From Tamilnaduibacter salinus (lineage in GTDB: Bacteria; Pseudomonadota; Gammaproteobacteria; Pseudomonadales; Oleiphilaceae), in contig NZ_QEKQ01000002.1 in the NCBI RefSeq assembly GCF_003096655.1, positions 62,001-126,000 of the forward strand: a DNA stretch of 64,000 nt. The letters run 5' to 3'. Every line of letters begins with the position of its first letter. Within the stretch, counting starts at the first letter, position 1. Under the pieces are notes generated by a model, which saw only the letters and a list, made by a program, of their open reading frames with translations, made no database searches and was not told the DNA's origin. Both the position numbers and the translations under genes were made by a program. This document shows positions 1 to 64,000 of the stretch, piece after piece.

Positions 1-70
1 TCAGCGACACCAACCAAATTTCCGCGGGCATTCCGGCAATCCGCGGATAAAAAAAGAGTGTGAGAGAGCT

Positions 71-451
71 GTGAATAGCAAACGACCAGTCAATCTCGAT
101 CTCGGCAAATTCCACTTCCCATTGCCGGCCATCACGTCGATCCTTCACCGGATCAGTGGGGTCATCATCTTTGTGGGTCTTGCCTTCCTCCTCTACGGCC
201 TTGATCTGTCGCTCTCCGGAGAAGACGGATTCAACCAGGTCAGCGCTTTGCTGGACTCGTTTCTGGCGAAGCTGATTGTATGGGGCATCCTTTCCGCGCT
301 GCTGTATCACCTTGTGGCCGGAATCAAGCACCTGATCATGGACATGGGCTACGGTGAAGAGCTTGAAAGCGGTCGGTTGGCCGCCAAGGCCACCGTCGTC
401 GTGTCGGTTATTCTCATCGTTCTGGCGGGGGTCTGGATATGGGGACTGTAA
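71..451 (+). CDS. sdhC: Succinate dehydrogenase cytochrome b556 subunit SdhC
   Basis: Membrane anchor of succinate dehydrogenase (complex II); with SdhD it holds the catalytic SdhAB dimer at the inner membrane, binds heme b and forms the quinone site. The 126-residue protein has three hydrophobic segments (about 25-48, 66-86 and 106-125). It carries the family motif HRISGV near residue 27 and HLVAGIKHLIMD near residue 80, which contains the conserved heme-ligand histidine. The start is a GTG preceded by a weak purine-rich GAGAG. It overlaps sdhD by 13 bases and opens the sdhCDAB-suc block. The upstream promoter lies mostly outside the window. Identity rests on motifs, size and operon position. 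Confidence 0.95.
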   Translation: MNSKRPVNLDLGKFHFPLPAITSILHRISGVIIFVGLAFLLYGLDLSLSGEDGFNQVSALLDSFLAKLIVWGILSALLYHLVAGIKHLIMDMGYGEELESGRLAAKATVVVSVILIVLAGVWIWGL

Positions 452-789
452 ACAGCGTAACCAACCTGGGTCGCAGCGGTGTGTACGACTGGTTGATTCA
501 GCGTGTCTCCGCCTATGTGCTGGCTCTATACACCCTGTTTCTGCTCGGATTCATCCTTTTCACGGATGTGACGTATGAAAGCTGGGCAGGGCTGTTTTCG
601 ACGACCTGGTTCCGTATCTTCAGTCTAATGGCGCTGGTTGCCATTGGGGCCCACGCCTGGGTCGGGCTGTGGACCGTCACCACCGACTACATCAAGGCGA
701 TGGCGCCGCGTTTTCTGGTCCAGGCGGGCTCTGGTGCGGTGATGTTCGTCTATGTGGTTTGGGGTGTAGAGATTCTCTGGGGGCTTTGA
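439..789 (+). CDS. sdhD: Succinate dehydrogenase membrane anchor subunit SdhD
   Basis: Second hydrophobic anchor of complex II, 116 residues with three predicted membrane spans (about 24-45, 58-78 and 92-112). The segment DWLIQRVSAYVLALY near residue 17 matches the SdhD family, and AHAWVGLWTVTTDYIK near residue 72 is the conserved heme/quinone region. The ATG lies inside the end of sdhC, so translation is probably coupled, and sdhA begins 3 bases after the stop. SdhD is poorly conserved in general, so position between sdhC and sdhA carries much of the weight. Confidence 0.94.
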   Translation: MGTVNSVTNLGRSGVYDWLIQRVSAYVLALYTLFLLGFILFTDVTYESWAGLFSTTWFRIFSLMALVAIGAHAWVGLWTVTTDYIKAMAPRFLVQAGSGAVMFVYVVWGVEILWGL

Positions 790-792
790 TCC

Positions 793-2565
793 ATGGCTAA
801 TATCAAAACGATTACGCACGATGCCATCGTCATCGGTGGTGGTGGTTCCGGTATGCGAGCGGCACTGCAGCTGACAGAGTCGGGCATCGATACCGCTTGT
901 ATCACCAAGGTCTTTCCGACCCGCTCGCACACGGTTTCCGCCCAGGGTGGTATTACCTGTGCGATCGCCAGTGCCGACCCCAACGACGATTGGCGCTGGC
1001 ACATGTATGACACGGTGAAAGGCTCCGACTACATCGGTGACCAGGAAGCGATCGAATACATGTGCTCGGTTGGCCCTCAGGCCGTATTCGAGCTTGAACA
1101 TATGGGGCTTCCGTTTTCCCGGACCGAAGAGGGACGGATCTATCAGCGCCCGTTTGGCGGGCAGTCGAAGGATTACGGCAAGGGCGGCCAGGCGGCCCGG
1201 ACCTGTGCGGCGGCGGACCGGACGGGTCACGCACTGCTTCACACGCTGTATCAGGCCAACCTCAAGGGTGGCACGACCTTTCTGAACGAGTGGTACGCCG
1301 TCGACCTGGTGAAGAATGAAAAGAACCAGGTTCTGGGTGTCATCGGTATCGAGATCGAAACCGGTGAGGTGGTCTACATCAAAGCCAAGGCCACTGTCCT
1401 TGCGACGGGTGGTGCCGGGCGGATCTACGCGTCCACAACCAATGCCCTGATCAACACCGGCGATGGCATCGGCATGGCGCTGCGTGCCGGGTTCCCGGTA
1501 CAGGACATGGAAATGTGGCAGTTCCACCCGACCGGTATCCACGGTGCGGGCACGCTGGTGACGGAGGGGTGCCGCGGTGAGGGCGGCTATCTGATCAACG
1601 CCGAAGGCGAGCGCTTCATGGAGCGTTACGCGCCCAATGCCAAGGATCTCGCGGGTCGGGATGTCGTGGCCCGGGCCATGGTCCTCGAAATTCTCGAGGG
1701 GCGCGGGTGTGGTCCGGAAAAAGATCACGTCAAACTCAAGCTGGACCATCTTGGTGAAGAAACGCTCAATCTGCGCCTGCCAGGCATTCTGGAGTTGTCG
1801 CGCACGTTCGCGCACGTGGATCCGGTCAAGGAACCGATTCCGGTGGTGCCGACCTGTCATTACATGATGGGCGGTATCCCGACAACGGTTGGCGGTCAGG
1901 CGCTGGGTCAGGATGAAGACGGCAACGATGTTGAAATCGACGGCCTGTTTGCCTGCGGTGAAGCGGCCTGTGTCTCGGTGCACGGCGCCAACCGTCTTGG
2001 CGGCAACTCGCTGCTGGACCTCGTTGTCTTCGGTCGTTCGGCCGGTCTGCACATTGAGAAGCTGCTTCGTGACGGCCCGGAGGCCATGGAAGCCTCCCAG
2101 GACGACATCGATCGGGCTATGGCGCGTCTTGATCGCCTGAACAACGCGACCGAGGGTGAGGATGTGGCTCAGGTCCGCAAGGATCTGCAGGATTGCATGC
2201 AGCTATACTTTGGCGTGTTCCGCGACGAAGACAGCATGCGCGAAGGTCTCTCCAAACTGGATGAGCTCGGCAAACGGGTTGGCAACACCCGTCTGGCGGA
2301 TCGCAGTAACGCGTTCAATACCGCGCGGGTAGAGGCGCTTGAGCTGGATAACCTGTACGAAGTGGCTTATGCCACGGCCGTTTCTGCACTTGAGCGTCGA
2401 GAAAGCCGTGGTGCCCACGCCCGTAATGATTACACGGAGCGGGATGACGAGAACTGGCTGAAGCACTCGCTGTACTTTCCGCTCGAGAAGCGGCTTGGCA
2501 AGCGCGAAGTCAACTTTGCGCCGAAGACGGTGGACACGTTCCAGCCGAAGATTCGGACGTACTAG
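793..2565 (+). CDS. sdhA: Succinate dehydrogenase flavoprotein subunit SdhA
   Basis: Catalytic subunit oxidising succinate to fumarate on the cytoplasmic face of the inner membrane. The 590 residues are the usual family length. The N-terminal FAD-binding motif [13 protein letters not shown] is at about 16-28. The covalent-FAD histidine motif [12 protein letters not shown] is at about 43-54. The substrate-site segments [13 protein letters not shown] (about 243) and [19 protein letters not shown] (about 396) are intact, as is the basic C-terminal region. It sits between sdhD and sdhB with short gaps, consistent with one transcript. No anomalies seen. Confidence 0.98.
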
Positions 2566-2576
2566 GGGAGGCAATC

Positions 2577-3281
2577 ATGCTTGTAAGTGTCTATCGCTAT
2601 AATCCGGAAACGGACAACGCGCCCTATATGCAGGACGTGGATCTGGACCTGCCCGAGGGCAAGGACCTGATGGTCCTGGACGTCCTGAACCTTCTGAAGG
2701 AGAAGGATCCCTCCCTGGCGTACCGTCGTTCCTGTCGGGAAGGCGTCTGTGGCTCTGACGGGCTGAACATGAACGGCAAGAACGGCCTTGGCTGCATCAC
2801 GCCGTTATCGGAAGTGGTCAAGAAGGACAAGCTCGTCATCCGTCCACTGCCGGGCTTGCCCGTCATCCGGGACCTGGTTGTCGATATGACCATCTTCTAT
2901 GAACAGTATGAGAAGGTGACGCCGTATCTGGTCAACCGGGATCCGGAGCCGGCCATTGAGCGTCTCCAGTCACCGGAAGACCGGGAAAAGCTGGACGGGC
3001 TGTACGAGTGTATCCTGTGCGCCTGCTGCTCGACCTCCTGCCCGTCGTTCTGGTGGAACCCGGACAAATTTATCGGCCCTGCAGGACTGCTGCAGGCGTA
3101 CCGGTTCCTGGCTGATTCCCGGGATCAGGCTCAGGAAGAGAGGCTGGCCGATCTGGATGATCCGTTCAGTGTGTTCCGCTGCCGGGGCATCATGAACTGT
3201 GTGAGCGTGTGTCCGAAGGGGCTGAACCCGACCCGGGCCATCGGTCATATTCGCAGTCTGCTGCTTCAGCGGGCGACGTGA
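2577..3281 (+). CDS. sdhB: Succinate dehydrogenase iron-sulfur subunit SdhB
   Basis: Electron-transfer subunit carrying electrons from FAD in SdhA to the quinone site. All three cluster motifs are visible in 234 residues: the [2Fe-2S] motif SCREGVCGSDG (about 54) ending at a later Cys, the [4Fe-4S] motif CILCACCSTSCP (about 146), and the [3Fe-4S] motif CRGIMNCVSVCPKGLNP (about 203). The start ATG follows a good GGGAGG ribosome-binding site at 2565-2570. It is the last sdh gene; a 305-base gap separates it from sucA. Confidence 0.98.
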   Translation: MLVSVYRYNPETDNAPYMQDVDLDLPEGKDLMVLDVLNLLKEKDPSLAYRRSCREGVCGSDGLNMNGKNGLGCITPLSEVVKKDKLVIRPLPGLPVIRDLVVDMTIFYEQYEKVTPYLVNRDPEPAIERLQSPEDREKLDGLYECILCACCSTSCPSFWWNPDKFIGPAGLLQAYRFLADSRDQAQEERLADLDDPFSVFRCRGIMNCVSVCPKGLNPTRAIGHIRSLLLQRAT

Positions 3282-3586
3282 CCGGCAAAAATACAGACAG
3301 GCGCTATACTGTTCTGATGAATCCAGCCCTGCGTACCGGGTGAAGGGAGATCCTCTTTCACTAAAGGCTAATATCCAATGATGGATGCGCAGGGCAGACT
3401 ACGGAAGCCGTGACGCGCGCTTACAAGGCGCGCCCGCGGCTTTGCTGAATATAACCACCGGGGAACGGGAAACAGCCGTTGAGTCCCTGTGGTGGCGGCA
3501 GTCATCGGTTCGTCTCGGGGTGACTGTCCAGTGCCTTATGCCACCCAGGGATTGCTCCCCGAACAGTTCGAGGTGAGCCATTCAAA
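3282..3586 (+). other. Intergenic leader between sdhB and sucA
   Basis: This 305-base gap interrupts an otherwise compact operon and holds no convincing gene. A TATACT hexamer at 3305-3310 could be a -10 element for a separate suc promoter, but I find no good -35 at the right distance. A GAGGTGAG stretch at 3569-3576 is a good ribosome-binding site for sucA. Short GC-rich self-complementary stretches around 3411-3438 may fold in RNA. An internal promoter or RNA processing site is likely by analogy with other sdh-suc clusters, but is not shown by the sequence. Confidence 0.35.
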
Positions 3587-6421
3587 ATGCCTGAAAGCAT
3601 CATGGAGCAGCTATGGCGGACCTCCCATCTTCAGGGTGGGAATCTGGCCTATGTTGAAGAGCTTTTCGAAACCTATCTGACGGATCCGAATGCCGTCCCC
3701 GAAGAATGGCGTAACTATTTCGACAAGCTGCCCCGAGTCGATGGTTACGCTGGACAGGATGTGTCCCATGCGGCCATCCGAGAGCAGTTCGAGCACATTT
3801 CCCGCCATCAGCGATACTACGCAGCGAGCGTCCCCGCCAGCGCCACCACGGGTGCCGATCAGAAGCAGATCCGCGTTCTTCAGATGATCAACGCCTATCG
3901 TTTCCGCGGCCACCAGCAGGCGCAACTGGACCCACTTGGTGTGTGGCAGCGCACGCCGGTTGAAGATCTGGATCCGGCCTTCCACGGGCTCAATGATGCG
4001 GACATGGATCTGGAGTTCAAGACCGGCTCACTTGCCTTCGGCGGCGAAAACATGGCGCTGCGGGACATCCTGGATGGTCTGAAGGAAACCTACTGCAGCA
4101 GTATCGGCGCGGAATACATGCATGTGGTGGATACCCGCATCAAGCGCTGGTTCCAGCAGCGGATGGAGCCGGTGCGGTCCCATCCCGCCTATGCGGAAAA
4201 GACCCGGAAGCACATCCTCGAGCGTCTGACCGCCGCGGAAGGGCTGGAAAAATACCTCGGCTCCCGTTACCCCGGCGTAAAGCGCTTTGGCCTGGAGGGC
4301 GCGGAGAGCCTGATTCCCTGTCTGGACGAGCTGATCCAGCGGGCCGGCAGTTACGGCGCGAAGGAAATTGTCATTGGCATGGCGCACCGTGGCCGTCTCA
4401 ACGTGCTCGTCAACACGCTGGGTAAGGAGCCGAGCGAACTGTTCGACGAGTTCGAGGGCAAGAACCTGGATGATGAGGGCTCCGGTGACGTCAAGTACCA
4501 CCAGGGCTTCTCCTCGAATGTGATGACTGAGGGCGGCGAAGTTCACCTGGCACTGGCGTTCAACCCGTCCCACCTGGAAATTGTGTCTCCGGTGGTGGAG
4601 GGCTCCGTCCGGGCCCGCCAGACCCGACGCAACGACACGACTGGCAAACAGGTTGTTCCGATCATCATGCACGGCGATGCCGCGTTCGCCGGGCAGGGCG
4701 TGGTGATGGAAACCTTCCAGATGTCCCAGACCCGTGGCTTCGGCGTCGGCGGTACCGTGCACATCGTGGTGAACAACCAGGTCGGCTTTACGACCAGCCG
4801 CCAGGAAGACGCCCGCTCCACGGAATACTGCACCGACGTGGCCAAGATGGTTCAGGCGCCGATCCTGCACGTGAATGCGGACGACCCGGAAGCGGTCATG
4901 TTTGCCACGCAGATGGCGATGGACTACCGCAACGAGTTTGGCGGCGACGTGGTGATCGATCTGGTCTGTTATCGCCGCCGCGGCCACAACGAGGCTGATG
5001 AGCCCGCCGCAACTCAGCCGGTGATGTACGAGAAAATCCGTGGTCTGAAGACAACCCGTGGCCTATACGCGGCGTATCTCGAAGAGCAGAAGGTCATCGC
5101 CGAAGGGGATGCCAAGGCCATGGAGCGCGCGTACCGGGACGCCCTGGATGAGGGCGATCACGTCGTGAAGTCACTGGTGAAGGAGCCCAACAAGGACCTT
5201 TACGTTGACTGGACCCCGTATCTGGGGCACGAATGGACCGCCAAGTGCAAGACCAGCGTGGACTTCAAGCGCCTCAAGGAACTTGGCAAGAAAATGAGCG
5301 AGCTGCCTGAGGGCTTCGTTCTCCAGCGCCAGGTCAAGAAGATCGTCGAAGACCGTAGCAAGATGGATCAGGGCGCGCTGTCGCTGAACTGGGGCTATGG
5401 CGAGATCATGGCCTACGCCACGCTGCTGGACGAGGGGCACCCGATCCGTATAACCGGGCAGGATGTGCGGCGCGGGACCTTTTCGCACCGCCACGCGGTG
5501 TTCCACAACCAGAAAGGGGGCGACACCTACGTCCCGCTGGAGCACGTTGCTGACGATCAGCCGTCATTCGAAATCTATGACTCGCTCCTCTCGGAGGAAG
5601 CGGTCATGGCGTTTGAGTATGGCTACGCAACCACCACGCCGCAGTCGCTGGTGATCTGGGAAGCCCAGTTCGGTGACTTCTCGAATGGCGCTCAGGTGGT
5701 GATTGACCAGTTCCTGACCAGTGGCCAGCACAAGTGGGGACGCCTTTGCGGGCTGACCCTCTTGCTGCCGCACGGGTACGAAGGGCAGGGGCCGGAACAC
5801 AGCTCCGCGCGACTGGAGCGGTTCCTGCAACTGTCGGCCGAGCACAACATTCAGGTGTGTGTGCCGACCACCCCCTCTCAGGTATTCCACATGCTGCGTC
5901 GCCAGGTGAAGCGGCCGCTGCGTAAGCCGCTGGTGGCGATTACGCCCAAGAGTCTGCTGCGCCATAAAGAAGCCGTCTCCAATCTGGATGACCTGACCGA
6001 GGGCACGTTCCGCACGGTCCTGCCCGAGAAGGAACCGTCGCCGGCGAACAAGGTCAAGCGTCTGATCCTGTGCTCCGGCAAGGTCTACTATGATCTGCTG
6101 GAGAAAAAGAAGGCCGATCAGCGCGATGATGTCGTTATCTTCCGTCTGGAGCAGCTCTATCCCTTCCCGGCGGATGACCTGGACGAGATGCTGGCGCCCT
6201 ACAAGAATCTGACTCACGCCGTCTGGTGCCAGGAAGAGCCCATGAACCAGGGGGCCTGGTACTGCAGTCAGCACCACATGCGTGGGGCCTTGCACCGGCA
6301 CAATCCCAAGCTGTACCTGCAGTACGCGGGCCGTAAGGCCTCGGCAGCGCCGGCAGCGGGGCATTTGTCTGTGCATGTCGAAGAACAGAAGCAGCTGGTG
6401 AACGACGCGTTTGAAGTCTGA
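3587..6421 (+). CDS. sucA: 2-oxoglutarate dehydrogenase E1 component SucA
   Basis: Thiamine-diphosphate-dependent decarboxylase of the 2-oxoglutarate dehydrogenase complex, committing 2-oxoglutarate towards succinyl-CoA. The 944 residues match the family length. The N-terminal helix (MEQLWRTSHLQGGNLAYVEEL) is typical. MAHRGRLNVLVNTLGK (about 265) and HGDAAFAGQGV (about 363) mark the ThDP/substrate region, and GQDVRRGTFSHRHAVFH (about 625) marks the transketolase-like pyrimidine domain. The start ATG at 3587 has a clear GAGGTGAG site 10 bases upstream. sucB follows after 25 bases. Confidence 0.97.
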   Translation: MPESIMEQLWRTSHLQGGNLAYVEELFETYLTDPNAVPEEWRNYFDKLPRVDGYAGQDVSHAAIREQFEHISRHQRYYAASVPASATTGADQKQIRVLQMINAYRFRGHQQAQLDPLGVWQRTPVEDLDPAFHGLNDADMDLEFKTGSLAFGGENMALRDILDGLKETYCSSIGAEYMHVVDTRIKRWFQQRMEPVRSHPAYAEKTRKHILERLTAAEGLEKYLGSRYPGVKRFGLEGAESLIPCLDELIQRAGSYGAKEIVIGMAHRGRLNVLVNTLGKEPSELFDEFEGKNLDDEGSGDVKYHQGFSSNVMTEGGEVHLALAFNPSHLEIVSPVVEGSVRARQTRRNDTTGKQVVPIIMHGDAAFAGQGVVMETFQMSQTRGFGVGGTVHIVVNNQVGFTTSRQEDARSTEYCTDVAKMVQAPILHVNADDPEAVMFATQMAMDYRNEFGGDVVIDLVCYRRRGHNEADEPAATQPVMYEKIRGLKTTRGLYAAYLEEQKVIAEGDAKAMERAYRDALDEGDHVVKSLVKEPNKDLYVDWTPYLGHEWTAKCKTSVDFKRLKELGKKMSELPEGFVLQRQVKKIVEDRSKMDQGALSLNWGYGEIMAYATLLDEGHPIRITGQDVRRGTFSHRHAVFHNQKGGDTYVPLEHVADDQPSFEIYDSLLSEEAVMAFEYGYATTTPQSLVIWEAQFGDFSNGAQVVIDQFLTSGQHKWGRLCGLTLLLPHGYEGQGPEHSSARLERFLQLSAEHNIQVCVPTTPSQVFHMLRRQVKRPLRKPLVAITPKSLLRHKEAVSNLDDLTEGTFRTVLPEKEPSPANKVKRLILCSGKVYYDLLEKKKADQRDDVVIFRLEQLYPFPADDLDEMLAPYKNLTHAVWCQEEPMNQGAWYCSQHHMRGALHRHNPKLYLQYAGRKASAAPAAGHLSVHVEEQKQLVNDAFEV

Positions 6422-6446
6422 GGAACGACTGAACTAAGGATCCGAG

Positions 6447-7700
6447 ATGTCAACTGAAATCAAAGCACCCGTATTCCCCGAATCCGTGGCTGAGGGCACG
6501 GTTGCCACCTGGCACAAGCAACCCGGGGAAGCCTGTGAGCGTGACGAGCTGATCGTCGATATCGAGACCGACAAGGTCGTGCTGGAAGTGGTGGCGCCCG
6601 ATGACGGCGTCATCGAATCCATCGCCAAGAACGAAGGCGATACGGTCGAAAGCGGTGAAGTTGTCGGGACTTTCAAGCCGGGTGCGGCGGGTGAAGCCTC
6701 CGCCAAGTCCTCTGGTGACGAGGGTGATAGCAAGGGTGACGATCAGGCCTCTGAATCCGCGCCTGAGGAAAGCGGGCCCAAGGCGCCCACCGATGGTGAA
6801 CCGATCCTGAGCCCGGCGGCGCGTAAGCTGGCGGATGAGAACGAAGTGGATCCAGCGGCTGTTCACGGAACCGGCAAGGGTGGCCGTGTCACGAAGGAAG
6901 ACGTTCAGAAGCACATTGACCAGAAAGGCAGTGCTCCGGCAGTCAGTGGGCCGTCCAAGCCGGCAGCCGATGCGCCGGTCGCTCCGGTGCAGCCCGGTGA
7001 ACGTCCCGAGAAGCGGGTGCCGATGACCCGGCTGCGGGCGTCGATTGCCAAGCGGCTGGTGAGCGCGCAACAGGACGCGGCCATGCTCACCACCTTTAAT
7101 GAAGTCAACATGAAGCCGGTCATGGAGCTGCGTAAGCAGTACAAAGACAGCTTCCAGGATCGTCACGGCGTCAAACTTGGCTTCATGTCGTTCTTCGCCA
7201 AAGCGGCGACTGAGGCACTGAAGCGCTTCCCGGCTGTGAACGCCTCCATCGATGGTAGCGACATGGTGTACCACGGCTATCAGGACGTCGGTGTCGCGGT
7301 CTCGACGGATCGCGGGCTGGTCGTGCCAGTCCTGCGGGACGTGGATGGCATGGGACTGGCGGACATCGAGAAAGGCATCATCGATTACGGTCAGCGTGCG
7401 CAACAGGGCAAGCTGGGCATTGAGGAAATGACCGGCGGCACCTTCACAATTACCAACGGTGGCATCTTCGGCTCTCTGATCTCGACGCCGATCCTCAACC
7501 CGCCGCAGACGGCCATTCTGGGGATGCACAAGATTCAGGAGCGCCCCATGGCCGTGAACGGTCAGGTCGAAATCCTGCCGATGATGTATCTGGCGCTGTC
7601 ATATGACCACCGCATGATCGATGGCAAGGAAGCGGTCCAGTTCCTGGTGGCGATCAAGGAAATGGTCGAGGACCCGGCCCGAATTCTGCTCGACGTTTAA
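6447..7700 (+). CDS. sucB: Dihydrolipoyllysine-residue succinyltransferase E2 SucB
   Basis: Core acyltransferase of the 2-oxoglutarate dehydrogenase complex. Domains in order: a lipoyl domain (about 3-76) with the lipoylated lysine in [11 protein letters not shown]; an acidic Ala/Glu/Ser linker; a peripheral-subunit-binding domain (about 118-153, [15 protein letters not shown]); a second Pro/Ala linker; and the catalytic domain (about 190-417) ending with the active-site motif [13 protein letters not shown]. Length 417 is normal. The first linker is unusually acidic, in keeping with the rest of the proteome. It follows sucA closely and precedes lpd. Confidence 0.97.
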
Positions 7701-7707
7701 TCGTTAA

Positions 7708-9174
<1,467 letters not shown>

Positions 9175-9191
9175 CATAACAAGAAACGGGT

Positions 9192-9213
9192 GGACCGGCA
9201 AAGAGGCCGGTCC
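9192..9213 (+). terminator. GC-rich hairpin between lpd and sucC (possible attenuator)
   Basis: GGACCGGC (9192-9199) pairs perfectly with GCCGGTCC (9206-9213) around a 6-base loop. No run of T follows, so it is not a canonical intrinsic terminator. It may adjust mRNA stability or read-through between lpd and sucCD. Confidence 0.4.
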
Positions 9214-9260
9214 GCCGCCTTTCATCATCGTTATCCTCCAGTCAACGACAGGACAACACT

Positions 9261-10430
9261 ATGAATTTGCATGAATACCAGGCCAAGCAGCTTTTCGCTG
9301 AATACGGCCTGCCTGTATCCGAAGGGGTGGCCTGCGACACCGCTGATGAAGCGGTGGCGGCAGCCGACAAGATCGGCGGCGACAGCTGGGTCGTGAAGGC
9401 CCAGGTGCATGCCGGTGGCCGCGGCAAGGCCGGCGGCGTCAAACTGGTCAACAGCAAGGATGAGATCCGCGATTTCGCCAATCAGTGGGTTGGCAAGAAT
9501 CTGGTGACGTTCCAGACGGACGACAAGGGCCAGCCAGTCAGCAAGATTCTCGTCGAATCACTGACCGACATCGACCAGGAGCTCTACCTCGGTGCCGTCG
9601 TTGACCGGGGCAGCCGTCGCGTCGTGTTCATGGCGTCAACAGAAGGTGGCGTCGAGATCGAGAAGGTCGCCGAGGAAACCCCGGAAAAGATTCTTAAGGC
9701 AACGGTCGATCCGCTGGTGGGCGCTCAGGCTTACCAGGGGCGTGAGCTGGCCTTCAAACTGGGCCTGGAAGGCAACCAGATCAAACAGTTCACCAAGATT
9801 TTCCTGGGGCTGGCGAAGCTGTTTGAAGAGAAAGATCTGGCGCTGATTGAGATCAACCCGTTGGTTATCACGAAGACAGGTGACCTGCACTGCCTGGACG
9901 CCAAGATCGGCGTGGACGGCAATGCTCTGTACCGCCAGAAGCAGGTGGCGGACATGCACGATCCCTCTCAGGAAGACCAGCGTGAGGCGGATGCCGCTGC
10001 GTGGGACCTCAACTACGTTGCTCTGGACGGCAACATTGGTTGCATGGTTAACGGGGCGGGCCTGGCGATGGGCACCATGGACATCATCAAGCTTCACGGT
10101 GGCCAGCCGGCCAACTTCCTCGACGTGGGTGGCGGTGCCACCAAGGAACGGGTCACCGAGGCGTTCAAGATCATCCTGTCCGATGACAGTGTCCAGGCGG
10201 TACTGGTCAATATCTTCGGTGGTATCGTTCGTTGCGACATGATCGCCGAAGGCATTATTGGCGCCGTGAAGGAAGTGGGCGTGACCGTCCCCGTCGTGGT
10301 GCGACTGGAAGGCAACAACGCCGAGAACGGAACCAAAGTGCTCGCTGACAGTGGTCTCAACATCATCGCCGCGACCAGTCTGTCGAATGCTGCCGAGCAA
10401 GTCGTTAAAGCCGCGGGGGGTCAAGCATGA
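9261..10430 (+). CDS. sucC: Succinyl-CoA synthetase beta subunit SucC
   Basis: Nucleotide-binding beta subunit of the ADP-forming succinate-CoA ligase, which makes ATP or GTP from succinyl-CoA. The 389 residues begin [12 protein letters not shown], the family signature. The ATP-grasp region includes [19 protein letters not shown] (about 46), and the C-terminal CoA-ligase domain contains [10 protein letters not shown] (about 286) and [15 protein letters not shown] (about 314). The stop overlaps the sucD start in an ATGA arrangement, giving translational coupling and 1:1 subunit supply. Confidence 0.97.
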
Positions 10431-11299
10431 GCATCCTGATCAACAAAGACACGAAGGTCATCTGTCAGGGCTTCACGGGGGCCCAGGGTACCTTCCATTC
10501 GGAGCAGGCCATTGACTATGGCACGCAGATGGTCGGCGGCGTCAGTCCGGGTAAGGGCGGCACCAAGCATCTGGGCCTGCCGGTTTTCAACACCGTTCGC
10601 GAAGCGGTCGAGAACACTGGCGCCACTGCGACGGTGATCTACGTTCCGGCACCGTTCTGTAAAGACGCCATCATTGAGGCCGCTGACGCGGGCATCCAGG
10701 TGATCGTCTGCATCACAGAGGGGATTCCCACTCTGGACATGCTCTACGCCAAGGAGTACGTGGACCAGAAAGGCGTGCGCATGATCGGTCCGAACTGCCC
10801 GGGTGTGATCACGCCGGATCAGTGCAAGATCGGCATCATGCCGGGCCACATCCACAAGCCGGGCAAGGTCGGTATTGTTTCCCGCTCCGGCACGCTGACC
10901 TACGAGGCGGTGAAGCAGACGACCGACTTCGGCTACGGCCAGTCCACCTGCGTCGGCATTGGTGGCGACCCGATTCCGGGCTCCAACTTCATCGACATGC
11001 TCGAGCTGCTGGAGAAGGATCCGGAAACCGAAGCCATCGTCATGATCGGTGAAATCGGTGGTACGGCCGAGGAAGAAGCCGCGGCTTACATCAAGGACAA
11101 TGTCAGCAAGCCGGTGGTTTCCTACATCGCCGGTGTCACCGCACCTCCGGGCAAACGGATGGGCCACGCGGGCGCCATCATTGCCGGTGGTAAGGGCACG
11201 GCCGATGATAAGTTCAACGCCCTGGAGTCTGCGGGCGTGAAGACCGTTCGGAGTCTGGCGGAAATCGGCCAGGCGCTGAAAGAGGTCACAGGCTGGTAA
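10427..11299 (+). CDS. sucD: Succinyl-CoA synthetase alpha subunit SucD
   Basis: Alpha subunit carrying the phosphohistidine intermediate. The 290 residues start [24 protein letters not shown], with the CoA-binding Rossmann domain at the N terminus. The active-site histidine lies in [17 protein letters not shown] (about 245). It is coupled to sucC by the ATGA overlap and is the last gene before a strong intrinsic terminator. Confidence 0.97.
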
Positions 11300-11326
11300 T
11301 AGCGGGCCGCATGGCCCGACAGAACG

Positions 11327-11360
11327 AAACCCGTCCCGGTCTTGCCGGGGCGGGTTTTTT
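11327..11360 (+). terminator. Intrinsic terminator of the sdh-suc block
   Basis: A 13-bp stem (11327-11339 with 11345-11357, one G-U pair) encloses a 5-base loop and runs into six T residues (11355-11360). A smaller hairpin, CGGGCC-GCAT-GGCCCG, lies just upstream at 11303-11318. Position right after sucD fits termination of the TCA operon. Confidence 0.9.
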
Positions 11361-11426
11361 GTCGCTAACAGGGTGTGTGGAATGCCGTACACTGGACTCT
11401 CATGGAACTGTCCCCGCTACAACGGC

Positions 11427-11432
11427 TATAAT
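11427..11432 (+). promoter_or_regulatory. Candidate -10 element for trpS
   Basis: A perfect TATAAT lies 45 bases upstream of the trpS start, after the sucD terminator. No good -35 hexamer is present at 16-18 bases (GGAACT is the closest), so the promoter may depend on an activator or on other contacts. Confidence 0.45.
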
Positions 11433-11476
11433 CCACCCCTGTTTCGTTCGATTCCCGATCCCAAGGAGTTCATGCT

Positions 11477-12691
11477 TTGAGTTCAGTCGATCCCCAGCAG
11501 CGCGTGCTGTCTGGTATGCGTCCCACTGGTCGTTTGCATCTGGGTCATTACCACGGCGTCCTGAAAAACTGGGTCAAGCTGCAGCATGAATTCGAGTGCT
11601 TCTTCTTCGTGGCGGACTGGCACGCACTGACCACCCAGTATGACGACCCGCAGGGCATCCAGGACAACGTCTGGGAAATGGTGATTGACTGGCTGGCCGC
11701 CGGGGTGAACCCCGGTTCCGCCACGATTTTCATTCAGTCCCGTGTGCCGGAGCATGCAGAGCTGCATCTGCTGCTGTCCATGATCACACCGCTGGGCTGG
11801 CTTGAACGGGTCCCGACCTACAAGGACCAGCAGGAAAAACTACGCGAGAAAGATCTGGCCACGTACGGATTTCTCGGTTATCCGTTGCTGCAAAGCGCCG
11901 ACATTCTGATGTACCGCTCGGGACGGGTTCCGGTGGGGGCGGATCAGGTGTCGCACGTTGAAATCACCCGGGAAGTGGCCCGGCGCTTCAACCATCTGTA
12001 CGGTCGTGATCCCGGCTTTGAAGAGCAGGCGGAAGCGGCCATCAAGAAGATGGGCAAGAAAAACGGGAAGTTATACCGGAATCTTAAGAAACGATATCAG
12101 GAAGAGGGCGATATGGAAGCCCTCGACCGTGCCCGGGCACTGCTGAAAGAGCAGCAGAACATCTCCATGGGCGACAGTGAGCGCCTCTACGGTTATATCG
12201 AAGGCGGTGGCAAGGTGATTCTGCCCGAGCCGCAGCCCCTGCTGACGCCGGATTCGAAAATGCCGGGTCTGGATGGCCAGAAGATGTCCAAGTCCTATGG
12301 CAATACCATTGGCCTGCGTGAAGAGCCGGATGCGGTCGAACAGAAAATCCGGGTAATGCAGACGGATCCGCAACGTGTCCGCCGGACCGATCCGGGGGAG
12401 CCCGAAAAGTGCCCGGTCTGGGGGCTGCACCAGGTCTACTCGGATGACGCTACCAAAGAATGGGTCCAGACCGGGTGCCGTGGGGCCGGCATTGGCTGCC
12501 TGGACTGCAAGAAGCCGTTAATTGATGCCGTTATTGAAGACCAGAAGCCGTTTCTGCGTCGCGCTCAGGAATATGAAAACAATCCGGATCTGGTGCGCTC
12601 AATCATTGATGAGGGCTGCGAACAGGCGCGGGACGCGGCTCGGGAGACGCTCGTGGAAGTTCGTGAGGCGATGGGCCTTCAATACCGCTAA
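11477..12691 (+). CDS. trpS: Tryptophanyl-tRNA synthetase
   Basis: Class I aminoacyl-tRNA synthetase charging tRNA-Trp. The HIGH-type motif GRLHLGHYHG is at about 15, and the KMSKS loop is GQKMSKSYGN at about 271. Length 404 places it with the longer bacterial TrpRS form; the C-terminal part has a Cys-containing GCRGAGIGCLDCKKP stretch (about 335). The start is most likely TTG at 11477, because AAGGAG (11463-11468) is 8 bases upstream and the nearby ATG at 11472 is followed after one codon by TGA in its own frame. It leads an operon with scpA, scpB and rluB. Confidence 0.95.
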   Translation: MSSVDPQQRVLSGMRPTGRLHLGHYHGVLKNWVKLQHEFECFFFVADWHALTTQYDDPQGIQDNVWEMVIDWLAAGVNPGSATIFIQSRVPEHAELHLLLSMITPLGWLERVPTYKDQQEKLREKDLATYGFLGYPLLQSADILMYRSGRVPVGADQVSHVEITREVARRFNHLYGRDPGFEEQAEAAIKKMGKKNGKLYRNLKKRYQEEGDMEALDRARALLKEQQNISMGDSERLYGYIEGGGKVILPEPQPLLTPDSKMPGLDGQKMSKSYGNTIGLREEPDAVEQKIRVMQTDPQRVRRTDPGEPEKCPVWGLHQVYSDDATKEWVQTGCRGAGIGCLDCKKPLIDAVIEDQKPFLRRAQEYENNPDLVRSIIDEGCEQARDAARETLVEVREAMGLQYR

Positions 12692-12702
12692 CGGGAATCG
12701 CC

Positions 12703-13566
12703 ATGGTCAACGACGAACCGGAACAGCCGGAGTCGGTCGATACCACGCCGCCGACGATTGACGCCGATAGTCGTGCCGCCGTCGAGACGGAATCGCCGGT
12801 GGCAATGGTGTCCGGTCAGCCACTGACCGATATTCCGCAGGATCTCTATATCCCTCCTGATGCACTGGCGGTGTTTCTGGACGCATTTGAAGGGCCCCTG
12901 GACCTGCTGCTGTACCTGATCCGGCGGCAGAATATGGACATCCTGAACATCGACGTCAGCGAGATCACCTCCCAGTACATGGAGTACATCAGTGCGGCGG
13001 AGGCGATGCGTTTTGAGCTGGCGGCCGAGTACCTGGTCATGGCGGCCACGCTGGCCGAGATCAAGTCCCGGATGCTGCTGCCCCGGCCGGAAACCGAGGA
13101 CGACGAGGAAGTGGACCCCCGGGCGGAACTGATCCGCCGCCTGCAGCAGTATGAGCGATATAAAAAGGCGGCTGAAGACATTGACCGAATACCGCGGATG
13201 GACCGCGATACCCACACCGGTTCTGCGTCCCTGCCAACGTTGCCCAGAGCGCAGGTTCATCCGGATGTGGCCATGACAGACCTGCTCCTCGCTCTCAAGG
13301 GCGTGTTGCAGCGGGCCGACCTGTTTACCAGTCACCATGTTGAACGCGAGCCCCTCTCGACGCGCGAGCGTATGTCCAATATTCTTGCCAGCCTCTCCGG
13401 CGACCGGTTCGTGACATTCGAGAGCCTGTTTACCATTGAGGAAGGGCGTCTGGGCGTGGTCGTGACGTTTCTGGCCACGCTTGAGCTGGTCAAGGAGCAA
13501 CTGGTCGAGGTGGTTCAGGCCGAGGAATTGGGTCCCATACATATTCGCGCCCGAGCGACCAACTGA
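12703..13566 (+). CDS. scpA: Segregation and condensation protein A
   Basis: Kleisin subunit of the bacterial SMC-ScpAB condensin, bridging the SMC heads during chromosome segregation. The conserved segment FEGPLDLLLYLIRRQNMDILNI lies near residue 63, followed by ITSQYMEYI and the AAEYLVMAATLAEIKSRMLLP block. The C-terminal winged-helix part contains FESLFTIEEGRLGVVVTFLATLELVKE. About 45 acidic, Pro/Thr-rich residues precede the kleisin domain and look like a lineage-specific tail. Its SMC partner is encoded 4 kb downstream at 17253. Confidence 0.93.
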   Translation: MVNDEPEQPESVDTTPPTIDADSRAAVETESPVAMVSGQPLTDIPQDLYIPPDALAVFLDAFEGPLDLLLYLIRRQNMDILNIDVSEITSQYMEYISAAEAMRFELAAEYLVMAATLAEIKSRMLLPRPETEDDEEVDPRAELIRRLQQYERYKKAAEDIDRIPRMDRDTHTGSASLPTLPRAQVHPDVAMTDLLLALKGVLQRADLFTSHHVEREPLSTRERMSNILASLSGDRFVTFESLFTIEEGRLGVVVTFLATLELVKEQLVEVVQAEELGPIHIRARATN

Positions 13567-13578
13567 TACTGATTGTCT

Positions 13579-14232
13579 ATGAGCGAAGAGCACATCCGCC
13601 ATGTCCAGCGCATTATCGAAGCCGCTCTGCTGGCTGCGGCGCGACCGTTAAGTCTGGATCAGATCCGCGAACTGTTCCTTGAGGAAGAGCGCCCGGCGCG
13701 TCAGGTCATCGAGCATGCCCTGAGTCAGCTCGATCAGGCGTGCGAAGATCGCGGTTACGAATTGAAGAAGGTGGCCAGCGGCTATCGCTTTCAGGTGCGA
13801 CAGGAACTGGCGCCCTGGGTCGGTCGGTTGTTTGAGGAAAAGCCCCAGCGATACTCCCGGGCGCTGCTGGAGACCCTGGCTCTGATTGCCTACCGTCAGC
13901 CAATCACCCGGGGTGAGATTGAGGATGTGCGAGGGGTAACCGTCAGCAGCCAGATCATCCGCACACTGCAGGAACGCGAATGGGTGCGCGTGGTCGGCCA
14001 TAAGGACGTCCCTGGTCGGCCGGCCATGTATGCCACCACACGGCAGTTTCTCGACTATTTCGGCCTGACGACGCTCGAGCAGTTGCCGCCACTGTCGGAA
14101 ATCCGGGACCTGGAAGACATTGGCCGCGAGATCGAAGATCGCCTCCAGGGTGAGATTGATCTCGAGTCGCCCGAACAGCCGGATGCGACAGAGGGGGATG
14201 ACCCGGAGCCCCCTTCGGACACGCTGCACTGA
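13579..14232 (+). CDS. scpB: Segregation and condensation protein B
   Basis: ScpB winged-helix protein binding ScpA as a dimer in the SMC complex. The N terminus (IRHVQRIIEAALLAAARPLSLDQIRELF) and the segment RYSRALLETLALIAYRQPITRGEIEDVRGV (about 93) are family hallmarks, followed by LGRPAMYATTRQFLDYFGL-type residues. ATG at 13579 is preferred; a TTG two codons upstream (13573) is also possible. The acidic C-terminal tail (about 25 residues) is variable in the family. It is 12 bases downstream of scpA. Confidence 0.93.
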   Translation: MSEEHIRHVQRIIEAALLAAARPLSLDQIRELFLEEERPARQVIEHALSQLDQACEDRGYELKKVASGYRFQVRQELAPWVGRLFEEKPQRYSRALLETLALIAYRQPITRGEIEDVRGVTVSSQIIRTLQEREWVRVVGHKDVPGRPAMYATTRQFLDYFGLTTLEQLPPLSEIRDLEDIGREIEDRLQGEIDLESPEQPDATEGDDPEPPSDTLH

Positions 14233-14277
14233 CGCCAAATCCATTCACTTGACTGATTCACGACACAGGATTGATCC

Positions 14278-15237
14278 ATGACAGCGAAACGCGGACCCGA
14301 CGACCGGTCCCGATCAACCCGCAACAAGCAGCCCCCGGAGCGTCTCCAGAAAGTGCTTTCGCGCGCCGGTGTGGGTTCACGGCGTCAGGTGGATGCCTGG
14401 GTTGAGGAAGGGCGGGTCACCGTCAACGGCGATACCGCTGTTCCAGGGCAGAAGGTGGGCCTCGGGGATGAGGTGCGCGTGGATGGTCGGGTGATCGGGA
14501 TTGAAAACGCTCAGGCGCCGGTTCGCCGTGTCCTGATGTACAACAAGCCTGAGGGCGAGGTGACGACCCGAAGCGATCCGGAAGGGCGTCCCACGGTGTT
14601 TGACCGGCTGCCCTCCCTGCCGGACCAGCGCTGGATTGCGGTGGGCCGGCTGGACCTGACCACCAGTGGTCTGCTGCTGTTCACCACCGATGGTGAACTG
14701 GCCAACCGGCTGATGCACCCCTCGCACGAGGTGGACCGGGAATACGCGGTGCGTGTCTTCGGGGAAGTGGACGACGACATGATCCAGCGGCTGCTGGATG
14801 GTGTGCTTCTCGAGGATGGCATGGCGCGCTTCTCCGACGTCCAGCCGGCGGGCGGCTCCGGTATCAACCGATGGTTCCATGTTGTTCTGTTTGAAGGGCG
14901 CAACCGCGAAGTACGCCGGCTCTGGGAATCCCAGGGTGTGCAGGTCAGTCGACTCAAACGGGTCCGCTTTGGGCCTTCTTTCCTGCCCAGTCGGCTCCCG
15001 GTAGGACGTTGGGAAGAACTGGATCAGAAGGGCGTGGATGCCCTCAGTCGCAAGGTGGGGCTGGAGCCGCTTAAGATTCCTGCCAAGACCCCGGAGGAGC
15101 AGACGCACCAGCGCCGCCGGCAGCGTAAACGCCAGGGCCATTCACCGGGCAGTGGTCTGAAGAAAGGCCAGGTCACGACGCGTCCGCCACGGCGTCAGCC
15201 GGCCCGCAGGAAGGGCAATATCAAGCGCCGCCGCTAG
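14278..15237 (+). CDS. rluB: 23S rRNA pseudouridine synthase B (RsuA/RluB family)
   Basis: Pseudouridine synthase, probably for position 2605 of 23S rRNA. An S4 RNA-binding domain (about 22-75, [16 protein letters not shown]) is followed by the catalytic domain, with the Asp-containing motif [19 protein letters not shown] at about 123 and [20 protein letters not shown] at about 210. The C terminus (about 260-319) is a Lys/Arg/Gln-rich tail typical of RluB and distinguishing it from RluE/RsuA. The order scpA-scpB-rluB is common in bacteria. Last gene of the trpS operon; the stop is TAG. Confidence 0.92.
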
Positions 15238-15288
15238 TGTCTCGTCTGGTTCATTCGCTGACAGGCGAGGAGCCTGTGTAAAAGGGCA

Positions 15289-16266
15289 CTAGGTCGTCGG
15301 GTTGTGCAGTGGCGTTACCGGCGACTTCCGTGGGCTCGCCGGTGACACGGCGACCGAGGTTCGGTTTCGGCCCTCGGTTTTCGCCTTGTAGAGCGCGTCG
15401 TCGGTCCGTTGGAACCAGTCTCCGGGCGCCTCGTTCGGTGTACAAAGCCCCAGGCCCGCCGATGCGGTAACACTCACCGTGGCCGAGTCAGTCCGAATGC
15501 GGATGGCGGCAATGGTTTCCCGGATGCGGTCAGCAACGCGGATGGTGTCGATCGATTCAACTCGTGGCAACAGGATGGCGAATTCCTCGCCGCCGATGCG
15601 GTACACGGTATCCGTGTCCCGGGTTGCCTCATCCATGGCCTTCGCAACCGCGACCAGCACGTCGTCCCCGACGCCGTGCCCGTGTGTATCATTCACCCGC
15701 TTGAAATGATCCAGATCACAGAGGATCAGGGCGCACCGGTCGCCATGGCGGGAATTCATGGAGGCTTCCCGCTCCAGGGCCTTGTCAAACGCCCGCTTGT
15801 TGGCGATGCCTGTTACCGAGTCGGTGAGTGCGGCCTGCTGGGCCATTTCGTAACGGCACGCATTACGGACCGGGTGTATGAGCAGGCTCAGCATGGATTC
15901 CACGACCGACAGTTCCGATTCTTCAAAGCGGGCATTCCGATGCAGGCTCAAACGCCCGAATCGCTCACCCTCGAGGTTGAGTGTGTAGTCGCAGCGGTGG
16001 TGGCCACCACTGCCGGTCGTCCAGTCGATAGAGCGTCCGGCAATCTGGTGATGGTAGCTCAGCGCATCAAACGCAACGGCCCGCCTCAGCTCGTTGGCAA
16101 AGAGCTCGATCTGCACCCGCAGGTCGAGCGTCGTATTGATGCGACGACCGAGTCGCGAAAACGGGTCATCGCCCTGGCGCCAGGCCAGACCTGCCTGATG
16201 AGCGTCACGGAGCGCCTGTTCCCGCTGATGGCTCTGCTGACTGAGGGAGGTCAGGTTTGAGGGCAT
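15289..16266 (-). CDS. Diguanylate cyclase with GAF-like N-terminal region
   Basis: Cytoplasmic enzyme predicted to make cyclic di-GMP from two GTP. Residues about 20-150 look like a small sensory domain, possibly GAF-like, with no membrane segments. The GGDEF domain spans about 155-310, with the start motif LTDSVTGIANKRAFD, the active-site loop GGEEF (about 238), and an allosteric inhibition site RxxD (RDTD) exactly five residues upstream. Both catalytic and product-feedback sites are therefore intact. The start is supported by an AGGTGG site upstream. It converges on rluB and diverges from the GntR gene. The signal it senses is unknown. Confidence 0.9.
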   Translation of the reverse strand: MPSNLTSLSQQSHQREQALRDAHQAGLAWRQGDDPFSRLGRRINTTLDLRVQIELFANELRRAVAFDALSYHHQIAGRSIDWTTGSGGHHRCDYTLNLEGERFGRLSLHRNARFEESELSVVESMLSLLIHPVRNACRYEMAQQAALTDSVTGIANKRAFDKALEREASMNSRHGDRCALILCDLDHFKRVNDTHGHGVGDDVLVAVAKAMDEATRDTDTVYRIGGEEFAILLPRVESIDTIRVADRIRETIAAIRIRTDSATVSVTASAGLGLCTPNEAPGDWFQRTDDALYKAKTEGRNRTSVAVSPASPRKSPVTPLHNPTT

Positions 16267-16503
16267 GAGCTTACCACCTATCGAGTGACTGTTGATCAGC
16301 CCTAAGCACGGGCTGTGCCAGACTCGAAAAGATTCGATAAATCAGGCGAGTAAGGTTGGTTTGTTGGGGGTTTTCCGGAGGAGGGCGTGCGAGTGACGGT
16401 TTTTCGGCGTGCCTGCGGCAGGGCCGTGCCGCCCTGTTCCGGTTCGGTGTTGAGGGTGTGTTACACTCTGCGCCTCATTTTTGTCGGACAGTGATACGAC
16501 GGC
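16267..16503. promoter_or_regulatory. Divergent regulatory region between the GGDEF gene and the GntR gene
   Basis: This 237-base region must carry promoters for both divergent genes. TTACACT at 16461-16467 is a plausible -10 for the GntR transcript, but no convincing -35 pairs with it. No clear operator palindrome stands out. Confidence 0.3.
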
Positions 16504-17235
16504 ATGCAGTTTCAGGCGCCCGAAAGTCTCTCTGAGCAGATCGCACAGCACATCGGCCAGCAGATTGTGGTCGGCCGGCTGCAGCCGGGCGAGCGCATTC
16601 AGGAGCTGCGCGTGGCCGGCGAGCTCAATGTCAGCCGGGGATCGGTCCGTGAAGCTCTGCTGATCCTGCAGCGGCGGCATCTCGTGGAGATCTACCCCCG
16701 CAAAGGCGCCGCCGTCAGTGAATTGACGCCGCAGACGGTCAACAGCCTTTATGACATTTACATCAACTTGCTTCAGATGCTGGTCCGGGGGCTGATTGAC
16801 GTCACGGAGGGTTCCGATCTGATCCCCCTGATCCAGAAAATCCGGGAGCTGGACCGGCTCATCGAAGAGGATGCGTCGGCGACGGAGTCGATCATGGAGG
16901 CGGGGTTCGGAGTCATGCGCATGGCCTACCGCCTTGTGGATAACCCCTTCCTGGAAGAAACGCTCGAGAATTTCCGGCCGGCAATCAGCCGGACCTACCA
17001 CATCGCCATTGTGAACGTCAGTGACGGTGTGTCCGACACGCGCCGGTTTTTTGAACGCCTGTCGGCGGCCGCCGCTGAGCGGGACCAACAGGCCCTGGCG
17101 GCGGCGATCAGCGACTTTGGCGAACGCCAGCGGGCGCGGGTTCTCGATGCGCTGGCGGAGGAAACGGCCCACGATGACCGGTCCGTCTCCAGTGCGCGGC
17201 CCGATGAGGCCTCCTTCGTTCAATCACGGCCCTGA
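16504..17235 (+). CDS. GntR-family transcriptional regulator (FadR/FCD-type)
   Basis: DNA-binding regulator with an N-terminal winged helix (about 8-72; LSEQIAQHIGQQIVVGRLQPGERI then LNVSRGSVREALLILQRR) and a helical C-terminal ligand domain (about 80-225) of the FCD type. It ends 17 bases before smc and may be co-transcribed with it. A GntR-type gene in front of smc-zipA-ligA is a conserved arrangement in Pseudomonas-like genomes. Ligand and targets cannot be read from the sequence. Confidence 0.88.
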   Translation: MQFQAPESLSEQIAQHIGQQIVVGRLQPGERIQELRVAGELNVSRGSVREALLILQRRHLVEIYPRKGAAVSELTPQTVNSLYDIYINLLQMLVRGLIDVTEGSDLIPLIQKIRELDRLIEEDASATESIMEAGFGVMRMAYRLVDNPFLEETLENFRPAISRTYHIAIVNVSDGVSDTRRFFERLSAAAAERDQQALAAAISDFGERQRARVLDALAEETAHDDRSVSSARPDEASFVQSRP

Positions 17236-17252
17236 GGAATCCACAACGGACT

Positions 17253-20200
17253 ATGCGTCTCAAGTCGATCAAGCTGGCGGGTTTCAAGTCGTTCGTGGAC
17301 CCCACCACGGTGCCGTTCCCTTCCAATATGTCAGCCGTCATCGGCCCGAACGGGTGTGGTAAATCCAACATCATCGATGCCGTTCGCTGGGTGATGGGCG
17401 AAAGTTCCGCGAAGTATCTGCGCGGTGAGTCCATGACCGATGTCATCTTCAACGGCTCCAGCGCACGCAAGCCGGTGGGGCAGGCCTCCATCGAGTTGGT
17501 TTTCGACAACTCGGATGGTTCTGCGCCCGGGCAGTACGCCCAGTTCACCGACATCTCCGTCAAGCGCCGCGTGTCGCGGGAAGGACAGTCGGATTACTTT
17601 CTCAATGGCTCGAAGTGCCGGCGGCGTGATATCACAGACCTGTTCCTCGGCACCGGCCTGGGACCGCGCAGTTACGCGATCATCGAACAGGGCATGATCT
17701 CCCGGCTGATTGAGGCAAAGCCGGAAGAGTTGCGCGTCTACATCGAAGAGGCAGCGGGCATTTCCCGGTACAAGGAGCGCCGACGGGAAACCGAGAATCG
17801 CATCCGCCGCACGACCGAGAACCTGGAGCGGATCACAGACCTCAGGGACGAGCTGGACCGCCAGCTCAAGCATCTTGAAAAGCAGGCAGAAACCGCTGAA
17901 CGCTATAAGACTCTGAAACAGAGCGAGCGGCGTCTCAAAGCCGAGCTCACGGTGTTGCGTTGGCAGGGGCTGGACGAAGAGCTGGCCACCATCCGTGAGC
18001 GCATCCAGGAAATGGAGCTTGAGCAGGAGCGGTTGGTGACCGAGCGGGTCAATGCCGAGTCGCATCTGGAAACACTCCGTGACGATCACCAGGCCCGCAC
18101 CGATCGGTTCAATGAGGCTCAGGGACGTTATTACGAAGCCGGCGCCGACATCGCCCGTGTGGAGCAGAATCTCGACAACCAGCGCGAGCGGTCCCGGCAG
18201 ATGGCGACGGAGCTGGATCAGGCCCTGGCCGACCGCCGGGAGCTCGACGAGGAACTGTCTCAGGACCAAGAAAAAATCAGTCAGATCAATGAAGAACTGG
18301 CTGAACTTGAACCAGAACATGAAGAACTCAAAGCCCGCTCTGAAACCTCCGCCGAGGCACTTGAGAGCGCTGAACTGGCGATGTCGGACTGGCAGCAGGA
18401 GTGGGAAGCGTTCAGCTCCCGCGCCTCGGATGCACGGCAGCGTGCCGAACTGGCCCAGTCCCGGATTCGCAACACGGAGGACAGCCTCGAGAGTCTGAAC
18501 ACCCGGCACCGGCGCCTGGAAGAGGAGCGCGAGCTGCTGGAAGGGCAACTGGATCGTGACGAACTGGCGGCGCTCAGGGAAGAGCGCGAGCAATATGACA
18601 TGCAGGCCGAGGAGGCACAGGACGCCATTGAGCAGGCGACTGAGGCGCTCGAGGCAGCGCAGACTGAACAGGGGGATGCGGAATCCGAAGCCGCCCGGCT
18701 TCAGGGGGAGCTTCAGACAGCCCGTGCCAACCTGACGTCCCAGGAAGCCATCCTCGACGAGCAGTTGGGTGGCCAGGACGAGGCGTTACAGGACTGGCTG
18801 ACGCAGCAGCAGCTTGACCAACAACCGCGACTGGCACAGCGCATCCGCACCAGCGGGCAATGGGCCTTTGCGGTCGAGCAGGTGCTGGGTGTCTTTGCCC
18901 AGGGTGTCTGCGTGGATGCCGTAGAAAACATGGGAACAACACTGGCTGACGCCCCACGCGGGTTGACGTTGGTGGGTGACGGCACCTCCGGCCTGTCCGA
19001 CACCCCGGGCACGTTGTTGGAGGATGTTTCCGAGGCGGGCGGTCTGAGCGGTCTGCTGGCCCGCATCCACAAGGCGGAATCGCTGAATGACGCGCTGGAT
19101 CGACGAAACGAACTGGCGCTAGGGGAGAGTTTTCTCACACCGGATGGTGTCTGGGTCGGCCCCCAATGGCTGAAGATGCCGGATTCGGATCAGGGGCAGG
19201 TGGGTGTGATCGAACGCCAGCGCCGGGTCGAGAATCTTCGTGACGACGTGTCATCCCTCGAATCGGCGTGGGCGGAGGCGAATCACCGGCTGGAAGCGGC
19301 CCGCGAGCGCACTGAAGCGCTGGATCAGCGACGTGAGGAAGCGCGCCAGCAATTGGCGGATGCCGAACGGGAGCGCAGCACGGTGGCGTCGAGGGTCAGC
19401 GGTCTTGAAGCACGGGCGGAACAGATCGAATCCCGGCTGTCACGCATCCGCGATGACCTTGAGGAAGTCACAGCGCAGCACGAAGAAGAGCAGGAGCGGC
19501 TCGACGAGGTTCGCGCCGTCTGGCAGGACGCGCTGAACGCCACAGAGGACCACGCCAATGAGAAAGAGACGCTGCTCGGTCGTCGTGACGCAGTGCGCGA
19601 ACGCCTTGACCAGATGCGGCAGCAGGCCCGTCACGACCGGGATCACGCGCATCAGACGGAGCTCCAGATGCAGTCCCTGCAAAGCCAGCAGCAGGGACTG
19701 AAGCAGACGATCGAGCGCATGCAGCTTCAGAAAGAGCGGCTGGACGAGCGAATCGAGATTCTGCGCGAGAATCGTGAGGAAGCGGAGGCGCCCATTGAGG
19801 ATCTCAAGCTGGAGCTGGAAGGTCTGTTGGACCGTCGGGTGGCCGAGGAACAGAAGTTGTCCGAAGCCCGTGACCACCTGGAGGAGCTGGATCGACAGGT
19901 GCGTGAACGTGAGCAGGACCGACACCGGGCCGATCAGTCGCTACAGGAGGTCCGGGCCCGGCTGGAAAAGGCGCGGATGGAGTCCCAGGCCCTCGAAATC
20001 CGGTCCGGTAATCAGCTCGAACAGCTCTCCGAACTGGAAGTCACGCTGGAGGAGGTGCGCCAGCAATTGCCAGAGGACGCCAGCGAATCGGCCTGGGGCG
20101 AAGAGCTTGAGAAGGTGGGCAAGCGCATCCAGCGGCTGGGCGCCATCAACCTGGCGGCAATCGACGAGTATCAGGTCCAGAGCGAGCGTAAGACGTATCT

Positions 20201-20750
20201 GGATGAGCAGCACGCCGACCTGACCGAAGCCCTGGAAACGCTGGAGAATGCCATTCGCCGCATCGACCGGGAAACGCGTCAGCGGTTCAAGGAAACCTAC
20301 GACCAGGTGAACAGTGGCCTGCAGGCGCTGTTCCCGAAAGTGTTTGGTGGCGGTAGTGCGAGCCTCGAGCTGACAGGCGATGACCTGTTGGAGACCGGCG
20401 TTTCGATCATGGCGCGCCCGCCGGGCAAGAAGAACACCACAATCCACCTCCTGTCCGGCGGCGAGAAAGCGCTGACGGCAATCGCTCTGGTGTTCTCGAT
20501 ATTCCAGTTGAATCCGGCGCCGTTCTGTATGCTGGACGAGGTGGATGCGCCGCTGGATGATGCCAACGTGGCTCGCTATGCCCGGATGGTGGAGGAAATG
20601 TCGTCCCAGGTGCAGTTCATCTACATCACCCACAACAAGATCTCCATGGAGATGGCGGATCAGTTGATGGGTGTCACCATGCATGAGCCCGGGGTTTCCC
20701 GTCTGGTGTCGGTCGACGTTGAAGAAGCGGCGGCTCTGGCCCAGGCCTGA
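17253..20750 (+). CDS. smc: Chromosome segregation ATPase Smc
   Basis: SMC condensin ATPase, 1165 residues. The Walker A motif GPNGCGKSN is at about 32-40. Two long coiled-coil arms, very rich in Glu/Gln/Arg, flank a hinge at about 510-640. The ABC signature LLSGGEKAL (about 1065) and Walker B FCMLDEVDAPLDD (about 1090) complete the head. The partners ScpA and ScpB are encoded upstream at 12703 and 13579. Length and motif order are canonical. Confidence 0.97.
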   Translation: MRLKSIKLAGFKSFVDPTTVPFPSNMSAVIGPNGCGKSNIIDAVRWVMGESSAKYLRGESMTDVIFNGSSARKPVGQASIELVFDNSDGSAPGQYAQFTDISVKRRVSREGQSDYFLNGSKCRRRDITDLFLGTGLGPRSYAIIEQGMISRLIEAKPEELRVYIEEAAGISRYKERRRETENRIRRTTENLERITDLRDELDRQLKHLEKQAETAERYKTLKQSERRLKAELTVLRWQGLDEELATIRERIQEMELEQERLVTERVNAESHLETLRDDHQARTDRFNEAQGRYYEAGADIARVEQNLDNQRERSRQMATELDQALADRRELDEELSQDQEKISQINEELAELEPEHEELKARSETSAEALESAELAMSDWQQEWEAFSSRASDARQRAELAQSRIRNTEDSLESLNTRHRRLEEERELLEGQLDRDELAALREEREQYDMQAEEAQDAIEQATEALEAAQTEQGDAESEAARLQGELQTARANLTSQEAILDEQLGGQDEALQDWLTQQQLDQQPRLAQRIRTSGQWAFAVEQVLGVFAQGVCVDAVENMGTTLADAPRGLTLVGDGTSGLSDTPGTLLEDVSEAGGLSGLLARIHKAESLNDALDRRNELALGESFLTPDGVWVGPQWLKMPDSDQGQVGVIERQRRVENLRDDVSSLESAWAEANHRLEAARERTEALDQRREEARQQLADAERERSTVASRVSGLEARAEQIESRLSRIRDDLEEVTAQHEEEQERLDEVRAVWQDALNATEDHANEKETLLGRRDAVRERLDQMRQQARHDRDHAHQTELQMQSLQSQQQGLKQTIERMQLQKERLDERIEILRENREEAEAPIEDLKLELEGLLDRRVAEEQKLSEARDHLEELDRQVREREQDRHRADQSLQEVRARLEKARMESQALEIRSGNQLEQLSELEVTLEEVRQQLPEDASESAWGEELEKVGKRIQRLGAINLAAIDEYQVQSERKTYLDEQHADLTEALETLENAIRRIDRETRQRFKETYDQVNSGLQALFPKVFGGGSASLELTGDDLLETGVSIMARPPGKKNTTIHLLSGGEKALTAIALVFSIFQLNPAPFCMLDEVDAPLDDANVARYARMVEEMSSQVQFIYITHNKISMEMADQLMGVTMHEPGVSRLVSVDVEEAAALAQA

Positions 20751-20793
20751 CCACCGGCTAAGATGACAATCAGGCCATCTGCCGGTGCACTCG

Positions 20794-20822
20794 TTGTATT
20801 CAATCGAGCCATTGCTTAAAGT
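20794..20822 (+). promoter_or_regulatory. Candidate sigma-70 promoter for zipA-ligA
   Basis: TTGTAT (20794-20799) and TAAAGT (20817-20822) are separated by 17 bases, about 80 bases upstream of zipA. This would let zipA-ligA be expressed apart from smc. Confidence 0.45.
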
Positions 20823-20900
20823 AACAATCGGCGTCGGGAGCGGCTTTCAGCGCGCTTTCCACCGGAAAGACGGACACAGACTCGACAGGACCATCGCTTT

Positions 20901-21929
20901 ATGTCGCTGCGTGAGTGGTTAATTGCCATCGGGGCCCTGATCATCCTGGGGATCGTGATCGATGGTGTCCGGCGAATGCGCCGTGCCCGCAAGGAAGCTC
21001 TCGCCATCTCCTCTGGTATGGGCGCGGACGAGATTGATGGCTCCCCCGTCGATGATGACTACAACCCCGAACTGCCGAACGGCGGTGCCCGGCCCGTGCG
21101 TCGTGACGGTGAGGATGCCACCGGGGACGGTGAGAGCGCCCCCGGTCGCCCGCTGTTCCGCTTTTCGAACCAGCCCCAGAAGCCGACGCGGCCTATCGTA
21201 GATCGGTTCACGGCTACCGCGGACGGCACGGATGACGAGCCTGCGTCCGGCCTGAGCGCCATACCGGATGATGGCGAACTCGCGGCCGGGGAAGCGGACA
21301 GCTTCTCGGCCCGTGGCGACGCCGCAGCCCCCGATGAGCTGGCCCCGGCGGAGCCGGGCGGCACTGAGCCGGAACCCGAAGCAGGGGAAGACCCCGAGTC
21401 GGTCGAGACGGCACCGGAACGAGGGGCTGGCCCTGAACAGACGGATGGCGTTGACCCGGATCGACCCGTGGCCGGCGCCAACCGTCCCAATGCTGAACAG
21501 GTCACGGTGATCAACGTGCTGTCCGATACCGACCGGCCATTTGAGGGAGCAGCGCTGAAGCGGCTCTTTGAAGCGTGTGGACTGGAATACGGCGATCTGG
21601 GCATCTATCACCGCCATGAAGAAAGTGACACCCGCAGCCCCGTCCAATTCAGCGTTGCCAGTGCTGTTGAACCGGGGACGTTCCGTCCTGAAGAAATGCC
21701 GACCCTCCAGACTCCGGGTATCAGTTTTTTCATGAGCCTGCCAGGGCCGGCGGATTCGCTGCAGGCGTTCGAATTCATGCTTGAGACCGCCCAGGCGGTG
21801 GTCCGGAATCTCGGTGGTGAACTGAAAGACGAACGCCGCAGCGTCATGACACCCCAGACCATCGAGCACTGCCGTCAGCAGATCCGCGAGTATGAGCGCC
21901 GCAAGCGCTTCCGCCAGCACGCCAACTGA
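20901..21929 (+). CDS. zipA: Cell division protein ZipA
   Basis: Bitopic membrane protein tethering FtsZ to the inner membrane at the division septum. The N terminus MSLREWLIAIGALIILGIVIDG forms the single membrane anchor (about 4-22), followed by a basic RRMRRARK patch. Residues about 40-195 are an acidic, Pro/Glu/Asp-rich disordered linker. The C-terminal FtsZ-binding domain (about 198-330) contains VINVLSDTDRPFEGAALKRLFEACGL and GISFFMSLPGP. Position between smc and ligA is the classical one. Confidence 0.94.
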   Translation: MSLREWLIAIGALIILGIVIDGVRRMRRARKEALAISSGMGADEIDGSPVDDDYNPELPNGGARPVRRDGEDATGDGESAPGRPLFRFSNQPQKPTRPIVDRFTATADGTDDEPASGLSAIPDDGELAAGEADSFSARGDAAAPDELAPAEPGGTEPEPEAGEDPESVETAPERGAGPEQTDGVDPDRPVAGANRPNAEQVTVINVLSDTDRPFEGAALKRLFEACGLEYGDLGIYHRHEESDTRSPVQFSVASAVEPGTFRPEEMPTLQTPGISFFMSLPGPADSLQAFEFMLETAQAVVRNLGGELKDERRSVMTPQTIEHCRQQIREYERRKRFRQHAN

Positions 21930-23969
<2,040 letters not shown>

Positions 23970-24099
23970 GGGCAGCGTTCGCTAATCTGAGAACTGGCGC
24001 AGACTGCCCTGAGCTGATTTTCTTTACCATTGAGTCGAGTTGTAACGGTCTGTAAAGGCGACCGATCCTGACAATCACAACCGGCCAATGGACTTCTGA

Positions 24100-26862
24100 A
24101 TGCGAGGCACCATCACCCGCCGTCTGCGTGCACTGTTAAAGCCTACCCGCCGCTCTGCCGGAGTGATTGCTGTTCTGGCAATCCTGATCGGCCTGAGCGC
24201 CTGTCGCACCGAGAAACCGGCAGACCAGCCGACGGTCCTCGGGGTTCCGCCGGATGAGGCGTACCTCGGCGTTGAGTACAGCTACAATTTCGGGGCCTTT
24301 GGCGGCGACGATCTGCTCGATTTCTCTCTGACCAACGCGCCACCCTGGCTGGGACTGGAAGCCACCAGCAATAAAGCCCGTCCCGGGATCATTATGCGTG
24401 GTGTGCCCGGCATCACCGGTGGCGCTCGCGGTGATGACGATCTTGGCACGGTCCGGAACATCAATGTCACCACAACGGACGGCGGTCAGGTCGGGGCCCA
24501 GCAGTTTGAAATCACAGTCAATCCGAATCTGCTTTCCGCCAGTGGCGAGAGCATCCGCGAAGGGGAAAGTGCGCAGGACGTTGAAGACGCGGGTGAGGGC
24601 GAGCGTTGTGAGCAACCGGATCTGTCAGGGCGGGGAAGCCATGAGGTGACCTTTGACACGTTCAACGACGATGGCACTCAGTCTGGTACCGAGACGCGCG
24701 CTTACGATACCAACCCGGTTCTGGTGACGGTTGAGCTGACTGAACCGTCCGTCCAGACGAGCAAGATCGCGTTCGAGCTTCGCAGCGACTTTGACCCCGA
24801 CAGTTGCGAGAGTGATGCCAACGCCCAGGAGTGTGAGTTCTCGAACAGCAACCGGGACAAGGCGCAGATTGGCAAGGACGTCGTCCTGCAGGGCAATCAG
24901 CCCGCCTCCAAAGATCAGCTGCCCCAGCCGGATTACGTCGATGTGCTCGACGAGCGATCCGGCGTGCTCACCATTCCGCGGGGCAAAACCGAGTGTTACC
25001 TCCGTCTTGAGCTGGTGGACGATGATTTTCCGGAACCGGCGGAGTCGTTTGAAGTGGCCTTCACGGACGTCCGACAAGGCCTGGTGCATCTCGGTGAAGA
25101 CAACGAGGGGGTCAACCATACCGTCAATATCACTGACAACTCGCCGACGGTTCGCTTTGAAAGCGTGAATGGCCTGGAAACGACCGCGCTGTCACAGGGG
25201 GCGACACGGCAGTATCGGGCCTTTCTGACGCGCAACGGCGGTTCCGTCAATGACACCTTCCGGGTACGGCTCGGTAAAGGAGAAGACAGCAATGCCGGCG
25301 GGGACGACTTCGAATTCCGACAGTGTGACGCCGACGGAACCAATTGTAGCGCGATTGACGAGCTGGTCTTTTCGAAAAGCGCCGATGCCGGACCTGATGA
25401 AAACATCAACCGCCGCGAGTTCTTTATTAAAGCCACGGGCGCGCCGGGTGTGACCGCGGATGACAAGAACCTGATTGTGGCCGTGGACAAGGGTTACCAG
25501 GATGGTCGGCCCGGCTATGTCCGGCTGGGGCAGTCCATGACGGTGTGGCTGAATGCGTTGACAGAGCCCCTGACGGTCGCGGCAGGCGCGACAGATGTTG
25601 CTGTGGCTGACGAGGGGCGCAGTTTCGTGGCCGGACGCTCTGACTCGCCGGCGCAGGGCTGGCTTCAGGTGTTCGACCGCTTTGGGAATGAGGAATCCAT
25701 GCTGACAGTGGATGCCGGCGGTGCGGTCGGTGACCGCGTGGTGGTGACCCAGTCCCAGCGCGACGTGACCGTGGATAACGACACTGAAGAGGTCAACGAA
25801 GTGGCCATTGCCTTCCAGACGGATGGGACCATCGCCGGCGCATCGAATCAGGGCAATACGGATACGGTCATCGCGTTGTTCCGGCGCAACGATGGTGATG
25901 AGGATTACACGTTCGTCTGGGATGTTCAGGTCGGAACGCCGGGGGCGGATGACGTCCGTGACATCCGGATCGGGTCCGGCGGCAGCGTGTTTATCGCCGG
26001 TGAAACAACTGGAACCTGGGGCGGTGAGTCGTCCTCCGGCGGAGAGGACGGGTATCTCCAGCGTATCGACAGCATCGAAGAGGATGGCGGTCCGGAGAAG
26101 GCAAAGGTGGCCTGGACGCGCCAGTACGGCACCGTTGGAGATGATCGGGTGACGGCACTGACGCTTTCGGGGAGTACCGCCCACGCAGTGGGTGCTTCCG
26201 GACAGGCGGGCAATCGAGATTTCGTGTTCGCCAGTGACTCCGGGACCAACGATGGCGCGACGGTGACTCGTGCCGGAACCGCCCGGAATGATCGTGCCGC
26301 TGACGCAACCGCTCTCAATGATCGGTTCTGGCTGGCGGGCACCGGACCGGTCTATACGGTCTCCAGGGACGAAAGCAATACGGCTTCGCTCAGTGCCAGC
26401 GGTGAGAACGACCGGGTATACGGGCTTGTGTTCAACCAGACTGGCAATGTGGACAGCGCAATTGCACTGGATGCGGCTGGCGAAGGAAGCGACGAATCGG
26501 TCGGGAGGCCGGCGCCACTGCAGGATGACATGGTGTTCGCCGGTGTCCGCGGGATTGGCACCGGTGGAGAATCGCTCTGGTTCTCGCGGGTGCGGCGCAA
26601 CCTCACGTCGGAAGAGAAGAACGTCGATGACGACGATGAACTGGAGTCCGTGGACATCCCGTCGCTCGAGTCGATCTGGAATGTGAGTCACGAGCAATCA
26701 GGCGGAATGGCGCTGGGCACGGGCGTTGAAGTGCTGGCCAGCGATGGCTACCAGGCGTCTGAGATTACCGTGCTGATTGAGAGAAATGACGGAAATGGTG
26801 GCACGGAGCAGCGACTGATGCTCTTCAATGGTGATGGCCAGCCGTTGAATCCCGGCCTCTGA
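24100..26862 (+). CDS. Large lipoprotein with Ig-like, Calx-beta-like and propeller-like regions
   Basis: Predicted exported lipoprotein of 920 residues, function unknown. The N terminus has a long basic n-region, a hydrophobic stretch (about 20-33) and a lipobox LSAC with Cys35. Residues about 48-145 resemble a putative-Ig/cadherin-like repeat (PPDEAYLGVEYSYNFGAFGG, APPWLGLEATS). Residues about 180-345 resemble a Calx-beta domain (RGKTECYLRLELVDDDFPEPAESFEV), with a second degenerate copy to about 480. Residues about 490-900 hold repeats of the type GADDVRDIRIGSGGSVFIAGET that recall SBBP/beta-propeller blades. The protein is strongly acidic. It is downstream of ligA and convergent with the CBS gene. 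A role at the cell surface or in adhesion is a guess. Confidence 0.75.
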   Translation: MRGTITRRLRALLKPTRRSAGVIAVLAILIGLSACRTEKPADQPTVLGVPPDEAYLGVEYSYNFGAFGGDDLLDFSLTNAPPWLGLEATSNKARPGIIMRGVPGITGGARGDDDLGTVRNINVTTTDGGQVGAQQFEITVNPNLLSASGESIREGESAQDVEDAGEGERCEQPDLSGRGSHEVTFDTFNDDGTQSGTETRAYDTNPVLVTVELTEPSVQTSKIAFELRSDFDPDSCESDANAQECEFSNSNRDKAQIGKDVVLQGNQPASKDQLPQPDYVDVLDERSGVLTIPRGKTECYLRLELVDDDFPEPAESFEVAFTDVRQGLVHLGEDNEGVNHTVNITDNSPTVRFESVNGLETTALSQGATRQYRAFLTRNGGSVNDTFRVRLGKGEDSNAGGDDFEFRQCDADGTNCSAIDELVFSKSADAGPDENINRREFFIKATGAPGVTADDKNLIVAVDKGYQDGRPGYVRLGQSMTVWLNALTEPLTVAAGATDVAVADEGRSFVAGRSDSPAQGWLQVFDRFGNEESMLTVDAGGAVGDRVVVTQSQRDVTVDNDTEEVNEVAIAFQTDGTIAGASNQGNTDTVIALFRRNDGDEDYTFVWDVQVGTPGADDVRDIRIGSGGSVFIAGETTGTWGGESSSGGEDGYLQRIDSIEEDGGPEKAKVAWTRQYGTVGDDRVTALTLSGSTAHAVGASGQAGNRDFVFASDSGTNDGATVTRAGTARNDRAADATALNDRFWLAGTGPVYTVSRDESNTASLSASGENDRVYGLVFNQTGNVDSAIALDAAGEGSDESVGRPAPLQDDMVFAGVRGIGTGGESLWFSRVRRNLTSEEKNVDDDDELESVDIPSLESIWNVSHEQSGGMALGTGVEVLASDGYQASEITVLIERNDGNGGTEQRLMLFNGDGQPLNPGL

Positions 26863-26871
26863 GGGCGGGCA

Positions 26872-27504
26872 TCAGGCGTCTCCTTCCTGTTCGCTGGCCT
26901 GGGCATAGCGGCGCAGAAAGTCGGTTGCCGTCACGAGCCCGCTGGCTTCACCGTTGGAGCCGATCACCAGTGCGGCGTCGAGTTGATGGGCGAGCATCAG
27001 GCGGGCGAGCTGATGGGCATCGGTCTCCGGTGTGGCGGTCAGGAAGGGTGGCAACTCAATACTCTGGAATGTCGCCAGTCGTTCATCGCCAGAATAAGAG
27101 CGCAATGTTTCCAGTACCCAGCGCTGGTCCACGAGACCGGCAACGTGACCCTCCGCCGTAATGACGAGGTGATGCACCGAGCCGCTGTCCATCGTCGTCA
27201 GGCCATCCGGTAACGAGGCGGTCGCCGGCAAAGCCAGAACGTGCTCGCTGGCGAGGCTTGAGACCGGCAGGTACGCCGCGTCGTCGCCCGGGTCCGCGTC
27301 GGACTGCTCGCCGTATTCGCGCAGGGCCCGCCGGGCCAGCGTCTGCTGATCCCGCTCTGCATTCGGATCAATGGGCTCATCCCGCGCCGCATGAGCCTTC
27401 TGTGTTTCATTCAGCTCGTCGACCACGCCAACATGCCGTCCCCGAAACGCTTCGGGTAGTCGCGTTGGCACTGGCGGTCCGGGGTCTGTCACAAATACTG
27501 GCAT
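26872..27504 (-). CDS. CBS-domain protein
   Basis: Cytoplasmic 210-residue protein with a pair of CBS motifs in the C-terminal two thirds (about 85-205), for example GSVHHLVITAEGHVAGLVDQRWVLETL and AALVIGSNGEASGLVTATDFLRRYA. CBS pairs usually bind adenosine nucleotides and regulate partners. The first 80 residues are acidic and unrecognised. ATG at 27504 is chosen over an upstream GTG because GGGAG (27511-27515) lies six bases upstream and the upstream GTG would start within that site. It follows mnmC on the same strand. Partner unknown. Confidence 0.75.
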   Translation of the reverse strand: MPVFVTDPGPPVPTRLPEAFRGRHVGVVDELNETQKAHAARDEPIDPNAERDQQTLARRALREYGEQSDADPGDDAAYLPVSSLASEHVLALPATASLPDGLTTMDSGSVHHLVITAEGHVAGLVDQRWVLETLRSYSGDERLATFQSIELPPFLTATPETDAHQLARLMLAHQLDAALVIGSNGEASGLVTATDFLRRYAQASEQEGDA

Positions 27505-27579
27505 TATTGTCTCCCGCACGCGTTCGTGGAACCCTTTCCCTGGTCCCTGAGACGTTTATCGGCCATAGGGCGCTTTTCT

Positions 27580-29445
27580 TCAACTGCCCTTATGCCGGCA
27601 CCGAGTCAACGTAAGCCGTTGTGACTGCGATTGGAGCAGGCAGGCCGGCTGTCCGGTCACCCCGTCCGCTATCCATTCCGAAAGCAGGGGGGCATAGGCC
27701 AGGCCCTTGCTACCAAGACCGGTCAGAACAAAACAGGTTGGGCGAACGTTGCCGGCGACCGGTTGCCGGTCATGTGTGGTGGCGCGAAACCCGACGCGAC
27801 CGGTCATGGCCTCCGGGCCGGGACGGCCATTTTCCGACCAGGGCGCGGCCACCATGGTTTCAAGGTGGTCCAGATTCTTCTCATGACCTTTCGCGGTGAC
27901 GCGGGTATCGGTCTCGTGCAGATCGAAGGTGGCGCCAAAGGTCGTCTGGCCCTGGAGTCGAGGGCACAGGTAGCCGGTCCCGCACAGTACCGTGGAGGGG
28001 GTGGCAATCCGGTCGGCTGAAACACGGGAAATCTGGCCGCGAATCGGGCGAAACCGGTACGCGGATGGACCGCCGGGTAGCCACTGGGGGGTCTGATCGC
28101 CGCCGGCCAGGATCACCGTCGAGGTTGTCCAGACCGTACCGTCCCTGAGTGTGAGACGCTCTCCTTCGGGCGTTGGTTCAACGCGATCAACATGTGAACG
28201 ATATCGGATGGTGATCCGCGAGTGCCCGAGCAACCGTCGGCACAACGCCGGCGGGTTGAGCCAGCCGCTTCGAGGAAACCAGAGACCACCCGCCATCAGG
28301 TCGATGCCGGCGAGTCGGGAGGCATTCGCCGCACCCACGGGTCGCATGACTGACGATGGGTAGTCATTCCGTGCCAGCAGCCGATCCTGGCGGTCCCGTT
28401 CCTGGTCGTTGGTGGCCAGCAGCAGGACGCCGGTTGGGTGCCAGGGCGCATCGACCGTGTCATCCCCCCCCAATTGTCCGTAGAAGCGCTGGGCGTAGAG
28501 CAGGGCGTGCAGCGCCAGTTCGGTTTCCGGTGAGTAATCGACGCCGGGCTTGATGTACAACGCGCCCTGGGCGTTGCCGGACGCGCCTTGAGCCGGTCGG
28601 TCGCCCTGTTCCAGAACCGTGACATCGATCCCTCGGCGTGCAAGCTGATAGGCCACCAGTGCACCGGCGATACCGGCACCAATAACCGTAACGGGTTCAG
28701 TGCCAAGAGCACGGGCTGCACCGACTGGGATGTCACCGGCCAGCATTTCCCGTTTGCGGCCGAAGCCGGGTACCTTGCGCATTTCAAAGCCCCTGGCCTG
28801 CAGCGCCCGACGAACCGCGCCGACGGCGGTGAACGTGGCGATGGAGGTCCCCGCTCCGCTGTGGCGCGCAATGGCGTCCAGCAGTTGTTCTTCCCAGAGA
28901 TCCGGATTGCAGGCCGGGGCAAATCCGTCGAGAAACCATGCGTCGGCCTGAAACGCCATATCACGAAAGGCGTTCAACGCGTCCCCGAAATAGAGGGACA
29001 GGTGAACCCGACCGCCATTGAATACCAGTCGATGTAGGCCGTGGATTGCCGGTGGATACTGGTTGGCCAGTGGCCCCACAAGGTCCGCAAGCTCTGGCCA
29101 GATCGAAAGGGCGCGTTGCAGATCGTCAACGGACAGCGGATACCGCTCAACGGAGACGAAGTGGAGAGTCGCCTCTGCCGGGGCGTGCTCACACCATAGA
29201 GCCCAGGTGGCGAGGAAGTTGAGCCCGGTTCCAAAGCCGGTCTCCGCTACCACAAAGTGCCCGCCGGACAGGGCGCGAAAACGCTCCGGTAGCCGGTTCT
29301 GTTTGAGGAACACATAACGCGTCTCGGCTAATCCGTCATCCCGGCTGAAGTAGACATCGCCGAACTGTGAAGACACGGGCTGACCGTCCCGCCAGTCCAG
29401 TTCGGCCGTTTCAATTCGAGGTGGTCGCGGGATCTCCTGGCTCAT
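27580..29445 (-). CDS. mnmC: Bifunctional tRNA mnm5s2U34 biosynthesis protein MnmC
   Basis: Completes the 5-methylaminomethyl modification of wobble U34 in tRNAs. The N-terminal methyltransferase domain (about 1-235) contains FVVAETGFGTGLNFLATWAL and DAWFLDGFAPACNPDLWEE. The C-terminal FAD oxidase domain begins with GAGIAGALVAYQLARRGIDV (about 256) and includes QGASGNAQGALYIKP. At 621 residues it is slightly shorter than Escherichia coli MnmC. The start ATG is chosen by family alignment (MSQEIPRPPRIETAELDWRDG). The downstream CBS gene is 75 bases away. Confidence 0.93.
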   Translation of the reverse strand: MSQEIPRPPRIETAELDWRDGQPVSSQFGDVYFSRDDGLAETRYVFLKQNRLPERFRALSGGHFVVAETGFGTGLNFLATWALWCEHAPAEATLHFVSVERYPLSVDDLQRALSIWPELADLVGPLANQYPPAIHGLHRLVFNGGRVHLSLYFGDALNAFRDMAFQADAWFLDGFAPACNPDLWEEQLLDAIARHSGAGTSIATFTAVGAVRRALQARGFEMRKVPGFGRKREMLAGDIPVGAARALGTEPVTVIGAGIAGALVAYQLARRGIDVTVLEQGDRPAQGASGNAQGALYIKPGVDYSPETELALHALLYAQRFYGQLGGDDTVDAPWHPTGVLLLATNDQERDRQDRLLARNDYPSSVMRPVGAANASRLAGIDLMAGGLWFPRSGWLNPPALCRRLLGHSRITIRYRSHVDRVEPTPEGERLTLRDGTVWTTSTVILAGGDQTPQWLPGGPSAYRFRPIRGQISRVSADRIATPSTVLCGTGYLCPRLQGQTTFGATFDLHETDTRVTAKGHEKNLDHLETMVAAPWSENGRPGPEAMTGRVGFRATTHDRQPVAGNVRPTCFVLTGLGSKGLAYAPLLSEWIADGVTGQPACLLQSQSQRLTLTRCRHKGS

Positions 29446-29793
29446 TCCGGCTCCGTCGTTAAGGTGAACGAGTTGGCATTCTCCGGAGGATTGACAAAAT
29501 TTTTGAATCCGCCACTCGTGGTCTGCTGATCATCGTGCTTACATGGGCTGAACGGGATGTTACCAGAGCGCCGTGTCTGGCGCTTCTCGCAACACTGGGA
29601 GAAGTCGCGTTGCGGCCTGTCACCTTGGGAAACACTCCGTGGCGAACTGTTTCTGTACAGGCAGGTTTGGGCGACGCATGCTTTACTGGTTAAAGGGTTC
29701 CTCGAAGCGAGGAGACACCATTGTTTGCTTCCGGAGCCGTGTCGTACCGGAGCCGAGATTCCCAGTCGACATGTGTCCAAAAAGGAGGCAAGG
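29446..29793 (+). other. Intergenic region upstream of the MshEN fusion gene
   Basis: No gene is convincing in this 348-base stretch. An open frame continues upstream of 29794, but it lacks protein-like character and a ribosome-binding site. TTGACA at 29491-29496 has no matching -10. Short hairpins are visible: CTTCTC/GAGAAG (29583-29604) and TCCTCG-AAG-CGAGGA (29699-29713). It could be a structured 5' leader, but I could not match it to a cyclic di-GMP or other known riboswitch. Confidence 0.3.
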
Positions 29794-30525
29794 GTGAAAC
29801 AACATCAGGGGCAGATCGAAAAGTCCCGCCTGGGGCGTTTGCTCGTCAATCGGGGTCTGATTGACGAGGGACAGCTTGAGCAGGCGCTGGCCGAGCAGCA
29901 GGCCGAGGGGATACGCCTGGGGGAGTTGCTGGTGGCCCGGGGTGTCATCAGCGAGCGCGAGCTGTCGCGGGTTCTCAAGCATCAGAGTCGCTACCGGAAT
30001 GCCGCCGCATTTGTCGCGATGTTCACGTTGCCGCTCCAGCCGGTGGTGACGTTTGCAGCGACCGCACCCGCCCCGGCGAACGCCGCAACCCAATCGGCTC
30101 AGATGCTATCAAAACAGGGCTTCACGCCGTTAAGCGAGGACGACCTGTCTGACGTATCGGCCCGGGGCAGCCTGATGGCGCACGTTGACGCTCTGGCCTC
30201 AATGGCTGAGGATGCCGAGACGGGTGAACCAATTGAAGCCGACCCGGTGGAGGGCATTGAACTGGCAGCCCACACGTTTGTTCCCATCCTCAACTTTCTG
30301 GATTCGGATCTCACGATCTCTGGTGTGCATTACCGGGGTGGAGAAGCCGAGTACACGGTGCTTGCTGATGGTGGGCTGCGCATGGCTCTGCCCGAGCGCA
30401 TCGACACGATCTCAATGAACAACATCCGCGTCAGCGGATCACGGGGTGCTTCGCTGGGTAATGTCAGCCTTCACGGCATTCACTTTAGCGAAGGTTCCCA
30501 TGTGACGATTCGGACACGCCCGTAA
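29794..30525 (+). CDS. MshEN (cyclic-di-GMP-binding) domain fused to a membrane segment and an unknown C-terminal domain
   Basis: Unusual 243-residue protein. Residues 12-35 and 41-64 are two 24-residue blocks of the form RLGxxLVxxGxI....L...L..Q separated by a 5-residue spacer, which is the cyclic-di-GMP-binding signature described for MshEN domains of type II secretion/pilus ATPases. Residues about 69-91 are hydrophobic (AAAFVAMFTLPLQPVVTFAA) and followed by Ala/Pro, suggesting a signal anchor. Residues about 110-243 include LSEDDLSDVSARG and a beta-rich end (ISMNNIRVSGSRGASLGNV) recalling small pilus- or surface-associated families, without firm assignment. There is no ATPase domain. GTG at 29794 is chosen because a perfect AAAGGAGG (29781-29788) lies five bases upstream. 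Confidence 0.8.
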   Translation: MKQHQGQIEKSRLGRLLVNRGLIDEGQLEQALAEQQAEGIRLGELLVARGVISERELSRVLKHQSRYRNAAAFVAMFTLPLQPVVTFAATAPAPANAATQSAQMLSKQGFTPLSEDDLSDVSARGSLMAHVDALASMAEDAETGEPIEADPVEGIELAAHTFVPILNFLDSDLTISGVHYRGGEAEYTVLADGGLRMALPERIDTISMNNIRVSGSRGASLGNVSLHGIHFSEGSHVTIRTRP

Positions 30526-30527
30526 AC

Positions 30528-30564
30528 CGGCCCCCCGGCGATCCATCGGGTCGCCGGGGGGCCG
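30528..30564 (+). terminator. Very stable GC hairpin after the MshEN fusion gene
   Basis: GGCCCCCCGGCGA (30529-30541) and its exact reverse complement (30551-30563) form a perfect 13-bp stem, extended by one C-G pair, with a 9-base loop. It begins three bases after the stop codon. There is no T run, so it is either a terminator lacking the U-tract or a 3'-end stabiliser. Confidence 0.55.
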
Positions 30565-30821
30565 TTCATGGCGATTTCGGATTCGGTCAATGGATTGCGA
30601 GCATTTTCTTGCCCCGCTCGCGGGCGTTTGGGCTGTCCCTTCCCTGAAAACCCCCGTTTTTTCGGTCCAACGCTTGTTCATCGACTGCCGCCAACCCTAA
30701 GTGTTGTCTTTGCTTTGCGCCTATCAAAGCCATTCTTTTCGTCGTAAGCGGTAACATTGTTCTGAGACGCCCTTCCGGCGTCCGTGTCATGTTTTGGAGG
30801 CAGGCTTAAAGGAGGGGGTTG

Positions 30822-31541
30822 ATGTCCATTCTGGCATTGGCAACCAATGAGAGCGGTCGTGACTATGTTGTCGGCGACCTTCATGGCGGCTATGACGCCC
30901 TGATGAGGAGCCTGGAAGAGATCGGGTTTGACCACAACGCCGATCGCCTGATCAGTGTCGGCGACCTGGTCGACCGGGGGCCGGATTCCATGGGCTGTTT
31001 TTGCCTGCTCGACGAGCCCTGGTTTTACGCCTGCCTGGGGAACCACGAGCAGATGATGATGGAGGCCCTGAGTGCGGGGCTCGGGAGTGCTGAGGCACTT
31101 CTTTGGTTTCGCAACGGGGGCGACTGGTCGTTGGACTATGACTGGCAGGAACTCACACGGGGTGTGTTGCAACGCCGTGCCCGGTTGCCGGATGCGATTG
31201 AGGTCTGTGTTGGGTCCCGGCGGGTCGGTGTGATTCATGCGGAAGTGCCAGGCCATGACTGGTCACGTCTAGCGCAGTCACTGGAAACCGAAGAAGGGCG
31301 TCACGAAGCGTTGTGGAGCCGTGCCACCATCTCCCGTCTGTCCAGAGAGCCGGGATATGTTCCCTGGGTCGACGGGATCGACCGGGTCATTGTCGGCCAC
31401 ACGCCGCTGGAAGAACCGCTGTCCGCCGGTAATCTGATGTACATCGATACGGGAGCGTTTCTGGAGCGGGGGTATCTGACGGTGGTCAGGTTGGAAGAGG
31501 TGTTGGCCCGGGAGAGCGGTCACCGACCTCGGAGACAATAA
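30822..31541 (+). CDS. PPP-family serine/threonine protein phosphatase (PrpA/PrpB or lambda-phosphatase type)
   Basis: Metallophosphoesterase of 239 residues. The three metal-binding motifs are clear: GDLHGGYDAL (about 17), GDLVDRGPDS (about 46) and LGNHEQMMMEAL (about 70). A later histidine lies in VIHAEVPGHDW and another in IVGHTPLEEPL (about 193). These define bacterial PPP phosphatases such as PrpA/PrpB. ATG at 30822 is preferred over TTG at 30819; the GGAGGGGG site is just upstream. A bidirectional terminator follows immediately. The substrate is unknown. Confidence 0.88.
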   Translation: MSILALATNESGRDYVVGDLHGGYDALMRSLEEIGFDHNADRLISVGDLVDRGPDSMGCFCLLDEPWFYACLGNHEQMMMEALSAGLGSAEALLWFRNGGDWSLDYDWQELTRGVLQRRARLPDAIEVCVGSRRVGVIHAEVPGHDWSRLAQSLETEEGRHEALWSRATISRLSREPGYVPWVDGIDRVIVGHTPLEEPLSAGNLMYIDTGAFLERGYLTVVRLEEVLARESGHRPRRQ

Positions 31542-31542
31542 A

Positions 31543-31569
31543 AAAACCCCAGCCGATGGCTGGGGTTTT
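31543..31569. terminator. Bidirectional intrinsic terminator
   Basis: AAAACCCCAGCC (31543-31554) pairs with GGCTGGGGTTTT (31558-31569) around the loop GAT, with A-rich and T-rich flanks on both sides. It serves the phosphatase gene on the plus strand and tRNA-Ser on the minus strand. Confidence 0.9.
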
Positions 31570-31573
31570 GTAT

Positions 31574-31662
<89 letters not shown>

Positions 31663-31750
31663 AGAACCTGATTGTCTTCCCAAGGATGGGAGGATCGGGC
31701 TGGTCCACCGTGGCGCTTGTCTGGGTGGCTGCCCCGATCTGAGGGCGCAA

Positions 31751-31779
31751 ACTCTAATGGTTTTTCCGCGTCGACGCAA
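31751..31779 (-). promoter_or_regulatory. Promoter of tRNA-Ser
   Basis: On the minus strand, TTGCGT (31774-31779) and TAGAGT (31751-31756) are separated by 17 bases. The -10 is followed by a GC-rich discriminator, as in stable-RNA promoters under stringent control. It lies just past the cheR stop. Confidence 0.55.
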
Positions 31780-31790
31780 CCGTTTGCGTG

Positions 31791-32621
31791 TTATTTCGCC
31801 CGATAAATAATTCCCGGGTGGCACTGGACCATTTCGTAGAGTGTGGGCAGGCCGTTGAGTGACTCCGATGCACCGAGGATCAGGTATCCCTGGCGGTTCA
31901 GCGTGCCATGCATGCGGGTCAGAATGTCCTTCTTGAGGTCGGCGGAAAAGTAGATGAGGACATTACGACAGAAGACGATGTCGAACTTGCCTAGAAGGTA
32001 ACGGTCCAGCAGATTCAGTTCTTTGAACTCCACCATGCTTCGTATGGCAGGCTTGACCTGCCAGCCGCCATTGCGGGTTGCAGTAAAGTAGTTTTTCTGC
32101 CGTTCCGGCGAGAGGCCTCGGCCGATCGCAAGCATCTCGTATTCGCCGTGTCGGGCAACGTCCAGAACGCTCCGGGATATGTCCGTCGCGACGATGCGGA
32201 TGTCGCCGCGGAGCTTGCCAGGATTCTTACGGCGAAACTCATCAATTGCCATAGCGATCGAATAGGGTTCCTGACCGGTCGAGCAAGCAGCAGACCAGAT
32301 GCGGACTGGCTGGTTGGCATGTGTCTCCGCGAACTCCGGAAGGATCTTTTCGTTAAGGATTCGAAACGGATGATTGTCCCGGAACCAAAGCGTCTCGTTG
32401 GTGGTCATTGCATCAATGACCGTCTCCCGAAGAGGCTCCCGACTGGATCGTTGCAGGCGTTTGAGTAGTTCGCCTAAAGAGCCGAGCTCGTTCTCTTCCA
32501 TGATTTTGCGAAGGCGGCTTTTGACCAGATACTGTTTGTTGTCACCAAGGAGGATGCCACAGGCATCCTGCAGGAATGTCTTGAATGCGTCATATTCCTG
32601 TTGAGTGATCTCTGATTTCAT
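31791..32621 (-). CDS. cheR: Chemotaxis protein methyltransferase CheR
   Basis: SAM-dependent methylation of glutamates on chemoreceptors. The 276 residues have the N-terminal helical CheR domain (about 5-60) and the catalytic domain with IWSAACSTGQEPYSIAMAI (about 109), IVATDISRSVLDVARHGEYE (about 142) and FDIVFCRNVLIYF (about 213). It lies 44 bases downstream of cheV, on the same strand. The pair cheV-cheR next to flgAMN is the Pseudomonas-type flagellar arrangement. Confidence 0.95.
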   Translation of the reverse strand: MKSEITQQEYDAFKTFLQDACGILLGDNKQYLVKSRLRKIMEENELGSLGELLKRLQRSSREPLRETVIDAMTTNETLWFRDNHPFRILNEKILPEFAETHANQPVRIWSAACSTGQEPYSIAMAIDEFRRKNPGKLRGDIRIVATDISRSVLDVARHGEYEMLAIGRGLSPERQKNYFTATRNGGWQVKPAIRSMVEFKELNLLDRYLLGKFDIVFCRNVLIYFSADLKKDILTRMHGTLNRQGYLILGASESLNGLPTLYEMVQCHPGIIYRAK

Positions 32622-32665
32622 TCGGTCTCTGCGGTGATTGAGATATGGCAGCGGATTCGTTGTCG

Positions 32666-33598
32666 TTATGCCTGGTCGAGAATCGTCATGACGCGTTCAG
32701 CCAGTTCATCGGGGCTGAACTTTGCCATGAAGTCGTCAGCGCCGACCTTTTTTACCATGTTGCCATTGAACACGCCACTCAATGAGGTGTGTAGCATGGC
32801 GTACAGGTCGTTTAACTGAGGCGATTCCTTGCAGCGGCTAACCAACGTATAGCCATCCATCTCCGGCATTTCAACGTCCGAAATCATCATGGCGATGTGG
32901 TCTGTCGCCCGGGAGCCGTCCGCTGTCAGGGTATTGAGATAGTCGAGTGCCTGGCGACCATCATTCATGGTTATCACTGACATACCCACCGCGTTCAGGC
33001 ATCGCTCTACTTGGCGCCGGGCAATCATTGAATCATCAACAACGAGAATCGGCAGGCTGTCGGAGCGATCGGTTTCGCTGCCCTTCGCAACGATGGACTC
33101 GTCAACATCCTCTCTCAAGGGGGTGACGTCCGCGAGAACTTTCTCAACGTCAATAATCTCCACGAGTTGATCTTCTATTTTTGTGACTGCAGTGAGGTAG
33201 ACATCTTTTCCGGCACCCTCGGGTGGCGGGGCGACCTCTTCCCAGTTGAGGTTTGCTATGCGGTCCACCGAATTGACGAGAAAGCCCTGAGTTCGTCGGT
33301 TGTACTCTGTGATGATGACGAAACTGGAACTGAGGTTCTCCTCTTTCATTGGAGGCAACCCAATGGCGAACCCCAAATCAATGATTGAGATCGTTTCCCC
33401 ACGGATATGAGCAACGCCTCGGACAACTGCCTCGCTTTCAGGAAGTGACGACAGGGGTGGGCACAGGAGCACCTCTTTGACTTTGAAGACGTTAATTCCA
33501 AACTTCTGACGGGATCGTAGGTGAAAGAGCAAAAGCTCCAACCTGTTTTTGCCAACGAGTTGGGTTCGTTGATTGACGTTGTCCAGAAGACCGGCCAT
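32666..33598 (-). CDS. cheV: Chemotaxis coupling protein CheV
   Basis: Hybrid of a CheW-like coupling domain (about 15-165) and a C-terminal receiver domain (about 185-308). Receiver features include LPILVVDDSMIARRQ (acidic pocket), the phosphoacceptor Asp in MMISDVEMPEMDGY (about 239) and the conserved Lys in MVKKVGADDFMAKF. It couples receptors to CheA in a phosphorylation-dependent way. It diverges from flgA and precedes cheR. Length 310 is typical. Confidence 0.95.
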   Translation of the reverse strand: MAGLLDNVNQRTQLVGKNRLELLLFHLRSRQKFGINVFKVKEVLLCPPLSSLPESEAVVRGVAHIRGETISIIDLGFAIGLPPMKEENLSSSFVIITEYNRRTQGFLVNSVDRIANLNWEEVAPPPEGAGKDVYLTAVTKIEDQLVEIIDVEKVLADVTPLREDVDESIVAKGSETDRSDSLPILVVDDSMIARRQVERCLNAVGMSVITMNDGRQALDYLNTLTADGSRATDHIAMMISDVEMPEMDGYTLVSRCKESPQLNDLYAMLHTSLSGVFNGNMVKKVGADDFMAKFSPDELAERVMTILDQA

Positions 33599-33746
33599 AC
33601 CACTACCTGTTGATTACCAGTGTGTCGTGCGCCAGAACGGCACTGTAATTGCATTTCATCTCGACAGCAGGCTGGACCGACAGGCCATTGACGCGGCCCC
33701 GGCCAACCATTGCCGATTACCGTCAGCATAGGACATTCGAGGAAAA

Positions 33747-34460
33747 ATGCGCAGTCCCATTGCCAACATTTTGTCAGGCCTGATGCTTATCGTCGCGGTT
33801 GCCGTTAACGCCACAGAGTCGGGAACCACTCCGTCTCAGATTCGTGCCGAGGCGGATGAGTTTTTATCGGGGTTTGCCGATGCCCAGGCGGAGGAGGGAT
33901 TTGATGTGCGTTATGAGGTTGGTGCCCTGGATGACCGGTTGAATCTTGCCCCCTGCCGGGAGGCAATGGCTGTGTCGTTTGCCCGTGATCCGTTTCGTTC
34001 GGATCGTCAGACACTGGAAGTCCGGTGCGAGGGCGAACGGCCCTGGCGCCTGTTCCTGTCGGCAAGGGTAAAGATTCACGGTCCGGCCTACGTCGCCTCC
34101 AGAGCGCTGGGCCGGAATACCCGGCTGACGCGATCCATGGTCCGCGAGGAGCAGGTCATGATCAACGGTGTGCGCGAGGGGGCGATTCGCGACCTCTCGT
34201 CAGTTGTGGGTATGAGGCTCGACCGGCCAGTGAGCACCGGCACGGTGCTGACGCCGCGCTTGCTGTCAGAGCCAGACGCAGTGGCCCGGGGTGACCATGT
34301 TATGATCAGCGCCGGTTCGGGGGCCTTCCGTGTGCGCTCCCGGGGGAAGGCACTGGGTAATGCCCAGACGGGCGAGCAGGTAATGGTCGAGAATCTATCG
34401 TCGTCAAGGACGGTTCGCGCGCGTGTCGTGGCGCCGGGCAGGGTCGAGATACCGATGTGA
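33747..34460 (+). CDS. flgA: Flagellar basal-body P-ring formation protein FlgA
   Basis: Periplasmic chaperone for assembly of the FlgI P ring. A signal peptide covers about 1-23 (NILSGLMLIVAVAVNATES). The C-terminal SAF/ChapFlgA domain includes VASRALGRNTRLTRSMVREEQV, VVGMRLDRPVSTGTVL and the end KALGNAQTGEQVMVENLSSSRTVRARVVAPGRVEI. Length 237 is normal. It is followed by flgM, which has its own promoter. Confidence 0.92.
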   Translation: MRSPIANILSGLMLIVAVAVNATESGTTPSQIRAEADEFLSGFADAQAEEGFDVRYEVGALDDRLNLAPCREAMAVSFARDPFRSDRQTLEVRCEGERPWRLFLSARVKIHGPAYVASRALGRNTRLTRSMVREEQVMINGVREGAIRDLSSVVGMRLDRPVSTGTVLTPRLLSEPDAVARGDHVMISAGSGAFRVRSRGKALGNAQTGEQVMVENLSSSRTVRARVVAPGRVEIPM

Positions 34461-34527
34461 TCGCCATGCGCCGCGGCAGTGGATGGCCGTTAGCGGCAAA
34501 AATATGCCGGATTTTGAGAGTAGGCAC

Positions 34528-34554
34528 TAAAGAGTGTTGGGTGGTGGCCGATAT
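34528..34554 (+). promoter_or_regulatory. Sigma-28 (FliA) promoter of flgM
   Basis: TAAAGAGT (34528-34535), exactly 11 bases, then GCCGATAT (34547-34554) match the enterobacterial/Pseudomonas FliA consensus TAAAGTTT-N11-GCCGATAA, with two mismatches in the -35 block and one in the -10. The start point would be near 34561, about 75 bases before the flgM ATG. Confidence 0.85.
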
Positions 34555-34635
34555 GTCCACCAGAGACTATCGATTCCCGGTAACGGTTTGATGGAAACCG
34601 GGCCAGAACAGACACCAGATGGGCAGAGTGAGACA

Positions 34636-34968
34636 ATGACAGTGGATTTCAATGGAGTGGGTCCCGGGCAACCGAATAATCGCACCGGGAACGCCACCGA
34701 TAAGACGGGCAATGCGCCTAGGACGTCCCAGCAGCCTGCGTCGGATACCGCGGCGAAGCAGTCTTCCGGTGCCCGTGCGGACAGTGTCAGCCTGAGTGAT
34801 CAGTCAAAGGCACTAAAGTCGCTGGAAAGCCGGCTGGCGGAGTACCCGGAAGTGGACGACGCGCGGGTCGCCGAGATTCGGGCGGCGCTCGAAGATGGCA
34901 GCTATAAGGTGGATGCCGAAAAACTGGCCCAGAAGATGCTTGATGAGGATCAGGGTATCTTTGGGTGA
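34636..34968 (+). CDS. flgM: Anti-sigma-28 factor FlgM
   Basis: Binds and inhibits FliA (sigma-28) until it is exported through the completed hook-basal body. The protein has 110 residues from the ATG at 34636. The N-terminal half is Gly/Asn/Thr/Ser-rich and probably disordered. The C-terminal sigma-binding half contains ADSVSLSDQSKALKSLESRLAEY and the family signature VAEIRAALEDGSYKVDAEKLAQKML. The open frame extends upstream to 34534, but that part overlaps the FliA promoter and is not coding. Confidence 0.92.
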   Translation: MTVDFNGVGPGQPNNRTGNATDKTGNAPRTSQQPASDTAAKQSSGARADSVSLSDQSKALKSLESRLAEYPEVDDARVAEIRAALEDGSYKVDAEKLAQKMLDEDQGIFG

Positions 34969-34978
34969 GGTATGAATC

Positions 34979-35449
34979 ATGGCTGCGGTCGATGATCTGA
35001 AAAAACTGCTTCAGCAGGACGTTCAACAACTGGATCAGCTTTCCGCGTTGCTCGAAAAAGAGCGGGACGCACTGAAAGCGGGTCAGGCTCGGGAGCTTGA
35101 GGCGCTGACGAAACACAAAGATCAGCTTCTATCAGGGGTTCGCGAGCGCGCAAAACAGAAGATTCACACGCTCGTGGCTATGGGCTACGACCCGAAACAG
35201 GGGCAGCCTTCACGCTTTATTCGATCAGCGGGCATGGCCGACCTGAGCCAGCTCTGGCAGGAGGCCGACCAGCGGCTTCGACACTGCCAAGAACGCAATG
35301 GGGTCAACGGGCGTATCATCGGTCACCTCCAGCAACGACTGGGGCGTCTGACCGACATCATTCGTGGTGCCTCCGATCAGGCGAAGCTCTATGGCGAGCG
35401 CGGCCAGTCCACCTCGGTCAGTCACACGAACGTGCTTGCCAGCGCCTGA
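34979..35449 (+). CDS. flgN: Flagellar export chaperone FlgN
   Basis: Chaperone for the hook-filament junction proteins FlgK and FlgL. The 156 residues are largely helical and coiled-coil (LKKLLQQDVQQLDQLSALLEKERDAL at the N terminus, then ELEALTKHKDQLL). The family is weakly conserved, so the assignment leans on size, helical pattern and its place 10 bases after flgM. Confidence 0.9.
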   Translation: MAAVDDLKKLLQQDVQQLDQLSALLEKERDALKAGQARELEALTKHKDQLLSGVRERAKQKIHTLVAMGYDPKQGQPSRFIRSAGMADLSQLWQEADQRLRHCQERNGVNGRIIGHLQQRLGRLTDIIRGASDQAKLYGERGQSTSVSHTNVLASA

Positions 35450-35469
35450 TCCCCCTGATGATTCCACTC

Positions 35470-35500
35470 CGCGGTGACCGCCTCCCCTCCGGTCGTCGCG
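35470..35500. terminator. Possible hairpin between flgN and pxpA
   Basis: CGCGGTGACCG (35470-35480) can pair with CGGTCGTCGCG (35490-35500), 11 bp with two G-U pairs and a 9-base loop, between convergent genes. No T run follows, so it is only a possible terminator. Confidence 0.3.
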
Positions 35501-35511
35501 GTGCCTTGCGC

Positions 35512-36252
35512 TCAGGCCCTTCTCGTACCCAGAGCGTCCCGTATGGACCTGACGGCCGCCAGCGATTGCTCATTGTCTCCGTGAACACAGAGGCTTGTGG
35601 CCGGTAGTGTCAGCCACTGGCCGCTATGGCTTTCCACGCCATCGTACTCCGCAAATCCGACAGCCTGGCGAACGATCTTATCCGGGTCGTGATGAACTGC
35701 GTTCGGTTCACGTCGCGAGACCAGTTGCCCTTCGTCGTCATAGGCCCTGTCCGCAAAGGCTTCGAGAATCAGTGACAGTCCCCGTTCATCAGCCATTGAT
35801 TGGTGTGCTTCGTATCGTGTGGTCACCGGCATCATCAGACTCAGCCGGCGGTCGTACGTGGCGATGGCATCCATGACGGACTGAAGCAGGTCGTCGTCCC
35901 GCATCATGTCATTGTTGAGCGCCCCGTGGGGTTTGACGTATTGAACGGTCGCCCCGTGGGCGCGGCAGATTCCCTGTAGCGCACCAACCTGGTACCAGAT
36001 CAGGGCCCGGACCTGCTCCGCAGTGTGAGGGATCGAGCGTCGGCCAAAGCCGTGTAGGTCGAGATAGGCCGGGTGAGCGCCAATCACCACATTGTGGGAC
36101 ACGGCCAGTTCAACCGTTCGGTGCATGATGGTGGGGTCGGAGGCGTGAAAACCGCAGGCCACATTGGCCATATCAATCAGCGGCATGACGTCCTCATCCC
36201 GCCCCATGGTCCATGCGCCGAAGCTTTCACCAAGATCGCAGTTCAGTTTCAT
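35512..36252 (-). CDS. pxpA: 5-oxoprolinase subunit A (LamB/YcsF family)
   Basis: Subunit of the ATP-dependent PxpABC 5-oxoprolinase, which returns 5-oxoproline to glutamate. The N terminus MKLNCDLGESFGAW and the stretch MANVACGFHASDPTIM are diagnostic for the family, as are GAHPAYLDLHGFGRRSI (about 57) and VKPHGALNNDM (about 105). Length 246 is normal. The usual neighbours pxpB and pxpC are absent on both sides, so they must be elsewhere or missing. It diverges from the chemoreceptor gene. Confidence 0.92.
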   Translation of the reverse strand: MKLNCDLGESFGAWTMGRDEDVMPLIDMANVACGFHASDPTIMHRTVELAVSHNVVIGAHPAYLDLHGFGRRSIPHTAEQVRALIWYQVGALQGICRAHGATVQYVKPHGALNNDMMRDDDLLQSVMDAIATYDRRLSLMMPVTTRYEAHQSMADERGLSLILEAFADRAYDDEGQLVSRREPNAVHHDPDKIVRQAVGFAEYDGVESHSGQWLTLPATSLCVHGDNEQSLAAVRSIRDALGTRRA

Positions 36253-36377
36253 GGTATCAGGGTACGTTTCACCCGGCCTGCAGGGAAGGGCCAGCGAATG
36301 ACGCTTGGAGCGCCTGACACAGAAATGTCACATGTTCGTCATATCGTGGAAGTGCATCGTCGTTCTGGAGGTGGTGG

Positions 36378-37988
36378 ATGATGGCTTTGACGGTACGCTG
36401 GCGAATCCTGTTGTTTGCAACGTTTTCGATCGTCTCAATCGTCACGCTTGTTTGGCTCTCGACAAACATGTCGTCCCGTGCCGGCGACGAGACCCGCCAA
36501 CTGGTCCGTGAGGACATGACCGATGTCTGGCTGTTGAATGACATGAGCCGTAGCCATTACGCGCTGATGGACCTTTCTTACCGGATCAAGTCTCAACTGA
36601 TGCTTTGGGACGACATCGACAAACGCTTCCGGGCCCTTCAGGCTGACATTCGCGAGCAGTGGCAGGCCGCGGCATCGAATCCGCGGCTGGCGGACTGGGT
36701 GGCATCCCACTCGGAAGCACGTCAGAAGGTGATGACGTTCCTTGATACGCTGCAGAAAAGCATTGAAGAGCGGAGTTACTACTCGGCCGGCAAAGTCGTT
36801 GATTTCGAGCTCTATCCGGCAATGGACCCTGTCATTTCCGCGATCCGGGAAGAGCTCACCATTGGCCGGGAGAAGACGGAGCAGGGCGCCAACGCACTGA
36901 TCGCCTATCTGGATACGCGGAAACAGGTCATCCGGTGGGGCGCAGGCTTTGGCTTGCTGACCATCGTTCTGCTGACCTGGTGGTTGCGCCATGCAGTGAT
37001 TCGCCGCCTGCGCGTTATTGCCGATAGTCTGGAAGAAATGGCCCGTAGCAATGATCTGACGCCTCGCTATCGCGTTGGCGGCCGGGACGAGGTGTCGGCT
37101 GTCGAGCAGGCGGTAAACGATCTGCTGTCACAGGTTTCCGCATTCATTGGTGACGTGCGTTCGGCGGCCCACACGCTCGAGGGACGCGCAGTGGATCTCG
37201 ATCAGCAGGCTGAGTCGCTCAGTGATGCGGCTTCAGAGGCCAGCCACCAAGTGCGTGGTGTTGCTGATTCGATGAGCGTGATCGCCGGCGGGACCGCGAG
37301 CATCGAGGCCTCCGCGGATTACTCCATTCGACGCGTGACGGAGGCAGTCGATGGCAATCAGGAGGTTCAGCGCACACTGGTGGACAGTGAAGCCGCCGCT
37401 GAGCGTACCGTTGAAATCATTGAGCGGGTCGCCCAGTCAATCGAAGCACTTCGAGGCGATAGTGAGCGCATCGAGCAGGTGGTCAGTGTCATTGCAGAGA
37501 TCGCCGAACAGACCAATCTGCTGGCGCTCAATGCGGCTATTGAAGCGGCCCGAGCTGGTGAACACGGCCGTGGTTTCGCCGTGGTTGCCGACGAGGTGCG
37601 GAGTCTGTCCCGGAGGACCTCGGAATCGACCGAGCAGATCCGCCAGTGGGTGGATCAGCTTGTTCGGCAGGTCGATAACGCCCACGGACGGCTCTCAGAG
37701 ACGAGAGAAGCGGGCCAGACCAATCATGAGGCGCTGGCAAGTCTGAAAGAACACCTGACATCTCTGGCGAGCACGTTCTCGGAACTCAAGTCATCAAGCG
37801 CCGAGGTCAATCAGGCCATCGGCGACCAGCGCTCCGAAGCAGACCGCGTGAGTGAACGGACCCGCGGGCTTGCGGCGCAGACACAAGGTCTCGAGGATAA
37901 CGTTCGTGAGACGTCGCGGGTGGGCGCTCAGCTGCGGGAACAGGCGGAATCACTAAGAGGCCTATCGGCGCAATTCCGCATCCAGTGA
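36378..37988 (+). CDS. Methyl-accepting chemotaxis protein
   Basis: Transmembrane chemoreceptor of 536 residues. Membrane span 1 covers about 9-29, a helical periplasmic sensor about 30-183, and span 2 about 184-203. A HAMP domain follows (about 204-257). The cytoplasmic signalling hairpin carries the invariant tip [20 protein letters not shown] and [18 protein letters not shown] (about 371-412). No C-terminal CheR-tethering pentapeptide is present. A GGAGGTGG ribosome-binding site precedes the start. The ligand is unknown. The gene is not linked to a che operon, but cheR/cheV lie 3-4 kb away. Confidence 0.93.
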
Positions 37989-37995
37989 GGGAATA

Positions 37996-38023
37996 CCTGC
38001 CCGGGACGTCGGCCCCGGGCAGG
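37996..38023. terminator. Hairpin between the chemoreceptor gene and gabT
   Basis: CCTGCCCGGG (37996-38005) and CCCGGGCAGG (38014-38023) form a perfect 10-bp stem with an 8-base loop between convergent genes. There is no T tract, so it is at most a weak bidirectional terminator. Confidence 0.45.
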
Positions 38024-38033
38024 CAGCAGGGCA

Positions 38034-39311
38034 TCAGCCCAATTCGCGCAGGCTCTCTTCAACGATACTGAGGCCTTCCTCAAGCAGCTCGTCTTCGATG
38101 GTGACGGGCATCAGGAACCGGATGCCGTTGCCCCAGAGGCCGCAGTTGAGCAGGATCAGCCCCTTTTCCTTGGCTTTTTTGGTCAGTGCGCCGGCTTTTT
38201 CCGCATCGGGCTGACGCGAATCCTTGTCCTTCACCAGGTCAAAGGCGGCCATCGGCCCGAGATTCCGCGCATTATCCACATAGGCAAACTCGTTCTGCCA
38301 TTGATGGAAGCGCTTATTCAGCTTCTCGCCCAGAGCCTGACTTTTCTCAAGGATGTTCTCCTGTTCGATCACGTCGATCGCGGCGCAGGCTGCGGCACAG
38401 GCGGTGGGCGAGCCACTGTAGGTGCCGCCCAGGCTGTTGGGCCCGGAGGCGTCCATCATTTTGGCGTTCCCAACGACGGCGGAAATCGGCATGCCGTCGG
38501 CCATGCTCTTGGCCATGGTCATGATGTCCGCTTTCACGTTGCTGTGTTCACTGGCAAACAGCTTGCCGGTCCGACCGAACCCTGACTGCACCTCGTCGAT
38601 GATCAGGGCAATACCGTTGTCGTCACAGATCTTGCGCAGCGCCTGCAGGAAACTCGGCGGGGCAATGTGGAAGCCGCCTTCGCCCTGGACCGCCTCGACC
38701 ACAATGGCGGCGACGTCCTTGGCGGGAGTGTCGGCCTTGAAGACCATTTCGAGGCCGCGCAGCGCGTCTTCCTCCGTGACGCCGTAATAGGGCATCGGGA
38801 AGGGGGCGCGATAGACACCGCCCGGCATTGGTCCGAAATCGTTCTTGTAGGGTGCCACTTTGCCCGTCATGGCCAGAGTCATGAGGGTGCGCCCGTGGTA
38901 GCCACCATCAAAACAAATGACATCGGAACGACCGGTCGCACTCCGGGCGATCTTGACGGCGTTTTCCAGCGCTTCCGCACCGGCATTGAACATGCAGGCC
39001 TTGGCGTTTTCCCCGGTCACCGGGGCAATCCTGCACAGCTTCTCGGCCAGCTGAACGTATGGCGCGTAGGGCATGACGGTCTGGCAGGTGTGCATCAGCT
39101 TGTCGAGCTGATTCTTGACCGCTTCAACCACCTTGGGATGGCGGTGCCCGAGGTTCAGGACCCCGATCCCCCCGGCAAAATCAATCATCCGTTTGCCATC
39201 CGCGTCCCAGACCTGGGCGTTCTCCGCGTGATCGGCAAACTGGGTGTTGGGGCTCGCGGCGCCAAAGGCCACGTATTTTTCCTTGAGCGCTTGCAGTTCA
39301 GCGTTGTTCAT
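38034..39311 (-). CDS. gabT: 4-aminobutyrate aminotransferase (class III, PLP)
   Basis: Transfers the amino group of 4-aminobutyrate to 2-oxoglutarate. The 425 residues carry CMFNAGAEALENAVKIAR (about 106), CFDGGYHGRTLMTLAM (about 133), the Asp motif LIIDEVQSGFGRTGKLFA (about 234) and the PLP lysine in TMAKSMADGMPISAV (about 266). GTYSGSPTACAAACAAIDVI near 295 is typical of GabT. Related class III enzymes with other diamine or omega-amino substrates cannot be excluded. No gabD is adjacent. A promoter candidate is noted upstream. Confidence 0.88.
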   Translation of the reverse strand: MNNAELQALKEKYVAFGAASPNTQFADHAENAQVWDADGKRMIDFAGGIGVLNLGHRHPKVVEAVKNQLDKLMHTCQTVMPYAPYVQLAEKLCRIAPVTGENAKACMFNAGAEALENAVKIARSATGRSDVICFDGGYHGRTLMTLAMTGKVAPYKNDFGPMPGGVYRAPFPMPYYGVTEEDALRGLEMVFKADTPAKDVAAIVVEAVQGEGGFHIAPPSFLQALRKICDDNGIALIIDEVQSGFGRTGKLFASEHSNVKADIMTMAKSMADGMPISAVVGNAKMMDASGPNSLGGTYSGSPTACAAACAAIDVIEQENILEKSQALGEKLNKRFHQWQNEFAYVDNARNLGPMAAFDLVKDKDSRQPDAEKAGALTKKAKEKGLILLNCGLWGNGIRFLMPVTIEDELLEEGLSIVEESLRELG

Positions 39312-39721
39312 TGGCGTTCTCCTCGTTGGGATGCCGTCGGTTTACCGGGTGTTCCGTGCGGCCGGCGTGTTCCGCGTCGGGGCCGGACAGAACTGTGATC
39401 AGTCTATGGGGGGACGGCCGCAGGCGTCCATAGGCCAAAGGTACCGTCATACCCCTACAACGTAGAGTGTTCAATACCGCCTTTACCAGTCTTCCGCAGG
39501 ATTTTTTCGGACAGCCAGCAGGTGGCCCCGCGGTCATTCCGGGTCAAGCGTCGGTCAGCTTCTCTGATGACTTGTCGTAACGGGCCACTGGTCCGGAAGG
39601 ATTCCTCCAGAGGCCCTGTTGGCGCGTATAGTGATACTAACAACAAGCGTGTGGTCAGGAAGACCCACCACAAGAACCGAACATCAGGGTTTCTTTGGTA
39701 TACAGACAGGGAGGGCTCGTT
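39312..39721. other. Divergent intergenic region gabT / hypothetical gene
   Basis: This 410-base stretch holds the gabT promoter candidate at 39446-39474. A TATAGT (39636-39641) could be a -10 for the rightward hypothetical gene, without a clear -35. The long minus-strand open frame that crosses it has no protein-like character, so I call no gene here. Confidence 0.35.
39446..39474 (-). promoter_or_regulatory. Candidate sigma-70 promoter for gabT
   Basis: On the minus strand, TTGAAC (39469-39474) and TATGAC (39446-39451) are 17 bases apart, about 130 bases upstream of the gabT start. Confidence 0.4.
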
Positions 39722-40075
39722 ATGAGCACCGTTGTTCAACGCGTCGTCGGCGTGACCGACGAACGGGACCTGGAATCGCGCTTCCGGATCGAAAACCTGC
39801 ACATCAGCTGGCGCTTCGAACATGCCAGCCAGAAGCAGGCTGATCCAACGGGTCAGCGCCACCTCGCACCACTGGTCAGCTGGGAGCGGGACGGCCAGGT
39901 TTACCGGTATATCCCCCATCTGGACTTTGTCGAACGGACGTTGTCTCTGCCTCGTGTGTTGAGGCAGATCGGTTTCGTGGACGAACGCCAGTACGAGGTT
40001 GATGCAGACCGGCTTCGCCGGGTCATCAGCGAACAGCTTGGCACTCTGGGATGCGTCGCTGAAGCAGTCGCGTAG
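39722..40075 (+). CDS. Hypothetical protein, 117 residues
   Basis: Unrecognised cytoplasmic protein with no signal peptide or membrane segment. It is rich in Arg, Glu and Val, with a predicted mixed alpha/beta pattern: ENLHISWRFEHASQ in the first half, RYIPHLDFVERTLSLPRVLRQIGF in the middle, and a helical C terminus. ATG at 39722 is preferred over an in-frame upstream ATG (39695) because GGGAGGG lies eight bases before it. A strong intrinsic terminator follows 20 bases after the stop, which supports a real, monocistronic transcript. Confidence 0.7.
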   Translation: MSTVVQRVVGVTDERDLESRFRIENLHISWRFEHASQKQADPTGQRHLAPLVSWERDGQVYRYIPHLDFVERTLSLPRVLRQIGFVDERQYEVDADRLRRVISEQLGTLGCVAEAVA

Positions 40076-40094
40076 ACAACCTTTACGGGTAAAG

Positions 40095-40127
40095 AAAAAA
40101 GGGTCGGTGTCCACCGACCCTTTTTTT
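40095..40127. terminator. Strong intrinsic terminator after the 117-residue protein gene
   Basis: The stem AAAAAAGGGTCGGTG (40095-40109) pairs with CACCGACCCTTTTTT (40112-40126), closing a two-base gap, so the inner pair opens to give a normal loop. It has seven T on the plus strand and an A run upstream, so it may work both ways. Confidence 0.92.
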
Positions 40128-40141
40128 GCGCATCCAGGAAA

Positions 40142-40310
40142 CTAGGAGTCTGCGCGGTAGAAATCGTGCCAGGCGAGATCGTCCCACTGAGAGGCCATTT
40201 TGACGATCATTTGAGGCGCATAGTGGTTCTATGTAACGAAAATGAGCGCTCAAAAGGGACCGCAGTGGGGCGGTCGCAGCGGTGCGAATTTCTACCGCGC
40301 AGACTCCTAG
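40142..40310 (-). mobile_element. MITE-like 169-bp element, copy 1
   Basis: Nonautonomous element with 23-bp terminal inverted repeats beginning CTAGGAGTCTGCGCG. It is an inverted copy of 43607-43775, with 8 differences in 169 bases by hand alignment. The two halves are imperfectly complementary, so the whole can fold as a long hairpin. CTAG bounds both ends and may be a target duplication. The last CTAG contains the TAG stop codon of hemH. On the minus strand it contains an 18-codon frame [18 protein letters not shown] ending in the terminal TAG, possibly the relic of a transposase end. Confidence 0.85.
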
Positions 40311-41401
40311 GCGTCGGCCCCCATCGCCGCCGCGCGTTGCCGGCGGCTCTGCAGGACATCCGCATCGCTTTCCGGTCGCGGCCATCCGGCGAGGTTGTTC
40401 TCGACCAGTGACAGTAACGCCTCGATATGGCGTTCATCCGCGTTGAGCGCAGGGATATAGTGAAACGCCTTGCCCCCGGCCTCCATGAAATACTCCCGAT
40501 TCTCCTGATCAATTTCCTCGATGGTTTCGAGGCAGTCGGATGAAAACCCGGGACAGAACACATCCACGCTCGTCACACCCTGTTCCGGCAAGGATTTCAT
40601 CGTCTCGTCGGTGTACGGCTGCAGCCACTCCTCACGACCGAAGCGGGACTGAAACGTGGTCATCCACTCTGTGTCGTCCAGCCCCAGCCTCTCGGCGAGA
40701 AGTCGCGACGTCTTGTGGCATTCGCAATGATACGGGTCGCCATTGAGCAGGTAGCGCTTGGGAATGCCGTGGTATGAGAGGATCAGCTTCTGGGGCCGTT
40801 GGCCGCGCTCCTGCCAGCGTGTCTCGATGTGCCGGGCCATGGCTTCAATATAGGGCTCATGGTCGTGGTAATGCGTGACAAACCGGAACTCTGGCAGCCA
40901 CCGCCGTCGGGTGAAGTCTGCCGCAATGGCATCAAAGGTTGAGGCGGTCGTGGAGGCCGAATACTGCGGGTACAGCGGCAGAACCAGCAGACGACGAACG
41001 CCTTGCTGCTGAAGCTCTTCCAGTACCGAGGCGATGGAGGGCGACCCGTAGCGCATGGCGAAGGCGACCACGATATCGTCACCGTGGCGCGCCCTGAGGC
41101 GTTCACTGAGCCGGTCTCGTTGTTCCGCCGTATAGGTCAGCAGAGGGGAACCCGCCGGCTCCCACACATTGGCGTACGCCTCGGCCGAACGCTTGGGGCG
41201 GAACCGCAGAATGATGCCGTGCAGAATCAGGCGCCAGAGCAGACGAGGGGCCTCCACGACGCGTGGGTCCGCCAGAAACTCGCCGAGGTACCGCCGCAGA
41301 GCGGATTTGGTTGGGGCATCGGGCGTGCCCAGGTTGGTGATCAGTACCCCCGTTTTCTCGGGTTGGTCATGACGAAACCCGGTTGGCCCCCGATACGACA
41401 T
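40307..41401 (-). CDS. hemH: Ferrochelatase
   Basis: Inserts Fe2+ into protoporphyrin IX in the last step of heme synthesis. The 364 residues include VLITNLGTPDAP (about 19), the catalytic-His segment ILSYHGIPKRYLLNGDPYH (about 202) and the conserved FCPGFSSDCLETIEEI motif with the active-site Glu (about 277). ATG at 41401 is preferred over the upstream GTG at 41419 because AGAGGA sits between them. The final codons read into the flanking repeat, whose terminal CTAG supplies the stop, so the native C terminus may have been altered slightly. Confidence 0.95.
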   Translation of the reverse strand: MSYRGPTGFRHDQPEKTGVLITNLGTPDAPTKSALRRYLGEFLADPRVVEAPRLLWRLILHGIILRFRPKRSAEAYANVWEPAGSPLLTYTAEQRDRLSERLRARHGDDIVVAFAMRYGSPSIASVLEELQQQGVRRLLVLPLYPQYSASTTASTFDAIAADFTRRRWLPEFRFVTHYHDHEPYIEAMARHIETRWQERGQRPQKLILSYHGIPKRYLLNGDPYHCECHKTSRLLAERLGLDDTEWMTTFQSRFGREEWLQPYTDETMKSLPEQGVTSVDVFCPGFSSDCLETIEEIDQENREYFMEAGGKAFHYIPALNADERHIEALLSLVENNLAGWPRPESDADVLQSRRQRAAAMGADA

Positions 41402-41464
41402 TCGATGTTTTCCTCTCACTGTGATGATGTGTCACACCCATTACGAATGGGCGTCTGACCGGGA

Positions 41465-41890
41465 TCAGTCCCGGCGGCGTTGGACGAGTCGCGGACGCAG
41501 AGGCGTCAGGTCATAGCCGGCCCTGCCGGCGGTAGCCAGAAGGTCATCCGCATCATGTGTGGCAGCACGCGATAGCGCCCAGAGCACGGAGCACCGCATG
41601 CCACTCCGGCAAAACGCGAGGATGGGGCCCTCTGCCTTTTCAAGCAATGGAGAGAATTGATCGGCATCATCGTCCGTCACATTGCCGGATTGGACCGGCA
41701 GATAGTGCCAGGCCATACCATGATTGCGGGCGGCCTCGGCGATCTCCGCCATCGCCGGCTGGCCGGGTTGTTCATTGTCCGGTCGGTTGGCGATCAGGGT
41801 CCGGAATCCGGCTTCGGCAAGGGTGGCAACGTCTTCAGGCGCGATCTGCCCGGCCACGCTCAGCTGATCATCGAGTTTGTGCACATTCAT
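41465..41890 (-). CDS. DUF442 / TIGR01244-type phosphatase-like protein
   Basis: Small protein (141 residues) of the beta-lactamase-hydrolase-like phosphatase family, which shares the tyrosine-phosphatase fold. The P-loop FCRSGMRCSVLW (about 93) keeps the catalytic Cys and Arg of the CxxxxxR signature. LSVAGQIAPEDVATLAEAGFRTLIANRPDNEQ near the N terminus is the family start. Members are fused to or act beside sulfur-related hydrolases, but no such partner is here. It ends 63 bases before hemH on the same strand. Confidence 0.85.
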   Translation of the reverse strand: MNVHKLDDQLSVAGQIAPEDVATLAEAGFRTLIANRPDNEQPGQPAMAEIAEAARNHGMAWHYLPVQSGNVTDDDADQFSPLLEKAEGPILAFCRSGMRCSVLWALSRAATHDADDLLATAGRAGYDLTPLRPRLVQRRRD

Positions 41891-42076
41891 CGCCGTCTCC
41901 TTGATTCATCGGTAATTGGCGACAGTGTAACGGATGTGATGACCCATGGGAGCCGCAGGAACCTACGAGAAGTCCCTGATGCGGTGATGCCCGAGGCTTA
42001 CCGGGGAAAATAGGCGGTGTGGTCGGTTCGCCTTGTCGCACCAGACTCCTAGTCAATTCCTTAAGGGATGGGGCTG

Positions 42077-42167
42077 AAAAAAGCCCGGCGCGGGAGGCCG
42101 GGCAATGCGTGCGAGTAGTATCCATGAAAGACTTCCAGACAGACCGGTATCAGCGGGGACACCGATC
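42077..42167 (-). ncRNA. Candidate small RNA
   Basis: On the minus strand, GCCCGGC and GCCGGGC (42083-42103) form a 7-bp stem followed by six T (42077-42082), a canonical intrinsic terminator. No protein gene lies upstream on that strand. A possible promoter, TTGCAG (42196-42201) with AATACT (42174-42179) 16 bases away, would give a transcript of about 90 nucleotides. I recognise no family. Alternatively the terminator stops antisense transcription before it reaches the phosphatase gene. Confidence 0.4.
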
Positions 42168-42288
42168 ACTTTCAGTATTGGTCAGAATATGAACACTGCA
42201 AGTCTTCCTGTACGTTTTCTGAAACGAATTTTGAATAAGGAATGGCTATTGATATAGCCGGTGAGGATGCACGTCCCGAAGCCGGTCT

Positions 42289-42297
42289 TGTTATACT
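42289..42297 (+). promoter_or_regulatory. Extended -10 promoter of the phasin gene
   Basis: TG-T-TATACT (42289-42297) is an extended -10 element about 80 bases before the phasin start. The -35 region is poor, as is usual for this class. Confidence 0.5.
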
Positions 42298-42375
42298 GAC
42301 CCCAGGAAGCGGTACCACGAGCGTCCCGCCTTGTCAGAACCGATCCGGCCGATCAGGGCCGTGGAAGTGGAAGTT

Positions 42376-42798
42376 ATGAGCGATCATGAGAAAGACACAC
42401 CGTCCTCCGGGGCTGACCATGACAAAGACGCCCAGTTGGCCGGGCGCATCAAGGATTCTGCTCGTCAGATCTGGCTGGCGGGTCTGGGTGCGTACACCAA
42501 GGCCGAGGAAGACGCCGGCAAGTTCTTTGATCGACTGGTGAATGAAGGCGAGGAGTTGGAGAACAAGACCCGCGGTGTCGTGGAGCGGCATGTGAAGAAC
42601 GTGGAAGGCCGCGTCGGCGAGGTAAAGGACCGGGCGACCGGTACCTGGGATCGCCTGGAGGGACTGTTCGACCAGCGGGTTTCCGGTGCCTTGCGTCGGC
42701 TTGGCATCCATCGCCGCGAGGACATCGAGGCGCTGGAGGAGCGTATTGCGACGCTGGAGGCGGAGATTGAGGCGCTGAAGAAAAATCAGGACTCGTGA
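42376..42798 (+). CDS. Phasin-family protein (PHA-granule-associated type)
   Basis: Coiled-coil protein of 140 residues. The segment QIWLAGLGAYTKAEEDAGKFFDRLVNEGEELE (about 30-62) is the hallmark of the PhaF/PhaI-type granule-associated proteins. The C terminus (about 108-137) is a Glu-rich coiled coil with heptads, DIEALEERIATLEAEIEALKK. There is no Lys/Ala DNA-binding tail as in PhaF. ATG at 42376 has GGAAG eight bases upstream and is preferred to TTG at 42331. Whether the cell makes polyhydroxyalkanoate cannot be told from here. A TetR gene converges on it. Confidence 0.82.
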   Translation: MSDHEKDTPSSGADHDKDAQLAGRIKDSARQIWLAGLGAYTKAEEDAGKFFDRLVNEGEELENKTRGVVERHVKNVEGRVGEVKDRATGTWDRLEGLFDQRVSGALRRLGIHRREDIEALEERIATLEAEIEALKKNQDS

Positions 42799-42818
42799 AC
42801 CGCCATTCCCTTTCCAAT

Positions 42819-42928
42819 GCAGCCGAACATTCATGTTCGGAGCGGCCTGCAAGGCTGCCGATCGCATATGCCTGGCCGGTTGTTTTGTTGGAGCCTGACG
42901 GCTCGTCCGAACAAAAATGCTCGGCTAC
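42819..42928. repeat. Pair of inverted AGCCGAACATT-type palindromes
   Basis: AGCCGAACATTCATGTTCGGA (42821-42841) and, in opposite orientation, TCCGAACAAAAATGCTCGGCT (42906-42926) are alike at about 18 of 21 positions and lie 64 bases apart between the convergent phasin and TetR genes. The layout resembles a small BIME/REPIN or a 110-bp MITE. A partial third match, AGCCGAACATTTT, is at 52703-52715. Confidence 0.5.
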
Positions 42929-42954
42929 ACGGTTTGCGTCAGAAGTCGCAGCCT

Positions 42955-43581
42955 CTACAAATAATCATCCGCCAACAACCGCACCTGCAACTGGCCATCC
43001 TCGGTGAGGTAGGGGGTAAGCAGCGTCAGAACCTGAAACACCCCCTGTCCCAGATCGATCCGGTTCCGGGTGTTCAGGTGTGAAAGCATCTCGTAACTGA
43101 CCCAGTAGCAAAGCGTCAGGCCCATCTGCTGGCAGAGGGCGTCCCGGGTCTGGTCGTCCGTCGTCATGACGCCCTGAGCCCGAAGACTGTCGATGATCGT
43201 CCGAAACGCCCGGATCTTCTGATCCATGATCCCGGTAAACCGTTTCTGAAGCGCCGTATGACGGGACAGCACGTTCACCAGGTCCTGATAAAGGAAGCGG
43301 TAGCGGGCGATGGCCTCAAACGTCAGGTGTGTGAACAGGGCCACTTGTTCGAGGCTGATGACGGCGTCCTCCGGAACGTCCAGCAGATCGTCCATTTCGC
43401 CCTGGTAGTGGCCGAACAGCTCCGTGACGATGTCACCCTTGCTCTTGAAGTGGTAGTAGAGGTTGCCCGGGCTGATTGACATCTCCTCGGAAATGAGCAG
43501 CGTGGTGACGTTTGGCTCGCCGATGTCGTTGAACAGCCTCAGGCTGGTCTCCAGGATTCGGTCCCGGGTTTTCACCTTCAT
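42955..43581 (-). CDS. TetR-family transcriptional regulator
   Basis: DNA-binding repressor-type protein of 208 residues. The N-terminal helix-turn-helix (about 5-55) reads TRDRILETSLRLFNDIG then ISEEMSISPGNLYYHFKSKGDIV, a strong TetR/AcrR match. The C-terminal ligand domain is helical and unassigned. It converges with the phasin gene; in some Pseudomonas a TetR-type protein (PhaD) governs phasin genes, so a link is possible but unproven. The start is 26 bases from MITE copy 2, which therefore occupies its promoter region. Confidence 0.88.
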   Translation of the reverse strand: MKVKTRDRILETSLRLFNDIGEPNVTTLLISEEMSISPGNLYYHFKSKGDIVTELFGHYQGEMDDLLDVPEDAVISLEQVALFTHLTFEAIARYRFLYQDLVNVLSRHTALQKRFTGIMDQKIRAFRTIIDSLRAQGVMTTDDQTRDALCQQMGLTLCYWVSYEMLSHLNTRNRIDLGQGVFQVLTLLTPYLTEDGQLQVRLLADDYL

Positions 43582-43606
43582 GGGTTACCCCGCCCCAAAC
43601 AGGACT

Positions 43607-43775
43607 CTAGGAGTCTGCGCGATAGAAAGTCGCACCGCTGCGACCGCCCCACTGCGGTCCCTTTTGAGCGCTCGATTTCGTTACATAGAACCACTATGCG
43701 CCTCAGATGCCCGTCAAAATGGCCTCGCAGTGGGACGATCTCGCCTGGCACGATTTCTACCGCGCAGACTCCTAG
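43607..43775 (+). mobile_element. MITE-like 169-bp element, copy 2
   Basis: Inverted partner of 40142-40310, the same length and about 95% identical. Its terminal inverted repeats have one mismatch. The right-hand CTAG (43772-43775) supplies the TAG stop of xthA. The left end lies just upstream of the TetR gene. In this copy the peptide frame [18 protein letters not shown] reads on the plus strand and also ends at the terminal TAG. Confidence 0.85.
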
Positions 43776-44584
43776 AGATCAAATTCCGCCCAGATCGGGC
43801 AATGGTCCGATGGGCGTTCCATGGCCCGGATATCATAGGACACGCCAGCGGCTTTTGCCCTGGGCAGCAGCCCACGGCTGGCCATGATCAGGTCGATTCG
43901 AAGCCCTCGGCGTGGGTCCCGTTCGAAGCCACGGCTGCGGTAGTCAAACCAGCTGAAGGTGTTGTCTTCATCGGGATAGAGGTTACGGAACACGTCCGTC
44001 AGGCCCCACTGCTCAACCCAGGTGAGCCATTCCCGTTCCTCCGGCAGAAAGCTGCACTTGCCATCCCGCAACCAGCGTTTGCGGTTCTGCTCACCGATAC
44101 CAATATCAATGTCCTGCGGGGAGATGTTCATATCCCCCATGACGATGACCGGGTCGTCCGGGTTCGTCTCGCGCTCCAGAAACGTCATCAGGTCTTTGTA
44201 GAACGTTTCCTTGGCGGGGAATTTGGTCGGATGGTCCCGACTTTCGCCCTGGGGGAAATAGCCATTGATCACGGTCACGGTCTGACCGCCGACCGGGTAG
44301 CGGGCGGTGATCAGTCGGCGCTGGGCCTCCTCGTCATCCCAGGGGTATCCCTTCTGCACACCGTCCGCCGGGATTTTTGACAGCAACGCAACGCCATAAT
44401 GCGTCTTCTGGCCGTGGCAATGCGGCTCGTATCCCATGGCCCGAATGTCGTCGACCGGAAACTGATCGTCGGTCACCTTGGTTTCCTGAAGGCCTATCAC
44501 ATCCGGCTGATAGGTATCAATCACGGCCTGGAGTTGATGGAGGCGGGTGCGAATGCTGTTGACGTTGAAGGAGACAAGGATCAT
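43772..44584 (-). CDS. xthA: Exodeoxyribonuclease III
   Basis: AP endonuclease and 3'-5' exonuclease for base-excision repair. The 270 residues closely follow E. coli Exo[15 protein letters not shown] with the metal-binding Glu (about 29), [33 protein letters not shown] with catalytic Asp and Asn (about 145), and the end [11 protein letters not shown] with the Asp-His pair (about 257). This distinguishes it from the Crc regulator. The stop TAG is part of MITE copy 2. Confidence 0.95.
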
Positions 44585-44720
44585 GGGCGCGCGTCATCCT
44601 GTTTCTGGGTGATTGCACCGGAGTCTATCACAGAGAGTTTTCGCTGGCGGATCACCGCCTTGCGGGCAGCCGCTGCAAGCTCCTTCGCGATGAGACACCA
44701 ACGACCGGACACGGTGTCCG

Positions 44721-45455
44721 TCAGATCAGCGGGCAGGGTGGCCGGCTGGTGCCGTAGCGGATGTGGGCGACGTAATTGTTGTCATCACTCTGGCGGATGT
44801 TCGTGAGTCCGAGGTAATCCGTCAGACGGCCCTGCTGGTCAAAGCCCAGCGTGATGGGGTCCACCAGCCAACGAAGAATCATTCCGCTGGGCCGGATACG
44901 GACCGTCAGGTGGGCGTCGATCGCGTCGCTGTCGGTCGGTTCAGCAACGAACGCATAGTGTTCTCCCCGCGTCGGGCCCATGAAGCGGAAGTCGACGTTA
45001 CGGCCACTGTTCAGTGACTGCCAGTTGGCCTGGATGAAATGGACGAAGCCGGCATCGATGACCACGTCGTCATTGATCCCAACCTCGAACGTTTCTGTCT
45101 CGCCGGCGGGTGTCTGCCAGTCAATTCTGGCGTCGGTGTCACCACGATTGGTCAATTGCATACGCTCATCGAACGGCGGCTGGCGAAAATCGAACGATGG
45201 CCTCAGTGGCGATTCTTCATAGGCCAAAGATTTGGTGCCAATGACGGTGTCTTCCGTCGTCGAGCGGTAGACCACCTCATGCTGCCGGGGACGGAAGCGC
45301 TCACCGCATTCACCACGCAGGGTGTGGGATTCGGTGTAGGTGGGGGTGCCGTCCACCATGGCGGTGCCGGTGAAGGTGTATTCCGCGGCGCAGAGGCCGG
45401 CCGGAAGCAGGACGACGACAGCGGTGACCCCTTGAAGCACTTGACGCATCATCAT
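44721..45455 (-). CDS. Secreted protein of unknown function, last gene of the lipid-modification operon
   Basis: Exported protein of about 244 residues. A signal peptide covers about 1-22 (VTAVVVLLPAGLCAAEY); the Cys there does not give a standard lipobox, so periplasmic release is more likely. The mature part is beta-rich, with conserved-looking FDFRQPPFDERMQLTN and ARIDWQTPAGETETFEV. It starts in an ATGATGATG run overlapping the DUF2878 stop. I do not recognise the family. Its position implies work on the same lipid process as its neighbours. Confidence 0.75.
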   Translation of the reverse strand: MMMRQVLQGVTAVVVLLPAGLCAAEYTFTGTAMVDGTPTYTESHTLRGECGERFRPRQHEVVYRSTTEDTVIGTKSLAYEESPLRPSFDFRQPPFDERMQLTNRGDTDARIDWQTPAGETETFEVGINDDVVIDAGFVHFIQANWQSLNSGRNVDFRFMGPTRGEHYAFVAEPTDSDAIDAHLTVRIRPSGMILRWLVDPITLGFDQQGRLTDYLGLTNIRQSDDNNYVAHIRYGTSRPPCPLI

Positions 45456-45976
45456 GACGGTACCAGCTCCGGATAGCGGCGTTGGCGGAGCGCCATCAGC
45501 GCGGGGAACACAGTCCCCCAGCCGATGGCGAGAGCAATGAGGCTCGGAATCAGATCTGGGAATGCGACGGGACCGATGCGGGTCGCGCTCCAATAGGCGA
45601 AGGGTCCGGCGATTGGTGCCAGCGCGAAGGGCAGCCACCGCCGGGATCCCATCCAGGCCAGCGAATGGGCAAGCGTGGTCATGAACACCGCCCAGAGACC
45701 AATCAGCCAGGCGGGCACCCACAACGGCACAGGGCCAGGCTGGCTCAGGAATCCCAACTGGAACCAGAGGCCATCAACCAGTGAACCGATGAGGGTTCCC
45801 ATCAGAATGAACTCCAGCTCGCGTGTGCGATGCTGACTGACGACAACCAGATGCACCCCGACGATAGCGAAGGCCACGGCCGTCGATAACCAGCCCGGAT
45901 ATATCACGCACAGCAGCCAGCCGATCTGGAAAATAATGAAATTGAAGGCGTTGCGGGCGCCGGAGTGGTGAATCAT
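45452..45976 (-). CDS. DUF2878 membrane protein
   Basis: Integral membrane protein of 174 residues with about five or six hydrophobic segments and short loops. NFIIFQIGWLLCVIY near the N terminus, GTLIGSLVDGLWFQLGFL and WVPAWLIGLWAVFMTTLAHSLAW fit the DUF2878 family, often found beside cyclopropane-fatty-acid-synthase-like genes. The start overlaps the stop of the methyltransferase gene (ATGA). Function unknown. Confidence 0.82.
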   Translation of the reverse strand: MIHHSGARNAFNFIIFQIGWLLCVIYPGWLSTAVAFAIVGVHLVVVSQHRTRELEFILMGTLIGSLVDGLWFQLGFLSQPGPVPLWVPAWLIGLWAVFMTTLAHSLAWMGSRRWLPFALAPIAGPFAYWSATRIGPVAFPDLIPSLIALAIGWGTVFPALMALRQRRYPELVPS

Positions 45977-47232
45977 GGCGTCAGAATGGTGTCCTGCTGA
46001 TTGAACGGTTTGGCGAACACGATCTGGGAGACGCCGATTGCGCGCTCCGAGAATCCGGCTTCGCAGTAACAGAAATAGAACGTCCAGAGTCGCAGGAAGG
46101 CCTCGTCGTACCCGAGCCCCCGAATCCGGTCCCGGTTGGCGACGAAGCGGTCACGCCAGTCCCGCAGGGTTCGCGCGTAGTGAAAACCAACATCCTCGGA
46201 GTGCGTCAAGGTCAGATCGGTTCCGGTCCGGACGGCGTCCAGCATGGCACCGAATGACGGAATGAAACTGCCAGGGAAGATGAACCGCTGGATGAAGTCC
46301 ACATTCTTCAGCGCCCGCTGGTAGCGTTGCTCCGGCATGTTGATCGCCTGGACCAGTGCCAGGCCATCCGGTTTGAGCAGGTGACTGATCTGACGGAAGT
46401 AACTATCGAGGAATTGCGGGCCGACTGCCTCGATCATCTCGATCGATACCAGCTTGTCGAACTGCCCTGTCAGATCCCGGTAATCATCAAAGAGCAGGGT
46501 GACGCGGTCTCCCAGTCCTTCTTCCTCAATCCGGGCGCGTGCGCGATCAAACTGTTCGCGTGAGATGGTAGTGGTCGTGACATGACAGCCGTAGTGGCGG
46601 GCGGCATGCAACGCAAAGCCGCCCCAGCCGGTGCCAATCTCCACCACCGAATCGCCAGGCTGCAGATCGAGCTTCCTGCAGATGCGGTCGAGCTTGAATA
46701 CGGCGGCCTCGTCGAGACTGGCGTCCGCGCTGGGGTAAATGGCCGAGGAGTACATCATCTGCGGATCGAGAAACGTCTCGAACAGCGCGTTTCCAAGGTC
46801 GTAATGCGCCTCAATGTTCTTGCGCGAACCGCTCCGACTGTTCCGGTTCATCCAGTGCAGGGCCTTGAGGGTGGGCTTGGTTACCCAGCTGAACCGGTCC
46901 TCGAAAGCATTCATCTGGTCCACATTCCGCGTAAAGAACCGCAACAATGCCGTCAGATCCGGCGTGCTCCAGTCCCCCGCCACATACGCCTCCGCGGCAC
47001 CGATGCTGCCGCCGGTGAGGATATCCCTCCAGGCGGACGCGTCATGGATTGTCAGCTCCGCTTCCGGCCAGGCAAGGCCATCATCGCCGAACACGGCATC
47101 GGGCCGACCGCCTTCACGGACGGTCAGGCGCCCGTGACTGAGGCGCTCGAACTGACTGAAAACCAGGCGGCGTGCCCAGTCATTGGTGAGCGATGATCGT
47201 TCTGGAACGGCGGCGGTGTTCAGTTTCTCCAT
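45973..47232 (-). CDS. Cyclopropane-fatty-acyl-phospholipid-synthase-like methyltransferase
   Basis: SAM-dependent enzyme predicted to methylate or cyclopropanate double bonds of membrane phospholipid acyl chains. The 419 residues carry IEAHYDLGNALFETFLD (about 138), MYSSAIY, the SAM-binding VVEIGTGWGGFALHAA (about 194), and the lipid-site region KLVSIEMIEAVG (about 259). E. coli Cfa has a longer unrelated N terminus, so this is the subfamily that travels with DUF1365 and amine-oxidase genes. In Rhodobacter such a methyltransferase starts furan-fatty-acid synthesis. The exact product here is not determinable. Confidence 0.88.
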   Translation of the reverse strand: MEKLNTAAVPERSSLTNDWARRLVFSQFERLSHGRLTVREGGRPDAVFGDDGLAWPEAELTIHDASAWRDILTGGSIGAAEAYVAGDWSTPDLTALLRFFTRNVDQMNAFEDRFSWVTKPTLKALHWMNRNSRSGSRKNIEAHYDLGNALFETFLDPQMMYSSAIYPSADASLDEAAVFKLDRICRKLDLQPGDSVVEIGTGWGGFALHAARHYGCHVTTTTISREQFDRARARIEEEGLGDRVTLLFDDYRDLTGQFDKLVSIEMIEAVGPQFLDSYFRQISHLLKPDGLALVQAINMPEQRYQRALKNVDFIQRFIFPGSFIPSFGAMLDAVRTGTDLTLTHSEDVGFHYARTLRDWRDRFVANRDRIRGLGYDEAFLRLWTFYFCYCEAGFSERAIGVSQIVFAKPFNQQDTILTP

Positions 47233-48107
47233 GATGTGACTCTGCCTGTAACGGATGATGATTCGTCGTGAACGGCACAGCCCTGATCGTCGGACCCCTG
47301 CCGGTAGGCGGCATCGGACGCCGCGCGCTTGTCTGGATGAGTACGAAAGAGGGCGCCTTTCAGTTTAAGTCGAAGGGCATGCCAGTAGATGCCGGCGGCG
47401 ACCTTTAAAGTCTCTGCGGGGAATCGACGCAGATGCCGGTGAAGCGCCCGCCGGGTGAGCGGCTCTCGATCAAGGGACAGGGTCGCGTCAAACTGTTTGA
47501 AGCCGTCCTGATACACGTTCATGTGGATATGGATGGCCCCTGGCTTGAAGGCGAACACCCATTGGTAGTCCTGGGCCATGTCGTTGAATGGGGAGACGTG
47601 GAAGCGTTTGCTGAAACGATACTGGCAGCTCCGCCAGCCCGAGTCGCTCTCGTGAACCGGCCCGCCCTCAAGGCAGTAAAGGTGCCGCTCGCCCCAGGGA
47701 GTGTTGGTGATCTCAGAGGCAATCACCCTTGGTACAGAACCATCTCCTGGTCTGTCATGGCGCGTGTAGCAGCAGTAGAAGCTCACCGGGTTGAAAATCG
47801 CGCCCAGGTAGCGGGGGTGAGTGATGAGCTGAATGGCCCCATCCGGTCTCCAGCCGGTTGCCTGTTCGACCTGATCCCGGACAGCGGCATCCAGATCGGG
47901 ATTGTCCGGGCGGAAGTAATCCGCCCGGCGAAGAGACAGCCAGTTGAAGCGTTCAAGAGACAGGAGGCGACTCAGGCGCGGAATGGTTGCCCACTCTGAC
48001 AGGTCAATGGCGAACATGCCGGTGTGATAGTCGAACCCGTGATGCACCGGAGTGAACCGCCGATGCCGGATGCGCCCGTGAAGCCACTGACTCTTCAGCC
48101 CGCTCAT
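47220..48107 (-). CDS. DUF1365 family protein
   Basis: Protein of 295 residues, family DUF1365. The typical features are WLHGRIRHRRFTPVHHGFDY at the N terminus, PDNPDLDAAVRDQVEQATG, ITHPRYLGAIFNPVSFYCCY (about 104) and KRFHVSPFNDMAQDYQW (about 167). The biochemical role is unknown, but DUF1365 is almost always adjacent to the flavin amine-oxidase and Cfa-like genes, as here. It overlaps the downstream methyltransferase gene by 13 bases and the upstream flavoprotein gene by ATGA. Confidence 0.88.
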   Translation of the reverse strand: MSGLKSQWLHGRIRHRRFTPVHHGFDYHTGMFAIDLSEWATIPRLSRLLSLERFNWLSLRRADYFRPDNPDLDAAVRDQVEQATGWRPDGAIQLITHPRYLGAIFNPVSFYCCYTRHDRPGDGSVPRVIASEITNTPWGERHLYCLEGGPVHESDSGWRSCQYRFSKRFHVSPFNDMAQDYQWVFAFKPGAIHIHMNVYQDGFKQFDATLSLDREPLTRRALHRHLRRFPAETLKVAAGIYWHALRLKLKGALFRTHPDKRAASDAAYRQGSDDQGCAVHDESSSVTGRVTSWRN

Positions 48108-49372
48108 GAATCAATACCAATCCCAAAGGCGTCGGTCACGCGTAAGGCGCTTCTAACACCGTCTTCATGGAATCCATTGAACCAGTAGGCACCGCAGAAG
48201 TGTGTCCGGTTTCGGTTTCCGATCCGCTCGTAACGCCCCTGCGCGTCGACGGCTTCCAACGTGAACAGCGGGTGCGCATACTGATAACGCTGGATAACCC
48301 GCGCCGGGTCGACATCATGGTTACGGTTGAGCGTCACACAGAACGTCTCCGGCGCATCCTGAAAATTCTGCAAAATGTTCATGTTGTAGGTGACCGAGAC
48401 CGGCTGGGTGCCATGATCGGGGATGAAATAGTTCCAGGCGGCCCACGCCCGCCGATTGGAAGGCAGCACCGAGTCATCCGTATGAAGAACCACATCGTTG
48501 TCCTGATAGGGAATCGCCCCCAGAATCGACCGCTCATCGTCGGTCGGGTCCGAGAGCAGCGCTAGCGCCTGATCGCTGTGGCAGGCGAAAACGACCTCAT
48601 CGAACGTGGCCTCATCGTCGTCCGTTCGGACGACCACCCGGTCAGGGTGTCGATCCACCTGCCGGACGGGCGTGTTGAGATGCAGCCGATCCCCAATACG
48701 ATCCATCATCCGGTCGATGTAGCGCTCTGAGCCGCCACTGATCACCCGCCAGGTGGGCCGATCGTCCACCGATAGCATGCCATGGTTATTAAAGAACTGG
48801 AGAAAGAAACGCACCGGGAATTGCTCCAGCACCATCTCCGGCGCCGACCAGATCGCGGCCCCCATCGGGACGATGTAGAAATCGCGAAAATAGCGGGAGT
48901 AGCCGTTTCGGTTCAGGTACTCGCCAATGGTTTCAGAATCCCGGATGCGGCCTGCCTCGAGGTCTTGGCGGGTTTCCCGGTTAAAGCGCAGGATTTCGCG
49001 AACCATGTTCAGAAATCGGGGATTGACCAGGTTGCCCCGTTGGGCAAACAGCGTGTTCAGGCTGGTGCCGTTGTACTGTAACCCGGTGCAGGCATCGTCG
49101 ACACTGAAACTCATGACGCTTTCCTCGGACGCCACGCCAAGGCGGTCCATCAGCCGTATGAAGTTCGGGTAAGTCCAGTCGTTATAGACGATGAACCCGG
49201 TATTCACCGGCCAGGACCGCCCGCCCAGCTCGACCGTTTCGGTATTGGTATGACCGCCGGCGGTGTCGCCCGCTTCAAACAGGGTGACGTCGTGGTGCCC
49301 CGTCAGGAGCCAGCCGGCCGTCAGTCCGGAGACACCGGTCCCGATCACGGCAATCCGCTTGGGGCTCGTCAT
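48104..49372 (-). CDS. FAD-dependent amine-oxidase-like protein (NAD/FAD-binding, COG2907 type)
   Basis: Flavoprotein of 422 residues. The FAD dinucleotide motif RIAVIGTGVSGLTAGWLL is at the N terminus, and EAGDTAGGHTNTETVELGG follows. The region NFIRLMDRLGVASEESVMSFSV and VISGGSERYIDRMMDRIGD are typical of the family that pairs with DUF1365 and Cfa. A homologue is thought to act as a desaturase or oxidase on methylated fatty acids in furan-fatty-acid synthesis, by family association only. ATG at 49372 overlaps the SDR stop (ATGA). Confidence 0.87.
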   Translation of the reverse strand: MTSPKRIAVIGTGVSGLTAGWLLTGHHDVTLFEAGDTAGGHTNTETVELGGRSWPVNTGFIVYNDWTYPNFIRLMDRLGVASEESVMSFSVDDACTGLQYNGTSLNTLFAQRGNLVNPRFLNMVREILRFNRETRQDLEAGRIRDSETIGEYLNRNGYSRYFRDFYIVPMGAAIWSAPEMVLEQFPVRFFLQFFNNHGMLSVDDRPTWRVISGGSERYIDRMMDRIGDRLHLNTPVRQVDRHPDRVVVRTDDDEATFDEVVFACHSDQALALLSDPTDDERSILGAIPYQDNDVVLHTDDSVLPSNRRAWAAWNYFIPDHGTQPVSVTYNMNILQNFQDAPETFCVTLNRNHDVDPARVIQRYQYAHPLFTLEAVDAQGRYERIGNRNRTHFCGAYWFNGFHEDGVRSALRVTDAFGIGIDS

Positions 49373-50160
49373 GACGACGCCCCGTCTTCGGACCGGGCCA
49401 TACGGGCCGCCAGGGCGTCCGCCCACCGCCGGGGGAGTAACCTCAGTAATTTGAGCGTGACCGTGAACGGCTTCGGGAAGTCGATACGGTTCCGTCCCTG
49501 ACGGAGCCCCTTCACGATACGTTGGGCGGCGTCATCGGCCTCAATGAGGAATGGCATGGGGAAGTCATTCTGGTCTGTCAGCGGTGTTTTCACAAAGCCG
49601 GGTGAGACGACGGTGACGCCGATGCCTTCGGCCGCCAGATCCGCACGCAGCGATTCGGCGAAATACGTCAGGCCGGCCTTGGACGCACCATAACCCTCCG
49701 CACGGGCAAACGGGAACCACCAGGCGGACGAACTGACGATGACCAGTCTGGCAGGGAGCCCCTCGTCCCGGGCCGCCCGGAGCGCCGGAAGGACGGTCTC
49801 GACACTGTAGGCGGTCCCCAACAAGTTGGTGCGAACGTTGTTTTCGATGATGTCCGCATCAAAGCGGCGCACATCCAGGTACTCGCAGGTGCCCGCGTTG
49901 AGAATGGCCATTTGGACCGGATGCTGGCGGTCAAGCGTGTCCTGGATCCGTGCAAGGTCGTCCCGGCTGGTTGTATCGGCCGGCGCGACGGTCACTTTAC
50001 CGGACGGCCCCTGGCCAAGAGCTTCGAGCGTTTCGCGTCTCCGGCTGGTGGCGATCAGATGATGCCCGTCGGCGAGCAGTGCCCGGGCCAGGCTGTCGCC
50101 TATGCCGGAAGACGCGCCAGTGAGCCAGATCGTCGTCGGTTGTGAAAGCCACTGTGTCAT
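49369..50160 (-). CDS. Short-chain dehydrogenase/reductase
   Basis: Classical SDR of 263 residues. The NAD(P) motif TGASSGIGDSLARAL is at about 12, NAG in AILNAGTCEYL (about 86), the catalytic Ser in IVSSSAWW (about 142) and YxxxK in YGASKAGL (about 156). Arg residues after the first beta strand (TSRRRE) suggest NADP preference. ATG at 50160 overlaps the preceding NTF2-like stop (ATGA). It probably reduces or oxidises an intermediate of the lipid pathway. Confidence 0.88.
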   Translation of the reverse strand: MTQWLSQPTTIWLTGASSGIGDSLARALLADGHHLIATSRRRETLEALGQGPSGKVTVAPADTTSRDDLARIQDTLDRQHPVQMAILNAGTCEYLDVRRFDADIIENNVRTNLLGTAYSVETVLPALRAARDEGLPARLVIVSSSAWWFPFARAEGYGASKAGLTYFAESLRADLAAEGIGVTVVSPGFVKTPLTDQNDFPMPFLIEADDAAQRIVKGLRQGRNRIDFPKPFTVTLKLLRLLPRRWADALAARMARSEDGASS

Positions 50161-50588
50161 GCTGCGTGTTTCCTCAGCCAACGAACGGCCGCACCGAGCA
50201 CGGGCACATTCTCATAAAGAAGCTGGCCCGCATCGAAGTAATCCCGGTGGCGGACGATGCGGTCATTGTCAATCGTGAGCCAGCTCATGCCATCCACGGC
50301 AATCGGCTCACCCCCTCGGATGCGGCGATGCTGCAGATGCATGGTCCAACTCACGCATGCCGTGGTTCCGGATCGGATCGTCTCTTCGAATGTGAACCGG
50401 CACTGGATGACATTCGCGTACGCCCCTTCGAAGTACGTTGCCAGCTCTTCACGGCCTGATAGTGTGGTGAAGGGATCGGTGAATACGACGTCCGGCCCGT
50501 AGACGGACGCCAGATCCCCTTTGGTGTCCGATGACATCGAGTTGAATAACCAACAGAATCGCTCAAGGCAATCAGCGTTCTGGTTCAT
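50157..50588 (-). CDS. NTF2/SnoaL-like protein
   Basis: Small alpha+beta barrel protein (143 residues) of the nuclear transport factor 2-like superfamily. The pattern LASVYGPDVVFTDPFTTLSGREELATYFEG, FTFEETIRSGTTACVSWTMHL and IDNDRIVRHRDYFDAGQLLYEN is typical. The family includes hydrolase/isomerase enzymes and ligand binders. Coupled by ATGA overlaps on both sides. Function within the operon is unknown. Confidence 0.83.
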   Translation of the reverse strand: MNQNADCLERFCWLFNSMSSDTKGDLASVYGPDVVFTDPFTTLSGREELATYFEGAYANVIQCRFTFEETIRSGTTACVSWTMHLQHRRIRGGEPIAVDGMSWLTIDNDRIVRHRDYFDAGQLLYENVPVLGAAVRWLRKHAA

Positions 50589-51547
50589 GCCGTGGTTCTC
50601 CCCTGACGTTGGCGGTCGCGCTCCAGCGTTTCCTGCCGGATCGACTCCGGTACCGGGTTAAGGTCGTGGATCACACCGAGTTTCTCAAGACCGGCGAGCA
50701 GGTAGTAGGTCATGTCCACTTCATACCAGCGGAATCCCTGACGGGCTGACCGGGGCCAGCGATGGTGATTGTTGTGCCAGCCTTCTCCCAGCGTGATCAG
50801 CGCCAGCCAGAAGTTATTCCGGCTGTCGTCTTCGGTATCAAACCGTCGAGACCCCCAGACATGCGCCAGGGAGTTGATCGACACGGTGGCGTGGAATAGC
50901 GCGACGGTCGAGATGAAAAAGCCCCAAACCACCAGTTGCGGCCCTGTGGTACCAAGCCCGGGTGCCCAGGCCGCCAGGGCCTCGCCCAACGCATAGAAAA
51001 GGGCAATACACGAGAGCGGCACGAGCGAATCAAAGCGGTTCAGGAACCGCAACTCGGGAAACCGTGCCCAATCCCGCACCCGGTGTTCCTGGGTCTGGAA
51101 GCCGGCGTCACAGGTGAACCAGCCGACATGGGACCACCAGAAGCCGCCCTGTTTCGGCGAGTGAAGATCATCCGGCGTGTCCGAATACTGGTGATGGTGG
51201 CGGTGATGGGCTGCCCACCACAGAGGACCGCGTTGAGCGGCGCTGCACCCCAAAACGGCGAAAACGAACTGCCAGGCCCGACCGGTCCGGAATGTCCGAT
51301 GGGCGAAGTACCGGTGGTAGAAGCCCGTGATTGCGAACATCCGGAGGAAGAAGAAGGCAACCGCGAACCCGATGGCGAATGAGCTGGCGCCGGTGAAAAT
51401 GGCCAACAGGCAGAGCACGTGAAGCGCGATGAACGGCAGCACCCGCAGGATATTGAACGATCGGCTGTCGCTATCGAGGTGATCCGACTGTGCTTCGGTA
51501 TCGAACCACCGCAATATGCTGACAAACCAGGTCTGTACTCGAGTCAT
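50585..51547 (-). CDS. Acyl-CoA/acyl-lipid delta-9-type fatty acid desaturase
   Basis: Membrane di-iron desaturase introducing a double bond into acyl chains. The three His boxes are intact: HRYFAH (about 78), HHRHHH (about 115) and HNNHH (about 256). Four hydrophobic spans are visible. ATG at 51547 (320 residues) is preferred; GAGGA lies upstream, while the longer frame to 51628 has no ribosome-binding site. It is the first gene of the operon and could supply the unsaturated substrate for the Cfa-like enzyme. Confidence 0.9.
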   Translation of the reverse strand: MTRVQTWFVSILRWFDTEAQSDHLDSDSRSFNILRVLPFIALHVLCLLAIFTGASSFAIGFAVAFFFLRMFAITGFYHRYFAHRTFRTGRAWQFVFAVLGCSAAQRGPLWWAAHHRHHHQYSDTPDDLHSPKQGGFWWSHVGWFTCDAGFQTQEHRVRDWARFPELRFLNRFDSLVPLSCIALFYALGEALAAWAPGLGTTGPQLVVWGFFISTVALFHATVSINSLAHVWGSRRFDTEDDSRNNFWLALITLGEGWHNNHHRWPRSARQGFRWYEVDMTYYLLAGLEKLGVIHDLNPVPESIRQETLERDRQRQGRTTA

Positions 51548-51649
51548 GGGAAATAAAGTCCTCGGTGTCATACGTAATCGGGGCGGGCCCGCTTTGGGCC
51601 TGTCCGGTGATCGGTACGGATCGCTCAACTGACTGGATGCATCACTATT
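51548..51649. promoter_or_regulatory. Divergent promoter region: lipid operon / renalase-like gene
   Basis: About 100 bases lie between the two divergent genes. A TATTAT at 51646-51651 overlaps the rightward ATG and would imply a leaderless transcript. I looked for the ECF11/ChrR-type motif (TGATCC-N18/19-TAAGTA) that controls similar operons and saw only partial TGATC matches. Confidence 0.3.
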
Positions 51650-52681
51650 ATGACCATTTCTCGTGATCTTAGCGGAATTTTACGACGGGTTGCCGTCATC
51701 GGTTCAGGTATGGCGGGTCTGACGGCCGGCCTGATGCTCCGTGACCGCGGCGTGGCGGTGACCGTTTTCGAAAAAAGCCGCGGTCCGGGCGGTCGCCTGG
51801 CATCGAAGCGGGTTGACGGTGGGAGCCTGGATATCGGTGCCCAGTACTTCACAGTCCGCGACCCCGGTTTTCGTGCGTTCCTTGACCACCATACCGGTCC
51901 GGGCCAGTACGGGGCATGGCAGGCCCGTCTGTCCTATGAACGCCCGGACGGGCACTGGGAGTCGTTCCATGAGGCCGAACGTTGGGTGGGAATGCCGCGG
52001 ATGACGGCGATATCGAGAGCGTTGTCGCAGGGGCTGGACTGTTGTTTTGAGACCCGGATTCACTCGATTGTCCGGCGCAAGGACGGTGCCTGGTGCCTGA
52101 TCGGCCCGGATGGCGAGCAGCAGGGCGATTTTGATGCGGTTCTGGTCACGGCACCGCCGGAACAGGCCCGCGGGTTGCTGTCCGAGAGCAACCTGTGGCT
52201 GGCGGACGATCCCGTCTTCCATGAGCGCCCGCTGGCACCGTGCTGGGCGGTTGGCGTGCACTTCCCGGTGCCGACAGGCCTAGGGATGGATGGTATGTCG
52301 ACACAGCACCATGCGCTCCAGTGGGCTGCCAACAATTCCAGTAAACCCGACCGGGATGAAGCAGGGGAGTGGTGGGTTCTTCACGGGCGCGCCGAATGGT
52401 CGGAGGCGAACCGGGCGAGCGATCCGGACACTGTGATCGAAACGTTGCTGGAGGCATTCACCGAAAAGACGGGTTTCCGCGGGGTGCCGGATGAGGTTCT
52501 GGCGCACCGCTGGCTTTACGCCCGGGAAACGGCCCGGGACGACGGGCCGCTGTACAAATGGTTTGACGATCACGGGATCGGGGTTTGCGGTGACTGGCTG
52601 TCTTCCGGCCGGGTTGAAGGGGCGTGGGCCAGTGCGAGTGCGCTGGTTGATCGAATCCTGAAGACAGCGACCAACGGGTAA
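51650..52681 (+). CDS. Renalase-like FAD-dependent oxidoreductase
   Basis: Flavoprotein of 343 residues. The FAD motif VAVIGSGMAGLTAGLML is at about 14, EKSRGPGGRLASKR (about 42) is the family signature, and the C terminus ends GVCGDWLSSGRVEGAWASASAL, which closes the FAD site. It is the renalase-type family (COG3380). It diverges from the lipid operon and may share regulation. No ribosome-binding site is obvious, so the start is less certain. Substrate unknown. Confidence 0.85.
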   Translation: MTISRDLSGILRRVAVIGSGMAGLTAGLMLRDRGVAVTVFEKSRGPGGRLASKRVDGGSLDIGAQYFTVRDPGFRAFLDHHTGPGQYGAWQARLSYERPDGHWESFHEAERWVGMPRMTAISRALSQGLDCCFETRIHSIVRRKDGAWCLIGPDGEQQGDFDAVLVTAPPEQARGLLSESNLWLADDPVFHERPLAPCWAVGVHFPVPTGLGMDGMSTQHHALQWAANNSSKPDRDEAGEWWVLHGRAEWSEANRASDPDTVIETLLEAFTEKTGFRGVPDEVLAHRWLYARETARDDGPLYKWFDDHGIGVCGDWLSSGRVEGAWASASALVDRILKTATNG

Positions 52682-53003
52682 GGCGCATCGCGAATCCAAC
52701 GTAGCCGAACATTTTGAGGGTGTTGTCAAAGGCGCCGCCCAGCGGTTACTCCGTTGTCTGATCGGGATCGGCTGGTGGTCATTGCCGGAGGAGCGACAGG
52801 GATGTCGCGGTCGCATTTGGCGTCAGGGACGACCATCAAATGCAGCGTAGGCAATGACCGCCAGCCGGTCCCAGGCACCGTGTTTGCGAACAGAGATCGG
52901 TCGCCCTGGCGGGCGACTCCGAAGTTGGAGACATCGGCCACATTGGTTTGGCAACACCCTCTGAATATCCGTCGACGTTGCCTTACGGAACGCCCCTGGC
53001 ACG
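52682..53003. other. Gene-free region, possibly decayed DNA
   Basis: No convincing gene. It contains the single AGCCGAACATTTT match (52703-52715) to the repeat at 42819-42928, and a GTCGCCC-TGGC-GGGCGAC hairpin (52900-52917) that could end the HD-domain transcript but lacks a T run. Short open frames on both strands match nothing I recognise. Confidence 0.4.
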
Positions 53004-54479
53004 TTATTCCGGATCCACACCCGGCGCTTCTGGCGGCAGACGGTAGAAATGGGTGATCGTGCCGTCCCCGAACTTGGTGAAAAACGCGCTCACGTCGGTG
53101 ATTCGGCGGGGCGTCCGGCGTCGGGTGACCGGTTCCCGTTGCAGGACCTTGATCCCGTCGAAGTGATCGCGGATGTTGGAGAATTTGGTGCGCATGGTGC
53201 AGGTCACGACATTGTCCGGCGCCTCCCCCAACGCATCGGCGAGATAGAGACGGTGATCTTCCTGCTCCTGCGCGCTCAGATCCTCGCGCGTGTCGATGTG
53301 TCTGAGTCGGACGCGATCCACGATACAGCGTGAAAAGCTGTGTCGGGACTGGCGGGCCTTTCGCCTGAACGCCTCCCAGAAGAAACTGTCCGTCAGCTCC
53401 GTGAAGTGCGTCATATCACTCAGGCACAGGTCCACCCATTCGAACGTGTCCGGGTCTTCGAGGACTTCATCGATCGCCTTGCGGAGTAACCAGTCAAACC
53501 CGAGGGCCGTCTTGTGTGCGTATACCTTGCGGTACATCTGGTGGCGGCTGTAGACGAAATCTTCCAGCGCGCCGAGGCCTTTCTGGGTCACGGCCAGCCC
53601 GAGCCAGGGCTCTTCCACGTCCCATCCAAACCGCAGGTTGCTGAGCAGGTGGTCGAGATTGAAACCGCCGATGGTAACGGACGAGTGGAAGCCGTCCCGG
53701 AGCATGTAGTCGGCCCGGTCCGCATCAATCTCACCGGAAACGATCGAGGAAAGCAGATCCATCACCAGACGCGGTGTCGACGTCTCCCCAAGGGCACCGG
53801 TCTCGGCATCGCGACCGGCAATGAAAGACCAGAAGGTTTCAGCATGACGACAGAAGGCGTCCGAAGGCTGGACGGATGTGGTCTCCATGATGCCCAGAAC
53901 GTCTTCCATGTTCAGGCCGGCGTCTTCCAGGTCGACGGCTTTCAGGACATCGTAGGCCACCCGCACGGAATAATGCTCGTGTTCGAGTGATTCAGGTACG
54001 TTCTCAAAAAACTGACGGAAGTCGATGTTTTTCCAAAGATCCTGAAAACGATCCGGACGGGCCATCAACTCCTGTATCCGGCGTGTCTGCGTGAACTGAT
54101 GGGAGAAGCTGGAGTGACCGCTGTCATGCAGCAGGCAGGCCAGGCGGATGGTCTTCGCCAGGTAGTCGATGGCGTCGAGCTGCTCGAGGGTCATCGACAC
54201 CTCGCTGCTCAGTTGCCGTTCCCGCAGGTAGGCGTTGACCATCGAGCGGAACATCCGGGTACCGACGTGCATGACACCGATGCTGTGCAGAAACCGCGAA
54301 TGGGTGGCGCCGGGGAAGACCAGACTCAGAATGTCGTTCTGGCAGATGTTGCGCAGTCGCTGGTAGAGCGGGTGGTCGATCACCTGTATTTCGTGACGGA
54401 ACAACGGAATGCCGCCGTGGACCGGGTCCATGATCAGTTTGTCGTAGGCGCCCAGCAGGTCATCAATCGCTCGTCTCAT
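53004..54479 (-). CDS. HD-domain phosphohydrolase (COG1078/SAMHD1-like)
   Basis: Metal-dependent phosphohydrolase of 491 residues, probably a dNTP triphosphohydrolase or related enzyme. The HD motif is spread over THSRFLHSIGVMH (about 59), LACLLHDSGHSSFSHQF (about 113) and the closing Asp in EIDADRADYMLRDG (about 255). The N-terminal KLIMDPVHGGIPL and HPLYQRLRNI are typical. The substrate is inferred from family only. Monocistronic, divergent from the response-regulator gene. Confidence 0.88.
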   Translation of the reverse strand: MRRAIDDLLGAYDKLIMDPVHGGIPLFRHEIQVIDHPLYQRLRNICQNDILSLVFPGATHSRFLHSIGVMHVGTRMFRSMVNAYLRERQLSSEVSMTLEQLDAIDYLAKTIRLACLLHDSGHSSFSHQFTQTRRIQELMARPDRFQDLWKNIDFRQFFENVPESLEHEHYSVRVAYDVLKAVDLEDAGLNMEDVLGIMETTSVQPSDAFCRHAETFWSFIAGRDAETGALGETSTPRLVMDLLSSIVSGEIDADRADYMLRDGFHSSVTIGGFNLDHLLSNLRFGWDVEEPWLGLAVTQKGLGALEDFVYSRHQMYRKVYAHKTALGFDWLLRKAIDEVLEDPDTFEWVDLCLSDMTHFTELTDSFFWEAFRRKARQSRHSFSRCIVDRVRLRHIDTREDLSAQEQEDHRLYLADALGEAPDNVVTCTMRTKFSNIRDHFDGIKVLQREPVTRRRTPRRITDVSAFFTKFGDGTITHFYRLPPEAPGVDPE

Positions 54480-54681
54480 CGTCGGTTGTGCTCCGCGTTG
54501 TCGGGTGATTCAGGATGTGACCGGTGCCCCGGTGAGGTATCGCGGTTCCTTATACCATGACACCATGCCAGAATACCTGATGAAGTGTTGAATCCGCCCC
54601 CGGGGCCCCACTGTTGATTCGATGCTTTATCGGCATGCCAGATGGTGTTGGTTGGCGTGGTTGTCAAGGCAGGGCGATTGA

Positions 54682-55878
54682 ATGAGTTCCCGCATCGAGC
54701 GGATATTGATAATCGATTCGGACGAGCGTGCGCGACAGGAACTGGACCGGTTTCTCGAGTCGCGCGGCTTCTATGTGAGCAGTTACAGCGACACTGGCCA
54801 GGCGCGGCCGTTGTTCGAGGATCAGCCACCGGATGCGATTTTTGCCGATCTGGGGAATGATCAGGTCCGGGAACTTGTGGACCGCTTGAAAGTGGAAGAG
54901 CGTGTCGTGCCGGTGATTATGTGCCACGCCGCGAGCACGGCCGGTGAGGTCGTGGAAGGCCTGCGGGCCGGGGCGTCGGATTATCTGATGAAACCCTACC
55001 GTGATAAAGCGGCGATGGATGATGTGCTGTCCCGGCTGCTGGACAGGGTGCGGGTCGGGCGACTCAATCACGTATACCGCCAGGAGCTTGAGGAGGCCAA
55101 CCGGGATCTTCGTAACGGCATCAATGAGCTTCAGGCGGACCAGCGTGCCGGGCGCAAAGTCCAGATGAAAATGCTGCCCGATGAGCACCGGGACCTGGAC
55201 TGGCTGGCTCTGGACCACATGATCAAACCGTCGCTTTTCCTGTCCGGCGACTTCCTCGATTACTTTCCCCTGAACGATGACCAGACGCTGGTATACATCG
55301 CGGATGTTTCCGGGCATGGGGCCAGCTCCGCCTTTGTGACGGTGCTCCTGAAAAACCTGACCAACCGGCTTCAGCGTAATCTGCGACGTCAGTCCAGCGA
55401 CGATATCCTGTATCCGGACCGGTTTCTTGAACGCATCAATTCAGAGTTGCTGGATACGGGCCTCGGAAAACACCTCACGGTGTTTGCCGGCATCGTGTCC
55501 AAACGGGACAGAACGTTGACCTACGCCGTCGGGGCCCACTTTCCCATGCCGATCCTGGCGGATGATCAGGGACACTGTCGGTTTCTGGAAGGCTCGGGTC
55601 TACCGATCGGCCTGTTTGAAAAACCCGACTGGCAGGTCTATACGGTGCCCTTAGAGGGCCGTTTCCGGTTAATCCTCTTCTCTGACGGCATTCTGGAGGT
55701 CATTCCGGCGAAAAGCCTGGATGAGAAGGAACAGCGGTTACTTGAACTCGTATCAACGGGTCGTCACACTATCGGCGCCTTGAGCGAGGCTCTTGGTCTC
55801 GAGGCGATTTCCGAACTACCGGACGATATCGCGATCGTGACAGTGACGGATGATGTCGTAGCGAACCAAAATGCCTGA
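54682..55878 (+). CDS. Response regulator with PP2C/SpoIIE-type phosphatase domain (HsbR-like)
   Basis: Two-domain signalling protein of 398 residues. The receiver domain (about 6-125) has the acidic pair in ILIIDSDERA, the phosphoacceptor Asp in DAIFADLGND (about 56) and Lys in YLMKPYRDK (about 108). A coiled linker leads to a PP2C-like phosphatase (about 190-390) with FLSGDFLDYF, IADVSGHGASSAF, LFSDGILEV and PDDIAIVTV. In Pseudomonas the homologue HsbR dephosphorylates or phosphorylates HsbA. The next gene, overlapping by 8 bases, encodes such a STAS protein. HptB is not in the window. Confidence 0.88.
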   Translation: MSSRIERILIIDSDERARQELDRFLESRGFYVSSYSDTGQARPLFEDQPPDAIFADLGNDQVRELVDRLKVEERVVPVIMCHAASTAGEVVEGLRAGASDYLMKPYRDKAAMDDVLSRLLDRVRVGRLNHVYRQELEEANRDLRNGINELQADQRAGRKVQMKMLPDEHRDLDWLALDHMIKPSLFLSGDFLDYFPLNDDQTLVYIADVSGHGASSAFVTVLLKNLTNRLQRNLRRQSSDDILYPDRFLERINSELLDTGLGKHLTVFAGIVSKRDRTLTYAVGAHFPMPILADDQGHCRFLEGSGLPIGLFEKPDWQVYTVPLEGRFRLILFSDGILEVIPAKSLDEKEQRLLELVSTGRHTIGALSEALGLEAISELPDDIAIVTVTDDVVANQNA

Positions 55879-56359
55879 CTACAAGATTCTGCAAGCCGAG
55901 CAACAGGGCGTTTACGTCCTGAAGTTCATTGGCGAGATCCGTCTCAACCTGTGCTCGACTCTGGATAATCTGGTGGAAACCATCACCAACAATCCCGAGT
56001 TCAAGACGGTCATGATCGATCTGACCGAAACCGACGTGATCGATAGTACCACCCTGGGCCTGCTGGCGAAGATTGCCATGGCGGCTGAAAAGCGCAGTCA
56101 TTTCCTGCCCACCCTGATTTCCACCAACCCGGACATCACCCGCATTATTACTTCAATGGGATTCGACCGCATATTTATCATTGTGCGTGAACCGGCGTCC
56201 CGGATTGAGGAACTGGAGGAGATTCCCGTGCTGCGGGCCAGTGAACAACAGGTGCGGGACAAAGTCCTGGATGCGCATCGCGTCCTGATGGGGCTGAATA
56301 ACCGGAACCGGGAAGAGTTCCGGAATCTCGTCAGGGCGTTGGAGTGCGAAGAACCCTGA
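55871..56359 (+). CDS. STAS-domain anti-anti-sigma factor (HsbA-like)
   Basis: Partner-switching protein of 162 residues, the length of Pseudomonas HsbA. The STAS domain (about 5-105) carries the phosphorylatable serine in DVIDSTTLGLLAKIA (about 58). The C terminus is a helical extension. HsbA in Pseudomonas binds FlgM when unphosphorylated and a diguanylate cyclase otherwise, linking motility to biofilm. Here flgM is 21 kb away in the same window. Assignment to HsbA is by architecture, size and operon. Confidence 0.87.
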   Translation: MPDYKILQAEQQGVYVLKFIGEIRLNLCSTLDNLVETITNNPEFKTVMIDLTETDVIDSTTLGLLAKIAMAAEKRSHFLPTLISTNPDITRIITSMGFDRIFIIVREPASRIEELEEIPVLRASEQQVRDKVLDAHRVLMGLNNRNREEFRNLVRALECEEP

Positions 56360-56367
56360 GACACCGC

Positions 56368-57450
56368 ATGACACAAGAAAGAACAACCCCCAAACCCAGC
56401 CCAACCGACCGCAAGGACACGTCCGAATGCCGTAACGTCGCCGTTCTTGGTGGCGGCAGCTTTGGCACCGCCATGACCAAGGTGCTGGCGGAAAACGGCC
56501 ATTGTGTGCGCTTCTGGATGCGTGATGAGGCTCAGGCCCGCGATGTGCGTGACAAAGGCGTCAACGACCGCTACATGCCGGATGTCAAGCTCGAGGGCAA
56601 CATTGACCCAACCACCGATCTGGCCGCGGCGATCCGCGGTGCCGAGGCGGTCTTTGTGGCGATTCCGAGTAAGGCGTTTCGGTCGGTGATCCGCGAGCAC
56701 GCCGAAGACTTTGAAGCCGATCAGGCGGTGGTCAGCCTGACCAAAGGCATTGAGCGTGATGGCTTCCGGTTGATGAGTGAGATTCTGCAGGAAGAGATTC
56801 CCCGTTGCCGGACCGGCGTTCTGAGCGGTCCGAACCTAGCTGGGGAAATCGTTAACCGAGACCTGACGGCGACGGTCATTGCCGCCAAGGACCCGGATGT
56901 CCGGCGCACCGTGCAGTGTCTTCTCGGTTGTGAGTACTTCCGCGTCTACGCAAATGTGGATGTGTACGGCGTTGAACTGGCCGGCGCCCTCAAGAACATC
57001 TATGCGATTGTGGCGGGGATGGCGGCCGCGATGGACCTCGGCGAAAACGCCAAATCCATGCTGATCACCCGCAGCCTGGCCGAAATGAGCCGGTTTGCCG
57101 TCAGCCTGGGTGCCAACCCGATGACCTTCATGGGGCTGGCGGGCATTGGGGATTTGATTGTCACCTGTACGTCATCCCGCAGCCGTAACTTCCGTATCGG
57201 ATACGCGGTTGGGAAAGGCCGCGCGCTGGATGAAGCGGCTGCCGAAATTGGCCAGGTCGCCGAAGGGGTGCACACGTTGTTGCTGGTCAAGGAAAAGGCA
57301 GACGATGTGGGCGTCTACATGCCGCTGGTTCGGGGCCTGTATGACATTCTGTACGGCAATGCGTCGATCAGCGCCGTAATCAATGGCCTGATGATGGCGG
57401 TGCAGAACTCTGACGTTGAGTTCATCCTGCCACGAACGGTGGCTCAGTAA
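56368..57450 (+). CDS. gpsA: Glycerol-3-phosphate dehydrogenase [NAD(P)+]
   Basis: Makes sn-glycerol 3-phosphate from dihydroxyacetone phosphate for phospholipid synthesis. The NAD motif VAVLGGGSFGTAM is at about 25, SLTKGIE at about 123, the active-site lysine in VELAGALKNIYAI (about 209), and GLAGIGDLIVTCTSSRSRNF at about 260. About 24 residues precede the usual start, an N-terminal extension. ATG at 56368 is preferred over the GTG at 56344, which overlaps the STAS gene; neither has a strong ribosome-binding site. Confidence 0.95.
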   Translation: MTQERTTPKPSPTDRKDTSECRNVAVLGGGSFGTAMTKVLAENGHCVRFWMRDEAQARDVRDKGVNDRYMPDVKLEGNIDPTTDLAAAIRGAEAVFVAIPSKAFRSVIREHAEDFEADQAVVSLTKGIERDGFRLMSEILQEEIPRCRTGVLSGPNLAGEIVNRDLTATVIAAKDPDVRRTVQCLLGCEYFRVYANVDVYGVELAGALKNIYAIVAGMAAAMDLGENAKSMLITRSLAEMSRFAVSLGANPMTFMGLAGIGDLIVTCTSSRSRNFRIGYAVGKGRALDEAAAEIGQVAEGVHTLLLVKEKADDVGVYMPLVRGLYDILYGNASISAVINGLMMAVQNSDVEFILPRTVAQ

Positions 57451-57468
57451 GCGGAACGGGGGCGTGCC

Positions 57469-57921
57469 GTGCATCTGCTCATTATGCGACATGGCGAGGC
57501 CGGCTGGCACAGCCGGGATCATGATCGGGAGCTGACCGACGCCGGACGGCTCGCCTCCGGCCGGGTCGCCCGTGATATCGCCGAGTCCCGCTGGCGCCCG
57601 GAGGTCATCTGGAGCAGCCCGCTGGTCCGGGCGCAACAAACGGCGGCTTTGGTTTCTGAGGCCCTCAATGTGCCGGTACAGGAAAAGGCCTTTCTCCGGC
57701 CCGACGATGACCCGGGTGAGTGCCTGGATGCGTTACTGACCGGGAATCTTCCGGAGGCAGTATTGATTGTCTCGCATATGCCGTTCGTTGGGGCGCTGTC
57801 GACACTGATGGTGGATGCGCACCGCAACGGCATCCCGTTCATGACCGGTCAGGCGGTGGTGATTGATCTGCCCGTGGTCGGGCCTGGATGTGGGGATCTC
57901 CGGGCACAGTTTCTACCTTAA
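57469..57921 (+). CDS. sixA: Phosphohistidine phosphatase SixA
   Basis: Small histidine-phosphatase (150 residues). The catalytic RHG motif is at the N terminus (LLIMRHGEAG), LTDAGRLASGRVAR follows, and the second catalytic His lies in VLIVSHMPFVG (about 103). The start is GTG, 18 bases after gpsA. SixA removes phosphate from histidine phosphotransfer domains, so it could act on phosphorelays such as that feeding the nearby HsbR-like regulator, though that is speculative. Confidence 0.92.
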   Translation: MHLLIMRHGEAGWHSRDHDRELTDAGRLASGRVARDIAESRWRPEVIWSSPLVRAQQTAALVSEALNVPVQEKAFLRPDDDPGECLDALLTGNLPEAVLIVSHMPFVGALSTLMVDAHRNGIPFMTGQAVVIDLPVVGPGCGDLRAQFLP

Positions 57922-57945
57922 AAAGATGCGATAAGATGTTGATTC

Positions 57946-59076
57946 TCAGGTAATCAACTCGTCGAGCCGTTTGAGTGCCAGCTCCAGAGAAGCCCAGGGT
58001 GTGTAGAAATGCGGTGAGAACCGCACGCCGCCACCACGACCGGCACAGATCACATGTTGATCCATCAGGGCGCGATAGAGACGTTGTGAGTCCTGTCCGT
58101 CCATCCGGAACGTCAGGATACCGGAGCGACGACCGGGAGCCATGCTGGTGATCAGGTTCACTCCGGGGCGCTTGTGCAACTCCGCTGCCAGCCACTGTAT
58201 CCGCTCGTCGATGGCCTGTTGTACGGCGCTCATTCCCACCTCCAGCAGCAAGCCGGTACTGGCCTCCAGAGCATGGGCGGCAAGGAGATTGGGGCTGCCA
58301 CACTCGAAACGGGTAGCGTCCGGTGACAGTGTCCAGTCCTTCTGATCGAAGTCGCCCCGGTTGGCCACCATGTGCCAGCCATGCTCAATGACGCGGAGCC
58401 GATCCCGCAGATCAGGGCGCACATAGAACACGCCGAGCCCTTCGGGCCCGAGCAGCCATTTGTGCCCGTCTGCCATGGTGAAATCGATGGCCATACCCTG
58501 AACGTCCAGCGGCTGGGCGCCGAGGCTCTGGATGGCATCGACACAGAAGAGAATACCGCGCTCGCGGCACTGCGCACCGAGTTTGTACAGATCCAGTGTG
58601 AGCCCGGTCCCGTACTGAACCGAACTCACGGCCAGCAGGCGTGTCCGCTCCGTCATGGCCTCCGCCAGACGCTGTTCTGCGCCTTCCGCCGGCGTCATGG
58701 GGACGGTCCGGACCGCCACGCCCCGATCGGCCAGCGCTTCCCAGACGATTCGGTTGGAGGGAAACTCCTGATCGGTTGTGACGATCTCGTCGCCGGCCTT
58801 CCAGTCAAGGCCCTGTGCCACGAACGACAGGGCCTCTGAGGTATTTTTCACCAGGGCAATGTCCTCGACGGAGGGGGCATTCAGCAGGGCGGCCAGGTTG
58901 CGGCGCAGGGACTGCTCGACCGTCAGCCACCGGGGATAGGCGCTGGCGCCCTGGGTGGCGTTCTCCCGGGCAAAGGCGGCAACCCGCTCGGCGGCCCGCT
59001 CGGGCCAGGGGGCGACGGCCGCATGGTTGAGATAGGCCAGATCCGGGTCCTGGGGAAACTCCCGCTCCAGTTCCAT
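57946..59076 (-). CDS. Class V aminotransferase (isopenicillin-N-epimerase/cysteine-desulfurase-like)
   Basis: PLP enzyme of 376 residues. The start AYLNHAAVAPWPERAAERV is typical of class V. The PLP-binding region includes ALVKNTSEALSFVAQGL (about 73), the Asp in ILFCVDAIQSLGAQPLD (about 174) and the Schiff-base lysine in MADGHKWLLGPEGLGVFYV (about 203). No reactive Cys loop of desulfurases is evident. The substrate is unknown. It converges on sixA and diverges from the DUF1285 gene. Confidence 0.87.
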   Translation of the reverse strand: MELEREFPQDPDLAYLNHAAVAPWPERAAERVAAFARENATQGASAYPRWLTVEQSLRRNLAALLNAPSVEDIALVKNTSEALSFVAQGLDWKAGDEIVTTDQEFPSNRIVWEALADRGVAVRTVPMTPAEGAEQRLAEAMTERTRLLAVSSVQYGTGLTLDLYKLGAQCRERGILFCVDAIQSLGAQPLDVQGMAIDFTMADGHKWLLGPEGLGVFYVRPDLRDRLRVIEHGWHMVANRGDFDQKDWTLSPDATRFECGSPNLLAAHALEASTGLLLEVGMSAVQQAIDERIQWLAAELHKRPGVNLITSMAPGRRSGILTFRMDGQDSQRLYRALMDQHVICAGRGGGVRFSPHFYTPWASLELALKRLDELIT

Positions 59077-59209
59077 GACGATGATTCCTTTGCCGTGATT
59101 GAAATCGGCGCTGTGAACGCCACAATAAAGGCATCATAACAGCGGCCAACAGGTTTCTGCTGCAACAGGCGCAGAGGCGGGCCGCAGCGCAACAGGGCAG
59201 TCAGAATTG

Positions 59210-59782
59210 ATGACCGATAACACCAAACGCATTGCCGAGCAGATTGAAGAGGCCCGTCGGAGTTTCGATGGCCGACCGCCGATTCATCAGTGGCATCCCG
59301 AGTTGTCCGGCGAGATCGACATTGTGATCAAACGCAGCGGCCAGTGGGTTTACCAGGGGCGGCCGATCGAGCGCCAGGGGCTGGTCAAGCTGTTTGCGTC
59401 GATTCTTCGCCGCGAGCACGACGGGGCGTACTACCTGGTGACACCGGTCGAAAAATGGCGGCTTCAGGTCGAGGACACGGCGTTGCTCGCCCATTCGGTG
59501 TCGGCCACAGGCAACGACCGGGATCAGACACTCACGCTGACGCTGAACACCGGCGAAACGCTGGTGGTCGGTCCGGACCACCCGCTGTCTGTCAGTCATT
59601 ATCCGAACAGCGATGAGCCGCGCCCGGTCGTGCGTGTGACGCACGGCGTGGATGCGCGACTGGTGACCAATGCGTTCTATGACCTTGCCGGGCTCGCCGT
59701 AGAGGAAGATCGTGACGGCCTGACTCGACTTGGGGTGTGGAGCGACCGAATGTTCTTTCCGCTGGATGATGACCCGGTCTGA
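59210..59782 (+). CDS. DUF1285 family protein
   Basis: Cytoplasmic protein of 190 residues. The pattern PPIHQWHPELSGEIDIVIKRSGQWVYQG, IERQGLVKLFASILRREHDGAYYLVTPVEKWRLQVED and the second beta domain ending VWSDRMFFPL is the DUF1285 family. Its role is unknown. ATG at 59210 is adjacent to a TTG at 59207. Monocistronic by spacing. Confidence 0.87.
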   Translation: MTDNTKRIAEQIEEARRSFDGRPPIHQWHPELSGEIDIVIKRSGQWVYQGRPIERQGLVKLFASILRREHDGAYYLVTPVEKWRLQVEDTALLAHSVSATGNDRDQTLTLTLNTGETLVVGPDHPLSVSHYPNSDEPRPVVRVTHGVDARLVTNAFYDLAGLAVEEDRDGLTRLGVWSDRMFFPLDDDPV

Positions 59783-60007
59783 AGAAAATCATTGGGCGGT
59801 GGGGTTGAAATCAGGTCCCCTCGTTACAAAGTCTGGTGGAACGCGCTCGTTCACGTTTGTTAGTGTGTGGAGACCTGAATCGCTGACAGGCAGCGCCTGG
59901 CAAACGAGGATGCGGGGTCGTCAGTCCCTCTGTGCAGTCCGGCTGTTCATGACCACTTTCGAGCCCTTTCAAAAACTCACAGTCATTGCGACATGCAAGG
60001 AGATTTC

Positions 60008-60469
60008 ATGGCTCAACCTCGCGTTGTAACCATCCATTACACCCTGACGAACGATCAGGGTGAGCAGCTCGACTCGTCTCGCGAAGAGGGCCGCGAGCCG
60101 CTTTCCTACGTTGAAGGCGCCCAGAACATCATCGGTGGCCTGGAAAACGCCCTGAACGACAAGGACGCGGGTGACAAGGTCAATGTGGCCGTCACGCCGG
60201 AAGAGGGCTATGGCGAAGTCAACGAAGAACTGGTCCAGCCGGTTCCGCGCTCTGCATTCGAAGGCGTCGATCAGATCGAGCCGGGTATGCAGTTCCAGGC
60301 CCAGACTCCGGGCGGTCCGCAGATCGTTCGTGTCGTGGAAGTTGGCGAAGAGGAAGTGACCATTGACGCCAACCATCCGCTGGCGGGTCAGAACCTGAAT
60401 TTCGACGTGGAAGTCGTCGAAACTCGGGAAGCGACCGATGAAGAGCAGGAGCACGGCCACGTTCACTGA
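60008..60469 (+). CDS. slyD: FKBP-type peptidyl-prolyl isomerase, SlyD-like
   Basis: Folding helper of 153 residues. IHYTLTNDQGEQLDSSREEGREPLSYVEGAQNIIGGLE is the FKBP start, and the IF insert lies at about 75-120. GEEEVTIDANHPLAGQNLNFDVEVV marks the return to the FKBP domain. The long His/Cys metal-binding tail of E. coli SlyD is replaced by a short acidic end, EQEHGHVH. ATG at 60008 is preferred over 59993 because AAGGAG (59996-60001) lies between the two. A terminator follows. Confidence 0.9.
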   Translation: MAQPRVVTIHYTLTNDQGEQLDSSREEGREPLSYVEGAQNIIGGLENALNDKDAGDKVNVAVTPEEGYGEVNEELVQPVPRSAFEGVDQIEPGMQFQAQTPGGPQIVRVVEVGEEEVTIDANHPLAGQNLNFDVEVVETREATDEEQEHGHVH

Positions 60470-60494
60470 ACGGCGCCAGGCTTTTGTGACCGAG

Positions 60495-60521
60495 GGGCCT
60501 CACTCAGTGAGGCCCTTCTTG
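60495..60521 (+). terminator. Intrinsic terminator after slyD
   Basis: GGGCCTCAC (60495-60503) pairs with GTGAGGCCC (60507-60515) around TCA, followed by TTCTTGTT. The stem overlaps the last codons of the convergent channel gene. Confidence 0.7.
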
Positions 60522-61600
60522 TTGGCGCCTGGAAAACCATTGGCGTCGTCCTCAGTCCGGCCGACCACCTGGGCCCTCAGCCTGGGCAGGCAATCGGCAT
60601 GATACCGTTGAACAAATGTGACCATCCCTTCGCGGATCAGGCATCTCAGATCCCAGCTCCGACTTGAGTCCTGCGCACTCATCAGGAAGCGTACCTGCAT
60701 CGCGCGCTCATCGGAGTCCGTCACCTGAACGCGCTCCAATTGACCATCCCAGAGTTCCGTTGTGCGCAGCAGACGGCTGAACTCGTCGCGCAGAGGCTCG
60801 ATGGGCATGGCGTAGTCCACCCAAAGGAACACAGTACCGAGCATATCGGCATTATTCCGGGACCAATTCTGGAACGGATTTTCGATGAACCACTGCAGCG
60901 GCATGACCAGTCGTCTCAGGTCCCAGACCCGTAAAACGACGTAGGTTGCCGTCACCTCTTCCACCCAACACCACTCTCCCTGGACGTTGAGCACATCGTC
61001 GATCCGGAAAGGCTGTGTCAAAGCGATCTGCATCCCCGCGAGAAGGTTTCCCAGAACCGGACGGGCGGCGAACCCGAGGATGATGCCGCCGATACCGGCG
61101 GAGGCCAGCAGGCTCGTACCCAACTGCTGGACGGAATTGAACGTCATCAGTGCGGAACCTAGGCCAATGATCACGATCAGAACATTGAGTCCCCGAACCA
61201 GAAAACGGGTCTGGGTCTCGACCTTGCGAGCACGGCGCCATTCACCCTCCTGGACCGGGTTGAGGGTCACGATCACGTCACCGATCGCGGCCGTGCACCG
61301 CACAGCAGCCCAGGTTAGCGAGAGAATCAGCAGCGGTGTCGCGATGTGCAGAAACAGGCCCAGCATTGGGAGGTCTTGGGGCACCGCTCTCAGAACCCCG
61401 TGGAGTACCATGAGGCAGAGTGACACGCCGAGGGGTTTGGCCGCCGAGTCGAGAAACATGCGACCGATGGCCTTTGAGCGGGTCAGTCGACGCACAATGC
61501 GCAGAAGGATGTGATAAACCAGTACTGTGACCGCAACGGCAGCGAATGCCAGCAGCGTGGGTGTCAGCCAGTCCATGAGGTCGCCCGAGAGGGTGTCCAT
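60500..61600 (-). CDS. MscS-family mechanosensitive ion channel
   Basis: Inner-membrane channel of 366 residues releasing solutes on osmotic downshift, or a related small-conductance type. Four membrane spans are visible (about 13-33, 56-76, 85-105 and 128-150). The pore helix region is GTSLLASAGIGGIILGFAARPVLGNLLAGMQIALTQPF (about 158-195). The beta and C-terminal domains follow. ATG at 61600 has no clear ribosome-binding site; ATG at 61576 is possible. The gene ends inside the slyD terminator hairpin. Confidence 0.9.
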   Translation of the reverse strand: MDTLSGDLMDWLTPTLLAFAAVAVTVLVYHILLRIVRRLTRSKAIGRMFLDSAAKPLGVSLCLMVLHGVLRAVPQDLPMLGLFLHIATPLLILSLTWAAVRCTAAIGDVIVTLNPVQEGEWRRARKVETQTRFLVRGLNVLIVIIGLGSALMTFNSVQQLGTSLLASAGIGGIILGFAARPVLGNLLAGMQIALTQPFRIDDVLNVQGEWCWVEEVTATYVVLRVWDLRRLVMPLQWFIENPFQNWSRNNADMLGTVFLWVDYAMPIEPLRDEFSRLLRTTELWDGQLERVQVTDSDERAMQVRFLMSAQDSSRSWDLRCLIREGMVTFVQRYHADCLPRLRAQVVGRTEDDANGFPGANKKGLTE

Positions 61601-61823
61601 GCGTCATACCCTGGATAATGAATGTCAGAGTCAGTGTAGATAGCATGTCCCCAAGAAACAGCCCACCAGGCCGGAAAGTGTTGCTGCTGTCCGGTACGAC
61701 GAAACGCATCGGGCTTCGGCGGGATCGGCGTGACGGTGGACGCCGCTTGTGGCACCGTCGTTTGAGTGCAACGGCGTTACCACCTCACCCAGAGTGAGTG
61801 AGCATGCGAACAAAGGAGTCAGA

Positions 61824-62462
61824 ATGAGCAAGACACTGGTTATCGGTGCCAACGGACAAATCGGGCAGAAGCTGGTCAAGCGCCTGGTTGAGCGGGGTCA
61901 TCCGGTTCGGGCGATGGTGCGCAATACCGAACAGGAGCGGGCGCTCTCGGCCCTGGGGGCTGAGGTTGTGACGGGGGACCTGGAGGGCGACTTTGAATCG
62001 ACCCTGGATGATTGCGATGCGCTGGTCTTCACAGCCGGTTCCGGCCCGAAAACGGGGCTGGATAAGACCCTGCTTGTGGACGCCTGGGGCGCCGCGAAAA
62101 CGATCAACGCCGCCGTCGATAAGGGCATCAGACGGTACGTTATGGTCAGCTCCCGCGGCGCCGCCAACCCCGACTTCGGTCCTGAGGCGATCAAGCCCTA
62201 CTGTGTTGCCAAACACATGGCGGACCACTATCTGACCACCAGCATCCTCGATTACACCATCCTGCGCCCGGGTCGGCTGCTGGATGAGCCGGCCACGGGT
62301 CGGTTCCGGACCCAGCGCCCCGAGGCGAAGGATGAGCAGGTGATCACCAGGGAGGACACGGCCGATGCGATCGTCTACTGCCTCGAGCGTGAGCACACGA
62401 TTCATCAGATCTACGAGCTCTATCAGGGACATGAGGGGCTGGAAGAGGCGCTTGGGGAGTAA
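61824..62462 (+). CDS. NAD(P)-binding atypical SDR (YwnB/NmrA-like)
   Basis: Protein of 212 residues with a single Rossmann fold. LVIGANGQIGQKLVKRLVERG is at the N terminus, VFTAGSGPKTGLDKTLLVDAWGAAKTINAA at about 78, and MVSSRGAANPD at about 115. YCVAKHMADHYL keeps a Tyr/Lys-like site. ATG at 61824 has AAAGGAG (61812-61818) five bases upstream and is preferred to the longer frame. The family includes redox sensors and reductases; substrate unknown. Confidence 0.87.
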   Translation: MSKTLVIGANGQIGQKLVKRLVERGHPVRAMVRNTEQERALSALGAEVVTGDLEGDFESTLDDCDALVFTAGSGPKTGLDKTLLVDAWGAAKTINAAVDKGIRRYVMVSSRGAANPDFGPEAIKPYCVAKHMADHYLTTSILDYTILRPGRLLDEPATGRFRTQRPEAKDEQVITREDTADAIVYCLEREHTIHQIYELYQGHEGLEEALGE

Positions 62463-62473
62463 CCGATACCGCC

Positions 62474-62750
62474 ATGCCGTTTCCCCATTGAACAGAAGCT
62501 CGTGATTGGGGTCGCTTCCAGCGCGCTCTTCGATCTGGAGCGCCCGTCCCATGAGCGCGCGATCAATAGGCTGGAGCAGTGGGGCGTCAGCGCCAGTGAA
62601 ACCTTCTTTCTTGGCGGGATGCGCAAGGAGCGCATTCTCCAGGTGCTCCAGCCTCCCATGTGTTTTGACGATCAGCGGACCCACCTGACCGCCCATGCAG
62701 CGGGTATCCCAATGGCCCATATACCGTTTGGCATTGCCAATATACCCTGA
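62474..62750 (+). pseudogene. Decayed 5'-nucleotidase (Pfam 5-nucleotidase) remnant
   Basis: Only the two ends of a roughly 300-residue gene remain. The N-terminal part MPFPIEQKLVIGVASSALFDLE is readable only if one C of the CCCC run at 62483-62486 is removed, since the ATG frame otherwise stops at TGA. It joins directly to the C-terminal part RPSHERAINRLEQWGVS, FFLGGMRKERILQVLQ, CFDDQRTHL and HIPFGIAN. About 200 central residues are missing. A frameshift plus an in-frame-looking deletion make this a pseudogene. Confidence 0.8.
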
Positions 62751-62878
62751 ATTCCGTACCACTCGTTCTGAGTGTTGTGAATATGTAACCGAATCGACCG
62801 CCGGTCTGTCGTATTGAATATCCGTTCAGTACCATTCCGGCCCTCAATTCGACATGGTTCTTTGAATGGAGTGCAATC

Positions 62879-63622
62879 ATGCTGCGCAAATCCGGTCTGC
62901 TACTGACCCTGTTCCTGATGGCGGGGTGCGCTACGGCTACCGAAAAGCTGCGGATCTATACTGAACAGTATCCGCCGTACAATATGACGACGAATGGCCA
63001 GCCCTTTGCCCACAAGGCCAGAGACGTCACAGGCCTGTGTACGGACGTGATGAAAGCACTGCTTGATGGTACCGATCTTGAGTACAGCATTAAGCTGCGT
63101 GATCTGAGCTATGGGCTGAAACGAACGAAACAGCACCCGAATCACGGCATCTATTGCGTGTCCAAAACGGAGGAACGCAAGCCGTTCTTTAAGTGGATCG
63201 GCCCGCTTTCGACCATTGAATGGACCCTCTTCGCAAAACCCGGGTCGTCCATTGAGCTGGAAAATCTTCAGGATGCGCGGGACTATCAGATCGGCGGTTA
63301 CCGGGGTGACGTCATGACCGGCTACCTGGCGGATAAGGGGTTTGATGTATCGGCGATCAGCAACAACGGGCTGAATGCCCAGCGGCTGGTGCAGGATCAG
63401 ATTGACCTCTGGGTGGCGGACGGTCTGGCTGGTCCCTACCTGGCGGCGGATGCCTCGGATGTGACCGACCTCAAGCGGGTACTGGTATTCCGGGAAACCC
63501 CCATGTATCTTGCCGTTCACAAGGACACGGACCCGGTAATCCTGAAGGCCTTGCGTGAGGGCTACCAGAGGCTGGTACAGTCCGGCGAGAAGGAGACCAT
63601 CACTCGATCTTACGGCCTTTAA
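62879..63622 (+). CDS. Solute-binding lipoprotein (SBP_bac_3-like)
   Basis: Exported protein of 247 residues with lipobox LMAGC (Cys17). The mature part has the periplasmic binding protein type 2 pattern: LRIYTEQYPPYNMTTNGQ at the N terminus, GLCTDVMKALL (about 57), YGLKRTKQHPNHGIYCVSKTEERKPFFKWIGPL, and YLAVHKDTDPVILKALREGYQ near the end. No permease or ATPase genes adjoin, so it may be an orphan receptor domain. A hairpin (63626-63655) follows. Confidence 0.85.
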   Translation: MLRKSGLLLTLFLMAGCATATEKLRIYTEQYPPYNMTTNGQPFAHKARDVTGLCTDVMKALLDGTDLEYSIKLRDLSYGLKRTKQHPNHGIYCVSKTEERKPFFKWIGPLSTIEWTLFAKPGSSIELENLQDARDYQIGGYRGDVMTGYLADKGFDVSAISNNGLNAQRLVQDQIDLWVADGLAGPYLAADASDVTDLKRVLVFRETPMYLAVHKDTDPVILKALREGYQRLVQSGEKETITRSYGL

Positions 63623-63625
63623 TGC

Positions 63626-63655
63626 GGATCAGGACCGTACGAGCGGTGCTGATCC
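63626..63655 (+). terminator. Hairpin after the solute-binding lipoprotein gene
   Basis: GGATCAG-G-ACCG (63626-63637) pairs with CGGT-G-CTGATCC (63644-63655), with one internal G-G mismatch and a 6-base loop. There is no T run. It lies immediately before the riboswitch. Confidence 0.45.
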
Positions 63656-63664
63656 GATCCAATC

Positions 63665-63761
63665 GTCGCCAGGGGAGTCCCGACTGTCCGTGCCGGGGCT
63701 GAGAGTGTCTCTGACAGACCCTGGAACCTGAACCGGTCCATACCGGCGGAGGAAGTGCGAC
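63665..63761 (+). promoter_or_regulatory. TPP riboswitch (THI element)
   Basis: The conserved parts are in order: P1 GTCGC (63665-63669) pairing with GCGAC (63757-63761); GGGG (63672-63675); P3 AGTCCCG/CGGGGCT; CTGAGA (63699-63704); ACCCTGGAACCTGA; the P4/P5 ACCGG/CCGG pair; and GCGGAGGAAG. The GGAGG ribosome-binding site lies inside the 3' conserved block and P1 ends right before the ATG, so ligand binding should block translation directly. Confidence 0.9.
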
Positions 63762-64000
63762 ATGATGATGACCCACCTTGCCGCCATCGTGGCGGCATTG
63801 TGCCTCTTTGGTTGGCTGGGCTTGCGAGCCCGAAAGACGGCCAACGGCATTGACGACTACATGACCGCCCGCAACAGCCAGGGGGCTGGCACCATTGGCC
63901 TGTCATTTCTCGCCTCTGGAATGGGGGCCTGGATTCTGTTTGCGCCGCCGGAAGTCGGCGCCTTCGTCGGCCCCGTTGCGTTAGCGGGCTACGCGTTTGG
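63762..64000 (+). CDS. Sodium:solute symporter family protein, 5' part only
   Basis: First 79 residues of an SSS-family transporter, cut by the window end. A membrane span covers about 4-22 (LAAIVAALCLFGWLGLRARK), followed by DDYMTARNSQGAGTIGLSFLASGMGAWILFAPPEVGAF, the typical start of such symporters. A TPP riboswitch abuts its start codon, so the substrate is probably a thiamine precursor (pyrimidine or thiazole moiety) or thiamine. SSS-type candidates of this kind were called ThiV in comparative genomics. Confidence 0.82.
   Translation, partial: MMMTHLAAIVAALCLFGWLGLRARKTANGIDDYMTARNSQGAGTIGLSFLASGMGAWILFAPPEVGAFVGPVALAGYAF

Follow-up and report, generated by a model that had tools for sequence, protein, structure and literature searches.

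The window, that is, the whole 64,000-nucleotide stretch of Tamilnaduibacter salinus DNA that was analysed, carries a gene whose product, judged from its sequence, joins an intact MshEN domain, a cyclic-di-GMP (c-di-GMP) receptor type, to a segment of the signal-peptide type, and this unit is reused as a module on other proteins. We propose, with somewhat more confidence than doubt, that MshEN here lengthens a Sec signal peptide at its N-terminal side, senses c-di-GMP and thereby tunes the export of surface proteins; the effect of c-di-GMP on export, or gating, is what we infer from this arrangement. The features of the gene and its surroundings are as follows.

29782–29788, + strand: Shine-Dalgarno-like AAGGAGG, 5 bases 5′ of the GTG at 29794.
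29794–30525, + strand: whole gene, GTG start, 243 amino acids, read from its translation and full-length family matches as MshEN, signal peptide, linker, motif and extracytoplasmic domain.
29827–29985, + strand: MshEN (residues 12–64), two c-di-GMP half-sites of 24 residues each, 5 residues apart, from NF053729, the match to 5htl and the contact residues.
29986–30057, + strand: putative Sec signal peptide core (residues 65–88), basic SRYR, a hydrophobic segment with PLQP and TFA before the predicted cut, from the column pattern and the lipoboxes in sister proteins.
30058–30114, + strand: poorly conserved linker (residues 89–107, mean 0.34) behind the predicted cut.
30130–30168, + strand: LSEDDLSDVSARG motif (residues 113–125), common to the mature start of DUF6160/FilA-type proteins, from hhalign.
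30259–30522, + strand: C-terminal domain, predicted to be beta-rich (residues 156–243), whose last ~50 residues are similar to DUF6160 tails.
30528–30564, + strand: strong GC-rich hairpin, 17 bp stem without a T run, directly 3′ of the stop codon.

The pattern of AAGGAGG followed by a start codon occurs a single time across the window, full-length matches to the 243-residue protein were found in many genomes of the family, and a 322-residue open reading frame beginning at 29557 is the gene's own frame, lengthened upstream. At the other end, the region 30520–30600 folds with −48.4 kcal/mol (z = −3.8), and the hairpin at 30528–30564, which received no terminator score, is a possible transcript end or stabiliser.

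As an earlier note on this DNA had stated, the N-terminal part consists of two 24-residue blocks, RLGRLLVNRGLIDEGQLEQALAEQ (residues 12–35) and RLGELLVARGVISERELSRVLKHQ (residues 41–64), separated by a spacer of 5 residues, and the form RLGxx(L/V/I)(L/V/I)xxG(L/V/I)(L/V/I)xxxxLxxxLxxQ is found twice. The NCBIfam model NF053729 (c-di-GMP_motif) covered residues 12–64 with 64.3 bits (cut-off 38, E = 6.3e-18), with an identical span when the genome was searched, and phmmer recovered Vibrio cholerae MshE (5htl) with E = 5.2e-8; given these scores, the match to MshEN is not due to chance. The predicted structure, with a pLDDT of 85–93 across residues 11–60, resembled the four-helix bundle of 5htl with a Foldseek probability of 1.00 and an rmsd of 1.4 over 56 columns (E = 0.025). 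The contact and turn residues of VcMshE, as given in the available text of the MshE study (PMC5013675), are R9, L10, G11, G18, L25, L29, Q32, R38, L39, G40, G47, L54, L58 and Q61, and all 14 equivalents are present in the window protein (R12, L13, G14, G21, L28, L32, Q35, R41, L42, G43, G50, L57, L61 and Q64). In 43 aligned orthologs R12, G14, L32, L42, G43, L61 and Q64 are invariant, whilst L13, G21 and Q35 are kept in 42, L57 in 41, L28 in 40 and G50 in 38. Arg41, the equivalent of VcMshE Arg38, is R in the window protein and in 28/43 orthologs and is replaced by L, K or M in the remaining 15/43. The same text describes XpsE as non-binding and gives eight changes for it (PMC5013675); none of the eight occurs at the equivalent positions of the window protein. 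Mean column conservation over the 43 orthologs was highest in MshEN (0.73) and the signal segment (0.72) and lowest in the linker (0.34). By these sequence measures, the MshEN domain is intact and non-degenerate, and the window protein presumably binds c-di-GMP, as is reported for its ortholog PA3740.

What follows MshEN is not an ATPase, and the earlier note was right on this point: at E ≤ 1 no Pfam match to an ATPase domain was obtained in the 243-residue protein, and the C-terminal ATPase domain of the type II secretion and type IV pilus ATPases is missing from it. Three MshEN matches are present in this genome, the other two inside long frames of 646 and 641 residues. Past Gln64 the sequence continues with SRYR and then NAAAFVAMFTLPLQPVVTFA, with a hydrophobic stretch at approximately residues 69–88. 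Within the 43 orthologs, R68, A72 and P80 are each fixed (43/43), and around the proposed cut position −3 is A, S, T or G, position −2 is F, L or M and position −1 is A, G or S in 43/43, followed by A or S at +1 in 42/43. Both a basic n-region and small residues at −3 and −1, as in Sec signal peptides of the SPase I type, were thus found. The earlier note had correctly seen a hydrophobic segment here; its description as a signal anchor is less well supported, since the −3/−1 pattern in 43/43 orthologs favours a signal peptide.

A wider set of 35 non-redundant segments (<70% alike), drawn from 150 unique proteins, was then considered; two loci, one with an ATPase-type continuation (L344) and one without a signal-like segment (L231), were excluded from the segment and cargo counts. 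Lipoboxes were present in 4/35 segments, with the Cys 22 residues past the last MshEN Gln in all four, and a fifth lipoprotein (L228) has its Cys 19 residues past the MshEN Gln, as counted by hand. A loose −3/−1-compatible site was found in 30/31 non-lipobox segments, a raw proportion with no chance rate computed, and the strict site pattern in 20/31, whereas 2000 shuffles gave 6.2 on average and 14 at most. Kyte-Doolittle hydrophobicity (19-residue windows) reached 1.6 or more in 17/35 segments, with 1.65 for the window segment, and was 1.12–1.47 in seven ordinary DUF6160 signal peptides; this comparison of 35 segments with seven signal peptides did not separate anchors from signal peptides. 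The structural model drew one helix over residues 54–81, with a pLDDT of 74 at 61–70 and of 54 at 71–80 and a pTM of 0.36 for the whole model.

A survey of MshEN fusions, which had been proposed with the earlier note, revealed MshEN plus segment on Ig, DUF547, Beta-lactamase2, lipoprotein, short and chaperone-usher leader proteins. The unit stands before Ig repeats at L086 (Ig_3, E = 4.6e-42) and before DUF547 at L088 (E = 3.6e-24); it is followed by Ig-domain lipoproteins at L087 and L089, by a lipoprotein with a sub-threshold fn3 match at L090, and by proteins that by eye are like these lipoproteins at L091 and L099. At L373:4675-6054, two MshEN stretches and a signal-like segment precede Beta-lactamase2 (E = 4.6e-19). 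At two further loci (L372:1966-6131 and L256:4500-8287), from two families, the MshEN-signal gene adjoins genes for a PapD_N chaperone and a TcfC/CooC_C usher, a gene order of the chaperone-usher operon type in which the MshEN-signal protein is encoded by the leader gene; the cargo parts of these two leader proteins had no Pfam match at 0.1. The 150 unique proteins comprised 133 with the window-type cargo domain (profile E ≤ 1e-3), 9 short proteins ending in alternating hydrophobic residues, 5 with lipoboxes and 3 others; as loci were collected for resemblance to the window protein, these cargo counts are not frequencies. Alternating hydrophobic residues with an aromatic at the end were noted at L208, L217, L219, L223, L235, L236, L098, L289 and L290, and also at L222, L226, L227, L233 and L238; we take such ends of short MshEN-signal proteins to be similar to the outer-membrane beta-signal. 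Four loci (L086, L221, L228 and L373) escaped the sequence patterns and were described separately. Among 20 short-frame regions, 11 that the patterns had missed or covered in part were read by eye. Ten of them, outside the 35-segment and 150-protein counts, showed MshEN and then a signal-like segment (L220, L222, L224–L227, L230, L232, L233 and L238), with further cargos that look short or fn3-like and with L230 ending early; a signal-like segment was absent by eye behind MshEN at L234, and L237 is ATPase-like.

The reverse exchange was also found. Three proteins (L072, L078 and L083) carry the window-type cargo (profile E = 1.4e-23, 3.3e-25 and 4.1e-30, respectively) with no MshEN and with plain signal peptides, the latter read by eye. 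At L078:7562-8977 the two forms stand in tandem, the plain-signal cargo protein immediately preceding its MshEN-bearing relative. Because the MshEN unit is found on unrelated cargos and the window-type cargo is found with plain signal peptides, leader and cargo are, as far as sequence comparison can tell, exchangeable both ways, as export signals behave. Taken together, the −3/−1 pattern, the lipoboxes of sister proteins, the swapping of cargos and the plain signal peptides on cargo relatives favour reading the hydrophobic segment as a cleavable signal peptide that MshEN extends on the cytoplasmic side; cleavage would be expected at the predicted site.

These data bear on three other explanations. 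The protein could be an uncleaved bitopic receptor, with MshEN inside, a type II anchor and a periplasmic domain that shifts state or partner in a LapD-like, inside-out fashion. Such a receptor would have one N-terminal hydrophobic segment, as here, and it would agree with the 17/35 segments of anchor-like hydrophobicity, above the seven ordinary signal peptides, and with the continuous helix of the model, which could carry a signal. We consider it unlikely, given the small-bulky-small residues at −3/−2/−1 in 43/43 orthologs, the lipoboxes in homologous segments, the cargo relatives with plain signal peptides by eye and the linker past the segment, which is the least conserved part (0.34). Of the interpretation in the earlier note, the intact MshEN and the link to exported or surface proteins are supported; signalling across the membrane by an anchor is less well supported.

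A role of MshEN in targeting or docking the precursor at a membrane place or partner, or a cleaved stub that acts alone, would leave export ungated. MshEN elsewhere is the regulatory N-terminus of type IV pilus and type II secretion ATPases, according to the available text of PMC5013675. ATPases that bear it dock in the machineries of pili and of secretion, and several of the cargos are of the pilus or surface type; against this, nothing like the MshEN_C subdomain lies behind MshEN in the window protein and the ligand-contact residues are conserved, and we regard this explanation as distinctly unlikely. Far less probable still is a degenerate pair of N-terminal blocks on an otherwise ordinary exported protein whose leader is unusually long: among the 14 contact or turn residues, seven do not vary and a further six are kept in 38–42 of 43 orthologs, none of the eight changes listed for XpsE in the available text (PMC5013675) is found in the window protein, and PA3740 is reported as a c-di-GMP binder in the accessible parts of two sources (PMC8789108, PMC5013675), although Arg41 varies in 15/43 orthologs and deletion of PA3740 had no biofilm effect in one test (PMC8335546, in part). 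The degenerate GspE relic without contact arginines that the earlier note had named as its own counter-case does not apply, both R12 (43/43) and R41 (28/43) being present. A GspE/PilB relic was rejected, with contact residues intact in the window protein and mostly conserved in orthologs.

As for the cargo, strands were predicted at residues 169–239 in the whole-protein model, and a model of the C-terminal domain reached a pLDDT of ~90 over the strands and a pTM of 0.58. No Pfam or NCBIfam family covers the cargo of the window protein, and PF19657 (DUF6160) did not match the protein at E ≤ 1. Among the orthologs, 6/43 matched DUF6160 at E ≤ 5 (best 2.3e-4) and 1/36 matched the FilA model (0.0028); a DUF6160/FilA match above the curated cut-off was not obtained. 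Profile comparison by hhalign aligned the cargo family with DUF6160 starts at the L..L.D.eM..VsgQg motif (17 columns, 76.8%, E = 2.1e-5) and with DUF6160 tails over the last ~50 residues (49 columns, 91.2%, E = 1e-6), both E values being pairwise and without database correction. The comparison sets, drawn from this and related genomes, were picked, with 17/45 starts and 17/30 tails, the latter of the type ending in YGH or YGR, other tails looking different; two controls against the MshEN profile gave 0.1% each and, MshEN being a helical domain, are weak controls. By sequence comparison, the cargo is similar to DUF6160/FilA-type proteins at both ends. The C-terminal domain had been described in the earlier note as beta-rich, with a LSEDDLSDVSARG motif and unknown; the prediction bears out the strands and the motif is there, and with this likeness the domain is not entirely unknown.

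For the C-terminal fold, neither Foldseek (best E = 0.018 at a probability of 0.25) nor VIA-align (best Z 3.2) gave a useful match. A weak row was the pilus-like 9xfv_A (Z 3.0, 64 aligned residues, rmsd 3.7; profile E = 0.83), which we kept as no more than a hint, because the DUF6160 profile finds the pilus-like filament 9xfv with E = 0.0022 over its whole length, although the best stretch taken singly has 0.31; with a single DUF6160 protein (L181) as query, 9xfv was not found. The likeness to DUF6160, together with the match of the DUF6160 profile to 9xfv, makes a filament- or surface-related cargo plausible. In the DUF6160 proteins at L179–L188 and L345–L371, the end of the L..DD..M..VTGQ motif falls at about the start of the 9xfv chain, so that the motif might signal processing or assembly in a filament family. 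A resemblance of the cargo motif to double-glycine leaders was considered, and sub-threshold 'lipo-invert' (NF058595) rows were left unused.

A Pseudomonas-type ortholog of 225 residues was found in 48/148 genomes of its family at E ≤ 1e-6, in 38 of them full-length. By eye, the gene lies at L239 in the order ffh, rpsP, trmD, rplS, thioesterase, gene, antiporter, and at L242 it is surrounded by xerD-, dsbC- and hom-like genes, which we take to be the order around PA3740 in Pseudomonas aeruginosa PAO1. Where MshEN ends and the segment starts, the peptides of L212 (LAKALKKQTNLR) and L277 (LKKALKKQSNLR) each share 11/12 letters with the PA3740 peptide LKKALKKQTNLR, the putative motif in a review, available in part, which states that peptides of PA3740 bind c-di-GMP (PMC8789108). 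From this shared junction peptide and the PAO1-like gene order, PA3740 is evidently the ortholog of the window protein. The accessible parts of other sources say that PA3740, an MshEN protein, has an identified binding motif (PMC5013675), place the gene among those upregulated in a stringent-response mutant (PMC7122816), list it at −1.35 in an expression table (PMC3174259), label it PilB (PMC9765702), or label it PilZ and report that its deletion in high-c-di-GMP fleS/fleR mutants did not lower biofilm (PMC8335546). In these parts the protein is thus named MshEN, PilB or PilZ, with no mention there of a signal peptide, a cargo or an export role. The claim of a new architecture made in the earlier note is accordingly narrowed: PA3740 was already recorded as an MshEN c-di-GMP binder in the available text of two sources (PMC5013675, PMC8789108), and the fusion to a signal peptide is undescribed in the literature searched.

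To see how widely the protein and the unit occur, searches at several taxonomic levels were compared. The whole protein had matches in 130/163 genomes of the family at E ≤ 1e-5, some of them through MshEN ATPases only, and none in the other 33/163 at that threshold; the C-terminal 143 residues alone were found in 123/163 at E ≤ 0.001. The 75 named loci, collected with one conserved peptide pattern, are mostly from Marinobacter, and others include Hahella, Halospina, Mangrovitalea, Vreelandella and Oleiphilus-type records. Matches to a profile of the unit that extend into the segment (model position ≥86) occurred in at least 34/293 genomes of the order; in the class they were found, among the matches listed, in 5/369, two of them from the same order, and in the phylum in 9/398, again among those listed, 9/9 from the same order. 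The class- and phylum-level searches used E ≤ 1e-15, at which diverged members would be missed. One shorter class-level match (G602) has a signal-like segment by eye. The remaining profile rows mostly end near position 66, in long frames of ATPase size, and some rows in short frames end at 75–82 and are among those then read by eye. Judging by the named relatives, the order that carries the unit is probably Pseudomonadales; its members and a few genomes elsewhere in the class place MshEN plus segment on other envelope and surface proteins as well. No match was found in plasmids at 1e-5 or in PHROGs phage families at 0.01.

The gene stands alone, with no conserved operon partner. mnmC is a neighbour at 73/75 named, 21/23 family and 0/19 order-level loci; cheR and cheV are near it at 66/75, 13/23 and 1/19, and flgA at 66/75, 13/23 and 0/19, respectively. 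Since these neighbours are restricted to the family and almost none is kept at order-level loci, they provide little functional information. A 920-residue lipoprotein-like protein (LSAC, by eye) with no Pfam match is encoded at 24100–26862 of the window, and a relative of it was present in 65/75 named and 11/23 family neighbourhoods.

In the mechanism that we favour, the secretory precursor would carry a Sec signal peptide lengthened N-terminally by a c-di-GMP receptor domain. On leaving the ribosome, MshEN would fold in the cytoplasm at roughly the moment when the signal peptide emerges. According to the model, the last MshEN helix, with Leu57, Leu61 and Gln64 contacting the second guanine, would run directly into the signal peptide; independently of the model, the putative basic n-region SRYR begins immediately past Gln64. 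Binding of c-di-GMP would clamp the four-helix bundle beside the n-region and thereby alter signal recognition, insertion or cleavage, the bound bundle either hindering or helping engagement with SRP, SecA or SecY, with a sign that is not readable from sequence. Export of the cargo would become c-di-GMP-dependent, and a cut after Ala88 would free the cargo, DUF6160/FilA-like in type, for the periplasm or the surface, and the MshEN stub would stay behind. In its general form, as a transferable export switch through which c-di-GMP would decide, precursor by precursor and post-translationally, whether or how fast surface proteins cross the inner membrane, the proposal is tentative and falls a little short of even confidence. 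We put forward just as cautiously the cargos that the switch might serve, namely filament-type proteins, components of chaperone-usher pili, adhesin-like lipoproteins and envelope enzymes.

The domain itself is familiar, and its setting differs from known ones. As far as the available text of two sources goes (PMC5013675, PMC8669469), the MshEN of the window protein has the same 53-residue tandem half-sites as those of MshE, PilB, GspE and NfrB (T2SSE_N), with all contacts; unlike these proteins, it has no ATPase, glycosyltransferase or kinase match and continues instead into a signal-like segment and a domain of exported type. DUF6160/FilA proteins (PF19657, NF050077) resemble the window cargo in the motif close to their mature start and in how they end, whereas the DUF6160 proteins of this genome have, by eye, short signal peptides without MshEN. 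LapD-type receptors link c-di-GMP in the cytoplasm to the cell exterior; unlike LapD, the window protein has no EAL, GGDEF or HAMP match, and its segment looks cleavable. The ESPR of autotransporters (PF13018) likewise lengthens a Sec signal peptide at its N-terminus and is reported to slow the inner-membrane export of some passengers; it has ~25 residues, and no ligand is mentioned for it in the available text (PMC8151025). By analogy, ESPR would be the nearest precedent for tuning of export by an extension, and a Pfam search with the window protein at E ≤ 1 gave no match to it. No description of an MshEN-plus-signal-peptide unit or of its recurrence was recognised in the literature searched, for the most part without subscription papers and supplements, and the supplementary architecture tables of 2016 may list such proteins.

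c-di-GMP acts on transcription, riboswitches, enzymes and secretion machines. If gating were shown, a new control principle would be added to these: with a receptor on every cargo's signal peptide, the export of individual surface proteins would be open to direct, modular and post-translational control. It would also provide a testable role for PA3740, a reported c-di-GMP binder without a biofilm effect in one deletion test, and make a signal peptide under natural ligand control available for use in research. The recurrence of one sensor and tag on unrelated exported proteins suggests a possible control by c-di-GMP, the biofilm messenger, over which proteins are exported.
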